Assembly: GCF_001423945.1 (NCBI RefSeq)
Contig: NZ_LMPU01000001.1
Location: 803,971-867,970 of the forward strand
Source: Pedobacter sp. Leaf194
GTDB taxonomy: Bacteria; Bacteroidota; Bacteroidia; Sphingobacteriales; Sphingobacteriaceae
DNA: 64,000 nt
Direction of reading: 5' to 3'
In this document: piece by piece, positions 1 to 64,000 of the stretch
How positions within the stretch are numbered: the first letter of the stretch is position 1
Layout of the letters: each line of letters starts with the position of its first letter
The notes under the pieces: model-generated
The model's database searches: none
Told to the model about the DNA's origin: nothing
What the model saw: only the letters and a program-made list of their open reading frames with translations
Program-made: the position numbers and the translations under genes

Positions 1-266
1 ATCACCTCAGTGTCCACTTCAACCATGTTAATACAGAATTCTTCAATAAGCTAAAAGATTTATATCCGGATTTAAGTCAGAACGATTTGAAGTTTTGCGC
101 TTATCTTTCGATGAACTTATCATCAAAGGAAATGGCACAGCTGATGAACATCACCATAAAAGCTGTAGAAGTAGGGCGATACCGCCTAAGAAAAAAGCTA
201 AATCTTAAGCCCGAAACGAATCTTTATGAGTTCCTGATGGAGATTTCGAGGCAAAAAAGCGTTTAA
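1..266 (+). CDS. C-terminal end of a LuxR-type HTH sensor/regulator (partial)
   Basis: The reading frame is open from base 3 to the TAA at 264-266, giving the last 87 residues of a protein whose start lies upstream of the window. It begins with HLSVHFNHVNTEFF and contains a LuxR/GerE-like helix-turn-helix: LSSKEMAQLMNIT, then a recognition helix near AVEVGRYRLRKKL. This ending is characteristic of Bacteroidota regulators with periplasmic propeller and Y_Y_Y domains, a transmembrane segment and a C-terminal LuxR HTH. That upstream architecture is known of the family and is not visible here. It lies directly before the susC/susD pair in the same direction, so it is the natural candidate for controlling the locus in response to a glycan. 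The family call is fairly sure; the ligand is unknown. Confidence 0.8.
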   Translation, partial: HLSVHFNHVNTEFFNKLKDLYPDLSQNDLKFCAYLSMNLSSKEMAQLMNITIKAVEVGRYRLRKKLNLKPETNLYEFLMEISRQKSV

Positions 267-345
267 AATCATCCGTTAATCGATTTCTTCTTATTTTATC
301 AATGTATTTTTCAAATTGCTGTAAATCAACATATTAAGGTTGATG

Positions 346-417
346 TGTAGTGCTTATGTAGTGCCAAAAGTAGTGCCTAAACGCTGAAAATTACGCTTTG
401 TAGTGTTTGTGTAGCAC
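346..417. promoter_or_regulatory. Repeated TGTAGTG motifs, candidate operator before susC
   Basis: The gap between the regulator and susC holds TGTAGTGCTTATGTAGTG at 346-363, a half-like AGTAGTGCC at 369-377, and TGTAGTGTTTGTGTAGCAC at 399-417. The two long copies share TGTAGTG, four bases with a central TT, and TGTAG. Spaced direct repeats just upstream of a SusC gene fit a binding site for a dimeric activator, perhaps the LuxR-type regulator next door. The repeat is seen; the binding role is inferred. Confidence 0.45.
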
Positions 418-448
418 AAGAATATTACACAATATTCTGCGCTGTATA

Positions 449-456
449 TAGATTTG
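449..456 (+). promoter_or_regulatory. Possible -7 promoter element for susC
   Basis: TAGATTTG matches the Bacteroidota -7 consensus TAnnTTTG exactly, 64 bases before the susC start. No good TTTG -33 element lies 19-21 bases upstream. That would fit an activator-dependent promoter using the repeats at 346-417. The match is short and may be chance. Confidence 0.35.
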
Positions 457-519
457 AATCGAGTTATGGCACCAAACCATAGCGTGAACTAACCAAATTT
501 TAACTTAAAATTATTTTCT

Positions 520-3500
520 ATGAGAAGAAGATTTACATTCGTATTCTTCATTTACTGTATCATGGCATTTCCCTTAGCATTATTTGCGCAGGATATTGCT
601 GTAACAGGAAAGGTAACAGACCAGAAAGACGGCACTCCGCTTCCAGGTGTTACAGTCAAAGTTGAGGGCACATCCCGAGCCGCATCTACAGATCCAAACG
701 GCGTATTTACCATTCAGGCCGCCGTGGGTTCTAGATTATCTATTAGCTTACTAGGCATGGTTTCGCAAACCGTAACGGTTCCAGCTGGTGGAAAAATTAA
801 CGTTTCACTATTAACAGATTCTAAAGATTTGAGTGAGGTTATTGTTGTAGGTTATGGTGTGCAAAAGAAAAGTGTTGTTACTGGAGCAATATCAAGCGTT
901 AAAGCCGCAGATTTGGAAAACCAGCCAACCACAACCCGCCTTGAACAGGCATTACAAGGAAGAACTTCAGGTTTAACAATTGCTGCTCAATCAGGTCAGC
1001 CGGGTTCGGCATCTACAGTAAGGTTGCGTGGATTTACTTCCTTCGGATCAAAAAATAACCCACTTTGGGTTGTTGATGGTGTAGTTGTAGATAATGGCGG
1101 TATTGGCTATCTAAATCAATCTGATATCGAATCGATTGAGGTTTTAAAAGATGGTGCATCTGCTGCAATTTATGGTACTCGTGCTGCTTCAGGGGTAATT
1201 TTAGTTACCACTAAAAAAGGTAAGGCTGGTAGTTTGAATTTAACTTACAATGGCTATTATGGCGTAGCACGTGCAGCTAAAAAGCTAGATCTTTTAAATT
1301 CTACAGACTATGCCACATTAAGAAATGAATCTTACCTTAATGATTACACCGGAACAACTCCAGTATTGCCATACCCAAATGCTGCTTCGTTAGGTGAAGG
1401 TACAGATTGGCAGTCGTTAATTTTTAACAACAGTGCAGCCCGTCAAAACCACGAAGTAACGATAAGTGGCGGTAGTGAGAAATCTACATTCTTCCTGTCG
1501 TTTGGTTATTTTAAGGTTGATGGTATCGTTTCTACAGATGTTTCGAAATATAACCGGGCCAACATTCGTATTAACACTACTCATAAACTGTTTAAATGGT
1601 TAACCATTGGCGAAAATTTGGGTTATAGTCACTCGGTAACAAACGGCATTGGCAACACAAATAGTGAGTTTGGTGGTCCGTTAAGTTCTGCTATAAATTT
1701 AGATCCGCTAACGCCTGCAATCATAACCGATCCTGCGGTTTACGGTTTGCCTCCATACAGCAACCAACCGGTATTTAGAGATGCTAACGGATTTCCTTAC
1801 GGAATTTCTACAAGAGTAGCTCAGGAAATTAGCAATCCGCTGGCAAGCATTAAAAGACAGATTGGCAACTACGATTGGGATCACAATATTGTTGGTAACG
1901 CATTCTTAGAAGCAGAACCAATTAAAGGTTTGCGTTTTCGTTCTACTTTAGGTTCTAAACTTGCTTTTTACGGAGGCGATGGATTTAACCCGATTTATTA
2001 TTTGAACTCATCAACTTCTAATACCAGAACGCAGTTTTCAAGAAATATTAATTATGTAATGACTTACAATTTAGAAAACACGCTATCGTATTCTAAAAGT
2101 TTAGGAAATCATAATTTAAGTTTATTGTTAGGACAAGGATCATATAGTGATGGATTCAGCAGAAGTGTAAGTACAACCTTCTTTGATGTACCTGCAACCG
2201 ATTTCTATTCGGCTTCTATGCGATTTAAGCCAGTAGCTGCGAACAGAACATCTGACGGTAGTGAAGGCACTGACCACAAAATTTTCTCTTTGTTCTCTAG
2301 ATTAACATACGATTATAACGAGAAGTATTTATTTTCTGCATTAATCAGACGTGATGGTTCATCAAGATTTGGTGCAAACAACAGATATGGTTACTTCCCA
2401 TCGGGTCAAATTGGTTGGGTACCAACAAAAGAAGATTTCTTCCCGCAAAATGATTACGTTAATTTCTTAAAAATAAGAGCTAGTTACGGTGTTACCGGTA
2501 ACGATGGTATTGGCGATTTTACTTATGTGCCAACTGTTGGAAGTGGTAGAAACTATACTTTTGGTAATTCTAACAATGTAAACATTGGTTACAGTCCTAA
2601 CGCGTCTGCAAATCCAGATTTGAAATGGGAAGAAACAAGATCGACCAACTTAGGTATTGATGCAACGGTTTTCAAAGATTTTACCATAACAGCCGATATC
2701 TATAATAAGAAAACTGTTGGTATTCTACAAAATCCTCCTGTTCCAGGTTATATTGGTAGCGGTAGTCCGGCTGCAAACATTGCAGATATGTCTAACAAAG
2801 GTTTTGAATTTGAGGTTTCTTACCGCAAAAAAATCGGTGAGTTTGGTTTAAATGTTAGTGGTAACGGCTCGTTCATTAAAAACACAATTGATAAGCTAAG
2901 TCCAGGTGTTAACTTTATAGATGATAACCAGGCAACATTCCAGACTTTAGGTAACATTACCCGTACCCAGATTGGCCATGCTTATAACGAATTTTACGGT
3001 TATGTAAATCAGGGTATCTTTCAATCGCAAGCAGAAATCAATGCATACGTTGGTCCTAATGGTCAGCCATTGCAACCTTTGGCTAAACCTGGTGATGTTA
3101 AATTCGCAAACTTAAACGGCGATAATTCCATCAATGAAAGCGATAGAGACTTTATCGGAAACGGCTTGCCTAATTTTACTTATGGCTTAACGATAAACTT
3201 AACGTACAAAAATTGGGATTTAATTGCTTTTGGTAGCGGTGTTGCCGGAAATATGATCTTCCAGGGTTTGAGAAGACTGGACATTCCGAATGCCAATTAT
3301 TTAACTACAAGGTTAGATAGATGGACTCCAACAAACCCATCAACTACTCAACCACGCTTAACAGATGCAGATTTAAATAAAAACTTAACTAAATTCTCTT
3401 CATTATATTTAGAAAAAGGAGATTATTTCAGACTGAGAACTTTCCAGATTGGATATACAATTCCAAAATCGGTAACGGATAAAATCGGACTTAAGAAATT

Positions 3501-3660
3501 CCGCGTATATGCGCTATCAGAAAACTTATTTACCATAACAGGTTACAGCGGTTACGATCCTGAGTTAGGATCAAACAACAGTGGTAACGCTTTTAGTATT
3601 GACCGTGGAGTTTATCCACAAGCTCGTTCGTTTGTATTTGGTTTAAATGCTAATTTTTAA
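520..3660 (+). CDS. SusC/RagA-family TonB-linked outer membrane transporter
   Basis: This 1046-residue protein is a TonB-dependent outer membrane channel that imports oligosaccharides captured by its SusD partner. A signal peptide ends near residue 24 (LFAQ). A carboxypeptidase-regulatory-like beta-sandwich follows at about 27-105, then the plug (about 115-230) with NPLWVVDGV and SIEVLKDGASAAIYGTRAA, and a beta-barrel to the C-terminal aromatic residue. There is no N-terminal STN signalling domain, so it is not an obvious sigma/anti-sigma transducer. SusD starts 9 bases after its stop, and GH30 and GH5 enzymes follow, which makes this the transport core of a polysaccharide utilization locus. 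The length is normal for the family. The glycan is inferred from the glycosidases only. Confidence 0.95.
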   Translation: MRRRFTFVFFIYCIMAFPLALFAQDIAVTGKVTDQKDGTPLPGVTVKVEGTSRAASTDPNGVFTIQAAVGSRLSISLLGMVSQTVTVPAGGKINVSLLTDSKDLSEVIVVGYGVQKKSVVTGAISSVKAADLENQPTTTRLEQALQGRTSGLTIAAQSGQPGSASTVRLRGFTSFGSKNNPLWVVDGVVVDNGGIGYLNQSDIESIEVLKDGASAAIYGTRAASGVILVTTKKGKAGSLNLTYNGYYGVARAAKKLDLLNSTDYATLRNESYLNDYTGTTPVLPYPNAASLGEGTDWQSLIFNNSAARQNHEVTISGGSEKSTFFLSFGYFKVDGIVSTDVSKYNRANIRINTTHKLFKWLTIGENLGYSHSVTNGIGNTNSEFGGPLSSAINLDPLTPAIITDPAVYGLPPYSNQPVFRDANGFPYGISTRVAQEISNPLASIKRQIGNYDWDHNIVGNAFLEAEPIKGLRFRSTLGSKLAFYGGDGFNPIYYLNSSTSNTRTQFSRNINYVMTYNLENTLSYSKSLGNHNLSLLLGQGSYSDGFSRSVSTTFFDVPATDFYSASMRFKPVAANRTSDGSEGTDHKIFSLFSRLTYDYNEKYLFSALIRRDGSSRFGANNRYGYFPSGQIGWVPTKEDFFPQNDYVNFLKIRASYGVTGNDGIGDFTYVPTVGSGRNYTFGNSNNVNIGYSPNASANPDLKWEETRSTNLGIDATVFKDFTITADIYNKKTVGILQNPPVPGYIGSGSPAANIADMSNKGFEFEVSYRKKIGEFGLNVSGNGSFIKNTIDKLSPGVNFIDDNQATFQTLGNITRTQIGHAYNEFYGYVNQGIFQSQAEINAYVGPNGQPLQPLAKPGDVKFANLNGDNSINESDRDFIGNGLPNFTYGLTINLTYKNWDLIAFGSGVAGNMIFQGLRRLDIPNANYLTTRLDRWTPTNPSTTQPRLTDADLNKNLTKFSSLYLEKGDYFRLRTFQIGYTIPKSVTDKIGLKKFRVYALSENLFTITGYSGYDPELGSNNSGNAFSIDRGVYPQARSFVFGLNANF

Positions 3661-3669
3661 AAAATTAAA

Positions 3670-5202
3670 ATGAAAAGAAAAATTACTTATCTGGTTGTAA
3701 CCCTAATTGGTTTGCAACTACTAGGAGGTTGTAAAAAGTATTTAGAAATTAATCCACAAGAGCGTGTTCTTTTGGATAACTATTACAAAACCCCTGCTGA
3801 TGCTTATGCAGCATTAGTTTCAATTTATGATAGATTTGGATTTCAAACCGGTGGCCTTTATGACAAAGTTGCCATTATGGATGCCGCGAGTGATGATCAT
3901 GTTGCCGGTGGTGGTGGTCCGTCAGACATTAACGACTTACAGGTTGTAAATAATTTTACGCTTAATCCTACGACTGGTCCGCAAGGCTACCTGTGGAATA
4001 AAGGTTATGCCGGAATTTTCAGGGCGAACGTATTTCTTTCTAAAATTGGTCAGATTAATATGGATGCTACGCTTAAAGCCCGTTTTACCGGCGAAGCAAA
4101 AGCATTAAGGGCTTTATTTTATTTTGATTTGGTACGTTTTTTCAAAAATATACCATTATTAACTTCAGAAGTAGATCCAAAACAAATTTATGATGTATTA
4201 CAGGTTGCACCTGCAGATGTTTATGCTTTAATCGAAAAGGATTTAACAGAAGCAATACCTGGTTTACCAAACACCGTTCCAGCTGCATCAGAAGGTGGCA
4301 GGCTAACAAAAGGCGCTGCACAGGCTGTACTTGGTAAGGTTTATTTATGGCAAGGAAAAAATGCGCAGGCGGCAGAGCAGTTTGCGCTTGTAAATGGTCC
4401 AACTCCAGGTCAGGCGAACCCAACTTACGGTTATAAATTGCTAACAAATTTTGGCGATTTATTTAAAGTGAGCAATAAATTCAATACAGAATCAGTTCTG
4501 GAAATTGTTCATGCGAACTCATCTAACGGCGGTTGGGGCGATGCAGGTGCTTCAGAAGGTAATTTATTGAATATTATTGTTGGTCCACGTGGCTACAAAC
4601 CGGTTTTAGCTGGTGCACCAGATTATTATTCTGGCTATAGCTTCTTGCCTTTTACAAAAGAATTTTTCGATTTCATCCATTTCGACCCACGTAACAAAGC
4701 AACTGTTGCTAACCTGGATAGTTTAGAGAAAAACGGTATCGCAACCTATGAAAAAGGTTATGGAAATACCGGTTATTTTATCGAAAAAACAATTGGCCGC
4801 GTTTCTGATAAAGCTCCAACCGGACAAACTGAGTTAAACTTCCCTCAGGATGCTTACGAAATACGTTTGGCTGATACTTATATGCTGGAAGCAGAAGCGA
4901 TTTTGCAAAGCGGTGGCGCTGTTGGCCCTGGTAGCCGTGCTTACCAATTGCTTAACGCCGTGAGAGCAAGAGTTGGATTAAATCCTGTTGCAGTTACTTT
5001 AGATAACATCATGAAAGAAAGAAGACTGGAACTTGCAGGCGAAGGTCATCGTTTTCTGGATTTAGTGAGATGGGGTAAAGCGGCTACAGTTTTAGCTTAC
5101 AAAGGCTTTACAGCAAATAAAAACGAAATTTTCCCTATTCCACAAGCAGAATTAAACAATACTAAGATTTTGCAAAATAAAGAATACGGAGGTACTAAAT
5201 AA
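3670..5202 (+). CDS. SusD/RagB-family nutrient-binding outer membrane lipoprotein
   Basis: This 510-residue lipoprotein is the surface glycan-binding partner of the SusC channel encoded 9 bases upstream. The N-terminus has a lipoprotein signal with lipobox LGGC (Cys21). It is followed by the family's helical TPR-like body, including ALRALFYFDLVRFFKNIP, and a C-terminal RagB-type region with EIRLADTYMLEAEA and ERRLELAGEGHRFLDLVRWG. These are hallmark SusD segments. It forms a lid over SusC and delivers oligosaccharides to it (known of the family). A strong hairpin terminator follows 8 bases after the stop, so susCD may form its own transcription unit separate from the enzymes downstream. Confidence 0.95.
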   Translation: MKRKITYLVVTLIGLQLLGGCKKYLEINPQERVLLDNYYKTPADAYAALVSIYDRFGFQTGGLYDKVAIMDAASDDHVAGGGGPSDINDLQVVNNFTLNPTTGPQGYLWNKGYAGIFRANVFLSKIGQINMDATLKARFTGEAKALRALFYFDLVRFFKNIPLLTSEVDPKQIYDVLQVAPADVYALIEKDLTEAIPGLPNTVPAASEGGRLTKGAAQAVLGKVYLWQGKNAQAAEQFALVNGPTPGQANPTYGYKLLTNFGDLFKVSNKFNTESVLEIVHANSSNGGWGDAGASEGNLLNIIVGPRGYKPVLAGAPDYYSGYSFLPFTKEFFDFIHFDPRNKATVANLDSLEKNGIATYEKGYGNTGYFIEKTIGRVSDKAPTGQTELNFPQDAYEIRLADTYMLEAEAILQSGGAVGPGSRAYQLLNAVRARVGLNPVAVTLDNIMKERRLELAGEGHRFLDLVRWGKAATVLAYKGFTANKNEIFPIPQAELNNTKILQNKEYGGTK

Positions 5203-5209
5203 TATTTTT

Positions 5210-5237
5210 GGGGGTGGACTCTTGTCTGCCCCCTTTT
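5210..5237 (+). terminator. Intrinsic terminator after susD
   Basis: GGGGGTGGAC (5210-5219) and GTCTGCCCCC (5224-5233) pair over ten bases with two G-U wobbles around a 4-base loop, followed by TTTT. The stem is GC-rich and sits just after the susD stop. Confidence 0.8.
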
Positions 5238-5313
5238 ATTATACGCCCCGTTCTGCTTACATAATTTGAAGCTAAATCCAGTGCTTCAAAGCTTTCTAAT
5301 CTTCTACAAATAA

Positions 5314-5321
5314 TAAATTTG
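5314..5321 (+). promoter_or_regulatory. Bacteroidota -7 element abutting the GH30 start
   Basis: TAAATTTG matches TAnnTTTG exactly and ends 5 bases before the ATG at 5327. Transcription would begin at or next to the start codon, giving a leaderless message. The -33 element is weak (TTTC near 5293). Confidence 0.5.
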
Positions 5322-5326
5322 CCCTT

Positions 5327-6727
5327 ATGAAATTACAGGCGATAAGCTATTGCTTTGTTTTAATTTTTGCTTTCGGACTAACTTCATCGGCCCAAACCAA
5401 TGCCACACTCTGGCTTACGAAAGCAGATCGCTCCGTTTTATTTGCCAAACAGCAAGATGTTTTAAAGTTCTCGCCCTCTTCAAACAATAACCAAACAATT
5501 GCTGTAAACGATAAAGAAACTTATCAGGCTATCGATGGCTTTGGCTATGCGCTAACCGGGGGAAGTGCGCAGCACATTATTCGGATGAGCGCCCCAGCAC
5601 GGGCCGCATTACTTAAAGAACTGTTCGCTACTGATGGCAATAACATTGGTGTAAGCTACATCCGTTTAAGTATTGGCGCTTCAGATTTAAATGAGAAAGT
5701 ATTTTCTTATAACGACCTCCCAGAGGGACAAACTGATTTGGAGCAAAATAAATTCGACCTGGGATTGGATAAAGTTGACGTCATTCCGGTAATGAAGGAG
5801 ATCCTTGCAATAAACCCTAAACTTAAAATATTAGGTTCGCCATGGTCTCCTCCCTTATGGATGAAAACAACTTACGATGCCCGCGGCGGCATGCTTAAAC
5901 CCGAATATTATGATGCTTACGCCAGATATTTCGTTAAATACATTCAGGAGATGAAAAAGGAAGGCATTGTAATTGACGCAGTTACGGTGCAAAATGAACC
6001 ATTGCATCCTGGTAATAACCCCAGTTTATTAATGGTTGCTCCTGATCAGGCCCTATTTGTTAAAAAGCATCTTGGCCCTGCATTTCAAAGCGCAGGTTTA
6101 AAAACGAAAATTATTATTTACGATCATAATGCCGACCGGCCAGATTATCCAATTTCAATTTTGGATGATGCTGAGGCAAGAAAATATATCGACGGTTCCG
6201 CATTTCATCTTTACGGCGGAAAAATTGAAGCCTTAACAGATGTACATAATGCACATCCTGATAAGAATATCTACTTCTCAGAACAAATGGTTGTTGAGCG
6301 CCCAGGCGCTGCAGATATAAACATTACAGGCCCGGTTAGGCGGTTAATTATAGGCGCAACACGCAACTGGAGCAGAACTGTTTTGGAATGGAATTTGGCG
6401 GCAGACCCGGAAAACAAACCATTTACTGATAGGGGTGGTTGCCCAACCTGCCAGGGCGCTGTAACCATCGATAAGGATAATGTTAGCAGAAATATCGCTT
6501 ATTACTCGGTTGCCCATGCTTCGAAATTCGTTCGCCCGGGTTCTGTGCGCATCGCTTCAAATGAACTCGCAAATTTATCGAATGTTGCCTTTAAAACACC
6601 TGATGGAAAGAAGGTTTTAATTGTTGCCAATACGGGCAAGGAAATGGCAAGCTTCAACATCAGTTATAATGGAAAAATTCTGCCGGCAACGCTTGATAAA
6701 GGGGCTGTTGGTACTTACATCTGGTAA
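5327..6727 (+). CDS. GH30-family glycosidase, likely endo-beta-1,6-glucanase type
   Basis: The protein has 466 residues with a signal peptide ending around residue 22 (SSAQ). The (beta/alpha)8 barrel shows GH30 marks: DGFGYALTGGSA near 70, SPWSPPLWMK at 171-180, the acid/base Glu224 in VQNEP and the likely nucleophile Glu319 in YFSEQ. A small beta domain closes the C-terminus. Bacteroidota relatives of this length act as glucosylceramidase-like or endo-beta-1,6-glucanase enzymes, cleaving for example pustulan-type beta-1,6-glucan by a retaining mechanism. It follows susCD and precedes a GH5 enzyme by 11 bases, suggesting joint beta-glucan breakdown. The family is sure; the exact linkage is inferred. 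Confidence 0.9.
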   Translation: MKLQAISYCFVLIFAFGLTSSAQTNATLWLTKADRSVLFAKQQDVLKFSPSSNNNQTIAVNDKETYQAIDGFGYALTGGSAQHIIRMSAPARAALLKELFATDGNNIGVSYIRLSIGASDLNEKVFSYNDLPEGQTDLEQNKFDLGLDKVDVIPVMKEILAINPKLKILGSPWSPPLWMKTTYDARGGMLKPEYYDAYARYFVKYIQEMKKEGIVIDAVTVQNEPLHPGNNPSLLMVAPDQALFVKKHLGPAFQSAGLKTKIIIYDHNADRPDYPISILDDAEARKYIDGSAFHLYGGKIEALTDVHNAHPDKNIYFSEQMVVERPGAADINITGPVRRLIIGATRNWSRTVLEWNLAADPENKPFTDRGGCPTCQGAVTIDKDNVSRNIAYYSVAHASKFVRPGSVRIASNELANLSNVAFKTPDGKKVLIVANTGKEMASFNISYNGKILPATLDKGAVGTYIW

Positions 6728-6738
6728 TTTACAATACA

Positions 6739-8496
6739 ATGTTTCAAAATAAATTAAAATCTTTTCTGGTTTTTCTGTGCTTAAGTTCGATTTGTTTAAG
6801 TGGTTCAGCACAAGGCTTTTTAAAAGCTGACGGGAAAAAAATAGTAAATGAAAAAGGCGAAAACGTTTTGCTGCGTGGCTTTGGGCTGGGCGGATGGATG
6901 TTGCAGGAAGGTTACATGCTAAAAATTAACAAAGATGGCCAGCAATATAAAATCCGTGAGCGTTTGGAAGACTTAATGGGGGCTAAACAAACTCAGGAGT
7001 TTTACGACGCATGGCTAAATAACCATACCCGCAAAATCGACATCGACTCACTAAAGGCTTGGGGCTTTAACTCAGTCCGCTTACCAATGCATTATAACCT
7101 TTACACATTGCCGGTTGAAAAAGAAACGGTGGCAGGGAAGAATACATGGCTGGATCGTGGCTTTGCGTTAACGGATAGCTTGCTTTCCTGGTGCAAAGCG
7201 AATAACATGTACCTTATTTTAGATTTACATGCTACGCCCGGCGGACAAGGAAACGATACAAATATCGCGGATAGAGATCCATCCAAACCAATGCTTTGGG
7301 AAAGTGAAGCAAATCAGCAAAAAATGATTGCATTGTGGGCCAAACTTGCCGATCGCTATAAAAACGAACCGTGGATTGGTGCTTACGACATAATTAATGA
7401 GCCTAATTACGGTTTTTCTAACCCTTCAGAAGATAAAAACGGAACGAAGGAAAAAGTTAATGCGCCTTTACGAAAGTTGATGGTGGAAGTTACCAATGCC
7501 ATTCGGCAGGTAGATAAGAAACACATCATTATCATCGAAGGCAATGGTTGGGGTAACAATTATAATGGCATTTTTCCCCTTTGGGATAAGAATATGGCGC
7601 TAAGCTTTCACAAATATTGGAATTATAATGATCAGGCATCGATCGCCCACATGATAAAAGCCAGAGACGAGCAAAATGTGCCGGTTTGGTTGGGTGAAAC
7701 CGGCGAAAATTCCAATACCTGGTTTACTGATGCCATCAGCTTGCTTGAGAAAAACAATATCGGCTGGGCTTGGTGGCCTTTAAAGAAAGTTGGCTTTAAT
7801 AACCCGATGGAGATAAAATCTAACCCAAACTACAATGCGGTTGTAAATTACATGAACAATGGCGGAAACAAGCCCAAAGAAAGCAACGTATATAGTGGCA
7901 TGATGGAGTTGGCAATTTACACAAAACTCGAAAATACAATCATTCACAGAGATGTTATTGACGCCATGATCCGGCAGCCACATTCGGATGAAACGAAGCC
8001 TTTCAAGGCTAATTTGGTTAAAAGTGGGACAATTATTGACGCAGCAGATTATGATTTAGGCAAAAATGGTAAGGCTTATTTCGATTTGGATACCGCCGAT
8101 TATCACACGGTTACCAACAAGAGAACTGCCGGAAATCGCGGGCGGATTTACAGAAATGACGGGGTTGATATATTCAAAGATTCTACTCAGTATGAAAAAT
8201 ATTTTGTAACCAGCATTGAAAAAGGGGAATGGTTACAGTACACAATTCAGGTTGCAAAAAAGGGTAATTATACATTGAAAATTAACGCAGCTTCATCTAA
8301 CACGGATGGCAAGATCTCAATTGTAGTAAATGGAAAAATCTTGGCGAAAGACATCAGCATTCCAAATACCGGTGCTGCTAAAAAGTTCGCCGCTTTCGAG
8401 GTAAAAAACATTGCTTTAAACTCGGGCAAACAGACAATTAAAATTATTGCAGATACAGGTGGTTATAATTTTAGCTATATTCAATTTGTAAAATAA
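6739..8496 (+). CDS. GH5-family glycosidase with C-terminal carbohydrate-binding module
   Basis: This 585-residue secreted enzyme has a signal peptide ending near residue 25 (GSAQ) and a GH5 barrel at about 27-380. RGFGLGGWMLQEGYM opens the barrel, Glu221 in IINEP is the acid/base and Glu320 in WLGETGEN is the nucleophile. A linker follows, then a CBM6-like beta-sandwich from about 425 to the end (EKGEWLQYTIQV and GGYNFSYIQFVK are typical). Retaining beta-glycosidases of this type act on beta-glucans, but the subfamily cannot be fixed by eye. Beside GH30 and susCD, a role in beta-1,3 or beta-1,6-glucan degradation is plausible. It starts 11 bases after the GH30 stop, and the cytochrome gene follows after 15 bases, so all three are probably co-transcribed. 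Confidence 0.9.
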   Translation: MFQNKLKSFLVFLCLSSICLSGSAQGFLKADGKKIVNEKGENVLLRGFGLGGWMLQEGYMLKINKDGQQYKIRERLEDLMGAKQTQEFYDAWLNNHTRKIDIDSLKAWGFNSVRLPMHYNLYTLPVEKETVAGKNTWLDRGFALTDSLLSWCKANNMYLILDLHATPGGQGNDTNIADRDPSKPMLWESEANQQKMIALWAKLADRYKNEPWIGAYDIINEPNYGFSNPSEDKNGTKEKVNAPLRKLMVEVTNAIRQVDKKHIIIIEGNGWGNNYNGIFPLWDKNMALSFHKYWNYNDQASIAHMIKARDEQNVPVWLGETGENSNTWFTDAISLLEKNNIGWAWWPLKKVGFNNPMEIKSNPNYNAVVNYMNNGGNKPKESNVYSGMMELAIYTKLENTIIHRDVIDAMIRQPHSDETKPFKANLVKSGTIIDAADYDLGKNGKAYFDLDTADYHTVTNKRTAGNRGRIYRNDGVDIFKDSTQYEKYFVTSIEKGEWLQYTIQVAKKGNYTLKINAASSNTDGKISIVVNGKILAKDISIPNTGAAKKFAAFEVKNIALNSGKQTIKIIADTGGYNFSYIQFVK

Positions 8497-8511
8497 AATA
8501 ACAAAATTCCT

Positions 8512-9705
8512 GTGTTAAAGGGCTACAAGCGCATATTCTTCGTTCTTGGTTTAATGATAATTTTCATTGTAGTCCTTTCAAGGTGCATGAATGTTGCGGA
8601 TAAAATTCCGCCCGATGTTAGGGGTGAAAATTTTACAGGTGCAGCAACCTGTATAAAATGCCATGCGAAAGTTGCGCAGTCTTTTATTCATAGTGCACAT
8701 GCTCAAAGCTCTGCGCCGGCCAATAAAAAAACACTCGAGAGCTACCTGCAAACAGACTCTAATTCTTTCGCCTTTAATGCGCACATGAAGGTTAAGATTG
8801 AAAAGCGGGATAGCGGAATCTATCAGGTTGCCTACATAGATGGCAAACAAAGCCGAATTCAAAGGTTCGACATTGCTTTCGGCTCGGGCGAAAAAGCCTT
8901 TACCTATGCATATTGGAAAGGAAGAAAGTTATATCAATTACCGCTGTCGCATTTTTCAGCAATAAAAACCTGGGCAAATAGTCCGGGTTTTCCCATTAAT
9001 AACATGTATTTCGACCGGCCAATTCCGAGCAGGTGCCTGGAATGCCACAGCTCTTACATTAAAAAGGAAACTAAACAGGTTTCGGCACTGGCTATGGATG
9101 AAGAACTGGAAAAAGGCTCTTTGCTTTATGGAATTGACTGCGAGCGTTGCCACGGACCCGGAAAACAGCATGCGGTTTTTCACCTCGAAAACCCGGACGA
9201 AAAAACGGCAAAGTTTATCACCATCTTCAAAACGTTAAGTCGCAAGCAAAAAATGGATGCATGCGGTGTTTGCCATTCTGGTAACAAGCTTACCACCGTG
9301 CAATCCGTGTTTAATTTTCAGCCCGGCGATGATTTAAACGATTATTATGCACAGGATTTTGTGTCTTTCGGTGGTGTTAATCCTGATGTACACGGAAATC
9401 AAACAGCAATGCTCCAGGGAAGTATGTGCTATCGTAAAAGCGAAATGACTTGCCAATCGTGCCACAATACGCACGAAAGCATTAAAGGGAATATGGCCAT
9501 TTATTCCCAAAGATGTATAAGCTGTCATCAAACACAAAAGCATAGCAGCCAAACACTTAAAAAAGGTGTGTTAAAAACAAACTGTGTCGATTGCCATATG
9601 CCAATGCAGGCGTCGAAGCTAATCTCATTCCAAACTGCGGGCAATAAAAATGTTAGTCCTTATATGTTGCGTTCGCACCATATTGGCATCTATCCGGCAA
9701 AATAA
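8512..9705 (+). CDS. Seven-heme cytochrome c family protein
   Basis: The 397-residue protein carries seven CxxCH heme-attachment motifs: CIKCH, CLECH, CERCH, CGVCH, CQSCH, CISCH and CVDCH. It also has many extra His residues that could be distal ligands. The N-terminus is a membrane-targeting segment (about residues 5-23) followed by SRC. This may be a lipobox, but Arg before Cys is unusual, so anchoring is uncertain. It should lie in the periplasm or envelope and move electrons; the donor and acceptor are not shown. The start is GTG, 15 bases after the GH5 stop, and no better ATG is available before the signal segment. Cytochrome maturation genes are not in the window. Its position at the end of a glycan locus is unusual. 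Confidence 0.85.
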   Translation: MLKGYKRIFFVLGLMIIFIVVLSRCMNVADKIPPDVRGENFTGAATCIKCHAKVAQSFIHSAHAQSSAPANKKTLESYLQTDSNSFAFNAHMKVKIEKRDSGIYQVAYIDGKQSRIQRFDIAFGSGEKAFTYAYWKGRKLYQLPLSHFSAIKTWANSPGFPINNMYFDRPIPSRCLECHSSYIKKETKQVSALAMDEELEKGSLLYGIDCERCHGPGKQHAVFHLENPDEKTAKFITIFKTLSRKQKMDACGVCHSGNKLTTVQSVFNFQPGDDLNDYYAQDFVSFGGVNPDVHGNQTAMLQGSMCYRKSEMTCQSCHNTHESIKGNMAIYSQRCISCHQTQKHSSQTLKKGVLKTNCVDCHMPMQASKLISFQTAGNKNVSPYMLRSHHIGIYPAK

Positions 9706-9772
9706 ACGCCGTTGAGAGCCTGCTGGTGTTGTTAAAAATCCTGGCAGCTGATAGAAAAGAACTTGTATTTCG

Positions 9773-9780
9773 TACATTTG
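9773..9780 (+). promoter_or_regulatory. Possible -7 element for the second TonB receptor
   Basis: TACATTTG is an exact TAnnTTTG match 28 bases before the ATG at 9809. A clear -33 TTTG at the right distance is lacking. Confidence 0.4.
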
Positions 9781-9808
9781 AATCAATCGATCATCAGATT
9801 TAGCCGAT

Positions 9809-12133
9809 ATGCCTGTAAAGTTTTACCTATTGTTAGTTGTGTTCTTTTTTGTACTGCAAACTGTTTCGGCTCAAAACAAGTATAATTTAAGTGGCACCAT
9901 TCGGGATGCGAATACTGGCGAGACTTTAATCGGCGCAACCGTAAAACTGAGCGGAAAAACTAATCTGGCTACTTCTACCAACAACTATGGCTATTATGCT
10001 TTAACCCAGCCTGAAGGCGAATACACTGTTGTGGTTAGCTATGCGGGTTACGTTTCTGTGGTCAAAACCATCAAATTAAATAAAGATTTAAAACTTAACG
10101 AAGAGCTCAAAACAGCTAATGATTTATCGGAAGTTACTGTAAGTGCAACAAATCGTAAAAATGAAAATGTAAAAACTGCTCAAATGGGTTTGGAGCGCAT
10201 AGATATGAAGTCGTTGAATTCTATCCCGGTATTGCTGGGTGAAAAAGATATATTAAAAACGATTCAATTGTTGCCTGGCGTTAAATCGGGCGGCGAGGGA
10301 AACACAGGTTTTTATGTTCGGGGTGGCGCTGCAGACCAGAATTTAATAATTTTAGATGAGGCTGTTGTTTATAACTCCTCACATTTGCTGGGCTTTTTCT
10401 CTACTTTCAATGCTGATGCCATAAAAGATGTTAGCTTATATAAAGGCGGAATGCCTGCACAATATGGAGGGCGTTTATCATCAGTTTTAGATGTTAAAAT
10501 GGACGATGGAAACAACAAGGAATTTAAATTTCAGGGTGGTATCGGCCTTATTGCTTCGAGGATAAAGGCAGAAGGGCCGATTGTTAAAGACAAAGGCTCT
10601 TTCATGGTTAGTTTTAGAAGGACATATATTGACTTGTTTTTGAGGGCTTCGCCCGATTCTTCAGTTAACGGCAGCACTTTGAATTTTTATGACATTAATG
10701 CCAAGGCGAACTACAAAATCGATGATCGAAACACTATTTACCTTTCAGGTTATTTTGGAAAAGATAACATTGGTGTTAAAGATTTATTTGAAAATAACTG
10801 GGGAAATGTAACAACTACCTTGAGATTGAACCATATTTTCAGCGATAAGCTTTTCTCAAACACTTCATTAATTTACAATAATTACAACTATACGGTTCGC
10901 CTGCTCAATGATGTTACCAACTTTAAGGCTACATCATTGGTACGGGATTTTAACCTGAAACAGGATTTTCAATATTTCAGCAACAAACATATTCTCAGGT
11001 TCGGGTTAAATGCTACGCATCATCGAATTTCGCCAATCGACATTACAACTTCACAAGAATCGCAGGTTAATTCACTAACACAAGAGAAGCGTTATGGTTT
11101 GGAAAGTGCTGTTTATGTGGCTGATGAATGGGCTGCTACGGAAAAGCTGAACTTTTTATACGGGCTGCGGGTTGCAGCGTTTTCATTACTTGGTCCGGGT
11201 AATTTCAGTACTTATGATGCTGCCGGCAACATCAATTCTACAGAAGCGGTAGAAAGCGGCAAGTTTTATAAAAACTACCTGAATTTAGAGCCCAGGTTTT
11301 CGGTGAGTTATCTTTTTAATGATGAAAATTCTGTTAAGGCATCATACAACCGTAATACGCAAAATATTCATATTCTAACAAACGCCACTTCGAGTTCGCC
11401 AACAGATCAGTATGTGCTGAGCAGCAATAACATTAAGCCGGAAATCGCAGATCAGGTTGCCTTGGGTTATTTTAAAAATATCCAGGAAAATAACTATGAA
11501 CTCTCTGCAGAGGTTTATTACAAATGGCTTCAAAATCAAATCGATTACAAAAATGCAGCTCAGCTTCTGGCAAACTCAAATGTGGAATCAGAATTAATTT
11601 ACGGTTCGGGCAGGGCATATGGATTGGAGCTGTTTTTTAAAAAGAAATTTGGAAAATTGAACGGTTGGCTGGGTTATACCTTATCTAAAACTGAACGCAA
11701 ATTTGCGCAACTGAATAATGGAAATTATTTTCCGGCACGGCAAGACAGAACACATGATGTATCTTTAGTTGGCATTTACAATATGAACAGGCGCTGGACG
11801 TTCTCTTCAAGTTTTATTTACAGCACAGGGAATGCGGTAACTTTTCCGGCAGGGAAATATTCTATCGGTGGCCAAACCGCCTACTACTACACAGAGCGAA
11901 ACGCCGGCAGAATGCCCTATAACATGCGTTTGGATGTTAGTGCAACTTTGGAGCCGCGTAAACGGGGGAAATATGAATCGAGCTGGAACTTCGGCATTTA
12001 CAACGTACTTGCCAGAAAAAACCCATATTCAATTGAATTTAAAACTGACCCAACTAACGCTACGAAAACCATTGCAGAACAAACGTCGTTATTTGGGTTA
12101 ATTCCTTCGGTAACCTGGAACTTCAAATTTTAA
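9809..12133 (+). CDS. TonB-dependent receptor with carboxypeptidase-like N-domain
   Basis: This 774-residue outer membrane receptor has a signal peptide to about residue 21 (VSAQ). Next come a carboxypeptidase-regulatory-like domain (about 23-105, GTIRDANTGETLIGA) and a plug with GFYVRGGAADQNLIILDEA and LYKGGMPAQYGGRLSSVLDV. A beta-barrel follows, ending VTWNFKF. It is shorter than the susC product and belongs to the receptor type usually paired with a DUF4249 lipoprotein in Bacteroidota. Here that partner starts 5 bases after the stop. The substrate is unknown; the pairing is analogous to SusC/SusD but is not evidence for glycan import. Confidence 0.92.
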   Translation: MPVKFYLLLVVFFFVLQTVSAQNKYNLSGTIRDANTGETLIGATVKLSGKTNLATSTNNYGYYALTQPEGEYTVVVSYAGYVSVVKTIKLNKDLKLNEELKTANDLSEVTVSATNRKNENVKTAQMGLERIDMKSLNSIPVLLGEKDILKTIQLLPGVKSGGEGNTGFYVRGGAADQNLIILDEAVVYNSSHLLGFFSTFNADAIKDVSLYKGGMPAQYGGRLSSVLDVKMDDGNNKEFKFQGGIGLIASRIKAEGPIVKDKGSFMVSFRRTYIDLFLRASPDSSVNGSTLNFYDINAKANYKIDDRNTIYLSGYFGKDNIGVKDLFENNWGNVTTTLRLNHIFSDKLFSNTSLIYNNYNYTVRLLNDVTNFKATSLVRDFNLKQDFQYFSNKHILRFGLNATHHRISPIDITTSQESQVNSLTQEKRYGLESAVYVADEWAATEKLNFLYGLRVAAFSLLGPGNFSTYDAAGNINSTEAVESGKFYKNYLNLEPRFSVSYLFNDENSVKASYNRNTQNIHILTNATSSSPTDQYVLSSNNIKPEIADQVALGYFKNIQENNYELSAEVYYKWLQNQIDYKNAAQLLANSNVESELIYGSGRAYGLELFFKKKFGKLNGWLGYTLSKTERKFAQLNNGNYFPARQDRTHDVSLVGIYNMNRRWTFSSSFIYSTGNAVTFPAGKYSIGGQTAYYYTERNAGRMPYNMRLDVSATLEPRKRGKYESSWNFGIYNVLARKNPYSIEFKTDPTNATKTIAEQTSLFGLIPSVTWNFKF

Positions 12134-12138
12134 ATGAT

Positions 12139-12945
12139 ATGAAAAAGCTACTTATATATTTTTCTTTTTTGAGCCTGATGTTTTCTTCATGCAAGAAAAT
12201 TATTTCTATTGATACCGATAATGCGCCGCCACAAATTGTAATTGAAGGAAAGATAACCGATAAACTGGCAGTACAACAAATTAAAATATCAAAAACGATA
12301 AATTATGATGCTGCTTTGAATTTTCCGGCTGTTTCTGGTGCAACGGTTAAGGTAAGCGATAACCGTGGCAATAATTACATCTTTGCGGAAACTGCGCCGG
12401 GAATTTACACCAACAGAATGCGTGGCGCCAGTGGTGTTACCTACAATCTGGATGTTACTGCCGAAGGCAAAAACTATACAGCAAGTTCCAGGATGCCGAA
12501 TAATGTTAAGCTGGATTCAATTGGTATTGTTTTAAATTCTTTTTTTGGTAACGACAGGAAAACGGCCGTTGCTTATTTAGTAGACCCAATAAAGGAAACA
12601 AACTTCTATCATTTCGATTTGTTCGTAAACGATTACCTTTCTCAACGTTTCTACGCTTCAAACGATAGGCTAACCAATGGCAACCCACTTCAAATTCAGC
12701 TTTTCTTCAAATCGAATAACAACAATAATGATAGCGATGAATTGAATACAGGTGATAAAGTAAAAATAGAGATGGAGTGTGTAGATTCGAATGTATTTGA
12801 TTACTGGTTTGCGCTGAGCGAGCAGTCCAATCGCGGTCCAAATCAAGGTACAACACCGGCAAATCCAACATCAAATATCTCGAACAATGCGCTTGGTTAT
12901 TTCAGTGCGCATACCTTTCAATCACTTAATTTAACTGTACGCTAA
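12139..12945 (+). CDS. DUF4249 domain-containing lipoprotein
   Basis: This is a 268-residue exported lipoprotein (signal then FSSC) whose first domain is an immunoglobulin-like beta-sandwich: VIEGKITDKLAVQQIKISK and VSGATVKVSDNRGNNYIF. The rest is the beta-rich DUF4249 body, ending in the family-typical ALGYFSAHTFQS. DUF4249 proteins are almost always encoded next to a TonB receptor in Bacteroidota and are thought to be its surface partner. The gene is 5 bases downstream of such a receptor. The biochemical role is not established. Confidence 0.88.
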   Translation: MKKLLIYFSFLSLMFSSCKKIISIDTDNAPPQIVIEGKITDKLAVQQIKISKTINYDAALNFPAVSGATVKVSDNRGNNYIFAETAPGIYTNRMRGASGVTYNLDVTAEGKNYTASSRMPNNVKLDSIGIVLNSFFGNDRKTAVAYLVDPIKETNFYHFDLFVNDYLSQRFYASNDRLTNGNPLQIQLFFKSNNNNNDSDELNTGDKVKIEMECVDSNVFDYWFALSEQSNRGPNQGTTPANPTSNISNNALGYFSAHTFQSLNLTVR

Positions 12946-12986
12946 CTAAGCAAAAACATCCTCAAAACTTCTATGTTACTGTTTGT

Positions 12987-13943
12987 ATGAAAGTTTTTAT
13001 AAGTGGCAACATCGCAGACAGCGGTTTAAAGTTGTTAGCACAAAATAATATAATTGTAAGTAACTGGAAGGAGGCCCGGCAAATCACTTCATCAGAGTTA
13101 ATCGATGCCTGCCGGGATGTTGATGCCTTGGTTAGCGTTGGCCCGAATAAGCTCGACGCCTCGTTTTTACAGTCGTGCAAACATTTAAAAGTTATCGCTT
13201 TGCATTCGGTAGGGTTTGATAATGTTGATGTTGAGGAAGCCAGGCGCCTGAATATTCCAATTGGAAATACACCCGGCGTTTTGAGTGGCGCTACCGCTGA
13301 TACCGCTTTTTTGCTGATGCTTGCAGTGTCAAGAAAGGCATTTTACCTGCATAAAAAAATCCTTAACGGCCAGTGGCAAAACTATGAGCCGACGCCTGAA
13401 CTCGGGATAGAACTGCATGGTAAAACTCTGGGTATTTTTGGTATGGGCAAGATAGGCCTCGAAATGGCAAAAAGGTGCATTGGCGCCTATCAAATGAAGG
13501 TTATTTACCACAACCGGAACAGAAATGAGCAGGCAGAAGCAGTGCTTGGGGCAAAGTATGTATCTTTTGATGAGCTGATTGAGAAAAGCGACGTAATTTC
13601 TGTTCATACCGCCTTAACGCCCGAAACGAAAGGCAAATTTGATATGGCGGTTTTTAAAAAAATGAAACCACGATCTATTTTTATCAACACAGCCCGGGGC
13701 GGAATTCATAACGAAGAAGATTTAATTACCGCGTTACAAAACAAGTTAATCTGGGGTGCAGGTTTAGATGTAACCAATCCCGAGCCAATGTCGGTAGATA
13801 ATCCCTTACTCAATATGGAAAGCGTCGCCGTACTTCCACATATTGGCTCTGCCACGCAGGAAACCAGAAATGCAATGGCAGATTTAGTTGCAAAAAATAT
13901 AATTGCCGGTTTACGGGGAGAAAAGTTGCCACATCAGGTTTAG
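12987..13943 (+). CDS. D-isomer-specific 2-hydroxyacid dehydrogenase
   Basis: This 318-residue NAD(P)-dependent oxidoreductase interconverts 2-keto acids and D-2-hydroxyacids, in the style of glyoxylate/hydroxypyruvate or 2-ketogluconate reductases. The Rossmann motif is GIFGMGKIGLEMAKR (about 149-163). The catalytic triad is visible as Arg237 (NTARGG), Glu266 (TNPEP) and His285 (LPHIGSAT). There is no signal peptide, so it is cytoplasmic. The start is the ATG right after TTACTGTTTG, with no leader of note. It converges on the gene that follows, with a hairpin between them. The exact substrate is not readable from sequence. Confidence 0.9.
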   Translation: MKVFISGNIADSGLKLLAQNNIIVSNWKEARQITSSELIDACRDVDALVSVGPNKLDASFLQSCKHLKVIALHSVGFDNVDVEEARRLNIPIGNTPGVLSGATADTAFLLMLAVSRKAFYLHKKILNGQWQNYEPTPELGIELHGKTLGIFGMGKIGLEMAKRCIGAYQMKVIYHNRNRNEQAEAVLGAKYVSFDELIEKSDVISVHTALTPETKGKFDMAVFKKMKPRSIFINTARGGIHNEEDLITALQNKLIWGAGLDVTNPEPMSVDNPLLNMESVAVLPHIGSATQETRNAMADLVAKNIIAGLRGEKLPHQV

Positions 13944-13977
13944 CATAAATCGCCTACAACTGAACGCGATTTACGCT
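13941..13977. terminator. Bidirectional hairpin between convergent genes
   Basis: TAGCATAAATCGC (13941-13953) pairs with GCGATTTACGCTA (13965-13977) apart from one position that is a G-U wobble on the minus strand. It includes the stop codon of the dehydrogenase and lies just before the stop of the minus-strand gene. Confidence 0.65.
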
Positions 13978-13989
13978 AAAATTTCGGTG

Positions 13990-16719
13990 TTATTTAACGG
14001 TGTATCTAAATACACTACGACCTAAATTTCCGCTCGAATCGATACCCTCAACAACAACTTTATATTGCCCTTTTCCATCGGCGTTGTAAAATTCGAAAGA
14101 TGTTAAGCCAGTTGTTTTATCAGTAACTAATTTTGGGTTCCAGTAAATGGTGGTTCTTAAATCATTTCTGTTAAGGTTTGCCGGTACATCATAGCGAGGC
14201 ATGTAAAACTGCCTTTCTTTATTATAGCCTTGTGGTGAAAAAGTAACTTCGTAATTTTTTGGAAGCATATCAAGCAATTCGTTTTTAGAAATCTTGGTGC
14301 CTTTTGGCATTTTCTTTTGATTGATTACGATAATTCCGTTGATATTGTTTGTTCTGTTAACCAAACCAAGTTCATCCTTCAAAAACACTTCTACCGACTC
14401 AATCATTTTCACATCAACAGTGTTAAGCTGATTCACATCCATCAGCAATCCGTTTATAAAAATACCCATTGGGATTTTGTTGCCCTGATTGTAATCTCTG
14501 GTAATGTAAAAGTTGTTATCAATATATGTAGTTCCAAGCGCCATTGTTTGTAAACAGTTTATCAGCAGGTTACAGCCTGTTAATCTATCCCCGGAAATCT
14601 CATGGTCGGCTATCGCTGGCAGCCCGGTTAAGGCAGGGTAATCCTTATGACTAACCTTCGGAATTGCGGCTGCTTTAATGGTCACATCTTTTAATGTATG
14701 CAGGTAAGCGTATTGCTTTTTACTGTTATCCAGATAGGTTGTTAAGGTACTGTCTATATTTAAAACTTCATCTGCAGCACCAAAGTTACGGCTTATACTA
14801 GGTACAGGCGTGCCATTCAAACTTATGGCCATGCTTTTATAGTTTACATTATACTTTGCCGTAATGGTTACTTTTGATGAATCAGTCAGGTTAAGGTTTG
14901 TGAATTTAAAATTTCCAACCGGGTCGGTTGTACCTTCAAGATTAAATCTTTTATCGGGAATGGTTAAAAGCAGAGCGCCTTTTCTTACCGGAATACCGTT
15001 CGACATTCTTAAAATACCCGAAATTTCGATTCCCTGCTCGGGTAAAAAGGTAATTTTTGGTAGTTTGCCACTGATAATGTCTGTGTAGGCATAGCTCCTG
15101 TAACCCTGCGTTAAAAGCAATACATCAAGGTCTGAATTTTTCTTTGCATCAGGTGTCGTGAAATAGTAGTTTGGCCTTTCTATGTAACCTTTTACATCGC
15201 TGTTTAGCAGCAAACTGGTTAATATGGTATTTGCGCCGTCTTCGTTAAAAGGAACTTTTGTTTCATCAACAACCGAAACAGAGAAATTTCCATCAACTGG
15301 TACGCCATCTTTCTTCGCAGCGAGGTTAATTTTTACCTTTTTCTTTGGTCCGTAGCTGGCAGCGGCACTAGTTACCGCCAAAGCCATTGTGTTTTTATTC
15401 TGTACAAAAACCAATCGCTCACTTAGTGGCTGGCCGTTTTCGGCCATCAAAGTAAACTGCGCAATACCCATCGGGAATTTGCTTTTGAGCACCGTTGTCA
15501 AATATTCTTTATTTGACAATACCGCTTGCGCTCCATAACAAAGTACGCCTTTGCTTTGCGCCAGCAAATAAAACTTTTTGCCTTGGTTGGCCTGAAAAAA
15601 AGCATCGTTAGCAAGAATTTTCAGCGTTATACTTTCCGGGTCAGCGTTATCGGCAGTAATAACAATTCCGGATTGGGCAACCTTAGGCAGGTTCGCCGTT
15701 TCCGTAGAACCATCCGAATAAGTGATGGTTGCTTTGTAAGTTTTGGCAGCTTCTGGCAAGAGGTTAAATGTACCCATGCCCAAATGCTGCGAAGTAAATG
15801 TAGCAACTTGCTTTCCATCGTTATCGGTTATAATGCCCTTCGAATTGATACCCAAGCCGTCGCTTTTTACCGCTTTAAAAGCCACTTTATTGGTTATGCC
15901 CGAAACGAGATTTCCGCCCTCTGCGAAAAACTGAAAATCTTTATTGATTATTGCATTTTTTAATTGAAATGTACTGTTTATAACCTCTTTCTCGGTGGTG
16001 TTAATACTTGTTATCAATTCGCCCTTCTGAAGTTGATATTCAGCTTTTTGATTAGCGGTCATGTTTATCGTTAAAAAGCCATTCGCATCAGTTGTTCCTC
16101 TTCCTCTGGCGATGGTTGTGTAGCTTGTAACAACCTGCCAGTTCACATTTTTATTTGCATAGGGCTTGTTATTAATGTCTTTAAATTGTACGCGGGCATC
16201 GATTTTTTCCTGTTTATCCGTAGATAAATTTTTGTAGCTGATGTGCGTTTTAAGCTCTTTATCAATTGCTTCCCCAATGTAGAATGTTTTATTAAAAAAT
16301 GCCGGGTCGTTACTGTTTAGCATCCAATTGGTGTAGGCTCTAAAATGATAATTTCCCTGCTGATAATGTTCCATTGATAGTGGAATATTTCCTTCTGCCA
16401 TACCGCCAGTGAGCGGTAACTTAACGGTTTGAATGAGCGAATCTCGCTGATTAATAACGTCAACGTAAACGATTTTGCTTATTCCGGAAAGTAAATTTTG
16501 ATTTTCAGTTACGTAAGCTTTAAACCAGATGGTATCGGCAACGGCGTAGTAAGGTTTATCGAAATGAATGTGTATTTTTTCGGCAGGATAATCATTCAAA
16601 ACTTTATTGGTTTTAGTGATAATCGTGTTGATGCTTACGGTATCAGTTTGCGCTGATGAGGAGAAGTTTATAGCAAAGGAAAAAGAAACTACGATTAATA
16701 AAATTCTAAAAATCTTCAT
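13990..16719 (-). CDS. Large exported protein with MG2-like and TonB-plug-like domains, no barrel
   Basis: The 909-residue protein has a signal peptide ending near residue 23 (SSAQ). An N-terminal macroglobulin-like MG2 region follows (EKIHIHFDKPYYAVADTIWF), then several beta-sandwich repeats and a carboxypeptidase-regulatory-like segment (about 560-625). Close to the C-terminus is a plug-like stretch with GIFINGLLMDVNQLNTVD and SVEVFLKDELGLVNRTN. No outer-membrane barrel follows. Similar proteins are common in Bacteroidota and are annotated only by domain. A role in envelope binding or transport support is possible, but no function can be assigned. It appears to be a single-gene unit, with an intergenic gap upstream and a convergent terminator downstream. 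Confidence 0.75.
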   Translation of the reverse strand: MKIFRILLIVVSFSFAINFSSSAQTDTVSINTIITKTNKVLNDYPAEKIHIHFDKPYYAVADTIWFKAYVTENQNLLSGISKIVYVDVINQRDSLIQTVKLPLTGGMAEGNIPLSMEHYQQGNYHFRAYTNWMLNSNDPAFFNKTFYIGEAIDKELKTHISYKNLSTDKQEKIDARVQFKDINNKPYANKNVNWQVVTSYTTIARGRGTTDANGFLTINMTANQKAEYQLQKGELITSINTTEKEVINSTFQLKNAIINKDFQFFAEGGNLVSGITNKVAFKAVKSDGLGINSKGIITDNDGKQVATFTSQHLGMGTFNLLPEAAKTYKATITYSDGSTETANLPKVAQSGIVITADNADPESITLKILANDAFFQANQGKKFYLLAQSKGVLCYGAQAVLSNKEYLTTVLKSKFPMGIAQFTLMAENGQPLSERLVFVQNKNTMALAVTSAAASYGPKKKVKINLAAKKDGVPVDGNFSVSVVDETKVPFNEDGANTILTSLLLNSDVKGYIERPNYYFTTPDAKKNSDLDVLLLTQGYRSYAYTDIISGKLPKITFLPEQGIEISGILRMSNGIPVRKGALLLTIPDKRFNLEGTTDPVGNFKFTNLNLTDSSKVTITAKYNVNYKSMAISLNGTPVPSISRNFGAADEVLNIDSTLTTYLDNSKKQYAYLHTLKDVTIKAAAIPKVSHKDYPALTGLPAIADHEISGDRLTGCNLLINCLQTMALGTTYIDNNFYITRDYNQGNKIPMGIFINGLLMDVNQLNTVDVKMIESVEVFLKDELGLVNRTNNINGIIVINQKKMPKGTKISKNELLDMLPKNYEVTFSPQGYNKERQFYMPRYDVPANLNRNDLRTTIYWNPKLVTDKTTGLTSFEFYNADGKGQYKVVVEGIDSSGNLGRSVFRYTVK

Positions 16720-16812
16720 GAAAGGAAATTAATTACTTAGGTTGTAAATATATCCAATTAAAAATAGAGCACATAACCTGTGCATGGCTTTAACATTTTT
16801 TTACATAAAAAA

Positions 16813-16839
16813 GCCGGTTTTATTATTAGTAAAACCGGC
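16813..16839 (-). terminator. Terminator of the nitroreductase gene
   Basis: GCCGGTTTTA (16813-16822) and TAAAACCGGC (16830-16839) form a 10-bp stem. On the minus strand it is followed by a run of T, as expected for the gene ending at 16867. Confidence 0.8.
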
Positions 16840-16866
16840 ATTCATCTTCCTAAGCAGGAAAATCTC

Positions 16867-17499
16867 TTATTTGTACTCGATCAAAAACTCACTTAATGGT
16901 TTACGTACCTTTTTAAGGTTCACCAACCAATCGTTAGCTTCATCGCGATGACCCAATGGTAATAAGGTTACACTTTTTAAGCCTTGCTTGTTTAAACCCA
17001 AAAGTTCATCAAGTGCGGGGGCATTAAAGCCTTCCATCGGAGTAGAATCCACTTTTAATAAAGCAGCCTGGGCAAGCGCAGCACCAAAGCCAATGTAGGC
17101 CTGACGAGCAGCATGATTAAAATTTTCTTCGGCTGTCTTAGATAAAATTGTTCCTTTGAGCTGTGCTTTATAAGCATCGGTAGCAGAATCTGGCAAGCCA
17201 CGCTGAGCATTCATGTAGGCAAAAGTTGCATCAATTCCTTCTTCTGTATAATTTTCAAAAGCCGCAAAAATTAACAAGTGTGACGAATCGACAACCTGAG
17301 ATTGGTTATAAGCAATCGGCGCAATTTTTTCTTTTAACTCCTGATTGGTTACTACAATAACTTTAAAAGGCTGTAAGCCGGATGAAGTTGGTGCTAAATG
17401 TGCTGCCTCTATAATTTGATCTACTTTTTCCTGTTCAACCGGTTCGCCATTCATTTTCTTAACGGCATATCGCCAGTTCAAAGCTTCTATTAAATTCAT
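16867..17499 (-). CDS. NAD(P)H-dependent nitroreductase-family oxidoreductase
   Basis: This is a 210-residue FMN enzyme of the NfsB/nitroreductase family, reducing nitro or quinone compounds with NAD(P)H. Visible marks are the N-terminal WRYAVKKMNG, the FMN-binding APTSSGLQPFKVIVV, and the C-terminal VTLLPLGHRDEAND. I chose the ATG at 17499 (MNLIEALNWRYAVKKM). The frame stays open to a TTG at 17523, but that adds eight residues with no family counterpart. Cytoplasmic. A terminator hairpin follows. The natural substrate is unknown. Confidence 0.9.
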   Translation of the reverse strand: MNLIEALNWRYAVKKMNGEPVEQEKVDQIIEAAHLAPTSSGLQPFKVIVVTNQELKEKIAPIAYNQSQVVDSSHLLIFAAFENYTEEGIDATFAYMNAQRGLPDSATDAYKAQLKGTILSKTAEENFNHAARQAYIGFGAALAQAALLKVDSTPMEGFNAPALDELLGLNKQGLKSVTLLPLGHRDEANDWLVNLKKVRKPLSEFLIEYK

Positions 17500-17611
17500 A
17501 TTGTTCAAATATTTAAATTTCAATTTTGAAACAAATATCTGTAATGTATAATGGCCCTTTGTTGATGTATGGTAAGAAAGAAAGTAATTGCTATTGAATT
17601 ACAAAGTAAAA

Positions 17612-18742
17612 TTAATCTGCTGAAACTGTTTCGATGAATCTGATATCAGTTCTCACCGGAAAATGGTCAGATAGTTTTGCCTTCGTAATCTGATAGTTGA
17701 GAATTTCGAAATCTTTGCTTGTTGCAATGTAGTCGATTTGAAAGTTTGGGAACTTCCCATTATACGTTTTGCCAAAACCCGAACCTTTTTTAATAAAAGA
17801 ATTGTTAAGGCCCTTTGTAACCTGATTAACTGCGTAAGATGCCGGAGTATCGTTAAAATCGCCGGCAATTAAATATGGCCACTGGCACTTTGCCATTTCT
17901 TTTTTCATAATGTCTACCTGGTCACTTCGTTTTACGAAAGCCCGTTTCAACATCCTTAAAATTCTTTTGGAAGCATAAAGTTTCCCTCTGGTTTTTTGAG
18001 TAAGCTGGTCGATAAACTGATAATCTTGTGGCTGAAAACTTATCGACTGGAAATGAACGTTGAAGACCCTCATCGTTTTTCCTTTGATGTCCAGATCGGC
18101 AAAAATACTCATATTGTCTCCGGAAGATTCGAAGACAATTTCGCCTTTATTCTTAATCGGAAATTTGGAGAAAATAGCAAGTCCGAATGCATCAAAATCA
18201 TTTTCGGTGCCGGCCGGACGGAAATAATAATTATCCATTTTTAACAACTTTTTCAAGCTGTCTATCGTATTTAACTTTCCTTTTTTTCGGGTATAAAATT
18301 CCTGAAAACAAATTACGTCAGGATTCTGGTCTTTAACAACCTGCAGCATTTTTTCTTTTACCGGAATAGAATTATCCTCTCCAAATAACTTAAAGCTGTG
18401 CACGTTATAAGTCATCATTCTTATCGAACCAACTTCTTTTTCGGCTCCGCCCTCAATACCTCCGAAGCCAAAAGTAGCGTGGAATGTTCTAAAACCAATT
18501 ACGATTACAAGGATAATGATAATTGAAAAAACCCATCGCTTTCTTAAACTCCACCAGATAAAAAACAGAAAAGAAACGACAAGCGAGTAAGGATAAGCCA
18601 AAGCAAAATATGCCATCAGGAAATTTTTGCGTGGGTCGATGTAGCCGGCAATGGTTCCAAGCAACAGGCAGATGACCGAAACAACAGTTAAGGGCAAAAA
18701 GATTTTGTCAAAAAAAGAATATTTAGATTTTGGCTTCGGCAT
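17612..18742 (-). CDS. Membrane-anchored endonuclease/exonuclease/phosphatase-family protein
   Basis: The protein has 376 residues with three N-terminal membrane helices (about 13-32, 38-62, 70-86). A globular EEP domain follows from about 105: MMTYNVHSF, then VICFQEFYT with the metal-binding Glu, AGDFNDTPASYA and a terminal SDHFPV with the catalytic His. The motifs appear intact, so a metal-dependent phosphodiesterase is likely, with the active domain probably outside the cytoplasmic membrane. Its start codon directly abuts the stop of the rhomboid gene upstream (18743). The order mutL-rhomboid-rhomboid-EEP recurs in Bacteroidota in my recollection. The substrate is unknown. Confidence 0.88.
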   Translation of the reverse strand: MPKPKSKYSFFDKIFLPLTVVSVICLLLGTIAGYIDPRKNFLMAYFALAYPYSLVVSFLFFIWWSLRKRWVFSIIIILVIVIGFRTFHATFGFGGIEGGAEKEVGSIRMMTYNVHSFKLFGEDNSIPVKEKMLQVVKDQNPDVICFQEFYTRKKGKLNTIDSLKKLLKMDNYYFRPAGTENDFDAFGLAIFSKFPIKNKGEIVFESSGDNMSIFADLDIKGKTMRVFNVHFQSISFQPQDYQFIDQLTQKTRGKLYASKRILRMLKRAFVKRSDQVDIMKKEMAKCQWPYLIAGDFNDTPASYAVNQVTKGLNNSFIKKGSGFGKTYNGKFPNFQIDYIATSKDFEILNYQITKAKLSDHFPVRTDIRFIETVSAD

Positions 18743-19597
18743 TTAATCTTTACTGGCTTTAAACAATTTTTCTTTCTCGGTTGCGGTTAAGTTATCATAA
18801 CCGGATTTAGATATCTTATCTAAAATTTCATCTACTTCGTTTTGTGAAACACCTTTAAAAGTAGGCTTTTTTATCGGTTGCTCGTTTTTTACCACGCGTA
18901 ATTTCGGTTTTTTTTCGAAAATTTTACTCAGGTCATTCCCACTCTGAAGCATTTTTATGTAGCTAAAACCTAAAATTGCGCCACCAATGTGCGCCAAACT
19001 TCCACCAGCGTTTGTTGAACCGAGGCTCAGAATATCGAGTATAAAATAAGCAAGGGCAAGGTATTTTATCTTTACCTCACCTAAAAACATAAGGTAAAAA
19101 GCGTAATTAGGAACCAGCGTAGCTGTTGCGACAATAATGGCCATTACGCAGCCTGAGGCGCCGATTACGGTTATCCCAGCCAGGCTATCAGCGAAAACGG
19201 GGAACAGGTTTATCCCCGCAATAAATAACAAAGCCCCCGCTAAACCGCCTACGATAAACACAAAGTGAAACTGGCGGCTTTTTAAAAAATTCATAAAAAC
19301 CTGCCCAAACCAAAATAACCCAAGCATGTTAAACAGTAGATGAAGAAAGCCATCATGGAAAAACATGTAGGTGAAAACGGTGTAAAATCTTTCTGGCAGT
19401 TTTGAAAATGATGCCGGCAGGGCGAAATATTCCCTAACCAAATCGTAAACGTCAACATTTGTCCGCGTTAAGAAAGCAACCAGTGCTATCAAAGCGGTAA
19501 CAATAAAAATAATTGTATTTATGCCGATGTAAAAAAACAAAGGATTGCCCGATCGGAAAACTTTAAAGCTTAAGTCTTTAAAAATATTGTTATTCAT
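18743..19597 (-). CDS. Rhomboid-family intramembrane serine protease (second copy)
   Basis: With the ATG at 19597 the protein has 284 residues. That start overlaps the stop of the preceding rhomboid gene by 8 bases (ATGAATAA), a coupled arrangement; longer readings use a non-ATG start inside that gene. Six or more hydrophobic helices are visible. The catalytic Ser is residue 148 in GASG and the His is residue 203 in AHIGG, so the dyad is intact. An extra C-terminal cytoplasmic tail of about 70 residues ends with the charged motif NEVDEILDKISKSGYDNLT. The enzyme cleaves membrane proteins within the bilayer; targets are unknown. Confidence 0.9.
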   Translation of the reverse strand: MNNNIFKDLSFKVFRSGNPLFFYIGINTIIFIVTALIALVAFLTRTNVDVYDLVREYFALPASFSKLPERFYTVFTYMFFHDGFLHLLFNMLGLFWFGQVFMNFLKSRQFHFVFIVGGLAGALLFIAGINLFPVFADSLAGITVIGASGCVMAIIVATATLVPNYAFYLMFLGEVKIKYLALAYFILDILSLGSTNAGGSLAHIGGAILGFSYIKMLQSGNDLSKIFEKKPKLRVVKNEQPIKKPTFKGVSQNEVDEILDKISKSGYDNLTATEKEKLFKASKD

Positions 19598-20300
19598 AGT
19601 AAGTATAAAATGTGTCTTTATCCTTCCATATTTTAACCAGAATGAAGCCAATTAAAGCGCCACCCAAATGAGCATAATGCGCAACGGAATCTCCTGCAAA
19701 CTTGCCAACGCCTAAAACTAACTCGATAATTATATACACCGGAATAATGTATTTCGCTTTTACCGGAACAGGAATAAACATGATTAACAATTCTGCATTT
19801 GGATACAGCATACCAAAAGCAACTAGCAGGCCAAAAATTGCGCCTGAAGCGCCAAGCATCGGTCCGTAATAGATTTCTCCCATCATTTTTATTTTATCCT
19901 GGGGAGCAGATAAGTTTTGAGTTACATCGAAAGTTACGTGGCCAACAACCGAATAAACTTCATATGCTTGCACAGCCCATTGCAGCGCCAGCGCCCCCAG
20001 GCCAGTTATAAAATAAAAGATTATAAATTTTTTAGCGCCCCATCTGCTTTCGAGTAAGCTGCCGAAACTATAGAGGGCGAACATGTTAAAGATTATATGA
20101 AAATAATCTACCGGACTATGCATGAACATATAGGTAATCGGCTGCCATATTTTAAAATCCGGAGAGTCAAAATAATAAACGGCAAACCAATCTACAAAAG
20201 GATAGCCGCCATTAGGCCTGAAAACTAGTGTGCCGATAAAAAATATAACATTTATAATCAGCAAATTTTTTACTACCGGCGGTATATGTATTCTGTTCAT
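19590..20300 (-). CDS. Rhomboid-family intramembrane serine protease (first copy)
   Basis: This 236-residue polytopic membrane protease has an intact Ser152 (GASG) and His211 (AHLGG) dyad. It also has the family's HIIFNMFALYSFGSLLE and a W-R-like SRWGAKKF segment. It lies 38 bases downstream of mutL and overlaps the next rhomboid gene by 8 bases. The two paralogues share fold and motifs but differ in sequence and tail length, which suggests an old duplication with separate substrates. Function beyond intramembrane proteolysis cannot be read. Confidence 0.92.
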   Translation of the reverse strand: MNRIHIPPVVKNLLIINVIFFIGTLVFRPNGGYPFVDWFAVYYFDSPDFKIWQPITYMFMHSPVDYFHIIFNMFALYSFGSLLESRWGAKKFIIFYFITGLGALALQWAVQAYEVYSVVGHVTFDVTQNLSAPQDKIKMMGEIYYGPMLGASGAIFGLLVAFGMLYPNAELLIMFIPVPVKAKYIIPVYIIIELVLGVGKFAGDSVAHYAHLGGALIGFILVKIWKDKDTFYTYYE

Positions 20301-20338
20301 TTATCTTTTGTTTCTTTAAACGCCCGCTCTCGGCTGCG

Positions 20339-22174
20339 TTATTTTTCAAATTTCTTATCCAACTCACCTAAGGTAATTGTTTGGATAATGGGTTTCCCAC
20401 TTACGCTAAAGTTAGGCGTTTTGCAGGCGAAAAGTTCATCAATTAATGTGTTCATTTCTTCCTGACCTAAATTTGTACCAGCTTTAATGGCGCTGTTTTT
20501 GGCTAAGCTTCTTGCTAAACTGTCGCGTTTGGTCAATTTTAAATCTTGTTGCGTGTTTTTAAAACCTTCAATAAGCTGTTCAAACAATTGTGTTTCGTTA
20601 ATGTTTGCGCTTCCTAAATCTACCGGAATTCCTTCAACAACTAAAGTATTTTTACCAAATTCCCGAACGTCGAACCCTAAGCTTTTAATGTCGTCGAGCA
20701 AGCTCTTGGCCAATTCGAAATCGTTAGCATTTAAGGTAATCGTTTGCGGAAACAAACTTTGCTGCGATGCACCTTTTCTATCATCGAGATGAATTAGAAA
20801 CCGTTCGTAAAGTATGCGCTCATGTGCCATTTGCTGGTCGATAACCATTAAACCCGATTTTATTTGCGAAACGATGTATCGGTTATGCAATTGCATATAT
20901 TGCTTTTGCTTGGTTTCAAGTATCGTTTCATCAGCATAAAAAGAGGCCTGTTCAATAACCGGTTCCTGAGTGATTTCATAAAGCGAACCCCAGTTTTTTG
21001 CACTTGGTTTGGCTTCATAATTTCGTGGGGAAGAAGCGTATCCCGAAACGGAACTGGTTTCGGTTGCAAAAGGATTAAAATCAGGGTTGAAATTGATGGT
21101 TGGCGGCACAATGTCTTCTACCGCTTTTGGAGAAATCATATTGCTAAAACCTGTTTCCTGATCAAAATCTAAGGTTGGAGAAATATTATACCTTCCGATT
21201 GAGCGCTTTACGGCAGATTTTAAGATTGCGTAAATGGATTTTTCATCCAGGTATTTAATTTCCGTTTTCGTTGGATGAACATTTACATCAATTTTTGCCG
21301 GGTCAATTTCTATAAATAATACGTAAAGCGGATAGCTGTCGTCGGGCAGCAAATCATCAAAAGCCGAACTTACCGCATGGTTTAAGTACGGATCTTTTAT
21401 GAAACGGTTATTAACGAAAAAAAACTGTTCGCCCCTTGTTTTTTTAGCAAAGGCTGGCTTTCCAATATAGCCTTTCAGGTTAATAATCGTTGTATCTTCT
21501 TCTACAGGAACTAAACGCTCGTTATAGTTGTTCCCAAAAATATGAACAATCCGTTGCTTTAAATTTCCTTTTGGTAAGTTAAAAATCTCGGTTCCATCAT
21601 GGTGTAAGCTAAAAAAAACGGCAGGGTGGGCCAGGGCAACTCTTGTAAATTCATCGATTATATGACGCATTTCAACAGGATTACTTTTCAAAAAGTTTCT
21701 CCTTGCAGGCGTATTAAAAAATAAATTCTTAATCGAAATTTGTGTTCCCGGGGAAGTTGCAACGGGTTCCTGGGCAGTAACCACAGCACCTTCTATACTT
21801 ATGCAGGTACCAACTTCATCCTCGTGCCTGCGGGTTTTCATTTCAACTTGCGAAATGGCTGCAATTGACGCCATTGCCTCGCCACGGAAACCCATTGTAC
21901 GAATGGCAAATAAATCTTCGGCCTTTTTAACCTTTGATGTTGCATGGCGCTCAAAGCACATTCTGGCATCGGTAACGCTCATGCCACAGCCATTATCAAT
22001 AATCTGAATCAAAGCCTTACCCGCATCCTTTATCACGAGCTGAATTTTATTTGCACCAGCATCAATAGAATTTTCGAGCAATTCTTTTACGGCAGAAGCA
22101 GGTCGTTGAACGACTTCTCCGGCAGCAATTTGATTGGCAACAGCATCGGGCAAGAGGTGAATAATATCAGTCAT
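20339..22174 (-). CDS. mutL: DNA mismatch repair protein MutL
   Basis: This 611-residue GHKL-ATPase couples MutS mismatch recognition to downstream repair. The N-terminal ATPase shows ANQIAAGEVVQRP, ELLENSIDAGA, DNGCGM, and GFRGEAMASIAAI with ATSK. The C-terminal dimerization domain starts around 430. At the endonuclease metal site the canonical DQHA-x2-E-x4-E reads DQQMAHERILYE, so the His is Gln. The acidic residues remain, and so does a late C-x-P...GKP segment. Nicking activity is therefore uncertain. I chose ATG 22174 (MTDIIHLLPDAVANQ) over a TTG four codons upstream. It leads the mutL-rhomboid-rhomboid-EEP series. Confidence 0.96.
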   Translation of the reverse strand: MTDIIHLLPDAVANQIAAGEVVQRPASAVKELLENSIDAGANKIQLVIKDAGKALIQIIDNGCGMSVTDARMCFERHATSKVKKAEDLFAIRTMGFRGEAMASIAAISQVEMKTRRHEDEVGTCISIEGAVVTAQEPVATSPGTQISIKNLFFNTPARRNFLKSNPVEMRHIIDEFTRVALAHPAVFFSLHHDGTEIFNLPKGNLKQRIVHIFGNNYNERLVPVEEDTTIINLKGYIGKPAFAKKTRGEQFFFVNNRFIKDPYLNHAVSSAFDDLLPDDSYPLYVLFIEIDPAKIDVNVHPTKTEIKYLDEKSIYAILKSAVKRSIGRYNISPTLDFDQETGFSNMISPKAVEDIVPPTINFNPDFNPFATETSSVSGYASSPRNYEAKPSAKNWGSLYEITQEPVIEQASFYADETILETKQKQYMQLHNRYIVSQIKSGLMVIDQQMAHERILYERFLIHLDDRKGASQQSLFPQTITLNANDFELAKSLLDDIKSLGFDVREFGKNTLVVEGIPVDLGSANINETQLFEQLIEGFKNTQQDLKLTKRDSLARSLAKNSAIKAGTNLGQEEMNTLIDELFACKTPNFSVSGKPIIQTITLGELDKKFEK

Positions 22175-22358
22175 GTAATAAGGCAATGTGAATTCGCTAA
22201 ATTATGCAAAATAAGCTTAAGGAATGCCTTTTGTTTAAAACTCAACACGTAAATGACTGTCGTTAAATGCATAAAACTGCCTGTCGCAAAGATGACGTAA
22301 ACAAGTCTTACTCAAATTTGAACTATAAACTTACATTTGTTTAAACGCTTCAATAAAT

Positions 22359-22928
22359 ATGAAACTTTCAGATAAGCTAAAAGAACTTCGAAATCAGCAT
22401 GGCTTAAGTCAGGAGGAATTGGCCAGGAGGGCCGGCTTAAGCTTAAGAACTATTCAGCGGGTTGAATTGGATGAAACCGAACCCAGAGGAGATACTTTAA
22501 TTAGAATTACCGGAGTATTTAATTTAAAACCGAATGATTTGATTGTGGAGACTATTGAGCGGGACAAATACTTTCTGCCGGTTTTGAATTTATCGGCATT
22601 GAGTTTTATCTTTTTCCCTTTGTTAGGAATTGTTGTTCCATTGATTATTTGGGTTTTGAAGAGAGAGAAATCTACAGAAGCCGACGGTAAAAGACTTTTG
22701 AACTTTCAGATGACCTGGTGCATTGCTTTGGTAGCAGTGTATGGCTTGCTAATTGCTCAAAAAATGTTTCATATTGGAAGTTTTGGGCCGCCAGAAACTG
22801 TTTTGATAATGTTAATCGCATTATACGTTATTAATTTTCTATTGATTATCATTAATATTTTCCTTGCTGCAGGCAATCGAAACTTATTTTATCAACCAGC
22901 CATTCCATTCCTTAAGGCAAAACCATAA
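22359..22928 (+). CDS. XRE-family HTH regulator with membrane domain
   Basis: The protein has 189 residues. Positions 1-65 are a Cro/C1-type helix-turn-helix (LKELRNQHGLSQEELARRAGLSLRTIQ followed by the recognition helix). About 75-175 hold three hydrophobic helices, resembling a DUF4870-type membrane domain (FFPLLGIVVPLIIWVLKRE, LLNFQMTW). This fusion suggests a membrane-tethered regulator. It stands alone, divergent from mutL, and its targets are unknown. Confidence 0.85.
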   Translation: MKLSDKLKELRNQHGLSQEELARRAGLSLRTIQRVELDETEPRGDTLIRITGVFNLKPNDLIVETIERDKYFLPVLNLSALSFIFFPLLGIVVPLIIWVLKREKSTEADGKRLLNFQMTWCIALVAVYGLLIAQKMFHIGSFGPPETVLIMLIALYVINFLLIIINIFLAAGNRNLFYQPAIPFLKAKP

Positions 22929-23014
22929 AATATGCCTTTGATTTTTAAAGAACTGGCGGCTTTTAAAACGCCTTTGTAAAACTCAAATTACAAAGTGATA
23001 TGATTTCAATTATC

Positions 23015-23022
23015 TATCTTTA
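23015..23022 (+). promoter_or_regulatory. -7-like element abutting the amidohydrolase start
   Basis: TATCTTTA differs from TAnnTTTG only in its last base and ends 5 bases before the ATG at 23028, so the message may lack a leader. Confidence 0.35.
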
Positions 23023-23027
23023 GCGTT

Positions 23028-24659
23028 ATGAAATCATTTATTTATGCAATAATTCTTGCGCTTTTTCTTTCATCTTGCGGAAAAGAAAAGGCCGATGTAA
23101 TTGTTTATAACGCCAAGGTTTACACAGTCGACCAAAATTTTAATATTGCCGAGGCTTTTGCTGTTAAAGACGGTAAAATTTTAGCGGTTGGGAAAACCAG
23201 GGAAATTAGAAGTAAATACAGTTCATCAGAAGAAATTGATGCAGCCGGCAAGGCGGTTTATCCCGGCTTTATAGATGCACATGCACATTTTTTTGGCTAC
23301 GGACAAAGTTTGCAAACGGCAGACCTGCGGGAAACAAAATCATGGGAAGAAGTAATTAAGCGATTAACAGCTTTTGCCGAAACTCATCCTGATGGCTGGC
23401 TAATTGGCAACGGTTGGGACCAAAATGATTGGGCTGATAAAGCTTTTCCGACCAATGAAAAACTTACTGAACTTTTCCCAAACCGGCCTGTTTTTTTAAA
23501 TCGTATTGATGGCCATGCCGCTATTGCAAACCAAAAAGCGTTAGATGATGCCGGAATTAAAGGCGAGCAAAAATTAACCGGAGGAGATATGCTTACGAAA
23601 AACGGTAAGCTTACAGGCGTGTTGATTGATAACGCCGTTGGATTGGTAGAAAGTAAAATCCCTTCGCCTGATGCGAAGCTTGCAGAGAAAATTTTAACTG
23701 ATGCCCAGCGAAATTGTTTTGCTGCCGGTTTAACAACTATTGATGATTGCGGCCTGGGCTTTGAAGCAGTAGATTTTATTGAGAAATTGCAAAAAGAAAA
23801 TAAGCTTAAAATGCGTTTGTACGTAATGCTTTCTGATGCAGAACCCAATTACGATTATTTATTTAAACGTGGCGCCATAAAAACCGACCGACTGAATGTT
23901 AGAGCTTTCAAAGTTTATGCTGATGGTGCGCTGGGTTCAAGGGGTGCTTGTTTGTTGAAACCCTACACCGATATGCCGGAGAAATCGGGTTTCTTATTGA
24001 GTGATATTAAGCATTATGAGGAAGTTGCCGTAAAAATTGCCGAACATAATTTTCAAATGTGTACCCATGCAATCGGCGACTCTGCAAACCGCGTAATGCT
24101 AAAAATTTACAACAAAGTTTTAAAAGGTAAAAACGATAGGCGCTGGCGGATTGAGCATGCTCAGGTAGTTAATTCGGACGATTTCGATTTATTTGGCAAA
24201 GCCAGCATAATTCCTTCCGTGCAGCCAACGCACGCCACCTCGGATATGTATTGGGCTGGACAGAGATTGGGTGTAAAACGGCTTAAAGATGCCTACGCCT
24301 ACAAACAATTGTTGAAACAAAACGGCTGGATTCCCTTAGGTACAGATTTTCCCGTTGAAAACATAAATCCAATATTAACGTTTTATGCTGCAACAGTGCG
24401 TGAAGATGCCAAAGGTTTCCCGAAAGGGGGTTTTCAAATAGAAAATGCGTTAACACCAGAAGAAGCGATAAAGGGAATGACCATTTGGGCCGCTAAGGCA
24501 AACTTTGAAGAACAGGAAAAAGGCAGTCTTGAAAAAGGTAAAATGGCAGATTTTGTGATCTTAGATACAGATTTGTTGAAATCATCACCACAAAACATAT
24601 TAAAAACCAAAGTATTAAAAACCTATTTGAACGGAGAAAAAGTATATGAAGCGAAGTAG
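23028..24659 (+). CDS. YtcJ-like amidohydrolase lipoprotein
   Basis: This 543-residue metal-dependent hydrolase of the amidohydrolase superfamily (amidohydrolase_3/YtcJ group) carries a lipoprotein signal (LSSC, Cys17). The metal site begins with PGFIDAHAHFFGYG. Further marks are DGWLIGNGWDQNDW, a His in CTHAIGDSANR, the IEHAQ motif and the late GTDFPVENINPI Asp. The domain ends with the family's KGKMADFVILD and a short beta segment. It is expected on the periplasmic or outer-membrane surface. The substrate is unknown (relatives act on N-substituted amides or lactam-like compounds). The serine hydrolase gene begins inside its last 14 bases, so the two are translationally linked. Confidence 0.9.
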   Translation: MKSFIYAIILALFLSSCGKEKADVIVYNAKVYTVDQNFNIAEAFAVKDGKILAVGKTREIRSKYSSSEEIDAAGKAVYPGFIDAHAHFFGYGQSLQTADLRETKSWEEVIKRLTAFAETHPDGWLIGNGWDQNDWADKAFPTNEKLTELFPNRPVFLNRIDGHAAIANQKALDDAGIKGEQKLTGGDMLTKNGKLTGVLIDNAVGLVESKIPSPDAKLAEKILTDAQRNCFAAGLTTIDDCGLGFEAVDFIEKLQKENKLKMRLYVMLSDAEPNYDYLFKRGAIKTDRLNVRAFKVYADGALGSRGACLLKPYTDMPEKSGFLLSDIKHYEEVAVKIAEHNFQMCTHAIGDSANRVMLKIYNKVLKGKNDRRWRIEHAQVVNSDDFDLFGKASIIPSVQPTHATSDMYWAGQRLGVKRLKDAYAYKQLLKQNGWIPLGTDFPVENINPILTFYAATVREDAKGFPKGGFQIENALTPEEAIKGMTIWAAKANFEEQEKGSLEKGKMADFVILDTDLLKSSPQNILKTKVLKTYLNGEKVYEAK

Positions 24660-26463
24660 ATTAATTATTCTGGCAGCGGCTAGTTTCTTTAATATTTTAT
24701 GTTTAATGGCTTGCGCACAAGAGCATACAGCCAACGAGAAAAAGCTTTCTGTTGCTAACAGTATATCCAAATCAACGGTGTTGTTGAACAATCAGGAAAC
24801 AATTGTTCCATTGAAATCGCTCGCGAAAAAGAATATTGCATCAGTTAGTTTAAGCTTTGCTTACAGCTCGGTTTTTGACAGTCTTGCCAATAAATATGAT
24901 AAAATAACTTCTTTCTCTGCCGATTCTTTTAAAGATAGTGTTAATCTGAACGACCTTGAAGACGATTTAAAATACTTCAACACCATTCTAATTTCTATTG
25001 ATGATCAAAATATTAATAAGGCAAAGTATGTAAGTTTTATAAATAGCATCAGTAAAAGTAAAACGGTAATAATTTCATATTTCGGAAATGGTACCGGCTT
25101 AAAAGGCTTTGATAATGTAAAAACACCAATCATCTGGACGGGTCAGAATTCTGCTGATGCTGCGGCGATTGTTCCTCAATATATTTTCGGAGGTATTGCG
25201 GCAGCCAATAAGTTAACAACAGCCTTTTCGGCAAAATACACTGCTGGCTCGGGCTTTACAACTACCGCTACACGATTAAAATATACCGTGCCGGAAGATG
25301 CCGGCTTAAATTCGAACAGTTTTAAAGATATAGATGCGATTGCTGCTGAGGCAATTAATCAACGAGCTACGCCTGGGCTGGTGGTTCTGGTCGCGAAAGA
25401 TGGAAAAGTTATCTTTAACAAGGCTTACGGCAAACACACCTACGATTCTAACTTGCCAGACAAAGTAACCGATATTTTTGATTTAGCTTCCGTTACCAAA
25501 GTAACTGCAACAACGCCCTCAGTAATGCGCCTTTTCGAAGAAGATAAGTTGAAATTAGATACAAACATAGGTGCCTATATCCCGAAGGCAAGAACTTCGC
25601 CCATGAACAATATCCAGGTTCGTGAGGTGATGTTGCACCAGGCCGGGTTCATTCCATACATTCCTTTTCACGATTATGTGAAAACCGGTGATTACAGTAG
25701 AGATTCATCTGCGGCTTACCCAACAAAAGTTGCCGATAATTACTACATTAAAAAAGGCTTCTTTAAAGATTTTATGTGGCCAAAAATGTTAAACTCGCCG
25801 ATAAAGACCCGCGGGCAATACGTTTACAGCGACATTAGCATGTATGTAATGAAAGATATTGTTGAGCACATTAGCGAAGAGCCGCTAAACCAATATGCAT
25901 ACGAAAATTTCTATAAGCCATTAGGCATGCAAACTGCCGGTTTTTTGCCTAGAAACAGATTCAAAGCAGATCAGATTATTCCGACAGAGGATGATAAATT
26001 TTTCAGGAAAACTTTACTTGTTGGTTATGTACATGATCAGGGTGCAGCGCTTGCGGGCGGTGTTTCCGGCCACGCAGGTTTATTCGCGAGTGCAAACGAT
26101 TTGGCCATCATTTATCAAATGTTGTTAAATCGCGGTACTTATGGCGGCGAAGTGTATTTTAAGCCGGCAACCGTTGATATGTTTACTTCTAAACAATCGG
26201 CTGTTAGTCGCCGTGGTTTAGGTTTCGATCGCTGGGATCCGGATACGACAAAACATTACCCTTCAGATTTAGCTTCACCTCAAACATACGGACATACCGG
26301 CTATACTGGAACCTGTATTTGGGTTGATCCATCACGTGGATTGGTTTACGTTTTTCTATCGAACCGCGTAAACCCAACAGTTAGCGACAAACTTTCGAAC
26401 TTAAAAATCAGAGGAAGAATTCAGGATGTTGTAAACAAGGCGATAGACGAATCAAAAAAATAA
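24646..26463 (+). CDS. Serine hydrolase (beta-lactamase fold) with orphan GH3 C-terminal-type domain
   Basis: The protein has 605 residues with a lipoprotein-like signal (LMAC). Residues about 33-205 (VANSISKSTVLLNNQETIVPL onward) look like the C-terminal domain of GH3 N-acetylglucosaminidases. The GH3 catalytic barrel that normally precedes it is absent. From about 215 a class C beta-lactamase/penicillin-binding fold follows, with Ser282-Val-Thr-Lys285, Tyr394-Ser-Asp and a late HTG. In longer Bacteroidota proteins I know the order as GH3 barrel, GH3 C-domain, beta-lactamase domain, so this one looks N-terminally reduced, yet it keeps its own signal peptide. A role in peptidoglycan or D-amino-acid peptide hydrolysis is plausible. 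It overlaps the amidohydrolase gene by 14 bases. Confidence 0.85.
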   Translation: MKRSRLIILAAASFFNILCLMACAQEHTANEKKLSVANSISKSTVLLNNQETIVPLKSLAKKNIASVSLSFAYSSVFDSLANKYDKITSFSADSFKDSVNLNDLEDDLKYFNTILISIDDQNINKAKYVSFINSISKSKTVIISYFGNGTGLKGFDNVKTPIIWTGQNSADAAAIVPQYIFGGIAAANKLTTAFSAKYTAGSGFTTTATRLKYTVPEDAGLNSNSFKDIDAIAAEAINQRATPGLVVLVAKDGKVIFNKAYGKHTYDSNLPDKVTDIFDLASVTKVTATTPSVMRLFEEDKLKLDTNIGAYIPKARTSPMNNIQVREVMLHQAGFIPYIPFHDYVKTGDYSRDSSAAYPTKVADNYYIKKGFFKDFMWPKMLNSPIKTRGQYVYSDISMYVMKDIVEHISEEPLNQYAYENFYKPLGMQTAGFLPRNRFKADQIIPTEDDKFFRKTLLVGYVHDQGAALAGGVSGHAGLFASANDLAIIYQMLLNRGTYGGEVYFKPATVDMFTSKQSAVSRRGLGFDRWDPDTTKHYPSDLASPQTYGHTGYTGTCIWVDPSRGLVYVFLSNRVNPTVSDKLSNLKIRGRIQDVVNKAIDESKK

Positions 26464-26469
26464 TTTTTA

Positions 26470-26499
26470 AGCCTGGAAGGTTTGAAAACCTTCCAGGCT
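26470..26499. terminator. Bidirectional terminator hairpin
   Basis: AGCCTGGAAGGTTT (26470-26483) pairs perfectly with AAACCTTCCAGGCT (26486-26499) between two convergent genes. The tight loop means the innermost pairs probably open. Confidence 0.8.
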
Positions 26500-26503
26500 A
26501 ATT

Positions 26504-27106
26504 TTACTCATCATCTAATAAGGTAACGCAATTTTCTGCGAGCTTTTTTATCCTCACATCAAAGGTTTTTTCGGCTTCGTTGTTTTTTGAGGATTGATAC
26601 AGATAACTTATCATTTTCTTTGTAGAATCATCTGGGTCGCAGGCATAAGCTTTTTCAAGATATGCAGCCGTTTTTGCCGAAAATTTATTGTAATCCTCTG
26701 TCATTTTACCATGCATTGCAACACTCTTTGCATCTGCAACCTCGTTTAGCTTTTTAACCATTGCCCGGCAATCTTTAAAATAATGATTTCCTAAAGCCAA
26801 ATAAGGCACATAATAACCCGGCGTTAACTGAATACTTTTTTCATAGTAAGGAATGGCCAGGTTCATTTGATTGGTTTCCTCATAAAGGCGGCCCAGGTGA
26901 TAACTTACGTTCGCCACTTGTTTTGCATTTAATTCTGAAGAACGTTTCATCAGCGACAAGGCAATTTCAATTGCCTTTTGTTTTTCGGTTTCAGTGGTTC
27001 TTATTACGGTATAATCCCAGTATAGATCTTTTATGCTTTGGTTCTGGGCAAAAACCGAAACGATACAAACCGAAAACAGGAGCGTGATTAGAAAAATTTT
27101 TTTCAT
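26504..27106 (-). CDS. Exported tetratricopeptide-repeat protein
   Basis: The protein has 200 residues with a signal peptide ending near residue 20 (VFAQ). It contains at least two TPR-like helical hairpins: VSYHLGRLYEETNQMNLAIPYYEKS and VPYLALGNHYFKD. A further helix pair follows near AAYLEKAYACDPDD. Such repeats serve as protein-binding scaffolds in the periplasm. Nothing in the sequence points to a partner. It ends at the convergent hairpin behind the serine hydrolase gene. Confidence 0.75.
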   Translation of the reverse strand: MKKIFLITLLFSVCIVSVFAQNQSIKDLYWDYTVIRTTETEKQKAIEIALSLMKRSSELNAKQVANVSYHLGRLYEETNQMNLAIPYYEKSIQLTPGYYVPYLALGNHYFKDCRAMVKKLNEVADAKSVAMHGKMTEDYNKFSAKTAAYLEKAYACDPDDSTKKMISYLYQSSKNNEAEKTFDVRIKKLAENCVTLLDDE

Positions 27107-27171
27107 GAAAGTGTTTATTTTAGTTTGATATAAAAGCTAAAAAGCAATTGCTTAATCAATGCAAATTAACC

Positions 27172-27200
27172 AAAAAGCATCGGCTTTTTACCGATGCTTT
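27172..27200 (-). terminator. Terminator of the IPNS-like oxygenase gene
   Basis: AAAGCATCGG (27174-27183) and CCGATGCTTT (27191-27200) form a 10-bp stem. Read on the minus strand it ends in a T run, downstream of the stop at 27256. Confidence 0.8.
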
Positions 27201-27255
27201 CTAATTCTATATTATTATTGGAATATGGATTTTAACAAGGATATTCCACTTGCAG

Positions 27256-28218
27256 CTATTTCTTCAATCCGATTTCCCTCAATCTTTCGTCAAGATATTC
27301 TCCGGCGGTCATGTCGCTGTATGCTTTTGGGTGTTCGGCATCGATTGTTGATGGCAAACTTGTCAAATCCATATCGCTGCGGGGATGCAGGAAAAAAGGC
27401 ACCGAAAAACGCGACGTTTTCATCAATTCGCGGGGCGGATTGACTACTCTGTGCGTAGTCGATTTGAGTTTATTGTTTGTTAACCGCTGCAACATATCGC
27501 CAACATTTACTACAATATCGGTATGGTGCGCTTTAATCGGTAACCATTCATTACTACGCGTTAAAACTTCAAGTCCGTCGGCACTTGCACCAATTAGCAA
27601 GGTTATTAAGTTAATGTCTTCATGCGCTCCGGCCCGTACCGCATCATCAGGGATGGTTTCCGGGTTTTCGATAGGAAAGTAATGTATACCCCTCAAAATA
27701 GAATTTCCGTTATGAACGTGTTTGTCGAAATAGTTTATTGGTAATTCTAAATAGGTCGCAATCGCACGCAAAAGGTGTGTGCCATTCTCTTCAAGCTTTT
27801 TATAAATGGCACCGGTTACTTTATTAAATTCGGGTAACTCTTCCAAAACCTCGTTATCCGGGTATTCATTTTTAACAGGGTCGCCATCTGTAACTTCCTG
27901 TCCAATTTGCCAAAACTCTTTTAAATCTGGTGTTTTAGCGCCTTTTGCAGTTTCTTTACCTGCGCTTGTGTAACCACGCTGACCTGCCAACTCGGGTTTT
28001 TCGTATTTTCTTTTTGTTTCTACAGGCAGCGAGAAGGCAGCTTTGATATTTTCATAAAGTTTATCAATTAATTCCTGACTTAAACCATGGTTGGTTATGG
28101 TAACGAAGCCCGAATCGTTAAAAGCTCTGCCAAGCTCATCAGAAAACTTTTTGCGCTCTTCTTCAGTTCCGTTGATATACGAACCTAAATCTAAACATGG
28201 AATGTAAGGTGTAGACAT
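27256..28218 (-). CDS. Isopenicillin N synthase-like Fe(II)/2-oxoglutarate dioxygenase
   Basis: This 320-residue cytoplasmic non-heme iron oxygenase has the N-terminal DIOX_N-like region (ELGRAFNDSGFVTITNHG). The jelly-roll core has the iron ligands His209 and Asp211 (HED) and His266 (TTHRVVNPP). The 2-oxoglutarate-binding Arg280-x-Ser282 follows (SRFSVPFF). All expected catalytic residues are present. Family members hydroxylate or oxidize small molecules; in Bacteroidota they are usually annotated only as isopenicillin N synthase family, and antibiotic synthesis should not be assumed. It is monocistronic with its own terminator. Confidence 0.88.
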   Translation of the reverse strand: MSTPYIPCLDLGSYINGTEEERKKFSDELGRAFNDSGFVTITNHGLSQELIDKLYENIKAAFSLPVETKRKYEKPELAGQRGYTSAGKETAKGAKTPDLKEFWQIGQEVTDGDPVKNEYPDNEVLEELPEFNKVTGAIYKKLEENGTHLLRAIATYLELPINYFDKHVHNGNSILRGIHYFPIENPETIPDDAVRAGAHEDINLITLLIGASADGLEVLTRSNEWLPIKAHHTDIVVNVGDMLQRLTNNKLKSTTHRVVNPPRELMKTSRFSVPFFLHPRSDMDLTSLPSTIDAEHPKAYSDMTAGEYLDERLREIGLKK

Positions 28219-28470
28219 ATTTTTATTATTTAATGTTGTACGAATTTAAAAAAGAATTGTTAATAAGTGCTTAAGGAGTAATAATTTGCTGTTTAAAAAT
28301 TTAACTATCAATATACTAAGTTATTCACATCACCATTGCATCACAGCTATTTTATGATTGTCATGTAAAATCCATTATTAAAAGGATGGAAACTTTAAAA
28401 AACTTTATTTCGTAATATAGTATGATAAAGCAGTACATTTCAGCTTGCAACAAAATCAACACACAAAAAC

Positions 28471-29067
28471 ATGAAACGAATAATTTTAATCTTATTAGCT
28501 GTGCTGGCCATAAACCAGGCCAATGCGCAAGGAAAAAAAACGGAGAAGGCGACTTTTGGTATGGGATGCTTTTGGTGTACTGAAGCGATATTTCAAAAAT
28601 TGAAAGGCGTAGTTTCGGTAAAATCTGGCTATGAAGGCGGTAAAGTTGCCAACCCAACTTACGAAGAAGTATGTACTGGTTTTACAGGCCATGCAGAGGT
28701 TTTGGAAATTACCTACAACCCGATGCAGATTACTTATAAAGATTTGCTGGAGGTTTTTTGGAAAAGCCACGACCCGACAACGTTAAACCGCCAGGGTGCC
28801 GATAGCGGAACACAATACCGTTCTGTTATTTTTTACCATTCGCCAGATCAGAAAGCGCTTGCTCTAAAATATAAAGCCGAATTAAACGCTACAAATGCTT
28901 ACGGCAAAAAAGTTGTAACTGCCATTGAAGCGGCCGAACCGTTTTATGTTGCAGAAAGCTACCACCAAAATTATTACAAAAACAACGCCGATGCGCCTTA
29001 TTGCAGATTGGTAATTTTACCGAAACTGGAAAAGTTGGAGAAAGTTTTTAAGGCGAAGCTTAAGTAA
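28471..29067 (+). CDS. msrA: Exported peptide-methionine (S)-S-oxide reductase
   Basis: This 198-residue protein repairs oxidized methionine (S-sulfoxide) in proteins. The catalytic Cys33 lies in FGMGCFWCTEA, and GYEGG, the GHAE region and GTQYRSVIF are family signatures. Residues 1-20 form a signal peptide (NQANAQ), so this copy should act in the periplasm rather than the cytoplasm. No msrB domain is fused. A terminator hairpin follows. About 250 bases of AT-rich DNA lie upstream, where I see no gene. Confidence 0.94.
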   Translation: MKRIILILLAVLAINQANAQGKKTEKATFGMGCFWCTEAIFQKLKGVVSVKSGYEGGKVANPTYEEVCTGFTGHAEVLEITYNPMQITYKDLLEVFWKSHDPTTLNRQGADSGTQYRSVIFYHSPDQKALALKYKAELNATNAYGKKVVTAIEAAEPFYVAESYHQNYYKNNADAPYCRLVILPKLEKLEKVFKAKLK

Positions 29068-29088
29068 GTTTTAATTACACAAATATAT

Positions 29089-29139
29089 ATGCTCAGGCGA
29101 GAATCTATTTTGGATTTTTGACCTGAGCATTTTGTTTTT
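29089..29139 (+). terminator. Terminator after msrA
   Basis: ATGCTCAGG (29089-29097) pairs with CCTGAGCAT (29122-29130), followed by a T-rich tail TTTGTTTTTA. The loop is long (24 bases), so efficiency is uncertain. Confidence 0.55.
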
Positions 29140-29165
29140 AGCACGATTTTGGTTCTTAAACCTGA

Positions 29166-29211
29166 TTGTAATGTAAAGCCCGGAGCGCAGCGAGGACTTG
29201 CAATGTAAAGC
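29166..29211. repeat. Small intergenic direct repeat around a GC-rich core
   Basis: TTGTAATGTAAAGC (29166-29179) and TTGCAATGTAAAGC (29198-29211) flank CCGGAGCGCAGCGAGGAC, a GC-rich insert in an AT-rich gap between msrA and cysS. It is non-coding in appearance and its base composition differs from its surroundings. It could be a dispersed genomic repeat unit. Only one copy is visible in this window. Confidence 0.45.
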
Positions 29212-29310
29212 AGGAACAGGCGATAATTGGAATGCAGGTGTACCTTTTCAAATAAAAAAACAAAGCTTTCGTTTACAAAGTGTTGATTTAGCTTTTAAAC
29301 AATTAGCAAT

Positions 29311-29343
29311 TCTGAAACTTTACGATGGTAAATATTACATTTG
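29311..29343 (+). promoter_or_regulatory. cysS promoter, apparently leaderless
   Basis: TCTG (29311-29314, one mismatch to TTTG), a 21-base spacer and TACATTTG (29336-29343, exact TAnnTTTG). Only four bases separate it from the ATG at 29348, so transcription probably starts at the start codon. Confidence 0.6.
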
Positions 29344-29347
29344 CACT

Positions 29348-30808
29348 ATGAATACCGGCTTACAGCTTTACAATACACTTTCTCGTAAAAAAGAAAGTTT
29401 TCAGCCATTAAATGCGCCCAATGTTGGGATGTACGTTTGCGGCCCAACGGTTTACAGTGATGTGCATTTAGGCAATTGCCGCACATTTATGTCGTTCGAT
29501 TTAATTTTTAGATACCTGAAATTCTTAGGATACAAAGTTAGGTATGTTCGCAACATTACCGATGCCGGCCATTTGGAAGGCGATAGGGATGAGGGTGACG
29601 ATAAATTTGCAAAACGAGCCAAGCTGGAGCAGCTGGAGCCGATGGAAATTGTGCAGAAATACACGCTGGGTTTCCATGATGTGATGCGCATGTTTAATAC
29701 GTTGCCGCCAAGTATTGAACCCACAGCCACGGGGCATATTATCGAACAAATTGAAATGATAAAAATTATCATTGAAAACGGATATGCTTACGAAATTGGC
29801 GGTAATGTTTATTTTGATGTAGAAAAATATAGCAAAGAATATAACTATACGATTTTAACCAACCGTAACCTGGAAGATATGTTGAACAACACCCGCGAAT
29901 TGGGTGGACAGGATGAGAAACACGGTCGGTTAGACTTTGCGCTCTGGATTAAGGCTAAGCCAGAAACATTAATGCAATGGCAATCGCCGTGGGGGATGGG
30001 TTTTCCGGGCTGGCACATTGAATGTTCGGCCATGAGCGCCAAATATTTAGGCGCAGAGTTTGATATTCACGGCGGCGGCATGGACCTGGCGGCAACGCAC
30101 CATACCAATGAAATTGCTCAATCAGAAGCTTGCAGCCACCACCAACCTGCACGTTTTTGGATGCACACCAACATGCTTACCGTAAACGGTACACGAATGT
30201 CTAAATCGGCTGGCAATGGTTTTCTGCCTTTGCAATTGTTTACCGGCGACCATCCTTTGCTTAAGAAAGGATATAGTCCGATGACGGTGAAATTCTTTAT
30301 GATGCAGGCACATTACCGGAGTACGCTTGATTTTTCTAACGACGCACTTGATGCTTCAGAAAAAGGATTTAAGCGTTTAATGGCTGCTGTTAATTTGTTA
30401 GAAAAATTAACTGTTTCGGAGCAAAATGATTTTGATATCGATGCATTAAAAGCCAACTGCATTAATGCTATGAATGATGATTTTAATAGTCCGGTTTTAA
30501 TTGCCGAGCTTTTCGAAGCCGTTAGGATTATTAATACTGTTTACGATGGAAAAGCCAAAATTTCTGCTGTCGAGTTAGCTAAGCTTAAGCAACTGATTCA
30601 GGATTTTGTGTTCGATATTTTGGGGCTAAAAGATGAGGAATCTGACAACCTGGAGTTGAACAGCGTTTTGGAAATGGTTATCGATTTGCGCAAAGAAGCC
30701 AAAGAAAATAAGGATTATGCAACATCTGATAAGATTCGAATTGGATTGCAGGAATTAGGAATTCAACTTAAAGACAGCAAAGAAGGCACAACCTGGAGTA
30801 AGGTATAG
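29348..30808 (+). CDS. cysS: Cysteine--tRNA ligase
   Basis: This 486-residue class I aminoacyl-tRNA synthetase charges tRNA-Cys. The HIGH-type motif is HLGN (40-43). Zinc ligands include Cys31 in VCGPTVY, the Cys in WHIECSAM and the His in [11 protein letters not shown]. The KMSKS-type loop is TRMSKSAGN. The C-terminal DALR and anticodon domains follow. I chose ATG 29348 (MNTGLQLYN): the frame is open upstream to 29198, but that stretch includes the intergenic repeat and the promoter. The length matches the family. The M28 peptidase gene follows after 22 bases. Confidence 0.96.
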
Positions 30809-30830
30809 CTTTCACCTTTAGCTTAATACA

Positions 30831-31814
30831 ATGAATAAAAAACTTTTAATATTGCCTGTAATTGCTTTAATAACTTTTCAGGCGTGTAAAAATGATAAAA
30901 AACCTGCTGAGGAAAGTAATGCTACGCCTCAGGAAGTTAAGTTGGTTTCGCCCGAATTTAATGCCGACAGCGCTTTTGCTTACACTAAAGCACAGGTAGA
31001 TTTTGGTCCAAGAATTCCGGGTACCGTGGCGCATCAAAAATGTGCCGACTACCTGGTTTCGAAGCTGAAATCTTTTGGTGCTGAAGTAAAGGTGCAGGGC
31101 GCCAAAACGACAACTTATGATGGGAAAAGCTTTCAGTTAAAAAATATCCTTGCCAGTTTTAGTCCGGAGAAAAAGAACCGGATTTTAGTAGCAGCACATT
31201 GGGATGCCCGCCCTTTTTCGGACCAGGATGCTGACGCTGCAAATCATACAAAGCCTTTCGATGCAGCAAATGATGCTGGAAGTGGCGTTGCTGTAATTCT
31301 GGAAATGGCACGCCAGATTCATCAGAAACAACCCGATGTTGGCGTCGACTTCGTTTTATGGGACCTGGAGGATTATGGCAAGGCAAATGATGAAACACCC
31401 GATGAAACTACCTGGTGCTTAGGCTCGCAATATTGGGCTAAAAACGCTGCTGCAACCGGCTACAAGGCTTTGTTCGGCATAAACCTTGATATGGTTGGCG
31501 GTGGCAGTGCACAGTTTACACAAGATGAAATTTCCAGGCAGTTAGCCCCGGCAATTGTAAATAAGGTTTGGGATATTGGTAATGAAATTGGTTACTCCTC
31601 TTATTTTGTGCGCATTCCGAGCGGGAAACTTGTTGACGACCATTTTTGGATGAACAAAGCTGGTGTTCCGTCAGTCGATATTATTCACTATAATGATAAC
31701 AGTGGTTTTTATATTAACTGGCATACTCAACTCGATAATTTAGCCAACATTGATAAAAATACCCTGAAGGCAACCGGCCAAACTGTACTCGAAACTATTT
31801 ACCGCGAAAAATAG
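30831..31814 (+). CDS. M28-family zinc peptidase / glutaminyl cyclase-like lipoprotein
   Basis: This 327-residue lipoprotein (FQAC, Cys19) has the M28 alpha/beta fold: AAHWDARPFSDQD with a metal His and Asp, NDAGSGVAVILEMAR, then VLWDLEDYG and a late IIHYNDNSGFYINWHTQLDN with the last His. The WDARPF/ANDAGSG pattern matches proteins that include glutaminyl-peptide cyclotransferases, which form N-terminal pyroglutamate. An aminopeptidase role is the alternative, and the sequence alone does not decide. It should face the periplasm. It probably shares a transcript with cysS. Confidence 0.88.
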   Translation: MNKKLLILPVIALITFQACKNDKKPAEESNATPQEVKLVSPEFNADSAFAYTKAQVDFGPRIPGTVAHQKCADYLVSKLKSFGAEVKVQGAKTTTYDGKSFQLKNILASFSPEKKNRILVAAHWDARPFSDQDADAANHTKPFDAANDAGSGVAVILEMARQIHQKQPDVGVDFVLWDLEDYGKANDETPDETTWCLGSQYWAKNAAATGYKALFGINLDMVGGGSAQFTQDEISRQLAPAIVNKVWDIGNEIGYSSYFVRIPSGKLVDDHFWMNKAGVPSVDIIHYNDNSGFYINWHTQLDNLANIDKNTLKATGQTVLETIYREK

Positions 31815-31892
31815 AATGTTCAATTGTTAATTACTTTTCGAACCAGCCGTAAAATAAAATTTTATATTCGCCATACCTTAACAGAACAACGA

Positions 31893-32750
31893 ATGAAAAC
31901 ATTAATCTCTACAACTTTTGCTGTTGCTTTAGCGCTAAGTGCTTTCGCACAAAAGAGCGATGGCACTACGAAATCTTTGGTAAACGCAGAAAAAGAATTT
32001 GCAAAATCTATCGCAAAAAAAGGAGATAAAGAATCCTATATCGAATATTCTTCGGCCAATACACTTGTGTTCAGACCGAATCCGGTAAATGCAAAAACTT
32101 TTTACGCCTCGCAAACCAAAGGCTCGAATGAAGTTTCCTGGGAGCCGAATTTTGCGAAAGTATCTCGCAGCGGAGATTTGGGTTTCACCACCGGACCATA
32201 CGAGCTTGCAGGCACTGAAAAAAAATATGGTCAGTATCTTTCTATCTGGAAAGCAGAAAACGGAACCTGGAAACTGGCAATAGATTTAGGCACCGAGAGC
32301 AATAAGCCGCTTGCCAAAATGCCCAACAGATTTGAAGAACCAAAGGACCGCTTTATTCCTAAGTTCTTTAATGAAAAGGAGCAAAAAGCCAGTAAAGATG
32401 TAATTCTTACAACAGAGAAAACCTTAAATACATTTCTTAAAACACATGGAATTGCAGCCTTTGGTGGTTTCTTAACCAACAACGCCCGTTTATTGTTCCC
32501 GGGCAATGACGCGATTGAAGGTAAAGGAAAAATTCTTTCATTTTTTAATGGGATGATAGGGAAAATAAACCTGAAAACAACAGGCGTTGATAAAGCACTG
32601 GGCAGCGATTTGGCTTACACATATGGTGTTGCTACAATTGACTACAAGGCCGATTTAAGAGAAAGTTTTAATTACGTTTTTGTATACGAAAAAGCAGCTG
32701 ATGCAAGCTGGAATTTAATTGTTCAGGCCTTTGTTCCTGCTGATAGATAA
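31893..32750 (+). CDS. Exported protein with two NTF2-like (DUF4440-type) domains
   Basis: With the ATG at 31893 the protein has 285 residues and a signal peptide (LSAFAQ). A TTG-initiated reading from 31824 would place extra residues before the signal. Two successive copies of a SnoaL/DUF4440-like cone-shaped domain can be seen. The first, about 25-140, contains GDLGFTTGPYELAG and YLSIWKAENGTWKLAID. The second, about 160-285, contains SDLAYTYGVATIDY and YVFVYEKAADASWNLIVQ. Such domains bind or turn over small molecules. No catalytic residues are clear and no function is known. Confidence 0.75.
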   Translation: MKTLISTTFAVALALSAFAQKSDGTTKSLVNAEKEFAKSIAKKGDKESYIEYSSANTLVFRPNPVNAKTFYASQTKGSNEVSWEPNFAKVSRSGDLGFTTGPYELAGTEKKYGQYLSIWKAENGTWKLAIDLGTESNKPLAKMPNRFEEPKDRFIPKFFNEKEQKASKDVILTTEKTLNTFLKTHGIAAFGGFLTNNARLLFPGNDAIEGKGKILSFFNGMIGKINLKTTGVDKALGSDLAYTYGVATIDYKADLRESFNYVFVYEKAADASWNLIVQAFVPADR

Positions 32751-32770
32751 TATTTAATGTGAATTTGCTT

Positions 32771-32804
32771 AAAGGGCTCTCCGTAAAAAGTTAGCCCTTT
32801 TTTT
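32771..32804 (+). terminator. Terminator after the NTF2-like gene
   Basis: AAAGGGCT (32771-32778) pairs with AGCCCTTT (32793-32800), followed by a T run. Confidence 0.75.
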
Positions 32805-32847
32805 ATACCTGAATTGCTTTAATTTCGTTACTCTTAAAATAAATTGA

Positions 32848-33735
32848 ATGAATAAAAAACTACTGTTATATACTGTATTCCTCACATTTCAGTTGTTAAA
32901 TGTATCAGCCCAGAAAAGGAAGTTCGACGTGCAGGGAAAGGCAGGCGCTCGTGGCATTGTGCCCGAGAATACAATTCAGGGAATGTTAAAGGCTTTGGAT
33001 TTGGGTGTTACCACCCTGGAAATGGACGCTGTAATTTCGAAAGACAAACAGGTGGTGCTTTCTCAGGAGCCATATTTTAATAATGAAATTTCGCTTCAGC
33101 CCAACGGAAAAGCCATTACTTTAAAAAACCAAAAGGATTTCAACATTTATAAAATGGATTATGATGAAATCAAAAAGTTCGATGTGGGAAGCAAGATACA
33201 TTCTCGCTTTCCGGGCCAAATGAAATTTAAAGTTAGCAAGCCTTTACTATCTCAAACGATTGATGAAGTTGAAGAATATGTTAAATTAAAACGGCTTCCA
33301 AAACCTGTTTATAGCATAGAAACGAAGACAATTAAAAACGGCGATAATGTATTTCACCCTGAGCCCGCAGAGTTTGTTGATTTGATAATGGATATTGTAA
33401 ATGCCAAAAAGATTTCGAAAAGGGTTATTATCGAATCTTTCGACATGAGAACGCTGCAGTACTTGCACGAGAAATACCCTAAAATACAGACTTCGTTATT
33501 AATTGATGAGAAGGAACCTTTTGAGGATTACATCGAAAAACTTGGTTTTAAGCCGACAATTTATAGCCCTTACTCTGTTTTGGTTGGAAAAGGCTTGGTA
33601 GATCGTTGCCATGAAATGGGCGTAAAAATTATTCCGTGGACAATCAACTCCGTAAAAGAAGTTAAATATTTAATGAGCCTTGGTGTAGATGGTGTAATTA
33701 CTGATTATCCAAACCTTATTGGTCAGATTAAATAA
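32848..33735 (+). CDS. GDPD-family protein lacking catalytic histidines (probable pseudoenzyme)
   Basis: This 295-residue exported protein (signal to about 21, VSAQ) has the glycerophosphodiester phosphodiesterase TIM barrel. Conserved marks include PENT (39-42), LGVTTLEMD with Glu58 and Asp60, YSIETKT, VIIESFDMRTL and GVDGVITDYP. The two catalytic positions are changed. The usual HRG of GHRGxRGxxPENT reads Lys31-Ala32-Gly, and the usual SHEP reads Ser72-Gln73-Glu-Pro. The codons confirm this (aag gca ggc; tct cag gag). Both acid/base His are therefore missing while the rest of the fold is well kept. It may be a binding or regulatory protein. Nothing suggests a frameshift or decay. Confidence 0.85.
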   Translation: MNKKLLLYTVFLTFQLLNVSAQKRKFDVQGKAGARGIVPENTIQGMLKALDLGVTTLEMDAVISKDKQVVLSQEPYFNNEISLQPNGKAITLKNQKDFNIYKMDYDEIKKFDVGSKIHSRFPGQMKFKVSKPLLSQTIDEVEEYVKLKRLPKPVYSIETKTIKNGDNVFHPEPAEFVDLIMDIVNAKKISKRVIIESFDMRTLQYLHEKYPKIQTSLLIDEKEPFEDYIEKLGFKPTIYSPYSVLVGKGLVDRCHEMGVKIIPWTINSVKEVKYLMSLGVDGVITDYPNLIGQIK

Positions 33736-33743
33736 AAACTACC

Positions 33744-33787
33744 TTAAACAAGAAATGCGCTGGTAAACCAGCGCATTTCTTGTTTAA
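33744..33787. terminator. Perfect 21-bp inverted repeat, bidirectional terminator
   Basis: TTAAACAAGAAATGCGCTGGT (33744-33764) is followed after two bases by its exact reverse complement (33767-33787). It lies between the convergent GDPD-like and small membrane protein genes, with an A/T flank in both directions. Confidence 0.85.
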
Positions 33788-33798
33788 ATATGGTGCTC

Positions 33799-33999
33799 TT
33801 AATGATGCGGAGCAGCTTCTGTTTTTTCGTGTGCTGGCATTTCAGTTTTTTCATGAGACGTTGTACCTTCCTCTTCGTGATGAAAGATTGGTCTGGTAAA
33901 TACAACGCAAAGAATTAATACAATAATCCATGCGGTTAATGGTAAAGCCCAAATGCCTGATGTTTGCTGAACTGGTGCGTGTGAATCGTGAGCTGACAT
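33799..33999 (-). CDS. Small single-pass membrane protein with His/Glu-rich tail
   Basis: This is a 66-residue protein with a 12-residue polar start, one hydrophobic helix (about 16-37, IWALPLTAWIIVLILCVVF) and a tail of about 28 residues made of His, Glu and Thr. The tail has near-repeats: SHEKTEMP and AHEKTEAAP. The clear membrane segment and start codon favour a real gene. It lies about 100 bases downstream of the MoxR ATPase gene, same strand. The histidines could bind metal, but no function is known and I recognise no family. Confidence 0.6.
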   Translation of the reverse strand: MSAHDSHAPVQQTSGIWALPLTAWIIVLILCVVFTRPIFHHEEEGTTSHEKTEMPAHEKTEAAPHH

Positions 34000-34099
34000 A
34001 TCGAATATTTTGATTTAAAATTTATGCTTTGTAATTGTGTGGTAAAGATAGTAACAAAGTTTAGAAAATAAAGGTTTGCCTTTTATTTCTAAGAAGGGT

Positions 34100-35068
34100 T
34101 TAGAGTAAATCCTTAATTATCTTTTCAATTGATAAACCTTCGGCTTCTGCACGATAGTTACGCACAATACGGTGGCGCAGAATTGGCTCTGCAACTGCTT
34201 GTACATCTTCAATATCTGGTGCATACTTGCCTGAAATTGCGGCATGGCACTTAGCGCCCAAAACTAGAAATTGCGAAGCTCGCGGTCCGGCGCCCCAGCT
34301 GATGTATTTGTTAATGGCCTCGGTAGCAAATTCGCTTTGCGGCCGTGTTTTTGCCGCAAGTTTTACTGCATATTCCAGAACATTATCTATTACCGGAATA
34401 TCTCGGATTAGTTTTTGGAAATACTGGATATCATCTGCATGAATAATCTTTTGCAGTTGAATAGTTTTGTTGCTTGTCGTGTTTTTTACAATTGTTAGCT
34501 CATCTGCAAAAGCAGGATAATTTAACTGAATGTTAAACATGAAACGATCTAACTGTGCCTCAGGAAGCGGGTAAGTACCTTCTTGCTCTATCGGGTTCTG
34601 CGTTGCTAAAACAAAGAACGGTTTTGGCAGCGCGTGGGTTTGTCCTGCTGCGGTAACCGACTTTTCCTGCATGGCTTCCAATAAAGCGGCCTGCGTTTTT
34701 GGCGGCGTACGGTTTATTTCATCAGCAAGGATAATGTTTGAAAACACAGGTCCTTTAATAAATTTAAAATGCCGGTCTTCACCCAGTATCTCTGCACCAA
34801 TAATATCACTTGGCATCAAATCGGGTGTAAATTGAATTCTATTGAAATCAAGATCTAAAACCGAAGCCACCGTTTGTACAAGTAACGTTTTAGCTAAGCC
34901 TGGTACGCCAACCAATAAGCAATGTCCGTTGCTGAAAATGGCAATTAATACCGATTTTATGATGTCATCCTGCCCAACTACAACTTTGCTTATTTCTGCT
35001 TTTATGTTGTTGAAAGATTGATGAAGGGCATTTACAGCTTCTACTTCGTTCTTATACTGCATTGGCAT
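34100..35068 (-). CDS. MoxR-family AAA+ ATPase
   Basis: The 322-residue protein has an AAA+ core with Walker A GVPGLAKT, Walker B ILADEINRTPPKTQAALLEAMQE, sensor-like FVLATQNPIEQEG and the lid region GAGPRASQFL. MoxR ATPases act as chaperones or metal-insertion factors, usually with a DUF58/VWA partner that is not present in this window. The start overlaps the stop of the SurA-like gene upstream by one base (TAATG), so the two are translationally coupled. This links it to envelope protein folding, an inference from context. Confidence 0.92.
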   Translation of the reverse strand: MPMQYKNEVEAVNALHQSFNNIKAEISKVVVGQDDIIKSVLIAIFSNGHCLLVGVPGLAKTLLVQTVASVLDLDFNRIQFTPDLMPSDIIGAEILGEDRHFKFIKGPVFSNIILADEINRTPPKTQAALLEAMQEKSVTAAGQTHALPKPFFVLATQNPIEQEGTYPLPEAQLDRFMFNIQLNYPAFADELTIVKNTTSNKTIQLQKIIHADDIQYFQKLIRDIPVIDNVLEYAVKLAAKTRPQSEFATEAINKYISWGAGPRASQFLVLGAKCHAAISGKYAPDIEDVQAVAEPILRHRIVRNYRAEAEGLSIEKIIKDLL

Positions 35069-36429
35069 TATTTAGTCTCCGCTTTTTTCTTAGTCCAGAT
35101 TTTCAATTGGTCGCAATCCTGAAATTCATCATCAATTTTTATGAATGTGCTTTCACGGCGTTTCTCAAACCACTCGCTCAATGTACGATTTGTTTTGTCA
35201 TCCTGAGCAGCAGCTTTAATTTTTGGGTAATCCTGAGCTAAATTAGCTTTGTGAGGCGGGATTTTCGATTTCAAATATAAAATACGGTAACCTTGCTTGC
35301 CATCTGCTGCAGTAAATAATGTTGGTTTCGAAATCCCACCAGTTTTCATCGTATCGATTACAAGGAACACTGCAGGATCTAATTTTTCTACCGGAATAAA
35401 AGTACTTCTGGCTTGAACATTTTCTGCGTTAAGCATCATACCGCCATTATATTTTGTTTCCTTGTTATCCGAATATAGGTTTGCAGCAGCAGCGAAACTT
35501 ATTTTTTTAGCCATAATATTATTGTAAATACTATCTGCATGAAGCTTGGTACGGTCTAAGCTGCTTTGGGTGCTCTTAGGCATAATCAAAATGTGCCTCG
35601 CATGAACGGATTCGCCACGACGCTCAATTACCTGTAAAATATGGTAGCCAAATTCGGTTTCGAATACAGGCGACATTTCCCCGGCTTTAAGTTTAAAAGC
35701 CCAGGCGGTAAACTCTTTTGCCATCTGGCTTCTATCAAAAAAACCTAAATCACCACCGTCGCTCACCGAACCAGGGTCTTCCGAGTAAGCCTTCGCCAAA
35801 GCACCAAAATCTTCACCGCCTTTAATTCTTAAGCGCAAAGCTTCAATTTTATCATGAAACTTTTCTTTCTCGGCTTTGGTAAGTTGCGGGTTTAAAATCA
35901 CTTCGCCAATTTCAACTTCAGTGCCGAATTCAGGAATGCTATCTCCAAGCGTTTTGAAATATTTTTCTACCTCAAGAGGGGTAACATTAATATCTGCAGT
36001 TATTTTAGATTGCATCTTTTGTGCAATAAGTTCATCCTTTATTGATGGCCTCATTTCATCTTTATACTGCAGGATAGATTTATTCAAAAATTGTTCTAAA
36101 CGTTCTTGTCCGCCTGCACGTTGCATGCTATAACGCATACGTCTGTTCACCTCATCATCAACCTGGGCGTCATCAACCATAACCGAATCGATTTCGGCTT
36201 GTTGCTTAAGCAATTTTTGGGTTAACGTTTGCTGCAATAACATGCATTTAATGTTTGGATCGGCAGGGCGGCCCTGATACAGATATTGTGTGTATTGTTG
36301 ATTTAAATCGGATAGTAAAATGATATTATTACCTACCACAGCAGCAACTTTGTCGATGTTATTCTTTTGGGCATAGCTGTTTAAAAACAAGCTAATTAAA
36401 GCAGTTACTACTAAAAAAACTTTCTTCAT
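35068..36429 (-). CDS. SurA-like periplasmic peptidylprolyl isomerase/chaperone
   Basis: This 453-residue exported foldase (signal to about 20, NSYAQ) helps outer membrane proteins fold. A SurA N-terminal helical domain (about 25-160) is followed by two parvulin-type domains. The first has TEVEIGEVILNPQLTKAEKE, AKAYSEDPGSVSDGGDLGFF and FETEFGYHILQVIERRG. The second starts with VHARHILIMPKS and contains YSDNKETKYNGGM. A C-terminal strand region closes the protein. ATG 36429 was chosen because the signal peptide starts there (MKKVFLVVTALI); an upstream TTG is in frame. It sits between its shortened relative and moxR. Confidence 0.9.
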   Translation of the reverse strand: MKKVFLVVTALISLFLNSYAQKNNIDKVAAVVGNNIILLSDLNQQYTQYLYQGRPADPNIKCMLLQQTLTQKLLKQQAEIDSVMVDDAQVDDEVNRRMRYSMQRAGGQERLEQFLNKSILQYKDEMRPSIKDELIAQKMQSKITADINVTPLEVEKYFKTLGDSIPEFGTEVEIGEVILNPQLTKAEKEKFHDKIEALRLRIKGGEDFGALAKAYSEDPGSVSDGGDLGFFDRSQMAKEFTAWAFKLKAGEMSPVFETEFGYHILQVIERRGESVHARHILIMPKSTQSSLDRTKLHADSIYNNIMAKKISFAAAANLYSDNKETKYNGGMMLNAENVQARSTFIPVEKLDPAVFLVIDTMKTGGISKPTLFTAADGKQGYRILYLKSKIPPHKANLAQDYPKIKAAAQDDKTNRTLSEWFEKRRESTFIKIDDEFQDCDQLKIWTKKKAETK

Positions 36430-36490
36430 TCTATTATTTATATTTTGCAAATTTAATACTAATGGATTAATTAATTAAGCCCGGTCTAAG

Positions 36491-37117
36491 TTATAGTTTA
36501 GCTAACTTTCTCAACTCGTTCTCATTAACTTTAACGGAATATTTATTTTTAAGCTTGTTAAGCCAGTTCTCTTCCAGCTTTTGTTGGTAATCGGCAATTA
36601 CATCACCCCTTACATCGTTTAATGATTTATTATAATTCTGTTTATTCTTATTATAAAACTCTTCAATTCCCTGCTCGTCTTCCTGCGCTTTGTTCCAAAT
36701 TTTTTGTTCTGATACATTGAACATTAAAACACCTTCTTTGTACTCATTCAGAAGGTAATCGTGGTCCTTACCCGAATTGGTGACTTTTTTGTGCATTTCG
36801 AGCGCAGTTTCGTAAGTTTTAACCTCTTCCTGGTAAGTAGCATTCTTATCTAAACCCATTTCCTTTGCATCTAAAACCTTCAATTTAAAATTGATGTAAA
36901 GATTCAGGTAGCTTAGCAAGTCGTTATAATTTGCAGATGCATTCCCGTTATGGCTCTTTTTATAAGCCCACATAAACTCCTTGCTGCTAACAGGTTTACT
37001 GTTAATTACGGCTACGTTTTGTGCGAACGATGAACTCCATAACAAACTGAAAACAAACAAGCAAGATGCCTTTCTCACACAAAAGTCTCTATAAATTTTA
37101 AAGGATAAAAGTAACAA
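36491..37117 (-). CDS. SurA-type protein without parvulin domain
   Basis: This 208-residue exported protein (signal to about 32, SSFAQ) begins with a SurA-like region: VAVINSKPVSSKEFMWAYKK and LNLYINFKLKVLDAKEMGL. It continues with LLNEYKEGVLMFNVSEQKIW and ends with VRGDVIADYQQKLEENWLNKLKNKY. In long Bacteroidota PpiC-type foldases these pieces flank one or two parvulin domains, which are missing here. It therefore looks like a chaperone-only version. It lies 61 bases upstream of the full SurA-like gene, same strand. The frame is intact, so it is not an obvious pseudogene. Confidence 0.75.
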   Translation of the reverse strand: MLLLSFKIYRDFCVRKASCLFVFSLLWSSSFAQNVAVINSKPVSSKEFMWAYKKSHNGNASANYNDLLSYLNLYINFKLKVLDAKEMGLDKNATYQEEVKTYETALEMHKKVTNSGKDHDYLLNEYKEGVLMFNVSEQKIWNKAQEDEQGIEEFYNKNKQNYNKSLNDVRGDVIADYQQKLEENWLNKLKNKYSVKVNENELRKLAKL

Positions 37118-37182
37118 TAAGCGGGGCTATTATAAGATATTTAACTAATTTTAACAGAAATTATTATACCGCAAAAATACGA

Positions 37183-37836
37183 ATGGAAAGTCAGGTTACC
37201 AACAATGCAAATGCTTTACGATTATTTTTTACTGAAGATGTTTTTTTGGTTGAAGATAAATCCGTAAATATTGCCTCTGTTGCTCCTGCAGGTACTATTC
37301 TGCCTGGTTTAAGTGATGAGGCTGTGGAGGTCAAAACTGTACTTTCAACTGATAAAGTTGAAGAAGTTGTGCATGAAAATGCTTCGCCGAAGTTAGAAAA
37401 CAGCATTAAAGAGGCAGAAATGCACGCGATTACGAATGAACCGGTGCTGCCGAAAACCTTTAGATTTTTAGGTGGAAATAAAAAGGCAGTATTGATTTTA
37501 GTAAATGATACCGCCAACGATGTAAGTACCGAACAAGGTCGTGAACTGTTGCGTAAAATAGTTAAGGCAATTGATTTGGCTACGCCTGATTTCGCTTTAC
37601 TTAACTATGCAAATTATCAGAATGTCGATTTCGTTGAATTACACCAGTTTTTTAAACCTGCTGTAATGCTGGCCTTTGGGGTAGGGGCAGAACATCTTAA
37701 ACTAAACCTCAGCTGGACTGGCGAACTCATTTTTCACGAAACAACAAAAATGATTTTCGCCCCAAATCTTCATGCTCTGGATGGTGACTTATCTGCAAAA
37801 AAATCGCTGTGGGGAAATCTCCAAAAGCTTAAATAA
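37183..37836 (+). CDS. Hypothetical protein, unknown family
   Basis: The protein has 217 residues with no signal peptide or membrane segment. The first part is short on motifs: ALRLFFTEDVFLVED, then an acidic, low-complexity linker at about 35-85. From about 90 a compact alpha/beta domain appears: FRFLGGNKKAVLILVNDTA, GRELLRKIVKAIDLATPDFALLNYA, and AVMLAFGVGAEHLKLNL. It precedes rdgB by 27 bases and is probably co-transcribed. I do not recognise it. The fold could be Rossmann-like, but that is only an impression. Confidence 0.65.
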   Translation: MESQVTNNANALRLFFTEDVFLVEDKSVNIASVAPAGTILPGLSDEAVEVKTVLSTDKVEEVVHENASPKLENSIKEAEMHAITNEPVLPKTFRFLGGNKKAVLILVNDTANDVSTEQGRELLRKIVKAIDLATPDFALLNYANYQNVDFVELHQFFKPAVMLAFGVGAEHLKLNLSWTGELIFHETTKMIFAPNLHALDGDLSAKKSLWGNLQKLK

Positions 37837-37863
37837 GTTCTTCAAATTAGAAACATATTTTCG

Positions 37864-38448
37864 ATGAAACAACTCGTTTTCGCAACAAATAATCAGCATA
37901 AAACTGAAGAAATACGGATGGCTCTCGAGGGGCTGTACGAGGTTTTAAACCTTGAAGACATCGGCTGCTTTGTCGACATTCCTGAAACTGCCGCTACTTT
38001 TGAGGGCAATGCAACTTTGAAAAGCAGCTATGTTGCGGAGCATTTCAGGCTCGATTGTTTTGCCGATGATAGCGGACTTGAAATTGAAGCATTAAATAAT
38101 GAGCCTGGCGTTTATTCGGCAAGGTATTCTTGTAGCCGCGATAGCCAGGAAAATATTAATCTTGTTTTGCAGAAGATGAATGGTGTCGAAAACAGAAAAG
38201 CGAGGTTTAAAACTGTTATTTCTTTGATGCAAAACGGCCAGAACCATTTGTTCGAAGGTGTTATAACAGGCAGCATAAGAACGGAACTTTCAGGCGCTAA
38301 AGGTTTTGGTTACGACCCGATTTTTCAGCCAGACGGCTACAATATTACTTTCGCGGAGATGGAAATGAGTGAGAAAAATAAAATAAGCCACCGGGCTTTG
38401 GCACTTCAAAAAATGATTGCTTTTCTGAGAAACGAAGCTACTGCTTAA
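37864..38448 (+). CDS. rdgB: RdgB/HAM1-family non-canonical purine NTP pyrophosphatase
   Basis: This 194-residue cytoplasmic house-cleaning enzyme hydrolyses ITP, dITP and XTP to the monophosphates. Motifs are the N-terminal FATNNQHKTEEIR, FADDSGLEIEAL with the catalytic Asp, GVYSARYS, GFGYDPIF and the late KNKISHRALAL. The length is typical. Its last 11 bases overlap the end of the convergent OstA-like gene. Confidence 0.95.
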   Translation: MKQLVFATNNQHKTEEIRMALEGLYEVLNLEDIGCFVDIPETAATFEGNATLKSSYVAEHFRLDCFADDSGLEIEALNNEPGVYSARYSCSRDSQENINLVLQKMNGVENRKARFKTVISLMQNGQNHLFEGVITGSIRTELSGAKGFGYDPIFQPDGYNITFAEMEMSEKNKISHRALALQKMIAFLRNEATA

Positions 38449-40654
38449 CGGCGCTTCTCGGCGCAACTTTAACCGAATCCTTTTTTGGTAAAATCGGCTT
38501 AATTCCAAAATTTATTAACGAATCAGTTTTCGATACGGCTTTTGTTGCTGCAGGTTTTGTCGTTGCAGGTTTTATTGTTGCGGGTGCTTTGCCTGCAACC
38601 GATTTCGTTGCCGTGTTTTTTGCCGGCGTTTTTGGTGTCGCTTTCTTTATGCCTAACGAACCTATCGCTTCCTTTTTAGATTTTGGTCTCTCTTTAGGTT
38701 TCCAGGAAAATCCTTTCAGTACATTATCTTTCGGAACTTTATTTTCAGGGTTTAGCGCACCTTCAATGCTATTTATATAAACAATTTCGTCGATATCGTT
38801 ATTTTTAAATCTGAATTTTATCCGGCTGCTTAAGGTTTGGTTCATTTCTTTGTAAACCTTCGTGCTGTCATCCTGCGTATAATAAATACTCTCTGCATTG
38901 CCATCAACATACAGGGTTTTGAGTTTTCCCTCTTCGAAAAAGCCGGTCATGTAACGGCCTTTAATCTGGTTAAAGCGGAGTGAATCTGCCGGTGTATTTA
39001 CCAGGAATGCATTCTTAAAGGCTTGTAAATTGTTGAGTTTATTTTTCTTAAACTGAACATAAATCGTATCGCCAACAACCTGCGAGCCTTCCGACCAGAT
39101 AATTGGATTGCCGTAACAACGAAGCGTAGAATCAGCACTGGTATAAAACAGACTGTCGGTTTTTGCCTGAATATTGCTCTTAAAAATCCTAACGTTATGA
39201 TAAGCCCTGATTACCCTCGTCGTAACAGTGTCCGCCGGGTTAAAAACAGTATCAGCTTTAAGTTTTTTAGTCACCTTATTCAGGCTATCTTTTGCAGCTT
39301 TTGGTATGCTTTTTAGTAAACTATCCGGGTTTACCTTCGGAGTTTTTTTCACAACTTCATTCAAACTGCCTGCCTTTTTCTTCAGCGTGTCAACAACTTT
39401 CGAAGCATTTTTCAACACAGGATCAACTTTTAACTTCTCTTTAAGCGTAGTCGTATCAATCTTTGCCTTTACGCTATCGAGCACATTACCCGGAACTTCA
39501 GCGGGCTTTTTAGCAGCTAATTTATCGTCGCGTTTACCTTTTGGTTCTTTTCCGCTTTGCGTAGTTACTTTCTGGTTTTTACTTGTGGCAGGCACATTTT
39601 TTTCTTTACCAGAATTCTTCTCCGTTTTTGGTGTTTCTTCTTCGTCCTCCCCAACCTCATTATCCGCTTTTATGGAAATTTTAGGAATCAGTTTCAGTGT
39701 CTTTTGCAAAGCCATTTGGGTTTCCAGGGTATCTGCGCCGAGGCGAAGCGTGTCGGGGCGTTTTTTATTATTTACTGTAACAGAATCACCAGATATTAAA
39801 TCTACATAGGCCTTTTTGGTAACCAGAGTTCGCTGGTCTGCCTTGTAGTAGAAGCCTAAATCTCCGTACATTTTCGTGCCGTCTTTTTTATCCGTAAAAA
39901 CAATGTTCTTAACGGCTTTCCCGTAGCCAATTTTTCCGTAATAATATAAGCTATCGCCCCTTAGCGATTTTGTATCCTGTGTATAAAGGTTTTTTTTGCC
40001 GAAGTAGGCATCTTCACTCAATGTGTTGTAAGCGCCGTTTTCCGTGTATAAATTATCGTCTTTCCCTTTAATATTTGTAGGGCCGTAAAAATAAGTCCAC
40101 TTCGAATCAACGTTGTAACGCATCGTATCCGATTTGATAACGCTTTGCGGCGTAACCACCACAACGTTGTAGCGAAAATAGGCATCGCTGCTGTTATTAA
40201 AATAGTAACCGTTTTTACTGGTCAGCACAACATCCTGAGTTTCTATTTTGCCACCACTGGTGTAAGTTCCAATTTTTGCAACCATGTCATAATCCAGAAT
40301 GTTCGTGGTAAGCGTAGATTTTGGGTCTACCATTCTCACATTATTTGTTAAATGAGCATGTTTCTTATTTCCATCATATTGAAGCTGGTCAGAATAAATA
40401 TCGGTTGTTAACTGATGGATGTGAACGTTTTTATAAGCTTCGAAATAGTTACGCTCGGTGTAAAAAACTGCGCTATCGCAGGTTAGGGTTGCGTTGTCTT
40501 GCTGAAAAACCGGGTTGCGTAAATAACTTACTTTTGCTTTTGTATCACCGGTTATACGCGTAGAAGAAATAATTTTTATAATAGAACCTTTCTGCTGACC
40601 GAATAATAACACGGGGCAAATCAGTAAAAAAAGAAAGACAAATGTTTTTTGCAC
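38438..40654 (-). CDS. OstA/LptA-like outer membrane assembly protein
   Basis: The protein has 738 residues with a signal peptide (CPVLLFGQ), starting at a GTG (40654) because no ATG precedes the signal. Repeated beta-jellyroll strands of the OstA/LptA type are visible: RNPVFQQDNATLTCDSAVFY, YEAYKNVHIHQ-like and DIYSDQLQYDGNKKHAHLTNNVRM. They return after residue 480 (VIRAYHNVRIFKSNIQAKTDSLFY). Between about 325 and 470 lies a Lys/Glu/Pro-rich insert with low complexity, and the C-terminal 80 residues are rich in Lys, Ala, Thr and Pro. LptA-like proteins carry LPS across the periplasm. The family is clear, but whether this one does so is inferred. Confidence 0.82.
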   Translation of the reverse strand: MQKTFVFLFLLICPVLLFGQQKGSIIKIISSTRITGDTKAKVSYLRNPVFQQDNATLTCDSAVFYTERNYFEAYKNVHIHQLTTDIYSDQLQYDGNKKHAHLTNNVRMVDPKSTLTTNILDYDMVAKIGTYTSGGKIETQDVVLTSKNGYYFNNSSDAYFRYNVVVVTPQSVIKSDTMRYNVDSKWTYFYGPTNIKGKDDNLYTENGAYNTLSEDAYFGKKNLYTQDTKSLRGDSLYYYGKIGYGKAVKNIVFTDKKDGTKMYGDLGFYYKADQRTLVTKKAYVDLISGDSVTVNNKKRPDTLRLGADTLETQMALQKTLKLIPKISIKADNEVGEDEEETPKTEKNSGKEKNVPATSKNQKVTTQSGKEPKGKRDDKLAAKKPAEVPGNVLDSVKAKIDTTTLKEKLKVDPVLKNASKVVDTLKKKAGSLNEVVKKTPKVNPDSLLKSIPKAAKDSLNKVTKKLKADTVFNPADTVTTRVIRAYHNVRIFKSNIQAKTDSLFYTSADSTLRCYGNPIIWSEGSQVVGDTIYVQFKKNKLNNLQAFKNAFLVNTPADSLRFNQIKGRYMTGFFEEGKLKTLYVDGNAESIYYTQDDSTKVYKEMNQTLSSRIKFRFKNNDIDEIVYINSIEGALNPENKVPKDNVLKGFSWKPKERPKSKKEAIGSLGIKKATPKTPAKNTATKSVAGKAPATIKPATTKPAATKAVSKTDSLINFGIKPILPKKDSVKVAPRSAVKQ

Positions 40655-40683
40655 TTTACAAAGTTAGTTTTTTGTTCCGAACG

Positions 40684-40713
40684 TTGGAAACCGGTTAAAA
40701 TTAAATATTTTTG
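40684..40713 (+). promoter_or_regulatory. tilS promoter, apparently leaderless
   Basis: TTG at 40684-40686, a 19-base spacer and TATTTTTG (40706-40713, exact TAnnTTTG). The ATG at 40718 follows after four bases. Confidence 0.55.
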
Positions 40714-40717
40714 GTGG

Positions 40718-42046
40718 ATGTTACCTTTGTCAGATTTTCAGAAATATATTGCGGAGCAAGCGCTGTTTAAAAAAGGTAGCAGAATTCTTTTAGCTGTTAG
40801 CGGAGGGAAAGATTCGATATTAATGTTGCATCTTTTTAAAGCATATGAAATTGATATTGGTGTGGCACACTGTAATTTTAATTTACGTGCAGATGAAGCG
40901 CAACGCGATGAGCATTTTGTTAAAACGCTTACACAATCCTTAAATCTGCCATTCTATGTAACGCATTTTGACACAAAAAAATATGCTGCCGAAAATAAAA
41001 TTTCCACACAAATGGCAGCTAGAGCTTTACGATACAATTGGTTTGAAGAAATAAGGCAGCAAAACGGTTATGATTTTATCGCCCTGGCGCAACACCAGAA
41101 CGATTCCATTGAAACGGTTTTACTTAATTTAGTAAGGGGAACCGGAATTAGCGGAATGCATGGCATTTTGCCGAAACGCGACAAACTCATACGGCCGCTT
41201 CTTTTTTTAAACCGTGAAGAAATTAATCAAATTGTAGCTAACAATAATATCGATTTTGTTGAGGATAGCTCTAACCTGAGCGCTAATTACACCAGAAATA
41301 AATTACGCCTGGAAGTAATTCCACACTTAAAGGCTATTAACCCCAATTTGGAGCGCACATTTGAGCAGAACGTTGAACGCTTTGCCGAGATTGAGATTTT
41401 TCTGAAATCGCAGGTCGAAAAGATTGCTGCTGAGTTAATTTCCACAAAACCCGATGGTGTCTATATATCTTTAAATCAAATTAAACTTTTAGAACCGCAA
41501 AAGCTCTTGCTTTTTGAATTGTTGAAACCCTATAATTTTATCGAAAGTGTGATTGAAGAAATCATAAATGCTGTAGATAAACAAAGTGGAATTAAATTTT
41601 ACAGCAGCAGCCATCAGGCCACAATTGATAGAGAAAACTTAATTGTTAGTAAAATTGAATCAGGTTTGCAGCGGCACAAAGTAATCCATCCGAAGGATTT
41701 AACTTTTAAATTTGCCAACTATAACTTCTGCTTTAGTTTTTCTAATGATTTAAAGTTCGAAGCAAATACCAGTAAAATTTTTGTTGATGAAGCTGCTTTG
41801 CAGTTTCCGCTGATTATGAGAAACTGGGAACATGGCGATAAATTTATCCCGCTGGGCATGAAAGGATTTAAAAAAATAAGCGATTTCTTTATTGATGAGA
41901 AGGTGCCCTTGCATTTAAAATCAAATATCCCGATTTTGGTTAATGGAAACGGGGAAATTATCTGGATTGCCGGAATGAGACAGGATAACCGCTACAAATT
42001 AACCCAGGCAACCAAAAAAGTTGTTATATTCGAGCTCGAAAATTAA
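40718..42046 (+). CDS. tilS: tRNA(Ile)-lysidine synthase
   Basis: This 442-residue enzyme converts C34 of the CAU-anticodon tRNA-Ile to lysidine with ATP. The PP-loop SGGKDS is at residues 28-33. Typical follow-up motifs are VAHCNFNLR, AARALRYNWFEE, LAQHQNDSIETVLLNLVRGTG and SNLSANYTRNKLRLEVIP. The C-terminal TilS domain includes RNWEHGDKFIPLGMKGFKKISDFFID. I chose ATG 40718; in-frame upstream starts are non-ATG and overlap the divergent OstA-like gene. The next gene starts 4 bases after the stop. Confidence 0.95.
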   Translation: MLPLSDFQKYIAEQALFKKGSRILLAVSGGKDSILMLHLFKAYEIDIGVAHCNFNLRADEAQRDEHFVKTLTQSLNLPFYVTHFDTKKYAAENKISTQMAARALRYNWFEEIRQQNGYDFIALAQHQNDSIETVLLNLVRGTGISGMHGILPKRDKLIRPLLFLNREEINQIVANNNIDFVEDSSNLSANYTRNKLRLEVIPHLKAINPNLERTFEQNVERFAEIEIFLKSQVEKIAAELISTKPDGVYISLNQIKLLEPQKLLLFELLKPYNFIESVIEEIINAVDKQSGIKFYSSSHQATIDRENLIVSKIESGLQRHKVIHPKDLTFKFANYNFCFSFSNDLKFEANTSKIFVDEAALQFPLIMRNWEHGDKFIPLGMKGFKKISDFFIDEKVPLHLKSNIPILVNGNGEIIWIAGMRQDNRYKLTQATKKVVIFELEN

Positions 42047-42050
42047 CTAA

Positions 42051-42539
42051 GTGGAAAACAGATTCGCATACATCGAAAAACAGTATATCGGCCGTGATTA
42101 TGTTCGCATTTTCATTAGGCTTATTATGGCGGCATTCTGTTTTGCGGCCTATGTTTACGAACGCGACAGAGATAATACGCAGGATTTATTCCTGGTGGTT
42201 GGTTTTGGGATTATCGGCGTTTCCATGTTGTTACTTTTCTTAATTCAGTATAAAATCGTAGTAGATAAAGGGAGCATGATATTGGATGGCCTTTGGACGA
42301 CCAAGCGTGTTAAAATCGACTTAAATAGCATAACGGACGTTCGCAAGGCAACTTACAGCCGCTATTTTTTTAACAATCCTGTTTACAACTTACATACAAA
42401 AGGTACAATTCGTTTTTACTCTTCGGGTAAAGATGCTGTTGTTTTAACCGACCGGGATGGTCTTGAATATTTCATTGGTACCCAGCGACCAAATGAACTG
42501 CTTCTTGTTATAAAAGACGAGATGAAAAAACTTAAATAA
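42051..42539 (+). CDS. Small membrane protein with PH-like C-terminal domain
   Basis: The 162-residue protein starts at a GTG 4 bases after tilS. Two hydrophobic helices (about 18-36 and 48-66) are followed by a beta-rich region (IVVDKGSMILDGLWTTKRVKIDLNSI and TIRFYSSGKDAVVLTDRDGLEYFIGTQRP). That region resembles bacterial PH-like membrane-associated domains. It is probably co-transcribed with tilS. The function is unknown. Confidence 0.65.
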   Translation: MENRFAYIEKQYIGRDYVRIFIRLIMAAFCFAAYVYERDRDNTQDLFLVVGFGIIGVSMLLLFLIQYKIVVDKGSMILDGLWTTKRVKIDLNSITDVRKATYSRYFFNNPVYNLHTKGTIRFYSSGKDAVVLTDRDGLEYFIGTQRPNELLLVIKDEMKKLK

Positions 42540-42540
42540 T

Positions 42541-42562
42541 CTTCCCTGCGGGGAATTTTTTT
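42541..42562 (+). terminator. Terminator of the tilS operon
   Basis: TTCCC (42542-42546), loop TGCG, GGGAA (42551-42555), then a run of T. The stem is short but well placed, directly after the stop. Confidence 0.65.
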
Positions 42563-42676
42563 CTCGAAATTCAACAAAATTTTTCTGAGTCTTGCCTGAA
42601 AAGCCTGTTAAATGCTGTGCTATAGGCTTTTGCCATTCGGGCATGCATATTGGATTATGTTTCGAAACATTCCATT

Positions 42677-43141
42677 ATGAAAACCTTTGTCTTCATTTTT
42701 CTGATTAGCACATCAGCGATTCCTTTAATGGCTCAAACCTATAGCGCCAGGGTATCAAAAGATTCGCTCGGCGTACTCAACAATAGAATCGAAATTTTAA
42801 AAGCAACCATCAAAATTCTGGAGTTAAAAACCGAAGAATCTGCGGAGGAATCTACTGTGGAGAAACTGCGCCTGAAGTTGCTGGAGGCGAATGGCAATGC
42901 AACGGCATCTGCTGCGAAAACCAGCAGCCAAAGCGACCAAACGTCTTCGGGAAGTTCGTTCGATTTGAAAGCCATGGATAAGCTGGCAAAAAAGGCGAAA
43001 TCTGACGCTAATGATGCAGAAAAGGCCTTGGAACGATTCAATAAACAAATCGCTAAGGTAGAAGATATTCGTACGCAGATTCAGGGGGAGGAACGGAAAG
43101 TCGGCTATAAATCGCCTAAAGTCATTTTCTTCTATAAATAA
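42677..43141 (+). CDS. Exported coiled-coil protein, unknown family
   Basis: With ATG 42677 the protein has 154 residues with a signal peptide (IPLMAQ). Two helical, charged segments predicted as coiled coils follow (NNRIEILKATIKILELKTEES and AMDKLAKKAKSDANDAEKAL), separated by a Ser/Thr/Gln-rich linker. A longer reading from a TTG at 42650 would precede the signal. It is likely periplasmic; the function is unknown. Confidence 0.6.
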   Translation: MKTFVFIFLISTSAIPLMAQTYSARVSKDSLGVLNNRIEILKATIKILELKTEESAEESTVEKLRLKLLEANGNATASAAKTSSQSDQTSSGSSFDLKAMDKLAKKAKSDANDAEKALERFNKQIAKVEDIRTQIQGEERKVGYKSPKVIFFYK

Positions 43142-43215
43142 TTGTCGCTCAACATAACAATGTATCCGGGCAGCATTATCCATTCAGCCCTAAAATATTC
43201 CACGCTTAATTTATT

Positions 43216-43611
43216 ATGACTCAAAACCAAAAGCCAAAAGATTTTCCTTTTAAAGAAGAATGCTTAGAATTAGTTGAGTTTGCATTCGAAATTCACAAAC
43301 AATTGGGTAGCGGGTCGCCTGCTCTAGTATATCGCAATGCATTTGAATCGGTATTGCAGCATAATGGTTTACCTTACACAAGGGATAAAAAATACGCCGT
43401 AAATTATAATGGTATGGCACTCGACCATAAATTCCACGCTGACTTTTTAGTAAATGACGGCATTATTGTGGAAATTAAATCTTGCCCTTTTATGTTATCA
43501 TCAACTGATTTGGATGTATTTAATCAACTGATTTTATCAAAACCTGCAATCTGTTTAATTATCAATTTCAATGCAGAACTGCTCCAGTTTAAAAAAGTGA
43601 TATTAGTTTAA
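43216..43611 (+). CDS. GxxExxY-family protein (PD-(D/E)xK nuclease-like)
   Basis: The 131-residue protein matches the GxxExxY family: AFEIHKQLGSGSPALVY, then LDHKFHADFLVNDGIIVEIKS. The latter gives the Asp and E-x-K of a PD-(D/E)xK nuclease-like core. The naming motif reads G-S-P-A-L-V-Y, so its Glu is Ala here. The family is scattered in environmental genomes and its function is unproven. It stands alone with no mobile-element features nearby. Confidence 0.8.
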   Translation: MTQNQKPKDFPFKEECLELVEFAFEIHKQLGSGSPALVYRNAFESVLQHNGLPYTRDKKYAVNYNGMALDHKFHADFLVNDGIIVEIKSCPFMLSSTDLDVFNQLILSKPAICLIINFNAELLQFKKVILV

Positions 43612-43688
43612 AATAGCGGCCGCTTAGCAAAACAGTTGTCTGGGTTTTTATTGCAATTGCCTTACACATAAATTAGATATAATTGGGT

Positions 43689-43696
43689 TACATTTG
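43689..43696 (+). promoter_or_regulatory. Possible -7 element for bshA
   Basis: TACATTTG, an exact TAnnTTTG match, lies 22 bases before the bshA ATG at 43719. The -33 element is not clear. Confidence 0.45.
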
Positions 43697-43718
43697 CGGT
43701 AACAACAATACATATATA

Positions 43719-44861
43719 ATGAAGATAGGAATTGTTTGCTACCCTACTTTTGGCGGTAGTGGCGTAGTTGCAACAGAACTTGGAAAAGCACTTGCTAATG
43801 AAGGACACCAGGTTCATTTTATAACTTATAGTCAGCCGGCAAGGCTCGATTTCTTTTCATCAAACTTGTTTTATCACGAAGTTTCGGTAAGGGATTATCC
43901 GCTGTTTGATTATGCCCCTTACGAATCTGCGCTTGCAAGTAAGCTTGTAGATGTTGTTCGTTTTGAGCAGCTGGATGTTCTACATGTGCATTATGCAATT
44001 CCGCACGCTTCTGCAGCGTTTATGGCGAAGCAAATTTTGGCAAGCTATGGCATTCATATTCCTGTAGTTACCACACTTCACGGTACCGATATTACCCTTG
44101 TTGGTAAAGATCCAACGTATAAACCGGTAGTAACATTCTCAATTAACCAAAGCGATGGCGTAACCACTGTTTCGCAGGATTTAAAAGACGATACTTATAA
44201 CCATTTCGAAATCACGAAAGACATTAAGGTAATCCCTAATTTTATTGATTTTAACCGCTTTAGTTTGCAGGCAAAAGACCACTTTAAGAAAGCAATTGCC
44301 CCAAATAATGAACGCATTTTAATACATACCAGTAACTTTAGAAAAGTAAAGCGCACTGCAGATGTTATCCGTATTTTTGAAAAAGTGCAGGCGGTAATTC
44401 CCTCCAAACTTTTAATGGTAGGCGATGGACCCGAGCGTGTATATGACGAGCAATTGTGCCGCTCGCTGAATATTTGCGACCATGTTCGTTTCTTAGGCAA
44501 GCAAGATGCTGTCGAAGAAATTCTTTCAGTATCCGACCTTTTCCTGATGCCATCCGAATCTGAAAGTTTTGGTCTGGCTGCATTGGAAGCAATGGCTTGT
44601 AAAGTTCCTATCATTACAACAAATGCCGGCGGCATTCCTGAATTAAACGTTAATGGTTTTTGCGGTTACATGAGTGAAGTAGGCGACGTAGATTCTATGG
44701 CAGCACACGCGATCGAAATACTTAAGGATGATGAAACCCTGAAGCGTTTTAAAGAGAATGCATTTACGAGAGCAAAAGATTTCGATTTGATTAAAATTTT
44801 ACCTTCATACGTAAATTATTATAAAGAGGTAATCGAAAACTCACTGCAACCTAAATACTAA
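43719..44861 (+). CDS. bshA: N-acetyl-alpha-D-glucosaminyl L-malate synthase
   Basis: This 380-residue GT4-family glycosyltransferase makes GlcNAc-malate from UDP-GlcNAc and L-malate, the first step of bacillithiol synthesis. Signatures are MKIGIVCYPTFGGSGVVATELG, FITYSQPARLDFF, LHVHYAIPHASAAFMA, TLHGTDITLVGKDP and SESESFGLAALEAMACKVP. ATG 43719 is the conserved start; the frame is open upstream only to a TTG. Cytoplasmic. bshB and bshC are not in the window. Confidence 0.95.
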   Translation: MKIGIVCYPTFGGSGVVATELGKALANEGHQVHFITYSQPARLDFFSSNLFYHEVSVRDYPLFDYAPYESALASKLVDVVRFEQLDVLHVHYAIPHASAAFMAKQILASYGIHIPVVTTLHGTDITLVGKDPTYKPVVTFSINQSDGVTTVSQDLKDDTYNHFEITKDIKVIPNFIDFNRFSLQAKDHFKKAIAPNNERILIHTSNFRKVKRTADVIRIFEKVQAVIPSKLLMVGDGPERVYDEQLCRSLNICDHVRFLGKQDAVEEILSVSDLFLMPSESESFGLAALEAMACKVPIITTNAGGIPELNVNGFCGYMSEVGDVDSMAAHAIEILKDDETLKRFKENAFTRAKDFDLIKILPSYVNYYKEVIENSLQPKY

Positions 44862-45074
44862 ATTATCTGCTTAAAATAACCCTGATTTTTTGCGGTTTAG
44901 CTTTTTGGTAAATACTTAAAAAGGACTTTTATCAAGCTCATTAAATATAGATAAGCAACAATTGAGCGCTAACTATTTAATTATGAGTGTTTCAGAAAAC
45001 GATTCGATTTTAAGAAATCAATAAAATATATTTATTAAAACAAAACTTTCTCAAAATCAAACGATTATAAGTTG

Positions 45075-45082
45075 TACCTTTG
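45075..45082 (+). promoter_or_regulatory. Probable -7 element for the J-KTSC gene
   Basis: TACCTTTG followed by CGCCC is an exact TAnnTTTG match 61 bases before the ATG at 45144. The rest of the gap from 44862 is AT-rich and I see no other feature in it. Confidence 0.5.
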
Positions 45083-45143
45083 CGCCCTTGAAACCCTTGA
45101 TAAACGTTTCAATTGTCGCATTTCAAATTAGAAAACAGGTTAG

Positions 45144-45590
45144 ATGAAAAAAATTGTTGATTACAGAAAGCTTTTAAGCGTAGATAAAAATGCCGAATTA
45201 AAGGATCTTAAGTCGGTATACCGTACGTTGATGAAAGATTGCCACCCTGATAAATTCCAGCAGGAAGAGGAAAAATTAGAGGCAGAAGCAAGAAGCAAAG
45301 ATATTATTGAAGCTTACCATTTTTTAGTGAGTATTGCGCCGGAAACCCGTGAACAAAATATCGAAACTTATACTGAAACGATTACAAAATCGAACATTCT
45401 CGATTTTGAATACAAACAACAGGTATTAAACATCCAGTTTTTCGACGGTAGTGCGTACGAATATTTTGACGTGCCTAAGGCCATTTATGTTAAATTGGTA
45501 AATGCTGATTCTCCAGGCCGTTTCGCCCGCAGACATATATTCAGTGACTATCCATACCGCAATGTAGCGAAGGTTGCTGAGCCAGCTTAA
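45144..45590 (+). CDS. J-domain protein with C-terminal KTSC domain
   Basis: This is a 148-residue cytoplasmic protein. Residues about 5-70 form a DnaJ-like J domain with the HPD motif (DCHPDKF), the part that stimulates DnaK. Residues about 80-140 form a KTSC domain (SNILDFEYKQQVLNIQFFDGSAYEYFDVP). The glycine-rich and zinc regions of true DnaJ are absent. It may direct DnaK to particular clients or nucleic acids. It has its own promoter-like element and terminator. Confidence 0.85.
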   Translation: MKKIVDYRKLLSVDKNAELKDLKSVYRTLMKDCHPDKFQQEEEKLEAEARSKDIIEAYHFLVSIAPETREQNIETYTETITKSNILDFEYKQQVLNIQFFDGSAYEYFDVPKAIYVKLVNADSPGRFARRHIFSDYPYRNVAKVAEPA

Positions 45591-45625
45591 AAAAAAGACT
45601 TGCCACCTGGCAAGTCTTTTTTTTT
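45591..45625. terminator. Terminator between convergent genes
   Basis: AAAAGACTTGCC and GGCAAGTCTTTT form a 12-bp stem around ACCT (45605-45608), with an A run before and a T run after it, so it can act in both directions. Confidence 0.9.
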
Positions 45626-45642
45626 GCCGGAAGTGGCTGTAG

Positions 45643-46758
45643 CTATTTGGTAAACACGAGGTTTACGGGTGCGGCAACTTCAATACGTTTTCCGCTATCT
45701 GTAAGTTTGCCCGTTACTTTGTTGCGTTTAAAAATGACAACATTATTAGTGTATTGGTGAGCCACGAGTACAAAACGGCCACTTGGGTCTATTGAAAAAT
45801 TTCTTGGTCCTTTACCTAAAGTACTTACCGTTTCTACTAACCGCAATATCCCTGTAGAAAGAATAGAAAACACCGAAATGGTATTTGCATCGCCGCGGTT
45901 TGTTTCGTACAGGAACTTGCCATCGGCAGAAACATGAATGTCTGCTCCATCTATTCGTCCTTCAAATCCCTTTGGGGTAGTACCAATTTCCTGAATCTTT
46001 TTTAAGCTTCCATTGGTATAGTAGAAGCCTGTAATGCTGCCATTAAATTCGTGGGCGAGGTAAGCGAACTTTCCGTTTGGGGAAAAGGCAATGTGCCTTG
46101 GTCCGGTTCCGGCAGTAGTACTTAAAACGTTTTTTAACACCAGCACCTGCTTGTTGCTTTTTGGGTTGTAGGTATAAATGTATATCCTATCCTCACCTAA
46201 ATCATTACAAATGAGGAATTTCTTATCGGGTGTAAACTTAACCATGTGCACATGGGCGCTCTGCTGCCTGCCTTTCGGGTCGATGCTTTTTCCGGTGTGT
46301 TGTATTACAAGTGCCGCGCTACTTAAACTACCATCAGTCTTTCGCTTAAAAACAGCCAAACTTCCGCCGCTATAGTTTGCAACAATTACATTATCGTTGT
46401 CTGCGGTAATGTAACATGGGTCGGCCCCTTCGCTCGAAACTTTATTGATGAACGTCAATCCACCTGTAACAGCATTATACTTAAAAGCGCTCACACTACT
46501 CTCTTTCCCTGTTTCGTTTACCGAATAAGCGAATTTTTTATCGGGTGAAATTGCAATGTAACTTGGATTGGCAACGTTTTTTGCAACACTTTTTAATTTT
46601 GTATTTCCGGTGCTGGTATTGAAATTGTAGGTGTAAATGCCTTCACTTTTTGCAGGGGTGTTTGTATACGTGCCGATAAGTAGGTTGTAATTGCTTTGCT
46701 GTGCTAAGCTGGCTAGGGAAAATGAAAGCAACAACATTAGTAATCTAAATCTTTTCAT
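45643..46758 (-). CDS. Lactonase-family (6-phosphogluconolactonase-like) beta-propeller protein
   Basis: The protein has 371 residues with a signal peptide (SLASLAQ). The seven-bladed propeller is of the Pgl/lactonase family: NLLIGTYTN, SEGIYTYNFN, PSYIAISPDKKFAYSVNE, and GPRHIAFSPNGKFAYLAHE. The repeating GPRNFSIDPSGRFVLVAHQ closes it. Cytoplasmic relatives hydrolyse 6-phosphogluconolactone, but this copy is exported, so its lactone substrate is unknown. Single gene, sharing the convergent terminator downstream. Confidence 0.88.
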   Translation of the reverse strand: MKRFRLLMLLLSFSLASLAQQSNYNLLIGTYTNTPAKSEGIYTYNFNTSTGNTKLKSVAKNVANPSYIAISPDKKFAYSVNETGKESSVSAFKYNAVTGGLTFINKVSSEGADPCYITADNDNVIVANYSGGSLAVFKRKTDGSLSSAALVIQHTGKSIDPKGRQQSAHVHMVKFTPDKKFLICNDLGEDRIYIYTYNPKSNKQVLVLKNVLSTTAGTGPRHIAFSPNGKFAYLAHEFNGSITGFYYTNGSLKKIQEIGTTPKGFEGRIDGADIHVSADGKFLYETNRGDANTISVFSILSTGILRLVETVSTLGKGPRNFSIDPSGRFVLVAHQYTNNVVIFKRNKVTGKLTDSGKRIEVAAPVNLVFTK

Positions 46759-46883
46759 AGGATCAATTTTGAATTTATAACAAATATGAGAAAATATTAT
46801 TACTGCCGGCTTTCCTCATCTCATCAACTTATAATTAAACACTGCGGCAGTTTTATCGCTTAGGTTCATACTCATAAAACAAA

Positions 46884-46907
46884 AAAGGCAATCTGTTGAT
46901 TGCCTTT
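46884..46907 (-). terminator. Terminator of the pseudouridine synthase gene
   Basis: AAAGGCAATC (46884-46893) pairs with GATTGCCTTT (46898-46907) around TGTT. On the minus strand it ends in a T run, 6 bases past the stop. Confidence 0.85.
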
Positions 46908-46912
46908 GAAAT

Positions 46913-48409
46913 TTATTTTATCAGATGTTTAATCTGAATGAGTTCATGTTCCTCAAGATAACGCCATCTTCCACGAGGCAAATCTTTTTTGGTTAAATTA
47001 CCATACACTACGCGGTCTAGCTTTTCTACATTGTAGCCTAAATGCTCGAAAATACGGCGAACAATCCGATTTTTGCCACTATGGATTTGAATGCCAATCT
47101 CTTTTTTAGTTCCGCCGGCAACGTAAGAAATGTTATCTGGTTTAATCAAACCATCTTCAAGCTCTAAACCAAACTGAATTTTATTTAAATCTGCCTGCGA
47201 TAAAGATTTATCTAACTCTACATTGTATATTTTTGAGATGCCGTTTTTTGGGTGCGATAATTTATCTGCCAAATCACCGTCATTTGTCATCAATAGTAAG
47301 CCCGTAGTGTTGCGGTCTAAACGCCCAACAGGGTAAATACGCTCGCGACTGGCTTTATCTACCAACTGCATAACCGTACGTCGCTCCTGCGGGTCATCTG
47401 TTGTAGTGATGTAATCTTTCGGTTTATTTAATAAAACATAAACCTTTTTTTCGCGTTTAAGCAACTCACCGTTGTAGCGCACCATATCTTTTGCCGGGTC
47501 TACTTTGTGGCCCAGCTCGGTTACTGCCTCGCCGTTTACGGTGATAATACCGGCTGCAATTAACTCATCGGCCTTACGGCGTGAGCAAATGCCGGCATTT
47601 GAAATATATCTGTTTAGGCGAATTAAGCCTTTCTCTTCATTAGTTTTACGCCCCTGCTTAATTACAGTTCTTTCCTCACGGTTAAATTCTGTATCTCTTG
47701 GCTTAAGCTCTTCGCGTTTTCTGAAAGGTCTGCTGTCTGCACCTTCTCTCGGTTTTACATCTCTCGAGCTTCCTGCACTTGGTTTAAAGTCGTCATTTCT
47801 GCCGCCTCTCGCTTTAAAATCTTTGTAGCCGCCTTCTTTTGTTTTGAAATCCCTTTCACCAGTTCTCGGTTTAAAATTTCTCGAATCTCCATCCTTAGAT
47901 TTGAAATCCCGTTCGCCTGTTCTTGGTTTATAATCTCTTGTGCCACCTTCTTTTGATTTAAAATCTCTGTCTCCTGTTCTTGGTTTGAAGTCTCTCGAGC
48001 CGCCATCTTTCGATTTGAAATCTCTGTCTCCTGTTCTGGGTTTGTAATCTCTTGAGCCGCCTTCTCTTGGTTTAAAATCACGTTCGCTGCCTTTGGATGA
48101 TGCGTCCTTTGATTTAAATTCTCTATCTCCAAATTTGAAACCTTTAGGTTCTTCATCTCTCGATTTAAAATTACGATCGCCCCTTGGCTTGAAATCTTTT
48201 TTGTCTCCGAAGGATTTTGATTTGAAATCTTTACTGTCTGTGCTTCTAGGTCTGAAGCCTGTATTTGAATCGGATGATTTTTTGAATTTACTGTCTTTTT
48301 CTTCTGATCTTTTTCTGTCAGAACCACCGGCACTGCTTCTGCCTTCGGTTTTTCGGCTTCCCGGTTTGGACTTGTCATCCCGACTGTTCCTGTTGTTTTT
48401 ATTTATCAT
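46913..48409 (-). CDS. RluB/RsuA-family pseudouridine synthase with repetitive basic N-terminal region
   Basis: The protein has 498 residues. The C-terminal 240 hold an S4 domain (IRLNRYISNAGICSRRKADELI) and an RsuA/RluB-type synthase with the catalytic Asp in GRLDRNTTGLLLMTNDGDL. It should convert a uridine in ribosomal RNA. The first roughly 250 residues are a low-complexity Arg/Lys/Asp/Phe/Gly-rich tail. This includes four 19-residue units of the type GGSRDYKPRTGDRDFKSKD, a 57-bp tandem repeat in DNA. Such tails are frequent in Bacteroidota RluB-like enzymes and probably bind RNA. The exact rRNA position is not readable. Confidence 0.92.
   Translation of the reverse strand: MINKNNRNSRDDKSKPGSRKTEGRSSAGGSDRKRSEEKDSKFKKSSDSNTGFRPRSTDSKDFKSKSFGDKKDFKPRGDRNFKSRDEEPKGFKFGDREFKSKDASSKGSERDFKPREGGSRDYKPRTGDRDFKSKDGGSRDFKPRTGDRDFKSKEGGTRDYKPRTGERDFKSKDGDSRNFKPRTGERDFKTKEGGYKDFKARGGRNDDFKPSAGSSRDVKPREGADSRPFRKREELKPRDTEFNREERTVIKQGRKTNEEKGLIRLNRYISNAGICSRRKADELIAAGIITVNGEAVTELGHKVDPAKDMVRYNGELLKREKKVYVLLNKPKDYITTTDDPQERRTVMQLVDKASRERIYPVGRLDRNTTGLLLMTNDGDLADKLSHPKNGISKIYNVELDKSLSQADLNKIQFGLELEDGLIKPDNISYVAGGTKKEIGIQIHSGKNRIVRRIFEHLGYNVEKLDRVVYGNLTKKDLPRGRWRYLEEHELIQIKHLIK
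47800..48110. repeat. 57-bp coding tandem repeats in the pseudouridine synthase gene
   Basis: About four degenerate 57-bp units encode 19-residue blocks with the pattern GGxRDYKPRTGxRDFKSK(D/E). Length is a multiple of three, so repeat gain or loss keeps the frame. Boundaries are approximate. Confidence 0.65.
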
Positions 48410-48603
48410 GATACGCTTTTAGCCGCACCTGAAATGCGGGCTGCAAATTTATGTAAAATAGCTGAAATTACCAATCAGGAGCGCCGATAAAATTTTGTCG
48501 AAAAATAGCCTCTAAAATACTGAAAAGTAGCCGAAAATCAAAATTTAAAATCCACGTTTAAAGCACTTTAAAGCTCGATTTTGGCGCTTAATTTCGTAAC
48601 TAG

Positions 48604-48634
48604 TTGGTAATCTGATTATTAATTTTTACCTTTG
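48604..48634 (+). promoter_or_regulatory. Promoter of the lytic transglycosylase gene
   Basis: TTGG at 48604, a 20-base spacer and TACCTTTG (48627-48634) match the Bacteroidota -33/-7 consensus well. The leader is about 35 bases. Confidence 0.65.
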
Positions 48635-48663
48635 TCAACGTTTTTTATAAGTTCACCAAAAAA

Positions 48664-48670
48664 AGGAGGA
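48664..48670 (+). promoter_or_regulatory. Strong Shine-Dalgarno-like sequence
   Basis: AGGAGGA lies 2 bases before the ATG at 48673. So strong a match is unusual in this genome type, where most starts here show no purine core. The spacing is short, so its strength is uncertain. Confidence 0.5.
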
Positions 48671-48672
48671 AG

Positions 48673-49443
48673 ATGTTAAAGAAACACATAGTACCATTTG
48701 CGATAGTGGCAGCACTATTTATTTTGGCAAAAGTGTTCGCTTACCAAATGCCCTTAGCACAAAAAAGTCTTTTAAAAGAAAAAAAGATAAACACTACAAT
48801 AGTACCCGCTGAACAACCCAAAAAAGAGAAAAAATCTCTAATGGCTCAGCTAAATTTTGCCGACGAAACCTTGCCTCTTGGCGATAGAAAGGTTGAACGG
48901 AAAATGAAAAAAATCCTTGCAGCTCATACCTATGGTAATACGCAAACCCATCGTTTACAGCGGAAAGCTGCCGAATGGTTTCCTGTTATCGAGCCTATTC
49001 TGGCCGCTTACGGCATCCCTGATGATTTCAAGTATTTAGCATTAGTTGAATCGGGTATGCAGGCAGGCGTATCTCCGAAAGGCGCAGCAGGTGTGTGGCA
49101 ATTTATGCCCGGTACCGCCCGCACCTACGGATTGAAAGTTAGCGGCGGAACCGATGAACGCTATAACCTGCGTAAATCTACTGTGGCTGCATGTAAATAC
49201 ATTAAAGAAATGTATAAAGGTTTAGAAAGCTGGACATTGGTAGCTGCGGCTTACAATGTTGGCGACGGCCGTTTACGCAAGCAGATCAATAGTCAAAATC
49301 AGGATAATTACTACAAAATGAAACTTAACCGTGAAACCGGTGGTTACGTTTATAAAGTAATTTCGATGAAACAGATTATTGAGCACCCTGTTCGCTATGG
49401 TTATGATAAACCGAAAGAATTACTGGCATACAATGCCGAATAA
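48673..49443 (+). CDS. SLT-family lytic transglycosylase
   Basis: The 256-residue protein has an N-terminal hydrophobic segment (about 7-24) that is a signal or anchor. After a charged linker comes a soluble lytic transglycosylase domain: the catalytic Glu126 in LALVESGMQ, SPKGAAGVWQFMPGTARTYGL and AAYNVGDGRLRK. It cleaves the glycan strands of peptidoglycan to 1,6-anhydro ends in the periplasm. No LysM domain is present. A terminator follows. Confidence 0.93.
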   Translation: MLKKHIVPFAIVAALFILAKVFAYQMPLAQKSLLKEKKINTTIVPAEQPKKEKKSLMAQLNFADETLPLGDRKVERKMKKILAAHTYGNTQTHRLQRKAAEWFPVIEPILAAYGIPDDFKYLALVESGMQAGVSPKGAAGVWQFMPGTARTYGLKVSGGTDERYNLRKSTVAACKYIKEMYKGLESWTLVAAAYNVGDGRLRKQINSQNQDNYYKMKLNRETGGYVYKVISMKQIIEHPVRYGYDKPKELLAYNAE

Positions 49444-49466
49444 CAAATAAAAGACAAGCATTTGGT

Positions 49467-49498
49467 AAACGTCCTGACTATTCAGGACGTTTTTTTTT
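49467..49498 (+). terminator. Terminator after the lytic transglycosylase gene
   Basis: AAACGTCCTGA (49467-49477), loop CTAT, TCAGGACGTTT (49482-49492), then a run of T. Confidence 0.9.
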
Positions 49499-49574
49499 GG
49501 TGTTTTTTGTCGAAATGGGGTTCGCCATTGGATACAAACGGCTAATACGCTAACGAAATTTTGAACAAAATCAC

Positions 49575-49582
49575 TTTCTTTG
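49575..49582 (+). promoter_or_regulatory. -7-like element abutting the reductase start
   Basis: TTTCTTTG has one mismatch to TAnnTTTG and ends 4 bases before the ATG at 49587, the same geometry seen at cysS and tilS. No good -33 is seen. Confidence 0.35.
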
Positions 49583-49586
49583 CATT

Positions 49587-50630
49587 ATGTACAAACTGCG
49601 AATTGATAAGATTATAAACCAACCCGGCGATAATATTACGCTTCAGTTGCAGCCAGTTGATGCCGATTATCCAAAATACCTTGCCGGGCAATTTATATCT
49701 TTAATATTTGAAGGAAAACATAAAGAGATCCGCCGGTCATATTCTTTCAACAGCTCTCCCGACGTTAATGAGCCACTTTCCATTACGGTAAAAAGAGTGG
49801 AAAACGGGGAAATTTCAAGATTGTTGCATCACAAAACTGCCGAAGGTGACATACTGTTAGCTCAGGGGCCTCAAGGCTTATTCAGCTATTTGCCAGAAGA
49901 AAACCTGGAACGCGATGTTTTTCTTTTTGCTGCCGGAGTCGGAATCACGCCGCTGTTTGCCATTATGAAAACAGCCCTGGTGCGTGAAACTAAATCGAAA
50001 ATTACGCTGGTGTACAGTAATCGCTCTCTGGAAGATACTTTGTTTTATGAGGAACTTAATGAATGGCAAAGAAAATACCCGGAGCGCTTAAAAATCATTT
50101 TTGTTTTCAGCAACAGCAAAAACCTGATGACCGCCAGGTTGAACAAGTTTTATATTGAGAAGATTTTAAAAGAACATTTGGTTTTCGCCAAAGAAAAAGC
50201 ACTCTTTTATTCCTGCGGACCAGTAATTTATATGGACTTATGCCGCATAACTTTATTAGGTATGGGTTTCGATATCAGCCAAATTAAACGCGAAACGTTT
50301 GTATTGCCCGAAGATGAAGTTGATGAAGATGATAGCTCGGAAAAGATAGTAGATAAAAACACCTATTCGGTAATACTGAATTTTCAGGGCGAAACTTACA
50401 ACTTAGACATCCCCTGGCCTAAAAGGATATTAGATGTTGCGCTTGAACATAAAATAAAGTTGCCATACAGTTGCCGCGGTGGCGTGTGCAGCACTTGCGT
50501 AGCCAATTGTACCAAAGGCAACGTGCGCATGGATTATAATGAAGTGCTTACAGATGATGAGTTGGAGCGTGGCCGGGTGTTAGTATGTACAGGCCGCCCT
50601 ACCGAAAACGGAACGACGATTGAATGGTAA
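49587..50630 (+). CDS. PaaE-like ferredoxin--NAD(P) reductase with 2Fe-2S domain
   Basis: The 347-residue protein has an FAD domain (RRSYSFNSSP, about 48-57), an NAD(P)-binding domain (FLFAAGVGITPLFAIMK and FYSCGPVIYMD) and a C-terminal plant-type 2Fe-2S ferredoxin domain. The latter shows SCRGGVCSTC and a final Cys in VCTGRP. Electrons pass from NAD(P)H to FAD to the cluster and on to an oxygenase or other acceptor. Similar in build to phenylacetyl-CoA epoxidase reductase PaaE, but no paa genes are nearby, so the partner is unknown. Cytoplasmic. Confidence 0.9.
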   Translation: MYKLRIDKIINQPGDNITLQLQPVDADYPKYLAGQFISLIFEGKHKEIRRSYSFNSSPDVNEPLSITVKRVENGEISRLLHHKTAEGDILLAQGPQGLFSYLPEENLERDVFLFAAGVGITPLFAIMKTALVRETKSKITLVYSNRSLEDTLFYEELNEWQRKYPERLKIIFVFSNSKNLMTARLNKFYIEKILKEHLVFAKEKALFYSCGPVIYMDLCRITLLGMGFDISQIKRETFVLPEDEVDEDDSSEKIVDKNTYSVILNFQGETYNLDIPWPKRILDVALEHKIKLPYSCRGGVCSTCVANCTKGNVRMDYNEVLTDDELERGRVLVCTGRPTENGTTIEW

Positions 50631-50757
50631 CAGAACGCTTTCTGCGTTTCAGAAACCGTGGAGGAATAAGTAACTTTAGTTAAACTATTAATTTGCTTTA
50701 AAACCATTTCTATACAATTGCAAAAACCAACTGACATAAACCAACGTTTATTGGTTA

Positions 50758-51732
50758 ATGAAAAAACAATTCCTCTCGTTCATCATAATCAATCTTTCCT
50801 GCTTAGCCGTTTTTGCCCAGACTGTCGATAGCGATTCGCTTGAATTAAAACGAGAAATTGCCAATAAAGCTTACATTCATTTATATAAGGAGAATGCAGA
50901 CCTGGCCTACACTTCGCCTGGTGGCGAATTAGGTGCGCCATCAAAATATGTTATAAACGGTAGGTTAACAACTACTTACATGCTTTTCGGAAGTTATAAA
51001 TCGCCGGTTGCCTTTGCTGTAATTCCGGATTTTACAGTTCGTGTTCGCAATGAATTTTCTGCAGCCGTTCGAACGCCAAGTTATCGGTTGGGCGGAGCGC
51101 TTTATGCCAGGTTAAATCCAAGCCCTGAACATTATAAATATGCAGAGCTGGCTTTTACACATCACTCGAACGGTCAAGATGCTTCACCGAGAAATGACGA
51201 CGGAAGCATTAACACAAAAACAGGGAATTTCAATGCCAACAACCTCACATTATCCTACCGCTTTGGTAATTTCAGTTCGATAAATTCAGATGGTAGCTAC
51301 TTTTCCCTCAATCATCGTGTAGGTTTTCAATGGTATAAATGGTTTCGATATGAGCCGGCGCTCGATGATGGTTTCGGATTTACAAGAATACTGTACAATG
51401 TTTCTTTTAGGAGATATGACGAAATCGAAAAAAAATCGAAAGTAAAGGATAATCACAAAGAGGAAAAAGAAACCTGGCGCTTAAATGCTGAAATAAGCTA
51501 TGCCGTAAACAAAATTCCCGAGAAAAATATTTGGAATGCGGGTAAGCGCTTAAATGCGGAAGTCAGCTTTAATTACAGTTTTCCTTTTATGCATAACGTG
51601 TTTTTAATGGCTGCCGCAGGTTACTATGGCGAGGATAATTACAACATTTATTTTAAAGATCATTATGGTTACATGCGCTTTGGTTTATCGTCTGGTTTTC
51701 TTAGAAACAGGAGCAGGCATTATGACAATTAA
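50758..51732 (+). CDS. Outer membrane barrel protein resembling phospholipase A (PldA)
   Basis: The 324-residue protein has a signal peptide to about 20 (AVFAQ) and alternating beta-strands typical of an outer membrane barrel. The segment AELAFTHHSNGQ places His135/His136, Ser137 and Asn138-Gly139 like the HxSNG active site of OMPLA/PldA, where His142 and Ser144 are catalytic. GALYARLNPSPEHYKYAE precedes it. If the match is real it hydrolyses phospholipids in the outer leaflet. The third catalytic residue (Asn in PldA) and the calcium site cannot be placed by eye. It stands alone ahead of uvrA. Confidence 0.6.
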   Translation: MKKQFLSFIIINLSCLAVFAQTVDSDSLELKREIANKAYIHLYKENADLAYTSPGGELGAPSKYVINGRLTTTYMLFGSYKSPVAFAVIPDFTVRVRNEFSAAVRTPSYRLGGALYARLNPSPEHYKYAELAFTHHSNGQDASPRNDDGSINTKTGNFNANNLTLSYRFGNFSSINSDGSYFSLNHRVGFQWYKWFRYEPALDDGFGFTRILYNVSFRRYDEIEKKSKVKDNHKEEKETWRLNAEISYAVNKIPEKNIWNAGKRLNAEVSFNYSFPFMHNVFLMAAAGYYGEDNYNIYFKDHYGYMRFGLSSGFLRNRSRHYDN

Positions 51733-51843
51733 TCCTTAATACAGATTGGATTACACTTTCTTTTTGATAAAATTTTTAGCATTTTTGCAGATTGGAATTC
51801 GGGTTCATTTCCAGCCCAAATCCTCCCAATTTTTTAATAAAAT

Positions 51844-54687
51844 ATGAGCAATAAATCTATCGACCTTGGTGAGCAAAAAGATGTTGAAGTTTACGGAGCA
51901 AGGGTACATAATTTAAAAAATATTGATGTTAGTTTCCCCCGAAACCAGCTGGTTGTAATTACCGGTTTGAGTGGAAGCGGAAAATCTTCATTGGCTTTTG
52001 ATACCATTTATGCCGAAGGCCAGCGCCGCTATATGGAAACTTTTAGCGCTTACAGTCGCCAGTTTATGGGCGGGATGGAACGTCCTGACGTGGATAAAGT
52101 TTCGGGCTTGAGCCCGGTTATTGCCATAGAGCAAAAAACGACCAGTAAAAATCCCCGCTCTACTGTTGGTACAATTACCGAGATTTACGATTTTATGCGC
52201 CTGCTTTACGCCCGTGTGGCCGATGCATACTCCTACAATACGGGCGAGAAGATGGAACGCATGAGCGAAGACCAGATTCTTAACAATATTTTTAAAAAGT
52301 TTGATGGTGCTGCAGTTAACATCCTGGCGCCGATTGTAAAGGGCAGAAAGGGGCATTATCGCGAATTGTTCGAACAGGTTCGTAAGCAGGGTTATGTTAA
52401 GGTTCGCGTAGATGGCGAGATAAAAGACATTACAGCGAAAATGCAGGTCGACAGGTATAAAATTCACGATATCGAAGTGGTTATAGACCGTTTGATAATC
52501 GATGAAAAAGATAAGAAACGCCTGTTAGATTCGCTACAAACTGCCATGAAAATGGGCAAAGGTGTTATTAAAATTAGCGATAAAGACAACAATGTTGCGC
52601 ACTTTAGCAAGTTCTTAATGTGCCCTACAACCGGGATTTCTTACGATGAACCCCAGCCGAACAGTTTTTCGTTCAACTCACCCTATGGTGCCTGTGAACG
52701 TTGCGATGGTTTGGGTTATATTTTCGTTGTTGATAAGGAATCGGTAATGCCGAATCCTAAATTGAGTATATTAAACGGAGGCCTGGCCCCACTTGGAGAA
52801 TACCGCGATACCTGGATGTTTCAGGTGCTGAAATCTTTGGCGAAGAAATACAGCTTCTCTCTATCTACGCCGATTGAGAAATTGAGTGATGAAGTAATTA
52901 ATATCATTTTGAATGGTTCTCCCGATTTGATAAAAGTTGAGGTTGAGTATAATAAATGGAACGTTCAGAATTATAACATCACTTTCGATGGAATAATTAA
53001 GATGCTCGAGGAGCAAAATGAGAAAAGAAGTGAGGCTGCGGTGGATGATATGGAAGCCTTTCGAAAACTTAAAACCTGCCCGGAGTGTAATGGCGCAAGA
53101 TTAAAGAAAGAAAGTCTGCATTTCAAGGTTGATGGAATGAATATTTTCGATTTGGCTTCAATGGATATAAATAACCTGCATAAATGGTTTGAAAACGTTG
53201 ATGAAAGATTATCTGAACGCCAGAATATTATTGCCAAAGAAATTTTAAAGGAAATTAAAGCCCGTATTGGATTTTTAACTGATGTGGGTTTAACATATTT
53301 AACGCTTGATAGAACGGCCCGGACACTATCGGGTGGTGAGGCTCAGCGTATTCGTTTGGCAACGCAAATTGGATCGCAGTTAATGAATGTAATGTACATT
53401 CTTGATGAGCCGAGCATTGGTTTACACCAGCGGGACAACGAACGCTTAATTAACGCATTGAAGAATTTGCGTGATTTGGGCAACACCGTTTTGGTTGTGG
53501 AGCACGATAAGGATATGATTTTAGAGGCCGATTGGGTTATTGATGTGGGCCCTGGCGCTGGTATTCATGGTGGACAGGTTGTTGCCGAAGGAACTGCTAA
53601 ACAGATTCTGAAATCAAATACTTTAACAGCCGCATATTTAAATGGGAAGAAAAGTATCGAAACGCCAAAGACGCGTAGAAAAGGTAACGGACACAAATTG
53701 TCGATTATTAAAGCTACAGGGCATAATTTGAAAGAAGTCTCGGTCGATTTTCCTTTGGGAAAATTCATTGCGGTAACGGGTGTTTCGGGCAGTGGTAAAT
53801 CGAGCCTAATCACCGAAACTTTATATCCGATTTTAAATCATCACTTTTTCAGAGCAAAGAAAACACCTCTTCCTTACGAGAAAATTAGTGGCCTGAAAGA
53901 AATTGATAAAGTTATTGAAATTGACCAGGCGCCTATTGGAAGAACACCACGTTCAAATCCATCAACATATACCGGTGTGTTCTCAGACATAAGGAACCTG
54001 TTTGTACAACTACCGGAGGCGAAAATTAGGGGTTACAAGCCTGGCCGTTTTTCTTTCAATGTAAAAGGCGGGCGCTGCGAAACTTGTCAGGGTGGCGGAA
54101 TGAAAGTTATAGAGATGAATTTTCTTCCTGATGTTCAGGTGCCTTGCGAAGAATGCGGTGGCAAAAGGTACAACCGGGAAACACTTGAGGTTCGGTATCG
54201 TGGAAAATCTATTAGTGATGTGCTGGATATGAGTATTGAAGATGCCTGTGTCTATTTTGAGCACATTCCCATCATCTATCGCAAAATCAAAACTTTAAAA
54301 GATGTTGGTTTAGGTTACATCACTTTAGGGCAATCATCGGTAACTTTATCAGGCGGAGAAGCGCAGCGTGTTAAACTCGCAACCGAACTTTCTAAAAAAG
54401 ATACCGGAAAAACCTTTTATATTCTGGATGAACCGACAACGGGTTTGCATTTCGAAGACATCAATGTACTCTTAGGTGTGCTTCAGGAATTAGTAGATAA
54501 AGGAAATACTATTCTGGTTATTGAACATAATTTAGATGTTGTAAAAGTTGCCGACTGGGTAATTGATTTAGGTGAGGAAGGCGGAGCCGGTGGTGGCAGA
54601 ATTTTATTCGAAGGCACACCGGAAGGGTTGGTACAGAACCCGATTAGTTTAACAGGCAAGTTTCTGAAGAAAGAGATGGGACTGTAA
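51844..54687 (+). CDS. uvrA: Excinuclease ABC subunit A
   Basis: This 947-residue damage-recognition ATPase of nucleotide excision repair has two ABC modules. The first has Walker A GLSGSGKSSLAFDT, a zinc-binding CxxC pair (CPTTG..CERCDGLG), and the signature LSGGEAQRIRLATQIGSQL with ILDEPSIGLHQ. The second has GVSGSGKSSLITET, the zinc finger CETCQGGG...CEECGG, VTLSGGEAQRVKLATEL and ILDEPTTGLHFED. All motifs are intact and the length is typical. It works with UvrB and UvrC, which are not in the window. Confidence 0.97.
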   Translation: MSNKSIDLGEQKDVEVYGARVHNLKNIDVSFPRNQLVVITGLSGSGKSSLAFDTIYAEGQRRYMETFSAYSRQFMGGMERPDVDKVSGLSPVIAIEQKTTSKNPRSTVGTITEIYDFMRLLYARVADAYSYNTGEKMERMSEDQILNNIFKKFDGAAVNILAPIVKGRKGHYRELFEQVRKQGYVKVRVDGEIKDITAKMQVDRYKIHDIEVVIDRLIIDEKDKKRLLDSLQTAMKMGKGVIKISDKDNNVAHFSKFLMCPTTGISYDEPQPNSFSFNSPYGACERCDGLGYIFVVDKESVMPNPKLSILNGGLAPLGEYRDTWMFQVLKSLAKKYSFSLSTPIEKLSDEVINIILNGSPDLIKVEVEYNKWNVQNYNITFDGIIKMLEEQNEKRSEAAVDDMEAFRKLKTCPECNGARLKKESLHFKVDGMNIFDLASMDINNLHKWFENVDERLSERQNIIAKEILKEIKARIGFLTDVGLTYLTLDRTARTLSGGEAQRIRLATQIGSQLMNVMYILDEPSIGLHQRDNERLINALKNLRDLGNTVLVVEHDKDMILEADWVIDVGPGAGIHGGQVVAEGTAKQILKSNTLTAAYLNGKKSIETPKTRRKGNGHKLSIIKATGHNLKEVSVDFPLGKFIAVTGVSGSGKSSLITETLYPILNHHFFRAKKTPLPYEKISGLKEIDKVIEIDQAPIGRTPRSNPSTYTGVFSDIRNLFVQLPEAKIRGYKPGRFSFNVKGGRCETCQGGGMKVIEMNFLPDVQVPCEECGGKRYNRETLEVRYRGKSISDVLDMSIEDACVYFEHIPIIYRKIKTLKDVGLGYITLGQSSVTLSGGEAQRVKLATELSKKDTGKTFYILDEPTTGLHFEDINVLLGVLQELVDKGNTILVIEHNLDVVKVADWVIDLGEEGGAGGGRILFEGTPEGLVQNPISLTGKFLKKEMGL

Positions 54688-54819
54688 CCGCGAGGTTTCA
54701 GGGTGAGCAAACGATGCTTAGGCAAATTGCTGATTAAATCTTGGTTCCAGTACAGGTTTTTATTTGAGATATCAAACAAGTTGAAAAACTTCCCGCCCGA
54801 TTTTAAGGAAAGCATAAAC

Positions 54820-54852
54820 ATCAAAAGCCGCAATATTAATGCGGCTTTTGAT
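54820..54852. terminator. Bidirectional terminator
   Basis: ATCAAAAGCCGC (54820-54831) pairs with GCGGCTTTTGAT (54841-54852) between uvrA and the convergent SH3 protein gene. The roughly 180-base gap holds no gene I can support. Confidence 0.8.
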
Positions 54853-54866
54853 TATTTGAGACAAGA

Positions 54867-55289
54867 CTATGGCTGCGGTTCTAAATACTGTGCATAGCAG
54901 TAGCCTTCTTCGCCATCTGCGGTTCTAACCAGCCACCATAAACCATTACTTCTGTTTACGAGTGTTATAATTTCACCGTGGGCAGCTTTACCTACTACAG
55001 GCTGGTCTGTTCCAGGTCCTTTACGAATATTTAAATTACTGCTCTGGGTAATTACCTTGGCATGCGTTACAGCTGCGTTAGCAGCTACATTAACATTTAA
55101 AACCAAATCAGCCGATGCAAAATTGGGGTCAATTAGATTGTAAGTTTCCCACAAATGATCTTTAGTCGCACCATCTGCCGCGGTTCCATCAACATATAAA
55201 ATTCCCTCTTGTTCACGTACTGCCAAATCGGTTATTCCTGCCGCAGTCGCAGCATCAGTTAGTGCCTTATATTTTTCTAGTAATGACAT
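54867..55289 (-). CDS. SH3 domain protein with BON-like N-terminal region
   Basis: The 140-residue protein has no obvious signal peptide (it begins MSLLEKYKALTDAA). The first about 65 residues resemble a BON-like domain (GITDLAVREQEGILYVDGTA). Residues about 75-137 form a bacterial SH3 domain (SSNLNIRKGPGTDQPVVGKAAHG, WWLVRTADGEEGYCYAQYLEP). SH3b domains often bind cell-wall peptides. It lies 3 bases downstream of a BON lipoprotein gene and is surely co-transcribed. Localization is unclear. Confidence 0.78.
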   Translation of the reverse strand: MSLLEKYKALTDAATAAGITDLAVREQEGILYVDGTAADGATKDHLWETYNLIDPNFASADLVLNVNVAANAAVTHAKVITQSSNLNIRKGPGTDQPVVGKAAHGEIITLVNRSNGLWWLVRTADGEEGYCYAQYLEPQP

Positions 55290-55292
55290 AGC

Positions 55293-55760
55293 TTAATTTT
55301 TTATAGTTAATTTATTGTCGATTTTTTTCGGCTTTAATACACTCAAACGTTGCATGAAAGTGATTAGCGATGCTTTTTTGATTTCGCCGGTTAAGGTAAC
55401 AATGCCGTTTTTTACTTCGGTTTTAACCGTTGGGAAATCTTTCGCCGCATCGGCAACATTTTTAATTAAGCTTAAATCTTCTGCAATAACTACAGGCGCA
55501 TCTGCTGATTTAACTGTTAAATTGTTAAGTACTGTCTTAGCGCCTTTTTCTGCCTTCGCAATAACTTCAGCCTGAGCTTTTGCCGCCTCATCGGCAACTT
55601 CCCCGGTTAAATTAACCTCGCCTTTTGTTACGGCAACAGTAATTCCTGCAGCTTGTTTAGCCTGAATCGCGGCTTGTATGTCTGCGTCTTTTGGTTTACA
55701 GCCGGCAAAAAATAGCGTAGCCACGATAACCATACTCAATAAAAATTTAGTTGTTTTCAT
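55293..55760 (-). CDS. BON-domain lipoprotein
   Basis: The 155-residue lipoprotein (FAGC, Cys20) has two BON domains: about 25-85 (QAAGITVAVTKGEVNLTGEVADEA) and about 90-155 (DFPTVKTEVKNGIVTLTGEI). BON domains bind phospholipid or stabilize the envelope under stress in relatives such as OsmY. The first gene of a two-gene unit with the SH3 protein. No gene is seen in the 183 bases upstream. Confidence 0.85.
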   Translation of the reverse strand: MKTTKFLLSMVIVATLFFAGCKPKDADIQAAIQAKQAAGITVAVTKGEVNLTGEVADEAAKAQAEVIAKAEKGAKTVLNNLTVKSADAPVVIAEDLSLIKNVADAAKDFPTVKTEVKNGIVTLTGEIKKASLITFMQRLSVLKPKKIDNKLTIKN

Positions 55761-55943
55761 CCTTTTGTATATGTAATTGTTTAAAATTTTGCAATGGTGA
55801 AAAAGGATTTTTAGGGATATCCAATTTCAAAAATTAAACAAGGATGATTTTTTTGATAAGCGAATATAACAATTGCAAGTAATCGAACTAAAAATTTTTT
55901 GCTTTAGTTATTCACATCTGTAACCGGGCGTTGTCAGCAATGC

Positions 55944-56414
55944 TCAGTTCCAGTTTTTAAAAGGGTTTTTGCAAAGGTTTGAGTTGTAATATTTTTTTTC
56001 ATGGGTCACTTCATCTGAAATCCAGTCTGGAAATTCGAATTGCTCATCCTCGGCTTCCAGCTCAATTTCGGCTACAATTAAACCCTCGTTATCGCCCGAA
56101 AATACATCTACTTCCCACAGCTTGCCCCGGTGAACTATTTCGTATCTCGTTTTCTCCAGTTCATTTTCTGAGAAGTTATCCAAAAGTTCTGTCGCTTCGT
56201 TCTGTGGTATTTCGTATTCAAATTCCAACCTGGTGGCACCAACCGAAATGCCTTTTATTGTCATCCAGGCCTTATCTTCTGCGGTTCGAATTCTTATCGT
56301 TTTGTTTGGGTCGGTTAAAATGTAGCCCTGCCGTAACTTTTTACCTGGCGGCTTATTTAATTTTTGCCATTCACTGGCGTTTAACAAAAATTTACGTTCT
56401 ATCTCTTTTGGCAT
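55944..56414 (-). CDS. CYTH-domain protein
   Basis: This 156-residue cytoplasmic protein has the triphosphate-tunnel fold: ExExK as E4-I5-E6-R7-K8, GYILTDPNKTIRIRTAEDKAWMTIKG, and EFEYEIP. Basic and acidic strands follow (LWEVDVFSGDNEGLIVAEIELE). Family members hydrolyse inorganic triphosphate or make cyclic AMP; the bacterial short form usually acts on tripolyphosphate. The start overlaps the stop of the GH20 gene by one base (TAATG), so they are coupled. Confidence 0.92.
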   Translation of the reverse strand: MPKEIERKFLLNASEWQKLNKPPGKKLRQGYILTDPNKTIRIRTAEDKAWMTIKGISVGATRLEFEYEIPQNEATELLDNFSENELEKTRYEIVHRGKLWEVDVFSGDNEGLIVAEIELEAEDEQFEFPDWISDEVTHEKKYYNSNLCKNPFKNWN

Positions 56415-58363
56415 TACCTCGTTCTTTTTTGCAAATCTGCAATGGGAATGCTGATTAGCCTGCCAATCGGTTGTTTTCCACGATAAGTTATAATGCGTAA
56501 CATGCTGGCATCCTTAGGCGGTACTAAAGCGGTATTGTATTTCGGATAGAAACGGTCGGGCGTAGAGTTGTCGAAACTGTAATATATATCCAGGCCATCA
56601 ATTTCCGGTGTCAACTCAACCATCAGTTGCTTATCTGGAGAACGCTTCACAGAAATAATCGGATCGTATATGGCAGGTGAATACTTAATTTCAGCAAGAT
56701 CTAAACGTTTAAACTGATTTTCGGTCCGTTCAATAAAGTTCGTCCAGTTCTTTTTTTCAATTGGACTCCATACCGATTCTGAAATTGCAAAAGCTCGCGG
56801 CCATAACATATACTGCACCTGGCGGAAGGTAAAAATCTGTTCCGTCCAAAGATTTGCTTGTCCGCCTATAATATATTTCGGATCTGCGCCCGCAGGAATT
56901 GGGTTAAACTGGTAAGCTTTGTTGAGTCTTAGCGAAGCGTAAACACGTGGTTCTGTGGTTACGTCTGCCTGCATATAATCTAAATAGGCGAAATCAGTCG
57001 GGCTCATCACCACATTATGTTTTTCTTTTGATGCATCTATACCATATTTTATTCCTCTCCAACTCATTACAGAAGCAGTGGGCGATACGCCGCCTTCTAA
57101 AATCTCATCCCAACCCATAAATTTTTTACCTTTTGAAACCACAATTTGCTCTACCCGTTTTTCAAAGTAAGCCTGTACTTGTGGAATTGTTTTTAAGCCT
57201 TCGCGTTGCATCAGCGCTTTAACCTGTTCATTTTTCTCCCAGAAATTATGCGGGGCTTCATCGCCACCCATGTGGATGTATTCGAAAGGGAAAAGTTTGG
57301 CAACTTGTGTAATTACGGAGTCCAGAAAAACATAAACTTTCTCATTGGCCGGGCAAAGCGTATTATCCACTAATGCAGTTGGAGGTGCACCACGGCTCCA
57401 ATCCATTATCTTTTCTCCCGAACGTACTTTATAATTAATCGCCTCTGGTGTGCAGGATAACTCCGGATACGACGCAATTGCTGCTAAACTGTGGCCTGGA
57501 ACATCAATCTCGGGCATTATGTTTACGAAACGATCTTGGGCATATTCAACCAGTTCCTTGATATCTTCCTGTGTGTAAAAGCCACCGTAGGTGCGAGGTT
57601 CGTCGGCAGTTGGTGGCGTAAAATCGCCAAAGGTTCCCGTTTTTTTTACGCTCCAGGCGCCAACTTCCGTTAATTTAGGCAAACCTTTTATTTCAATCCT
57701 CCAGCCTTCATCATCAGTTAAGTGAAAATGCAAAAGGTTAAACTTATAGCGAACCATATTATCAATAAATTGCTTTACCTCATCTTTAGTAAAGAAATGG
57801 CGGGCTACATCGAACATCAAGCCTCTCCAACCAAGTTTCGGATAGTCTACAACATCTACGCAGGGTAATTTCCATTTTATATTTTTTGCCGGCTCTTTGC
57901 TTTCAATTTCTACCGGAAATAGCTGCGCTAATGATTGTACAGCCCAAAATACGCCTGCCGGCTTGTTGGCTGTAATTACAATTTGCGTAGGGTTAACGTT
58001 TAGCTTATAGCCTTCATTGCCGAGCTGGGCATCTTCCTGGGTATTTAAAATGAGCTTAATTGTTGGGTGGGCCGAATTAGTCACTGTACTTACAGCATTC
58101 CCTGTCGCGGTGCTAATCTTCTGGGCTAGAAAACTGATTGATTGCTTAAGTTCGGCACTTTTTGATGCCTGAATGATCACATTTTCAGGCAATGTAAAGG
58201 TCCCTGCTTTTTTCATTAACGAAACGGGCTCGGGAATGATCGCAATTTGTGCTGTCGAAATTGTCGTTTCGGCATCGCCGGATTCAGTTTCATTTACTAA
58301 TGTTTGGGCAAAAGTATTGGCGGCCAAAATGCAGCACGAAATAATCAGAAGTAATTTTTTCAT
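56414..58363 (-). CDS. GH20 beta-N-acetylhexosaminidase
   Basis: This 649-residue exported enzyme (ATG 58363, signal to about 20, NTFAQ) removes terminal GlcNAc/GalNAc. A GH20b domain (about 40-165) precedes the barrel, which has GWRGLMFDVARHFF, LHFHLTDDEGWR, EIDVPGHSLAA and the catalytic Asp368-Glu369 pair in HMGGDEAPH. WSPIEKKNW follows. A C-terminal chitobiase-like segment (KQLMVELTPEIDGLDIYYSFD) ends it. An in-frame ATG at 58453 would add 30 residues before the signal and overlap the upstream gene, so it was rejected. Substrates may be chitin, peptidoglycan fragments or glycans. Confidence 0.93.
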   Translation of the reverse strand: MKKLLLIISCCILAANTFAQTLVNETESGDAETTISTAQIAIIPEPVSLMKKAGTFTLPENVIIQASKSAELKQSISFLAQKISTATGNAVSTVTNSAHPTIKLILNTQEDAQLGNEGYKLNVNPTQIVITANKPAGVFWAVQSLAQLFPVEIESKEPAKNIKWKLPCVDVVDYPKLGWRGLMFDVARHFFTKDEVKQFIDNMVRYKFNLLHFHLTDDEGWRIEIKGLPKLTEVGAWSVKKTGTFGDFTPPTADEPRTYGGFYTQEDIKELVEYAQDRFVNIMPEIDVPGHSLAAIASYPELSCTPEAINYKVRSGEKIMDWSRGAPPTALVDNTLCPANEKVYVFLDSVITQVAKLFPFEYIHMGGDEAPHNFWEKNEQVKALMQREGLKTIPQVQAYFEKRVEQIVVSKGKKFMGWDEILEGGVSPTASVMSWRGIKYGIDASKEKHNVVMSPTDFAYLDYMQADVTTEPRVYASLRLNKAYQFNPIPAGADPKYIIGGQANLWTEQIFTFRQVQYMLWPRAFAISESVWSPIEKKNWTNFIERTENQFKRLDLAEIKYSPAIYDPIISVKRSPDKQLMVELTPEIDGLDIYYSFDNSTPDRFYPKYNTALVPPKDASMLRIITYRGKQPIGRLISIPIADLQKRTR

Positions 58364-58431
58364 TAAATAATAATTGCGGATGAACCGAATAAATATTAAT
58401 CCGCAATTTATAAAAAAAGGTTTAGAAGTGT

Positions 58432-58821
58432 TTACAAAAAACGTTTTAACCATTCCATCGCTTTCTTATCATCTGTAAATGATTTCATTGGAATTGGTGG
58501 GTTTTGAAATTTAAAAAGTATTCTCATAATGAACTGGGCGAGTCCCGGTTTTGAGACCATTGCCATTGCGGTATAAATTTCAGGAAGCTTTTTTGCAGAT
58601 ATTCTGCGGGTTTCCTTGTCTGGTATAGGTGAGGTTTTCAGGTAAATTAAAAGTGGAGCAGGCTTATTATTGGTAATTCTTTTTACCAAATCTACATTTC
58701 TGCTTATGCTTTCTACCGTTCGTAAAACACTCCTGCTGTAGGCAATTAACATACCTTCGTCAGTTAAAAGATAATCGGCTATTTCGCCCTCAATTAAGTT
58801 ATTTTCAGTATCGCTTTGCAT
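58432..58821 (-). CDS. Hypothetical protein with STAS/SpoIIAA-like fold
   Basis: This 129-residue soluble protein begins with a beta-rich segment (ADYLLTDEGMLIAYSR). An alpha/beta region follows (NKPAPLLIYLKTSPIPDKETRRISAKKLPEIYTAMAMVSKPG) and a C-terminal helix (SFTDDKKAMEWLKRFL) like STAS-like domains. A family of this kind is common in Bacteroidota with no known function. It lies 46 bases downstream of the PuuD-like gene on the same strand. Confidence 0.6.
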   Translation of the reverse strand: MQSDTENNLIEGEIADYLLTDEGMLIAYSRSVLRTVESISRNVDLVKRITNNKPAPLLIYLKTSPIPDKETRRISAKKLPEIYTAMAMVSKPGLAQFIMRILFKFQNPPIPMKSFTDDKKAMEWLKRFL

Positions 58822-58867
58822 TATTTATTTCCCTTCGATTTTTATCTTTCCTAAAGTCCTTTGCGTT

Positions 58868-59587
58868 TCAACGAGGAATCTTCGCATTGTTATTTAATTC
58901 TACCGCGTTAATAAATGCCTCATGTAAGTTCCTGCTAAACGGACTTTGCCTGTCCTTTAACCGCTCGGGGTGCCATTGTACAAATAAAAGAAAAGCCTTT
59001 CCATCTGGATAAAGCCTTTCCATAGCTTCGGTAACGCCATCAGGGGAAATTGCGCTAACCACCAAACCTTTTCCGGTTCTATCGGTGCTTTGATGATGAT
59101 TACTATTTACCAGGCCTCTGTCGGTATTTACAATTGTACTTAACCAGGAAGTTGGGTTAACCAGAACTTCATGATACCGGTCGCTTTTATCAGGCATTTT
59201 CGAATGGTCAAATTTTCCCCAAGTGGCAATATCGGGAATTAGCGTTCCGCCAAAGAAGACGTTTCCAACCTGCATTCCCCGGCAAATCCCTAACAGTGGA
59301 ATTCCGTTTTTTTCTGTGTATTCCATAACCCTGAATTCAAATTCATCCCTTTGCTCATCAACATCATCTTCGTAGCAATACGAATAGTATTCGGGCATTT
59401 TGTAAAACTTTGGATGAACGTCTTCGCCGCCTGTTAGTAAGATTCCCTGGCATTTTTCAATCTCTTCGAAATTATTTAGTTTGTAGCCAAGTTTAACTAC
59501 CTGGATATTTTCATCGTATGATAAAATCCAGTTGCTGTAAATATCGAATTTGCTACAATCGGTTACGCCTATGATTTTTTTAGCCAT
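58868..59587 (-). CDS. Class I glutamine amidotransferase-like hydrolase (PuuD family)
   Basis: The 239-residue cytoplasmic protein belongs to the gamma-glutamyl-gamma-aminobutyrate hydrolase family. The nucleophile is Cys102 in LLGICRGMQ and the rest of the triad is His206 and Glu208 in VQWHPE. LLTGGEDVHPKFY is also family-typical. Family members hydrolyse gamma-glutamyl amides; no putrescine-pathway genes are nearby, so the true substrate is open. The region from 59588 to the next gene holds no gene I can support. Confidence 0.88.
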   Translation of the reverse strand: MAKKIIGVTDCSKFDIYSNWILSYDENIQVVKLGYKLNNFEEIEKCQGILLTGGEDVHPKFYKMPEYYSYCYEDDVDEQRDEFEFRVMEYTEKNGIPLLGICRGMQVGNVFFGGTLIPDIATWGKFDHSKMPDKSDRYHEVLVNPTSWLSTIVNTDRGLVNSNHHQSTDRTGKGLVVSAISPDGVTEAMERLYPDGKAFLLFVQWHPERLKDRQSPFSRNLHEAFINAVELNNNAKIPR

Positions 59588-59854
59588 GCTTTAAAATTTC
59601 ATTTCGCCAAGACAGGTAAATATTCAGTTCAGGTTCTTGTAATTATTTTCGAGCCCTGTTTTGCGGTGAATTTCACTCCAGGAAAAAATTCGCTACAGAA
59701 AACAATTGCCTAAGTTCTCAATTATTATTTACATAAATATGTACTCGCGGATGAACAGGGAAGATACAAAAAAATATATGCCCGAAATAAAGCCTATGCA
59801 ACCCAAACAAATTCAGCTCTTTTGCATTGTTCCTTATAATCTTATATTAGATAA

Positions 59855-61360
59855 ATGCAAACACTGCTTACCTCGGTACAAATGCGCAAGGCGGATGAGT
59901 TTACAATTGCCAACAAGCCAATTGCTTCGATCGATTTAATGGAAAAAGCTGCCCGGGCCTTCGTGCAAAGTTTTCTGAAAGATGAATTTGATGCTAAAAA
60001 AAACATTGCGGTTTTTTGTGGAAAGGGAAATAATGGAGGCGACGGCTTAGCAATTGCTCATTTGCTTTTGAATAATGGATGCGAAAATGTAAAAGTTTAT
60101 ATTGTAAATTTTAGCGAGAAACAAAGTCCTGATTTTACGATTAATTTACAGCGGATAGATGAATCGAAGTGCAAAAAAGTTATTGTGGATAAACCAGCAG
60201 ATTTGAAATCTATTAAAACTGATATTGTGATAGATGCAATCCTGGGTTCTGGTTTAAATAAACCGCTTACCGGCGATTACGCTGATTTGGTTAATTTCAT
60301 TAATAAGCTAAATAAAAAGATTTATTCGGTTGATGTCCCTACCGGATTCCCTCCTGAAGGCGAGCTAGCTGCTGAATATAACGGAATAAAAGCCTACAAA
60401 ACGATAAGTTTTCAGCGCCCCAAAATTAACTTCTTTTTTCCAGAATCGGTATTAGCTACCGAAAAATATGAAGTTGTTGATATCGGTTTGGATGAAAATT
60501 TTATCCAAAAGCAGGTGTCGGATTTTTATCTGCTTCAAGAAAGCGATGTCAATTTAATTTTTAAGGAAAGAAAATCATTTACCCATAAAGGAACTTATGG
60601 CCACGCTCTAATTATCGCTGGCAATACGAACACCATGGGCGCAGCGCTGCTTACATCCATGGCCTGCCTGCATGCGGGAGCAGGTTTAACCACTGCTTGC
60701 ATACCTGCAAGTGGCTTAACAGCGCTAAACACTGTGCTGCCCGAAGTCATGGCGTTGCTCAGAAATGAACATACGCGAATTGAAAATACTGAAAAGTACC
60801 AGTCTATTGCAATTGGGCCGGGCTTAGGCATTTCCGCAGAGAATGAAAAATTGCTGGAGCAACTAATTTTTGCTAAACAACCTTTAGTAATTGATGCCGA
60901 TGGCCTGAACATACTTTCCGAAAGACGGGATTTGTTGAAAAAACTGCCTGAAAATTCTATTTTAACTCCTCATATGAAGGAGTTCGACAGATTATTTGGC
61001 GAACATTCTAACTGGTGGTTAAGGGTGCAAACGGCAAGGGATAAAGCTAGAAGCATGAAAGTTGTTATTGTACTAAAAAATCAATTTACTTTCATTTGTT
61101 CACCAACAGGGCAGGTTTTTATTAATGACACAGGAAATCCTGCGATGGCCCAAGGTGGAATGGGCGATGTGCTGACCGGCGTTATCGTTGCGTTTCTCGC
61201 TCAAAAGTATACAGCTCTGAATGCCGCAATTTTAGCATGCAACCTTCATGGCCGGGCAGGAGATAGGCTTGCCCGAGAAAGTGTCGTGGTAAGTGCATCG
61301 GAGGTTGCAAAACAGATTCCTTTAGTAATGAGACGGCTTGCAAATTCAAAAACGGCTTGA
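59855..61360 (+). CDS. nnr: Bifunctional NAD(P)H-hydrate epimerase/dehydratase
   Basis: This 501-residue enzyme repairs hydrated NADH and NADPH. The N-terminal YjeF_N epimerase (about 1-215) shows FCGKGNNGGDGLAIAH and VIDAILGSGLNKPLTGDY. The C-terminal ADP-dependent carbohydrate kinase-like dehydratase (about 225-495) shows SFTHKGTYGHALIIAGN, SIAIGPGLGIS, LVIDADGLNILSE, ILTPHMKEFDRLFG and GNPAMAQGGMGDVLTGVI. The fusion is normal for the family. ATG 59855 gives the conserved MQTLLTSVQMRKADEF. Cytoplasmic; single gene. Confidence 0.95.
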   Translation: MQTLLTSVQMRKADEFTIANKPIASIDLMEKAARAFVQSFLKDEFDAKKNIAVFCGKGNNGGDGLAIAHLLLNNGCENVKVYIVNFSEKQSPDFTINLQRIDESKCKKVIVDKPADLKSIKTDIVIDAILGSGLNKPLTGDYADLVNFINKLNKKIYSVDVPTGFPPEGELAAEYNGIKAYKTISFQRPKINFFFPESVLATEKYEVVDIGLDENFIQKQVSDFYLLQESDVNLIFKERKSFTHKGTYGHALIIAGNTNTMGAALLTSMACLHAGAGLTTACIPASGLTALNTVLPEVMALLRNEHTRIENTEKYQSIAIGPGLGISAENEKLLEQLIFAKQPLVIDADGLNILSERRDLLKKLPENSILTPHMKEFDRLFGEHSNWWLRVQTARDKARSMKVVIVLKNQFTFICSPTGQVFINDTGNPAMAQGGMGDVLTGVIVAFLAQKYTALNAAILACNLHGRAGDRLARESVVVSASEVAKQIPLVMRRLANSKTA

Positions 61361-61414
61361 ACCGGAGTTTAAACTTTCTTTTTCAATCAAATCACCAAGC
61401 TAACAATTTGTTTA

Positions 61415-61445
61415 TTTGGTATTATCGAATTAGCCAATATCTTTA
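61415..61445 (+). promoter_or_regulatory. Promoter of the AIM24 gene
   Basis: TTTG (61415-61418), a 19-base spacer and TATCTTTA (61438-61445, one mismatch to TAnnTTTG), with a leader of about 25 bases. Confidence 0.5.
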
Positions 61446-61475
61446 TGGCAGCGGAAACCTAATAAAAACTAAATT

Positions 61476-62180
61476 ATGGACACAAAAAGAGAATACACTT
61501 TAACCGAACTGATACAGGAATCAGCAGAAAACCCAAGCGAAAATGATTTTTTCGAACTTGAAAAGCCGGCTATGCTGGAAGTAAATCTTAAGAATCAAAA
61601 AATAATGGCCAAAGCAGGCTCAATGGTTGGCTACGTTGGTAATATTGATTTCAAACGAGAAGGCTTATTAAGTAAAGGTTTGGGTGGTTTGCTAAAGAAA
61701 GCAATTTCCGGTGAAGGCACATCCCTTATGCATGCCGCCGGAACAGGCAAATTATACCTGGCTGATGAAGGTAAAAAAGTTAAAATCATTAAACTTCAAA
61801 ACGAATCTATTTTTGTAAACGGTAATGATGTTTTGGCATTAGAAGGCACAATTACAAACGAAATTAAAATGCTGAAAAGCATTGCCGGTATGATGAGCGG
61901 CGGGCTTTTCCAGGTCAGGTTATCTGGAACTGGCTATATTGCGATAACTACTCACGGCGAACCTTTGCTGTTAAAGGTAAGTGCTAATCAACCCGTTTAT
62001 ACGGATCCAAATGCAACGGTAGCCTGGTCAGAACACCTTTCTCCAAATATTAAAACCAATTTAACTTTTGGTTCTTTTATTGGCAGAGGAAGTGGAGAAT
62101 CCTTTCAGCTGGAATTTTTTGGAGAAGGCTGGGTATTGGTTCAACCTTATGAAGAAGTAAAATACGTTCAAAAATCTTAA
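61476..62180 (+). CDS. AIM24-family protein
   Basis: This 234-residue cytoplasmic protein of the AIM24/TIGR00266 family has a beta-helix-like fold. Marks are MLEVNLKNQKIMAKAGSMVGY, the GLSKGLGGLLKKAISGEG-like loop, GKLYLADEGKKVKIIKL and FGSFIGRGSGESFQLEFFGEGWVLVQP. A homologous name comes from a yeast mitochondrial protein; the bacterial role is not known. It has its own promoter-like sequence and a strong terminator. Confidence 0.9.
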   Translation: MDTKREYTLTELIQESAENPSENDFFELEKPAMLEVNLKNQKIMAKAGSMVGYVGNIDFKREGLLSKGLGGLLKKAISGEGTSLMHAAGTGKLYLADEGKKVKIIKLQNESIFVNGNDVLALEGTITNEIKMLKSIAGMMSGGLFQVRLSGTGYIAITTHGEPLLLKVSANQPVYTDPNATVAWSEHLSPNIKTNLTFGSFIGRGSGESFQLEFFGEGWVLVQPYEEVKYVQKS

Positions 62181-62185
62181 AAGCA

Positions 62186-62220
62186 AAAGGCTCGGATTTT
62201 CTAAAATCCGAGCCTTTTTT
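62186..62220. terminator. Terminator between AIM24 and the anti-sigma gene
   Basis: AAAGGCTCGGATTTT (62186-62200) and AAAATCCGAGCCTTT (62203-62217) are perfectly complementary, followed by T. The genes converge, so it can serve both. Confidence 0.9.
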
Positions 62221-62236
62221 TTATTTTAAAAGTAGC

Positions 62237-63100
62237 CTAAACACCACCCATTACGGTTAACTTTTCCATGGTAGGGTTAATGCTTCCACCCATTGGTTCC
62301 AGGGTTACCGCAAAAGCCTGTGCTTCTTGTATGGCTTGCATCTTTTTCAGCGCATCATTCGAAGTAGAATCAGTTTTACCAAATACGCCCAAACTTACCG
62401 GTTTGCCGTTAACCAACGCCCAAAGTTGGTATTCATGTGTATCATCTGCTTTGGGCAAATCCATGGCAACGTAGTTAATTAACACCGACTTATCTTTCTT
62501 ATTCCAGTAAACATTCATTTTAGACTTCGGACTAAAAGCTTGTCCTGCCATGCGAATAGTTGCCCATTCTTTACTGTCATTCATGGCAACCATATTATTT
62601 AGTCCGTTGTTATCAAACTCCAGCTGCTTAACTACGCCGGCAAACTTCTGCTTATCTAAATTTAAGCTGGCAATCTGGTCGTGCGCATCATTCAGTTTAT
62701 TATAGGTAATAAACAGTGCCACGGTACTAACTACCAACAAAGCAACACAGGCAACTAAAGCATACCTCAATGTGCGTACCCGTCCGTCGCTACCATCTAA
62801 ACGAACAATTCTTGGGCCTTCTTCTTCAAACTGGGTTTCGGAAACCGTTTCAAGCTCATCATCCTCACTTATACCCAATTTCTCAAATAACTTAATTTCT
62901 AGATCTGCAGGAGGCTGAATGGCATTTTGTAATGCATATTGTTCCATAGCCTGCTCAATTGCAGCTATTTCATCCCGCACTTCAACATGCCGGGATGCCA
63001 TTTCTTCAACCTGCAACGTTTCCTCAGGTGATAAATCACCTAAAACGTACAGCTCAAGTACTCCAGATTCTATATATGCTTTTAAATTTTCCACGCTCAA
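62237..63100 (-). CDS. RskA-like anti-sigma factor
   Basis: The 287-residue protein has an N-terminal cytoplasmic helical domain (LKAYIESGVLELYVLGDLSPEE), a single membrane helix (about 110-130, ALVACVALLVVSTVALF) and an extracytoplasmic RskA-type C-terminal domain (WNKKDKSVLINYVAMDLPK, YQLWALVNGKPVSLGVF). It should hold the sigma factor encoded just upstream inactive at the membrane until a signal releases it. Its start overlaps the sigma gene by 4 bases, so expression is coupled. The signal is unknown. Confidence 0.9.
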   Translation of the reverse strand: MSVENLKAYIESGVLELYVLGDLSPEETLQVEEMASRHVEVRDEIAAIEQAMEQYALQNAIQPPADLEIKLFEKLGISEDDELETVSETQFEEEGPRIVRLDGSDGRVRTLRYALVACVALLVVSTVALFITYNKLNDAHDQIASLNLDKQKFAGVVKQLEFDNNGLNNMVAMNDSKEWATIRMAGQAFSPKSKMNVYWNKKDKSVLINYVAMDLPKADDTHEYQLWALVNGKPVSLGVFGKTDSTSNDALKKMQAIQEAQAFAVTLEPMGGSINPTMEKLTVMGGV

Positions 63101-63648
63101 TTAAAACTCCTTCTCAATTCTATGATGGCCAGTCTGATCCGGGTTTTAACCGTTCCTAAAGGCAAATTTAACTTTTCTGCAGCCTCTACATGTGTAAAGC
63201 CTTTATAATAAACTAAATCGAGAACAGACTGTAAATCAGGTTTTAAATTCTCTACAAGTTGCTTTACACCCATCACATCCGGGTTAAAAGTTACCTTGTT
63301 TTGTTCATCAACGAAACTTACGTTATTTTCTATATCTTGGTTTTTGAGTGAATTCTTAAAATCCTTAGAACGAAGCTTATCGATAGAAAGATTACGGGCT
63401 ATGTTCATCATCCATGTGAATAAACGGCCCTTGGTATTGTCATAGTGTGAGGCCGATTGCCAGATTTTAACAAACGTTTCCTGCAAAACATCTTCGGCTA
63501 ATTCGGTATGGGTAATTATACGGGAAATAACGCCATACAGAGCTGACGAATACATACTGTACAATGTTTTTAGTACAACAGGATCTTTCGATTGCAGTGC
63601 TAAAACAAGTTCAGGCTCGGTTAGGGTTAATTTTTTAAATGCAGTCAC
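63097..63648 (-). CDS. ECF-type RNA polymerase sigma factor
   Basis: The 183-residue sigma-70 family protein has region 2 (LYGVISRIITHTELAEDVLQETFVKIWQSA, GRLFTWMMNIARNLSIDKLRSK) and region 4 (SVLDLVYYKGFTHVEAAEKLNLPLGTVKTRIR). The start is a GTG at 63648; I see no ATG that would give a better N-terminus. It shares an operon with its anti-sigma (4-base overlap). The regulon is unknown; a self-regulated promoter is likely but no motif was found by eye. Confidence 0.92.
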   Translation of the reverse strand: MTAFKKLTLTEPELVLALQSKDPVVLKTLYSMYSSALYGVISRIITHTELAEDVLQETFVKIWQSASHYDNTKGRLFTWMMNIARNLSIDKLRSKDFKNSLKNQDIENNVSFVDEQNKVTFNPDVMGVKQLVENLKPDLQSVLDLVYYKGFTHVEAAEKLNLPLGTVKTRIRLAIIELRRSFN

Positions 63649-63763
63649 TTTGTTTACTAAGATACAATCTTCAACACATAAAGCAAAAAATTGTTTTATA
63701 AAGCTATTCCTGTTTAGAATGCGATTTATAAAAGTATTTTAAAGAACAATCAAATCAAAGGTG

Positions 63764-64000
63764 CTAAGCAATCCCTTCAATTGGAAATAAGTGTTTTTCT
63801 GCATGGTAAGATGAACGGACAAGCGGTCCGCTTTCTACATATTTTAAACCTTTTGCCAGGCCCACTTCTTTATACATTGCGAAAGTATCAGGATGAATCC
63901 AATCTACCACCGGATGGTGATTACGGGTTGGCTGCAGGTACTGCCCTAAGGTTAAAATGTGTACCCCATTTGCCACTAAATCATCCATCGCTTCAAAGAT
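63764..64000 (-). CDS. lipA: Lipoyl synthase, C-terminal end (partial)
   Basis: The frame runs in from the right edge (64000) and ends at 63764. The 78 residues carry the LipA C-terminus: [48 protein letters not shown]. LipA is a radical-SAM enzyme that inserts sulfur into octanoyl groups to make lipoate. The [4Fe-4S] motifs lie outside the window. The SxxYHAE ending with the C-terminal cluster Ser is intact. Confidence 0.95.

Follow-up and report, generated by a model that had tools for sequence, protein, structure and literature searches.

The window, the whole 64,000-nucleotide stretch of Pedobacter sp. Leaf194 DNA that was analysed, contains a gene for a predicted protein of the glycerophosphodiester phosphodiesterase (GDPD) superfamily, located downstream of a gene for a DUF4440 protein (Table 1). 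The reading frame is clean from its ATG start through 295 codons, as the first-pass annotation had stated, and the four strings that it quoted as markers of the fold are all present in the translation (PENT at residues 39-42, LEMD at 57-60, YSIETKT at 155-161 and GVITDYP at 282-288). The PF03009 profile matches residues 33-289 with 95.3 bits (8e-27) against a curated cut-off of 23.6, which places the protein in the GDPD superfamily, and the nearest solved structure by sequence is the GDPD of Cytophaga hutchinsonii (3ch0, E 3.8e-75). A GDPD-type TIM barrel was obtained as an AlphaFold2 model (mean pLDDT 78.5, pTM 0.76) built from 31 aligned sequences, the alignment having taken 30 of the 46 named loci; the model matches 3ch0 with a Foldseek E value of 7e-26 and a Z score of 22.6 (rmsd 3.4 over 229 residues). 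Model quality is modest, and the loop that carries K31 (residues 30-38) falls below 50 pLDDT, so that the model is uninformative on the local geometry of this loop. Residues 2-21 form a helix in the model, and Q22, the first residue past the putative export signal, is conserved at 97% or more across the genus; the protein is probably exported.

Table 1. Features of the GDPD-like gene and its upstream region (window coordinates).
Feature	Position	Strand	Basis
DUF4440 protein, upstream neighbour	31824..32750	+	profile match, genus loci
Hairpin and T run between the DUF4440 and GDPD genes, possible terminator	32768..32804	+	sequence reading
GDPD-fold protein, probable pseudoenzyme, 295 aa	32848..33735	+	ORF, PF03009, 3ch0 sequence match, model
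Putative N-terminal export signal, residues 1-21 (..VSA/QK)	32848..32910	+	sequence reading, model helix
K31-A32-G33 replacing H-R-G (general base and substrate-contacting Arg)	32938..32946	+	alignment
E58-M59-D60, metal ligands retained in the window copy	33019..33027	+	alignment
S72-Q73-E74-P75-Y76-F77-N78, Gln for the second catalytic His	33061..33081	+	alignment
E158-T159-K160, third metal ligand and Lys, retained	33319..33327	+	alignment
D220-E221, loop after strand 6	33505..33510	+	model strands, genus conservation

The order cysS, sometimes a gene of the M28 family, DUF4440, the GDPD-like gene, MoxR and SurA recurs at loci of the genus, and this shared gene order supports the orthology of copies with differing active-site patterns. 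A DUF4440 gene is found on the same strand within 600 nt upstream at 132 of 142 loci and at 610-1020 nt at four others, and gave no hit in the fetched stretch at the remaining six. Two copies (L058 and L208) lie outside the cysS-DUF4440-MoxR context, and in one genome (G061) the DUF4440 gene is about 26 kb away. The DUF4440 protein was considered as a functional partner and rejected, because its relatives are widespread (178 of 201 family genomes, 19 of 25 genera), the comparison GDPDs showed no DUF4440 neighbour in their flanks (mostly 1.5 kb), and the two genes are separated by a possible terminator; the adjacency is treated here as shared gene order. The hairpin of this possible terminator is absent from the list of a consensus terminator scan, in which the longest loop was 8. 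By a crude rule applied without a control, a hairpin with a T run is present no more than 250 nt upstream at 115 of 140 loci, a count that is given no weight here. Right past the stop codon, a 20-pair palindrome (33743-33788) resembles a terminator on the minus strand, and a 66-amino-acid frame just 3' of the gene (33801-34001, minus strand) would encode a small protein with one membrane-like helix and a tail rich in His and Glu that ends in APHH; similar sequence was found at 66 of the 136 loci searched.

In the HMMER alignment, residue 19 of the GDPD of T. tengcongensis (2pz0) falls on residue 33 of the window protein, an offset of 14, by which K31, A32, E58, D60 and Q73 correspond to His17, Arg18, Glu44, Asp46 and His59; E158 and K160 match Glu111 and Lys113 of the P. 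furiosus GDPD, judged by their E-x-K spacing. According to PMC4926365, on the P. furiosus enzyme, the general base and acid are His17 and His59, the metal is held by Glu44, Asp46 and a third Glu, and the substrate is contacted by Arg18, Glu111 and Lys113. The first-pass annotation had proposed that both catalytic histidines are replaced, and the alignment bears this out, with K31-A32-G33 in place of HRG and S72-Q73-E74-P75 at the second site. Beyond that proposal, the Arg of the first site is also gone (A32), and the metal ligands E58, D60 and E158 are retained along with K160. The catalytic motif given in PMC4926365 as HR(X)nEN(X)nExD(X)nHD thus reads KA..EN..ExD..QE in the window protein.

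Orthologues matching at E <= 1e-60 are present in 142 of 145 Pedobacter genomes, including all 132 good-quality genomes; the three genomes with no match are 79-84% complete. The best match was fetched from each of the 142 genomes, and all are at least 56% identical to the window protein; L003, which duplicates the window gene (L007), was removed, and the named loci L097-L141, which repeat genomes already counted, were excluded from per-genome counts. Seven active-site positions were scored (31, 32, 58, 60, 73, 158 and 160; canonical residues HR/ED/H/EK), and none of the 142 orthologues has the complete set, each unique sequence keeping between two and six of the seven. There are 26 patterns, the most frequent being KA/ED/Q/EK (60 orthologues), NR/KE/Q/EK (11) and QR/GN/H/EK (8), followed by NR/NN/Q/EK, HR/ED/Q/EK and HQ/NG/H/ES with seven each; in the seven orthologues that read HR..ExD..Q, His73 is the sole active-site residue missing. 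Both catalytic histidines are gone from 100 orthologues and one from 22, and the 20 that keep both have lost other residues. All three metal ligands are retained in 67 orthologues, and at least one is missing in 75. The existence of a K-A-G/SQEP subfamily, which had been put forward as something to check, was confirmed within the genus, where K31-A32 occurs together with Q73 in 61 of the 142 orthologues. K31 and A32 are found only as a pair (61 of 61 unique rows), a pairing suggestive of a charge swap.

The main evidence against treating the group uniformly as pseudoenzymes comes from the 20 orthologues with both histidines. Six of these (L052, L158, L163, L183, L186 and L189), with the pattern HQ/DD/H, have both histidines and acidic residues at positions 58 (Asp for Glu) and 60, with Arg32 replaced by Gln and K160 lost; these six would be the best candidates for residual activity, and weak activity is possible in them. 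Another subgroup, reading QR, DR, SR or NR followed by GN/H (L193, L190, L199 and L185 among them), has Gly58 and Asn60 in place of metal ligands and His73 present; position 31 is occupied by H, Q, D, N or S within the GN/H subgroup, a natural series of drift at one site. The most divergent members of the genus, L058 and L208 (56-57% identity), have the pattern NR/KE/A. A search for the KAG/SQEP group beyond the genus by the motif [S/T/..]QEP[Y/F]FN gave matches in 116 of 400 genomes of the order, 102 within the genus and 14 outside it; four of the outside matches were read (L233-L236), none of which is a GDPD frame, and this candidate extension was rejected.

The comparison set of 41 sequences comprised 35 from genomes of other genera (sampled from 91 non-genus genomes matching at E <= 1e-40), one unplaced Bacteroidetes metagenome-assembled genome (L142), three paralogues from the genus, and the window genome's own paralogues L001 and L002. 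The active site is complete in 40 of the 41, the remaining one reading HQ/ED/H/EK. The canonical L002-type paralogue has a complete active site at all of its 30 best loci, and each of the five other GDPD-family genes of the window genome has both HRG and HD. As far as the sampling reaches, the loss of active-site residues is therefore confined to this one group of orthologues, and a degenerate GDPD may still occur among the other matches outside the genus. L001 and L002 resemble the window protein in having a PF03009 domain, similar length and an N-terminal export-like signal, with 38-42% identity, but differ from it in possessing the full HR/E-D/H/E-K set.

A quick maximum-likelihood tree was computed from 119 rows with the seven active-site columns removed. 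Of the 56 unique rows with at least 80% identity 12 were taken, together with the remaining 86 genus rows and 21 of the 41 comparison rows. All 98 genus rows form one group (SH-aLRT 100), and the distinction between complete and incomplete active sites requires a minimum of one change on the tree. The fewest changes at positions 31, 32, 58, 60, 73, 158 and 160 are 11, 4, 17, 8, 3, 1 and 6, respectively, in counts that are blind to gain versus loss, on a tree in which many inner branches are open and the comparison rows include long branches.

The gene is clearly under strong purifying selection. Its median dN/dS by the Nei-Gojobori method, among the named loci, is 0.037 (45 loci, 311 of 990 pairs usable), as compared with 0.030 for cysS (40 loci), 0.020 for MoxR (39), 0.049 for SurA (33), 0.067 for DUF4440 (43) and 0.069 for M28 (36), where pairs were usable at dS 0.1-2, exclusions fell unevenly among the gene sets, and the values are rough because dS is near saturation in many pairs. 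An earlier count from 56 unique rows gave a median of 0.044 (586 of 1540 pairs). The canonical paralogue has a median of 0.081 in a separate set of 30 loci, partly from other genomes, and so the L002 type evolves faster than the pseudoenzyme in the sets compared. With this constraint and its presence in every good-quality genome, the gene is one that selection has kept.

Residues lost by the genus are enriched at the active site, and a different set has become fixed. Among the 57 positions conserved at 95% or more in the comparison set, 16 drop below 90% in the genus, including six of the seven active-site positions and 10 of the 50 others (Fisher P 0.0013). N156 and Q196, also among those dropped, lie at the ends of strands 4 and 5 and would be adjacent to the pocket by the logic of the fold. 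Fifteen residues are specific to the clade (at least 95% in the genus, below 25% in the comparison set): A34, E74, F77, K93, R120, K152, I162, F169, Y205, D220, E221, Y242, G247, K270 and Y274. Loops that follow strands make up the catalytic face in barrels of this type. By the strands of the model, nine of the fifteen are in such loops, and the loops account for 56 of 269 positions (P 0.0007, with the regions chosen post hoc). S72, E74, P75, F77 and N78 are invariant in 142 unique genus sequences, as are R35, K248 and W264, and also D220 and E221, which are rare among active relatives. E158 is retained in 141 of the 142 and W264 in all, as in active relatives, so chemistry in the pocket could still take place. 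Histidines at other positions that might fill the catalytic roles, which would have told against the first-pass annotation, were sought. Only His118, His207 and His255 exceed 90% occurrence in the clade, and they are found in 13, 36 and 33 of the 41 active relatives, respectively; none of the clade-fixed histidines is thus new, and no histidine has migrated in as a replacement.

The loss of residues, the orthology, the conservation and the selection are established from sequence; we infer that the protein is exported, lacks the ancestral activity and binds through a remodelled surface. Its function is very probably something other than the original phosphodiesterase reaction, and we consider it likely to be a GDPD pseudoenzyme of the genus core that is retained as an exported binder or scaffold. 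The first-pass annotation had offered a pseudoenzyme kept for binding or else a changed reaction; its retained pseudoenzyme is supported by sequence and by the strength of selection, and its two proposed roles are weighed here as interpretations. An active exported glycerophosphodiester phosphodiesterase probably lost its phosphodiesterase function in an ancestor of the Pedobacter orthologues. At least 26 combinations would then have arisen by drift at the acid/base, Arg and metal positions, with fixation of the barrel and of a new group of residues that surround its mouth. The interaction surface would be this remodelled mouth, with E74, F77, I162, D220, E221, Y242 and G247. In the window copy, E58, D60, E158 and K160 probably still hold a divalent metal, a ligand of the glycerophospho type may also be bound and left uncleaved, and Lys31 may stand in for the lost charge of the Arg.

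A bolder account, which we hold tentatively as possible, is that the barrel was rebuilt for a new envelope function of essential grade, either by binding an envelope ligand as its receptor or as an enzyme with different chemistry; its site would comprise the same seven mouth residues together with the kept E158 and W264, and the old catalytic residues would vary freely, the old site having lost its importance. A changed reaction, in which the acids E74, E158, D220 and E221 at the mouth form a new catalytic site with R35, K248 and W264, seems unlikely: all of these residues except E158 are invariant, E74, D220 and E221 are rare among active relatives, and the selection matches that on enzyme genes, but the searches made gave no GDPD-fold enzyme with such a set of residues, and a binding surface fits the fixed rim equally well.

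That the protein is still a phosphodiesterase, with Lys31 as the base and the kept metal site doing the remainder, could draw on the four retained residues of the window's clade, with its exact pattern in 60 of the 142 orthologues and all three ligands in 67, but it is very unlikely, since Q73 could not donate a proton as His59 does in the mechanism of PMC4926365, and Lys31 and metal ligands are missing from orthologues at the same locus (at least one ligand in 75), so that the orthologues would then have different jobs. The five complete GDPD-family genes of the window genome might instead suggest a helper, either an activator or a decoy, of a canonical paralogue in the same cell. This is quite unlikely, given that the closest paralogue type tested, L002, was found in only 105 of 144 genus genomes (E <= 1e-90) as against 142 of 145 for the pseudoenzyme, and is therefore not an obligate partner. 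We give almost no credence to gene decay or sequencing error, for which nothing speaks except the lost catalytic residues themselves: the K-A and Q73 replacements are common to 61 of 142 genomes, the frames are open with no stops listed inside orthologue matches, and dN/dS is low, results that together already refute this reading.

GDPD pseudoenzymes are a kind already known, due to the inactive paralogue MPN566 of Mycoplasma pneumoniae. According to PMC3178575, MPN566 is a paralogue of GlpQ that is inactive when purified and exists alongside an active GlpQ; it has lost Trp-36, Glu-38, the HD motif (Asn-51 and Leu-52 instead) and Phe-110, and its knockout is reported to have no phenotype. As described there, MPN566 is like the Pedobacter group in being a GDPD paralogue with lost active-site residues, the HD motif included, but it belongs to another lineage, whereas the Pedobacter group spans a genus and shows many patterns of replacement. 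The plant GDPDL/SHV3 proteins are likewise GDPD-related extracellular proteins, with roles in cell wall organisation as reviewed in PMC6726743, and GDPDL1 differs in that the same review reports a hydrolysing capacity for it. Among structures, 3ch0 carries HRG at its first site and His at its second, in contrast to the KAG and Gln of the window protein. The GDPD-like part of a beta-glucanase (7ww4 and 7wwc) matches the model with Z scores of 20.2-20.3; the literature search found no carbohydrate-binding precedent for this part, and the link was set aside. PMC4666044 deals with Sphingobacterium proteins annotated as GH16. No publication on a Pedobacter GDPD pseudoenzyme was found in the open-access literature searched, and as far as these searches go, what is new is a lineage spanning the genus in which many active-site states exist in parallel under strong selection. 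The family name, or labels such as GDPD and GlpQ, would mislead metabolic models of Pedobacter.

Most pseudoenzymes are single examples next to an active paralogue. The genus Pedobacter offers instead a natural series, from orthologues with one residue gone (HR..ED..Q), through those with both histidines gone and the metal site present (as in the window), to those in which the metal site is gone too, under selection near the strength of that on cysS. The series makes testable what a TIM-barrel enzyme retains after its catalysis ends.
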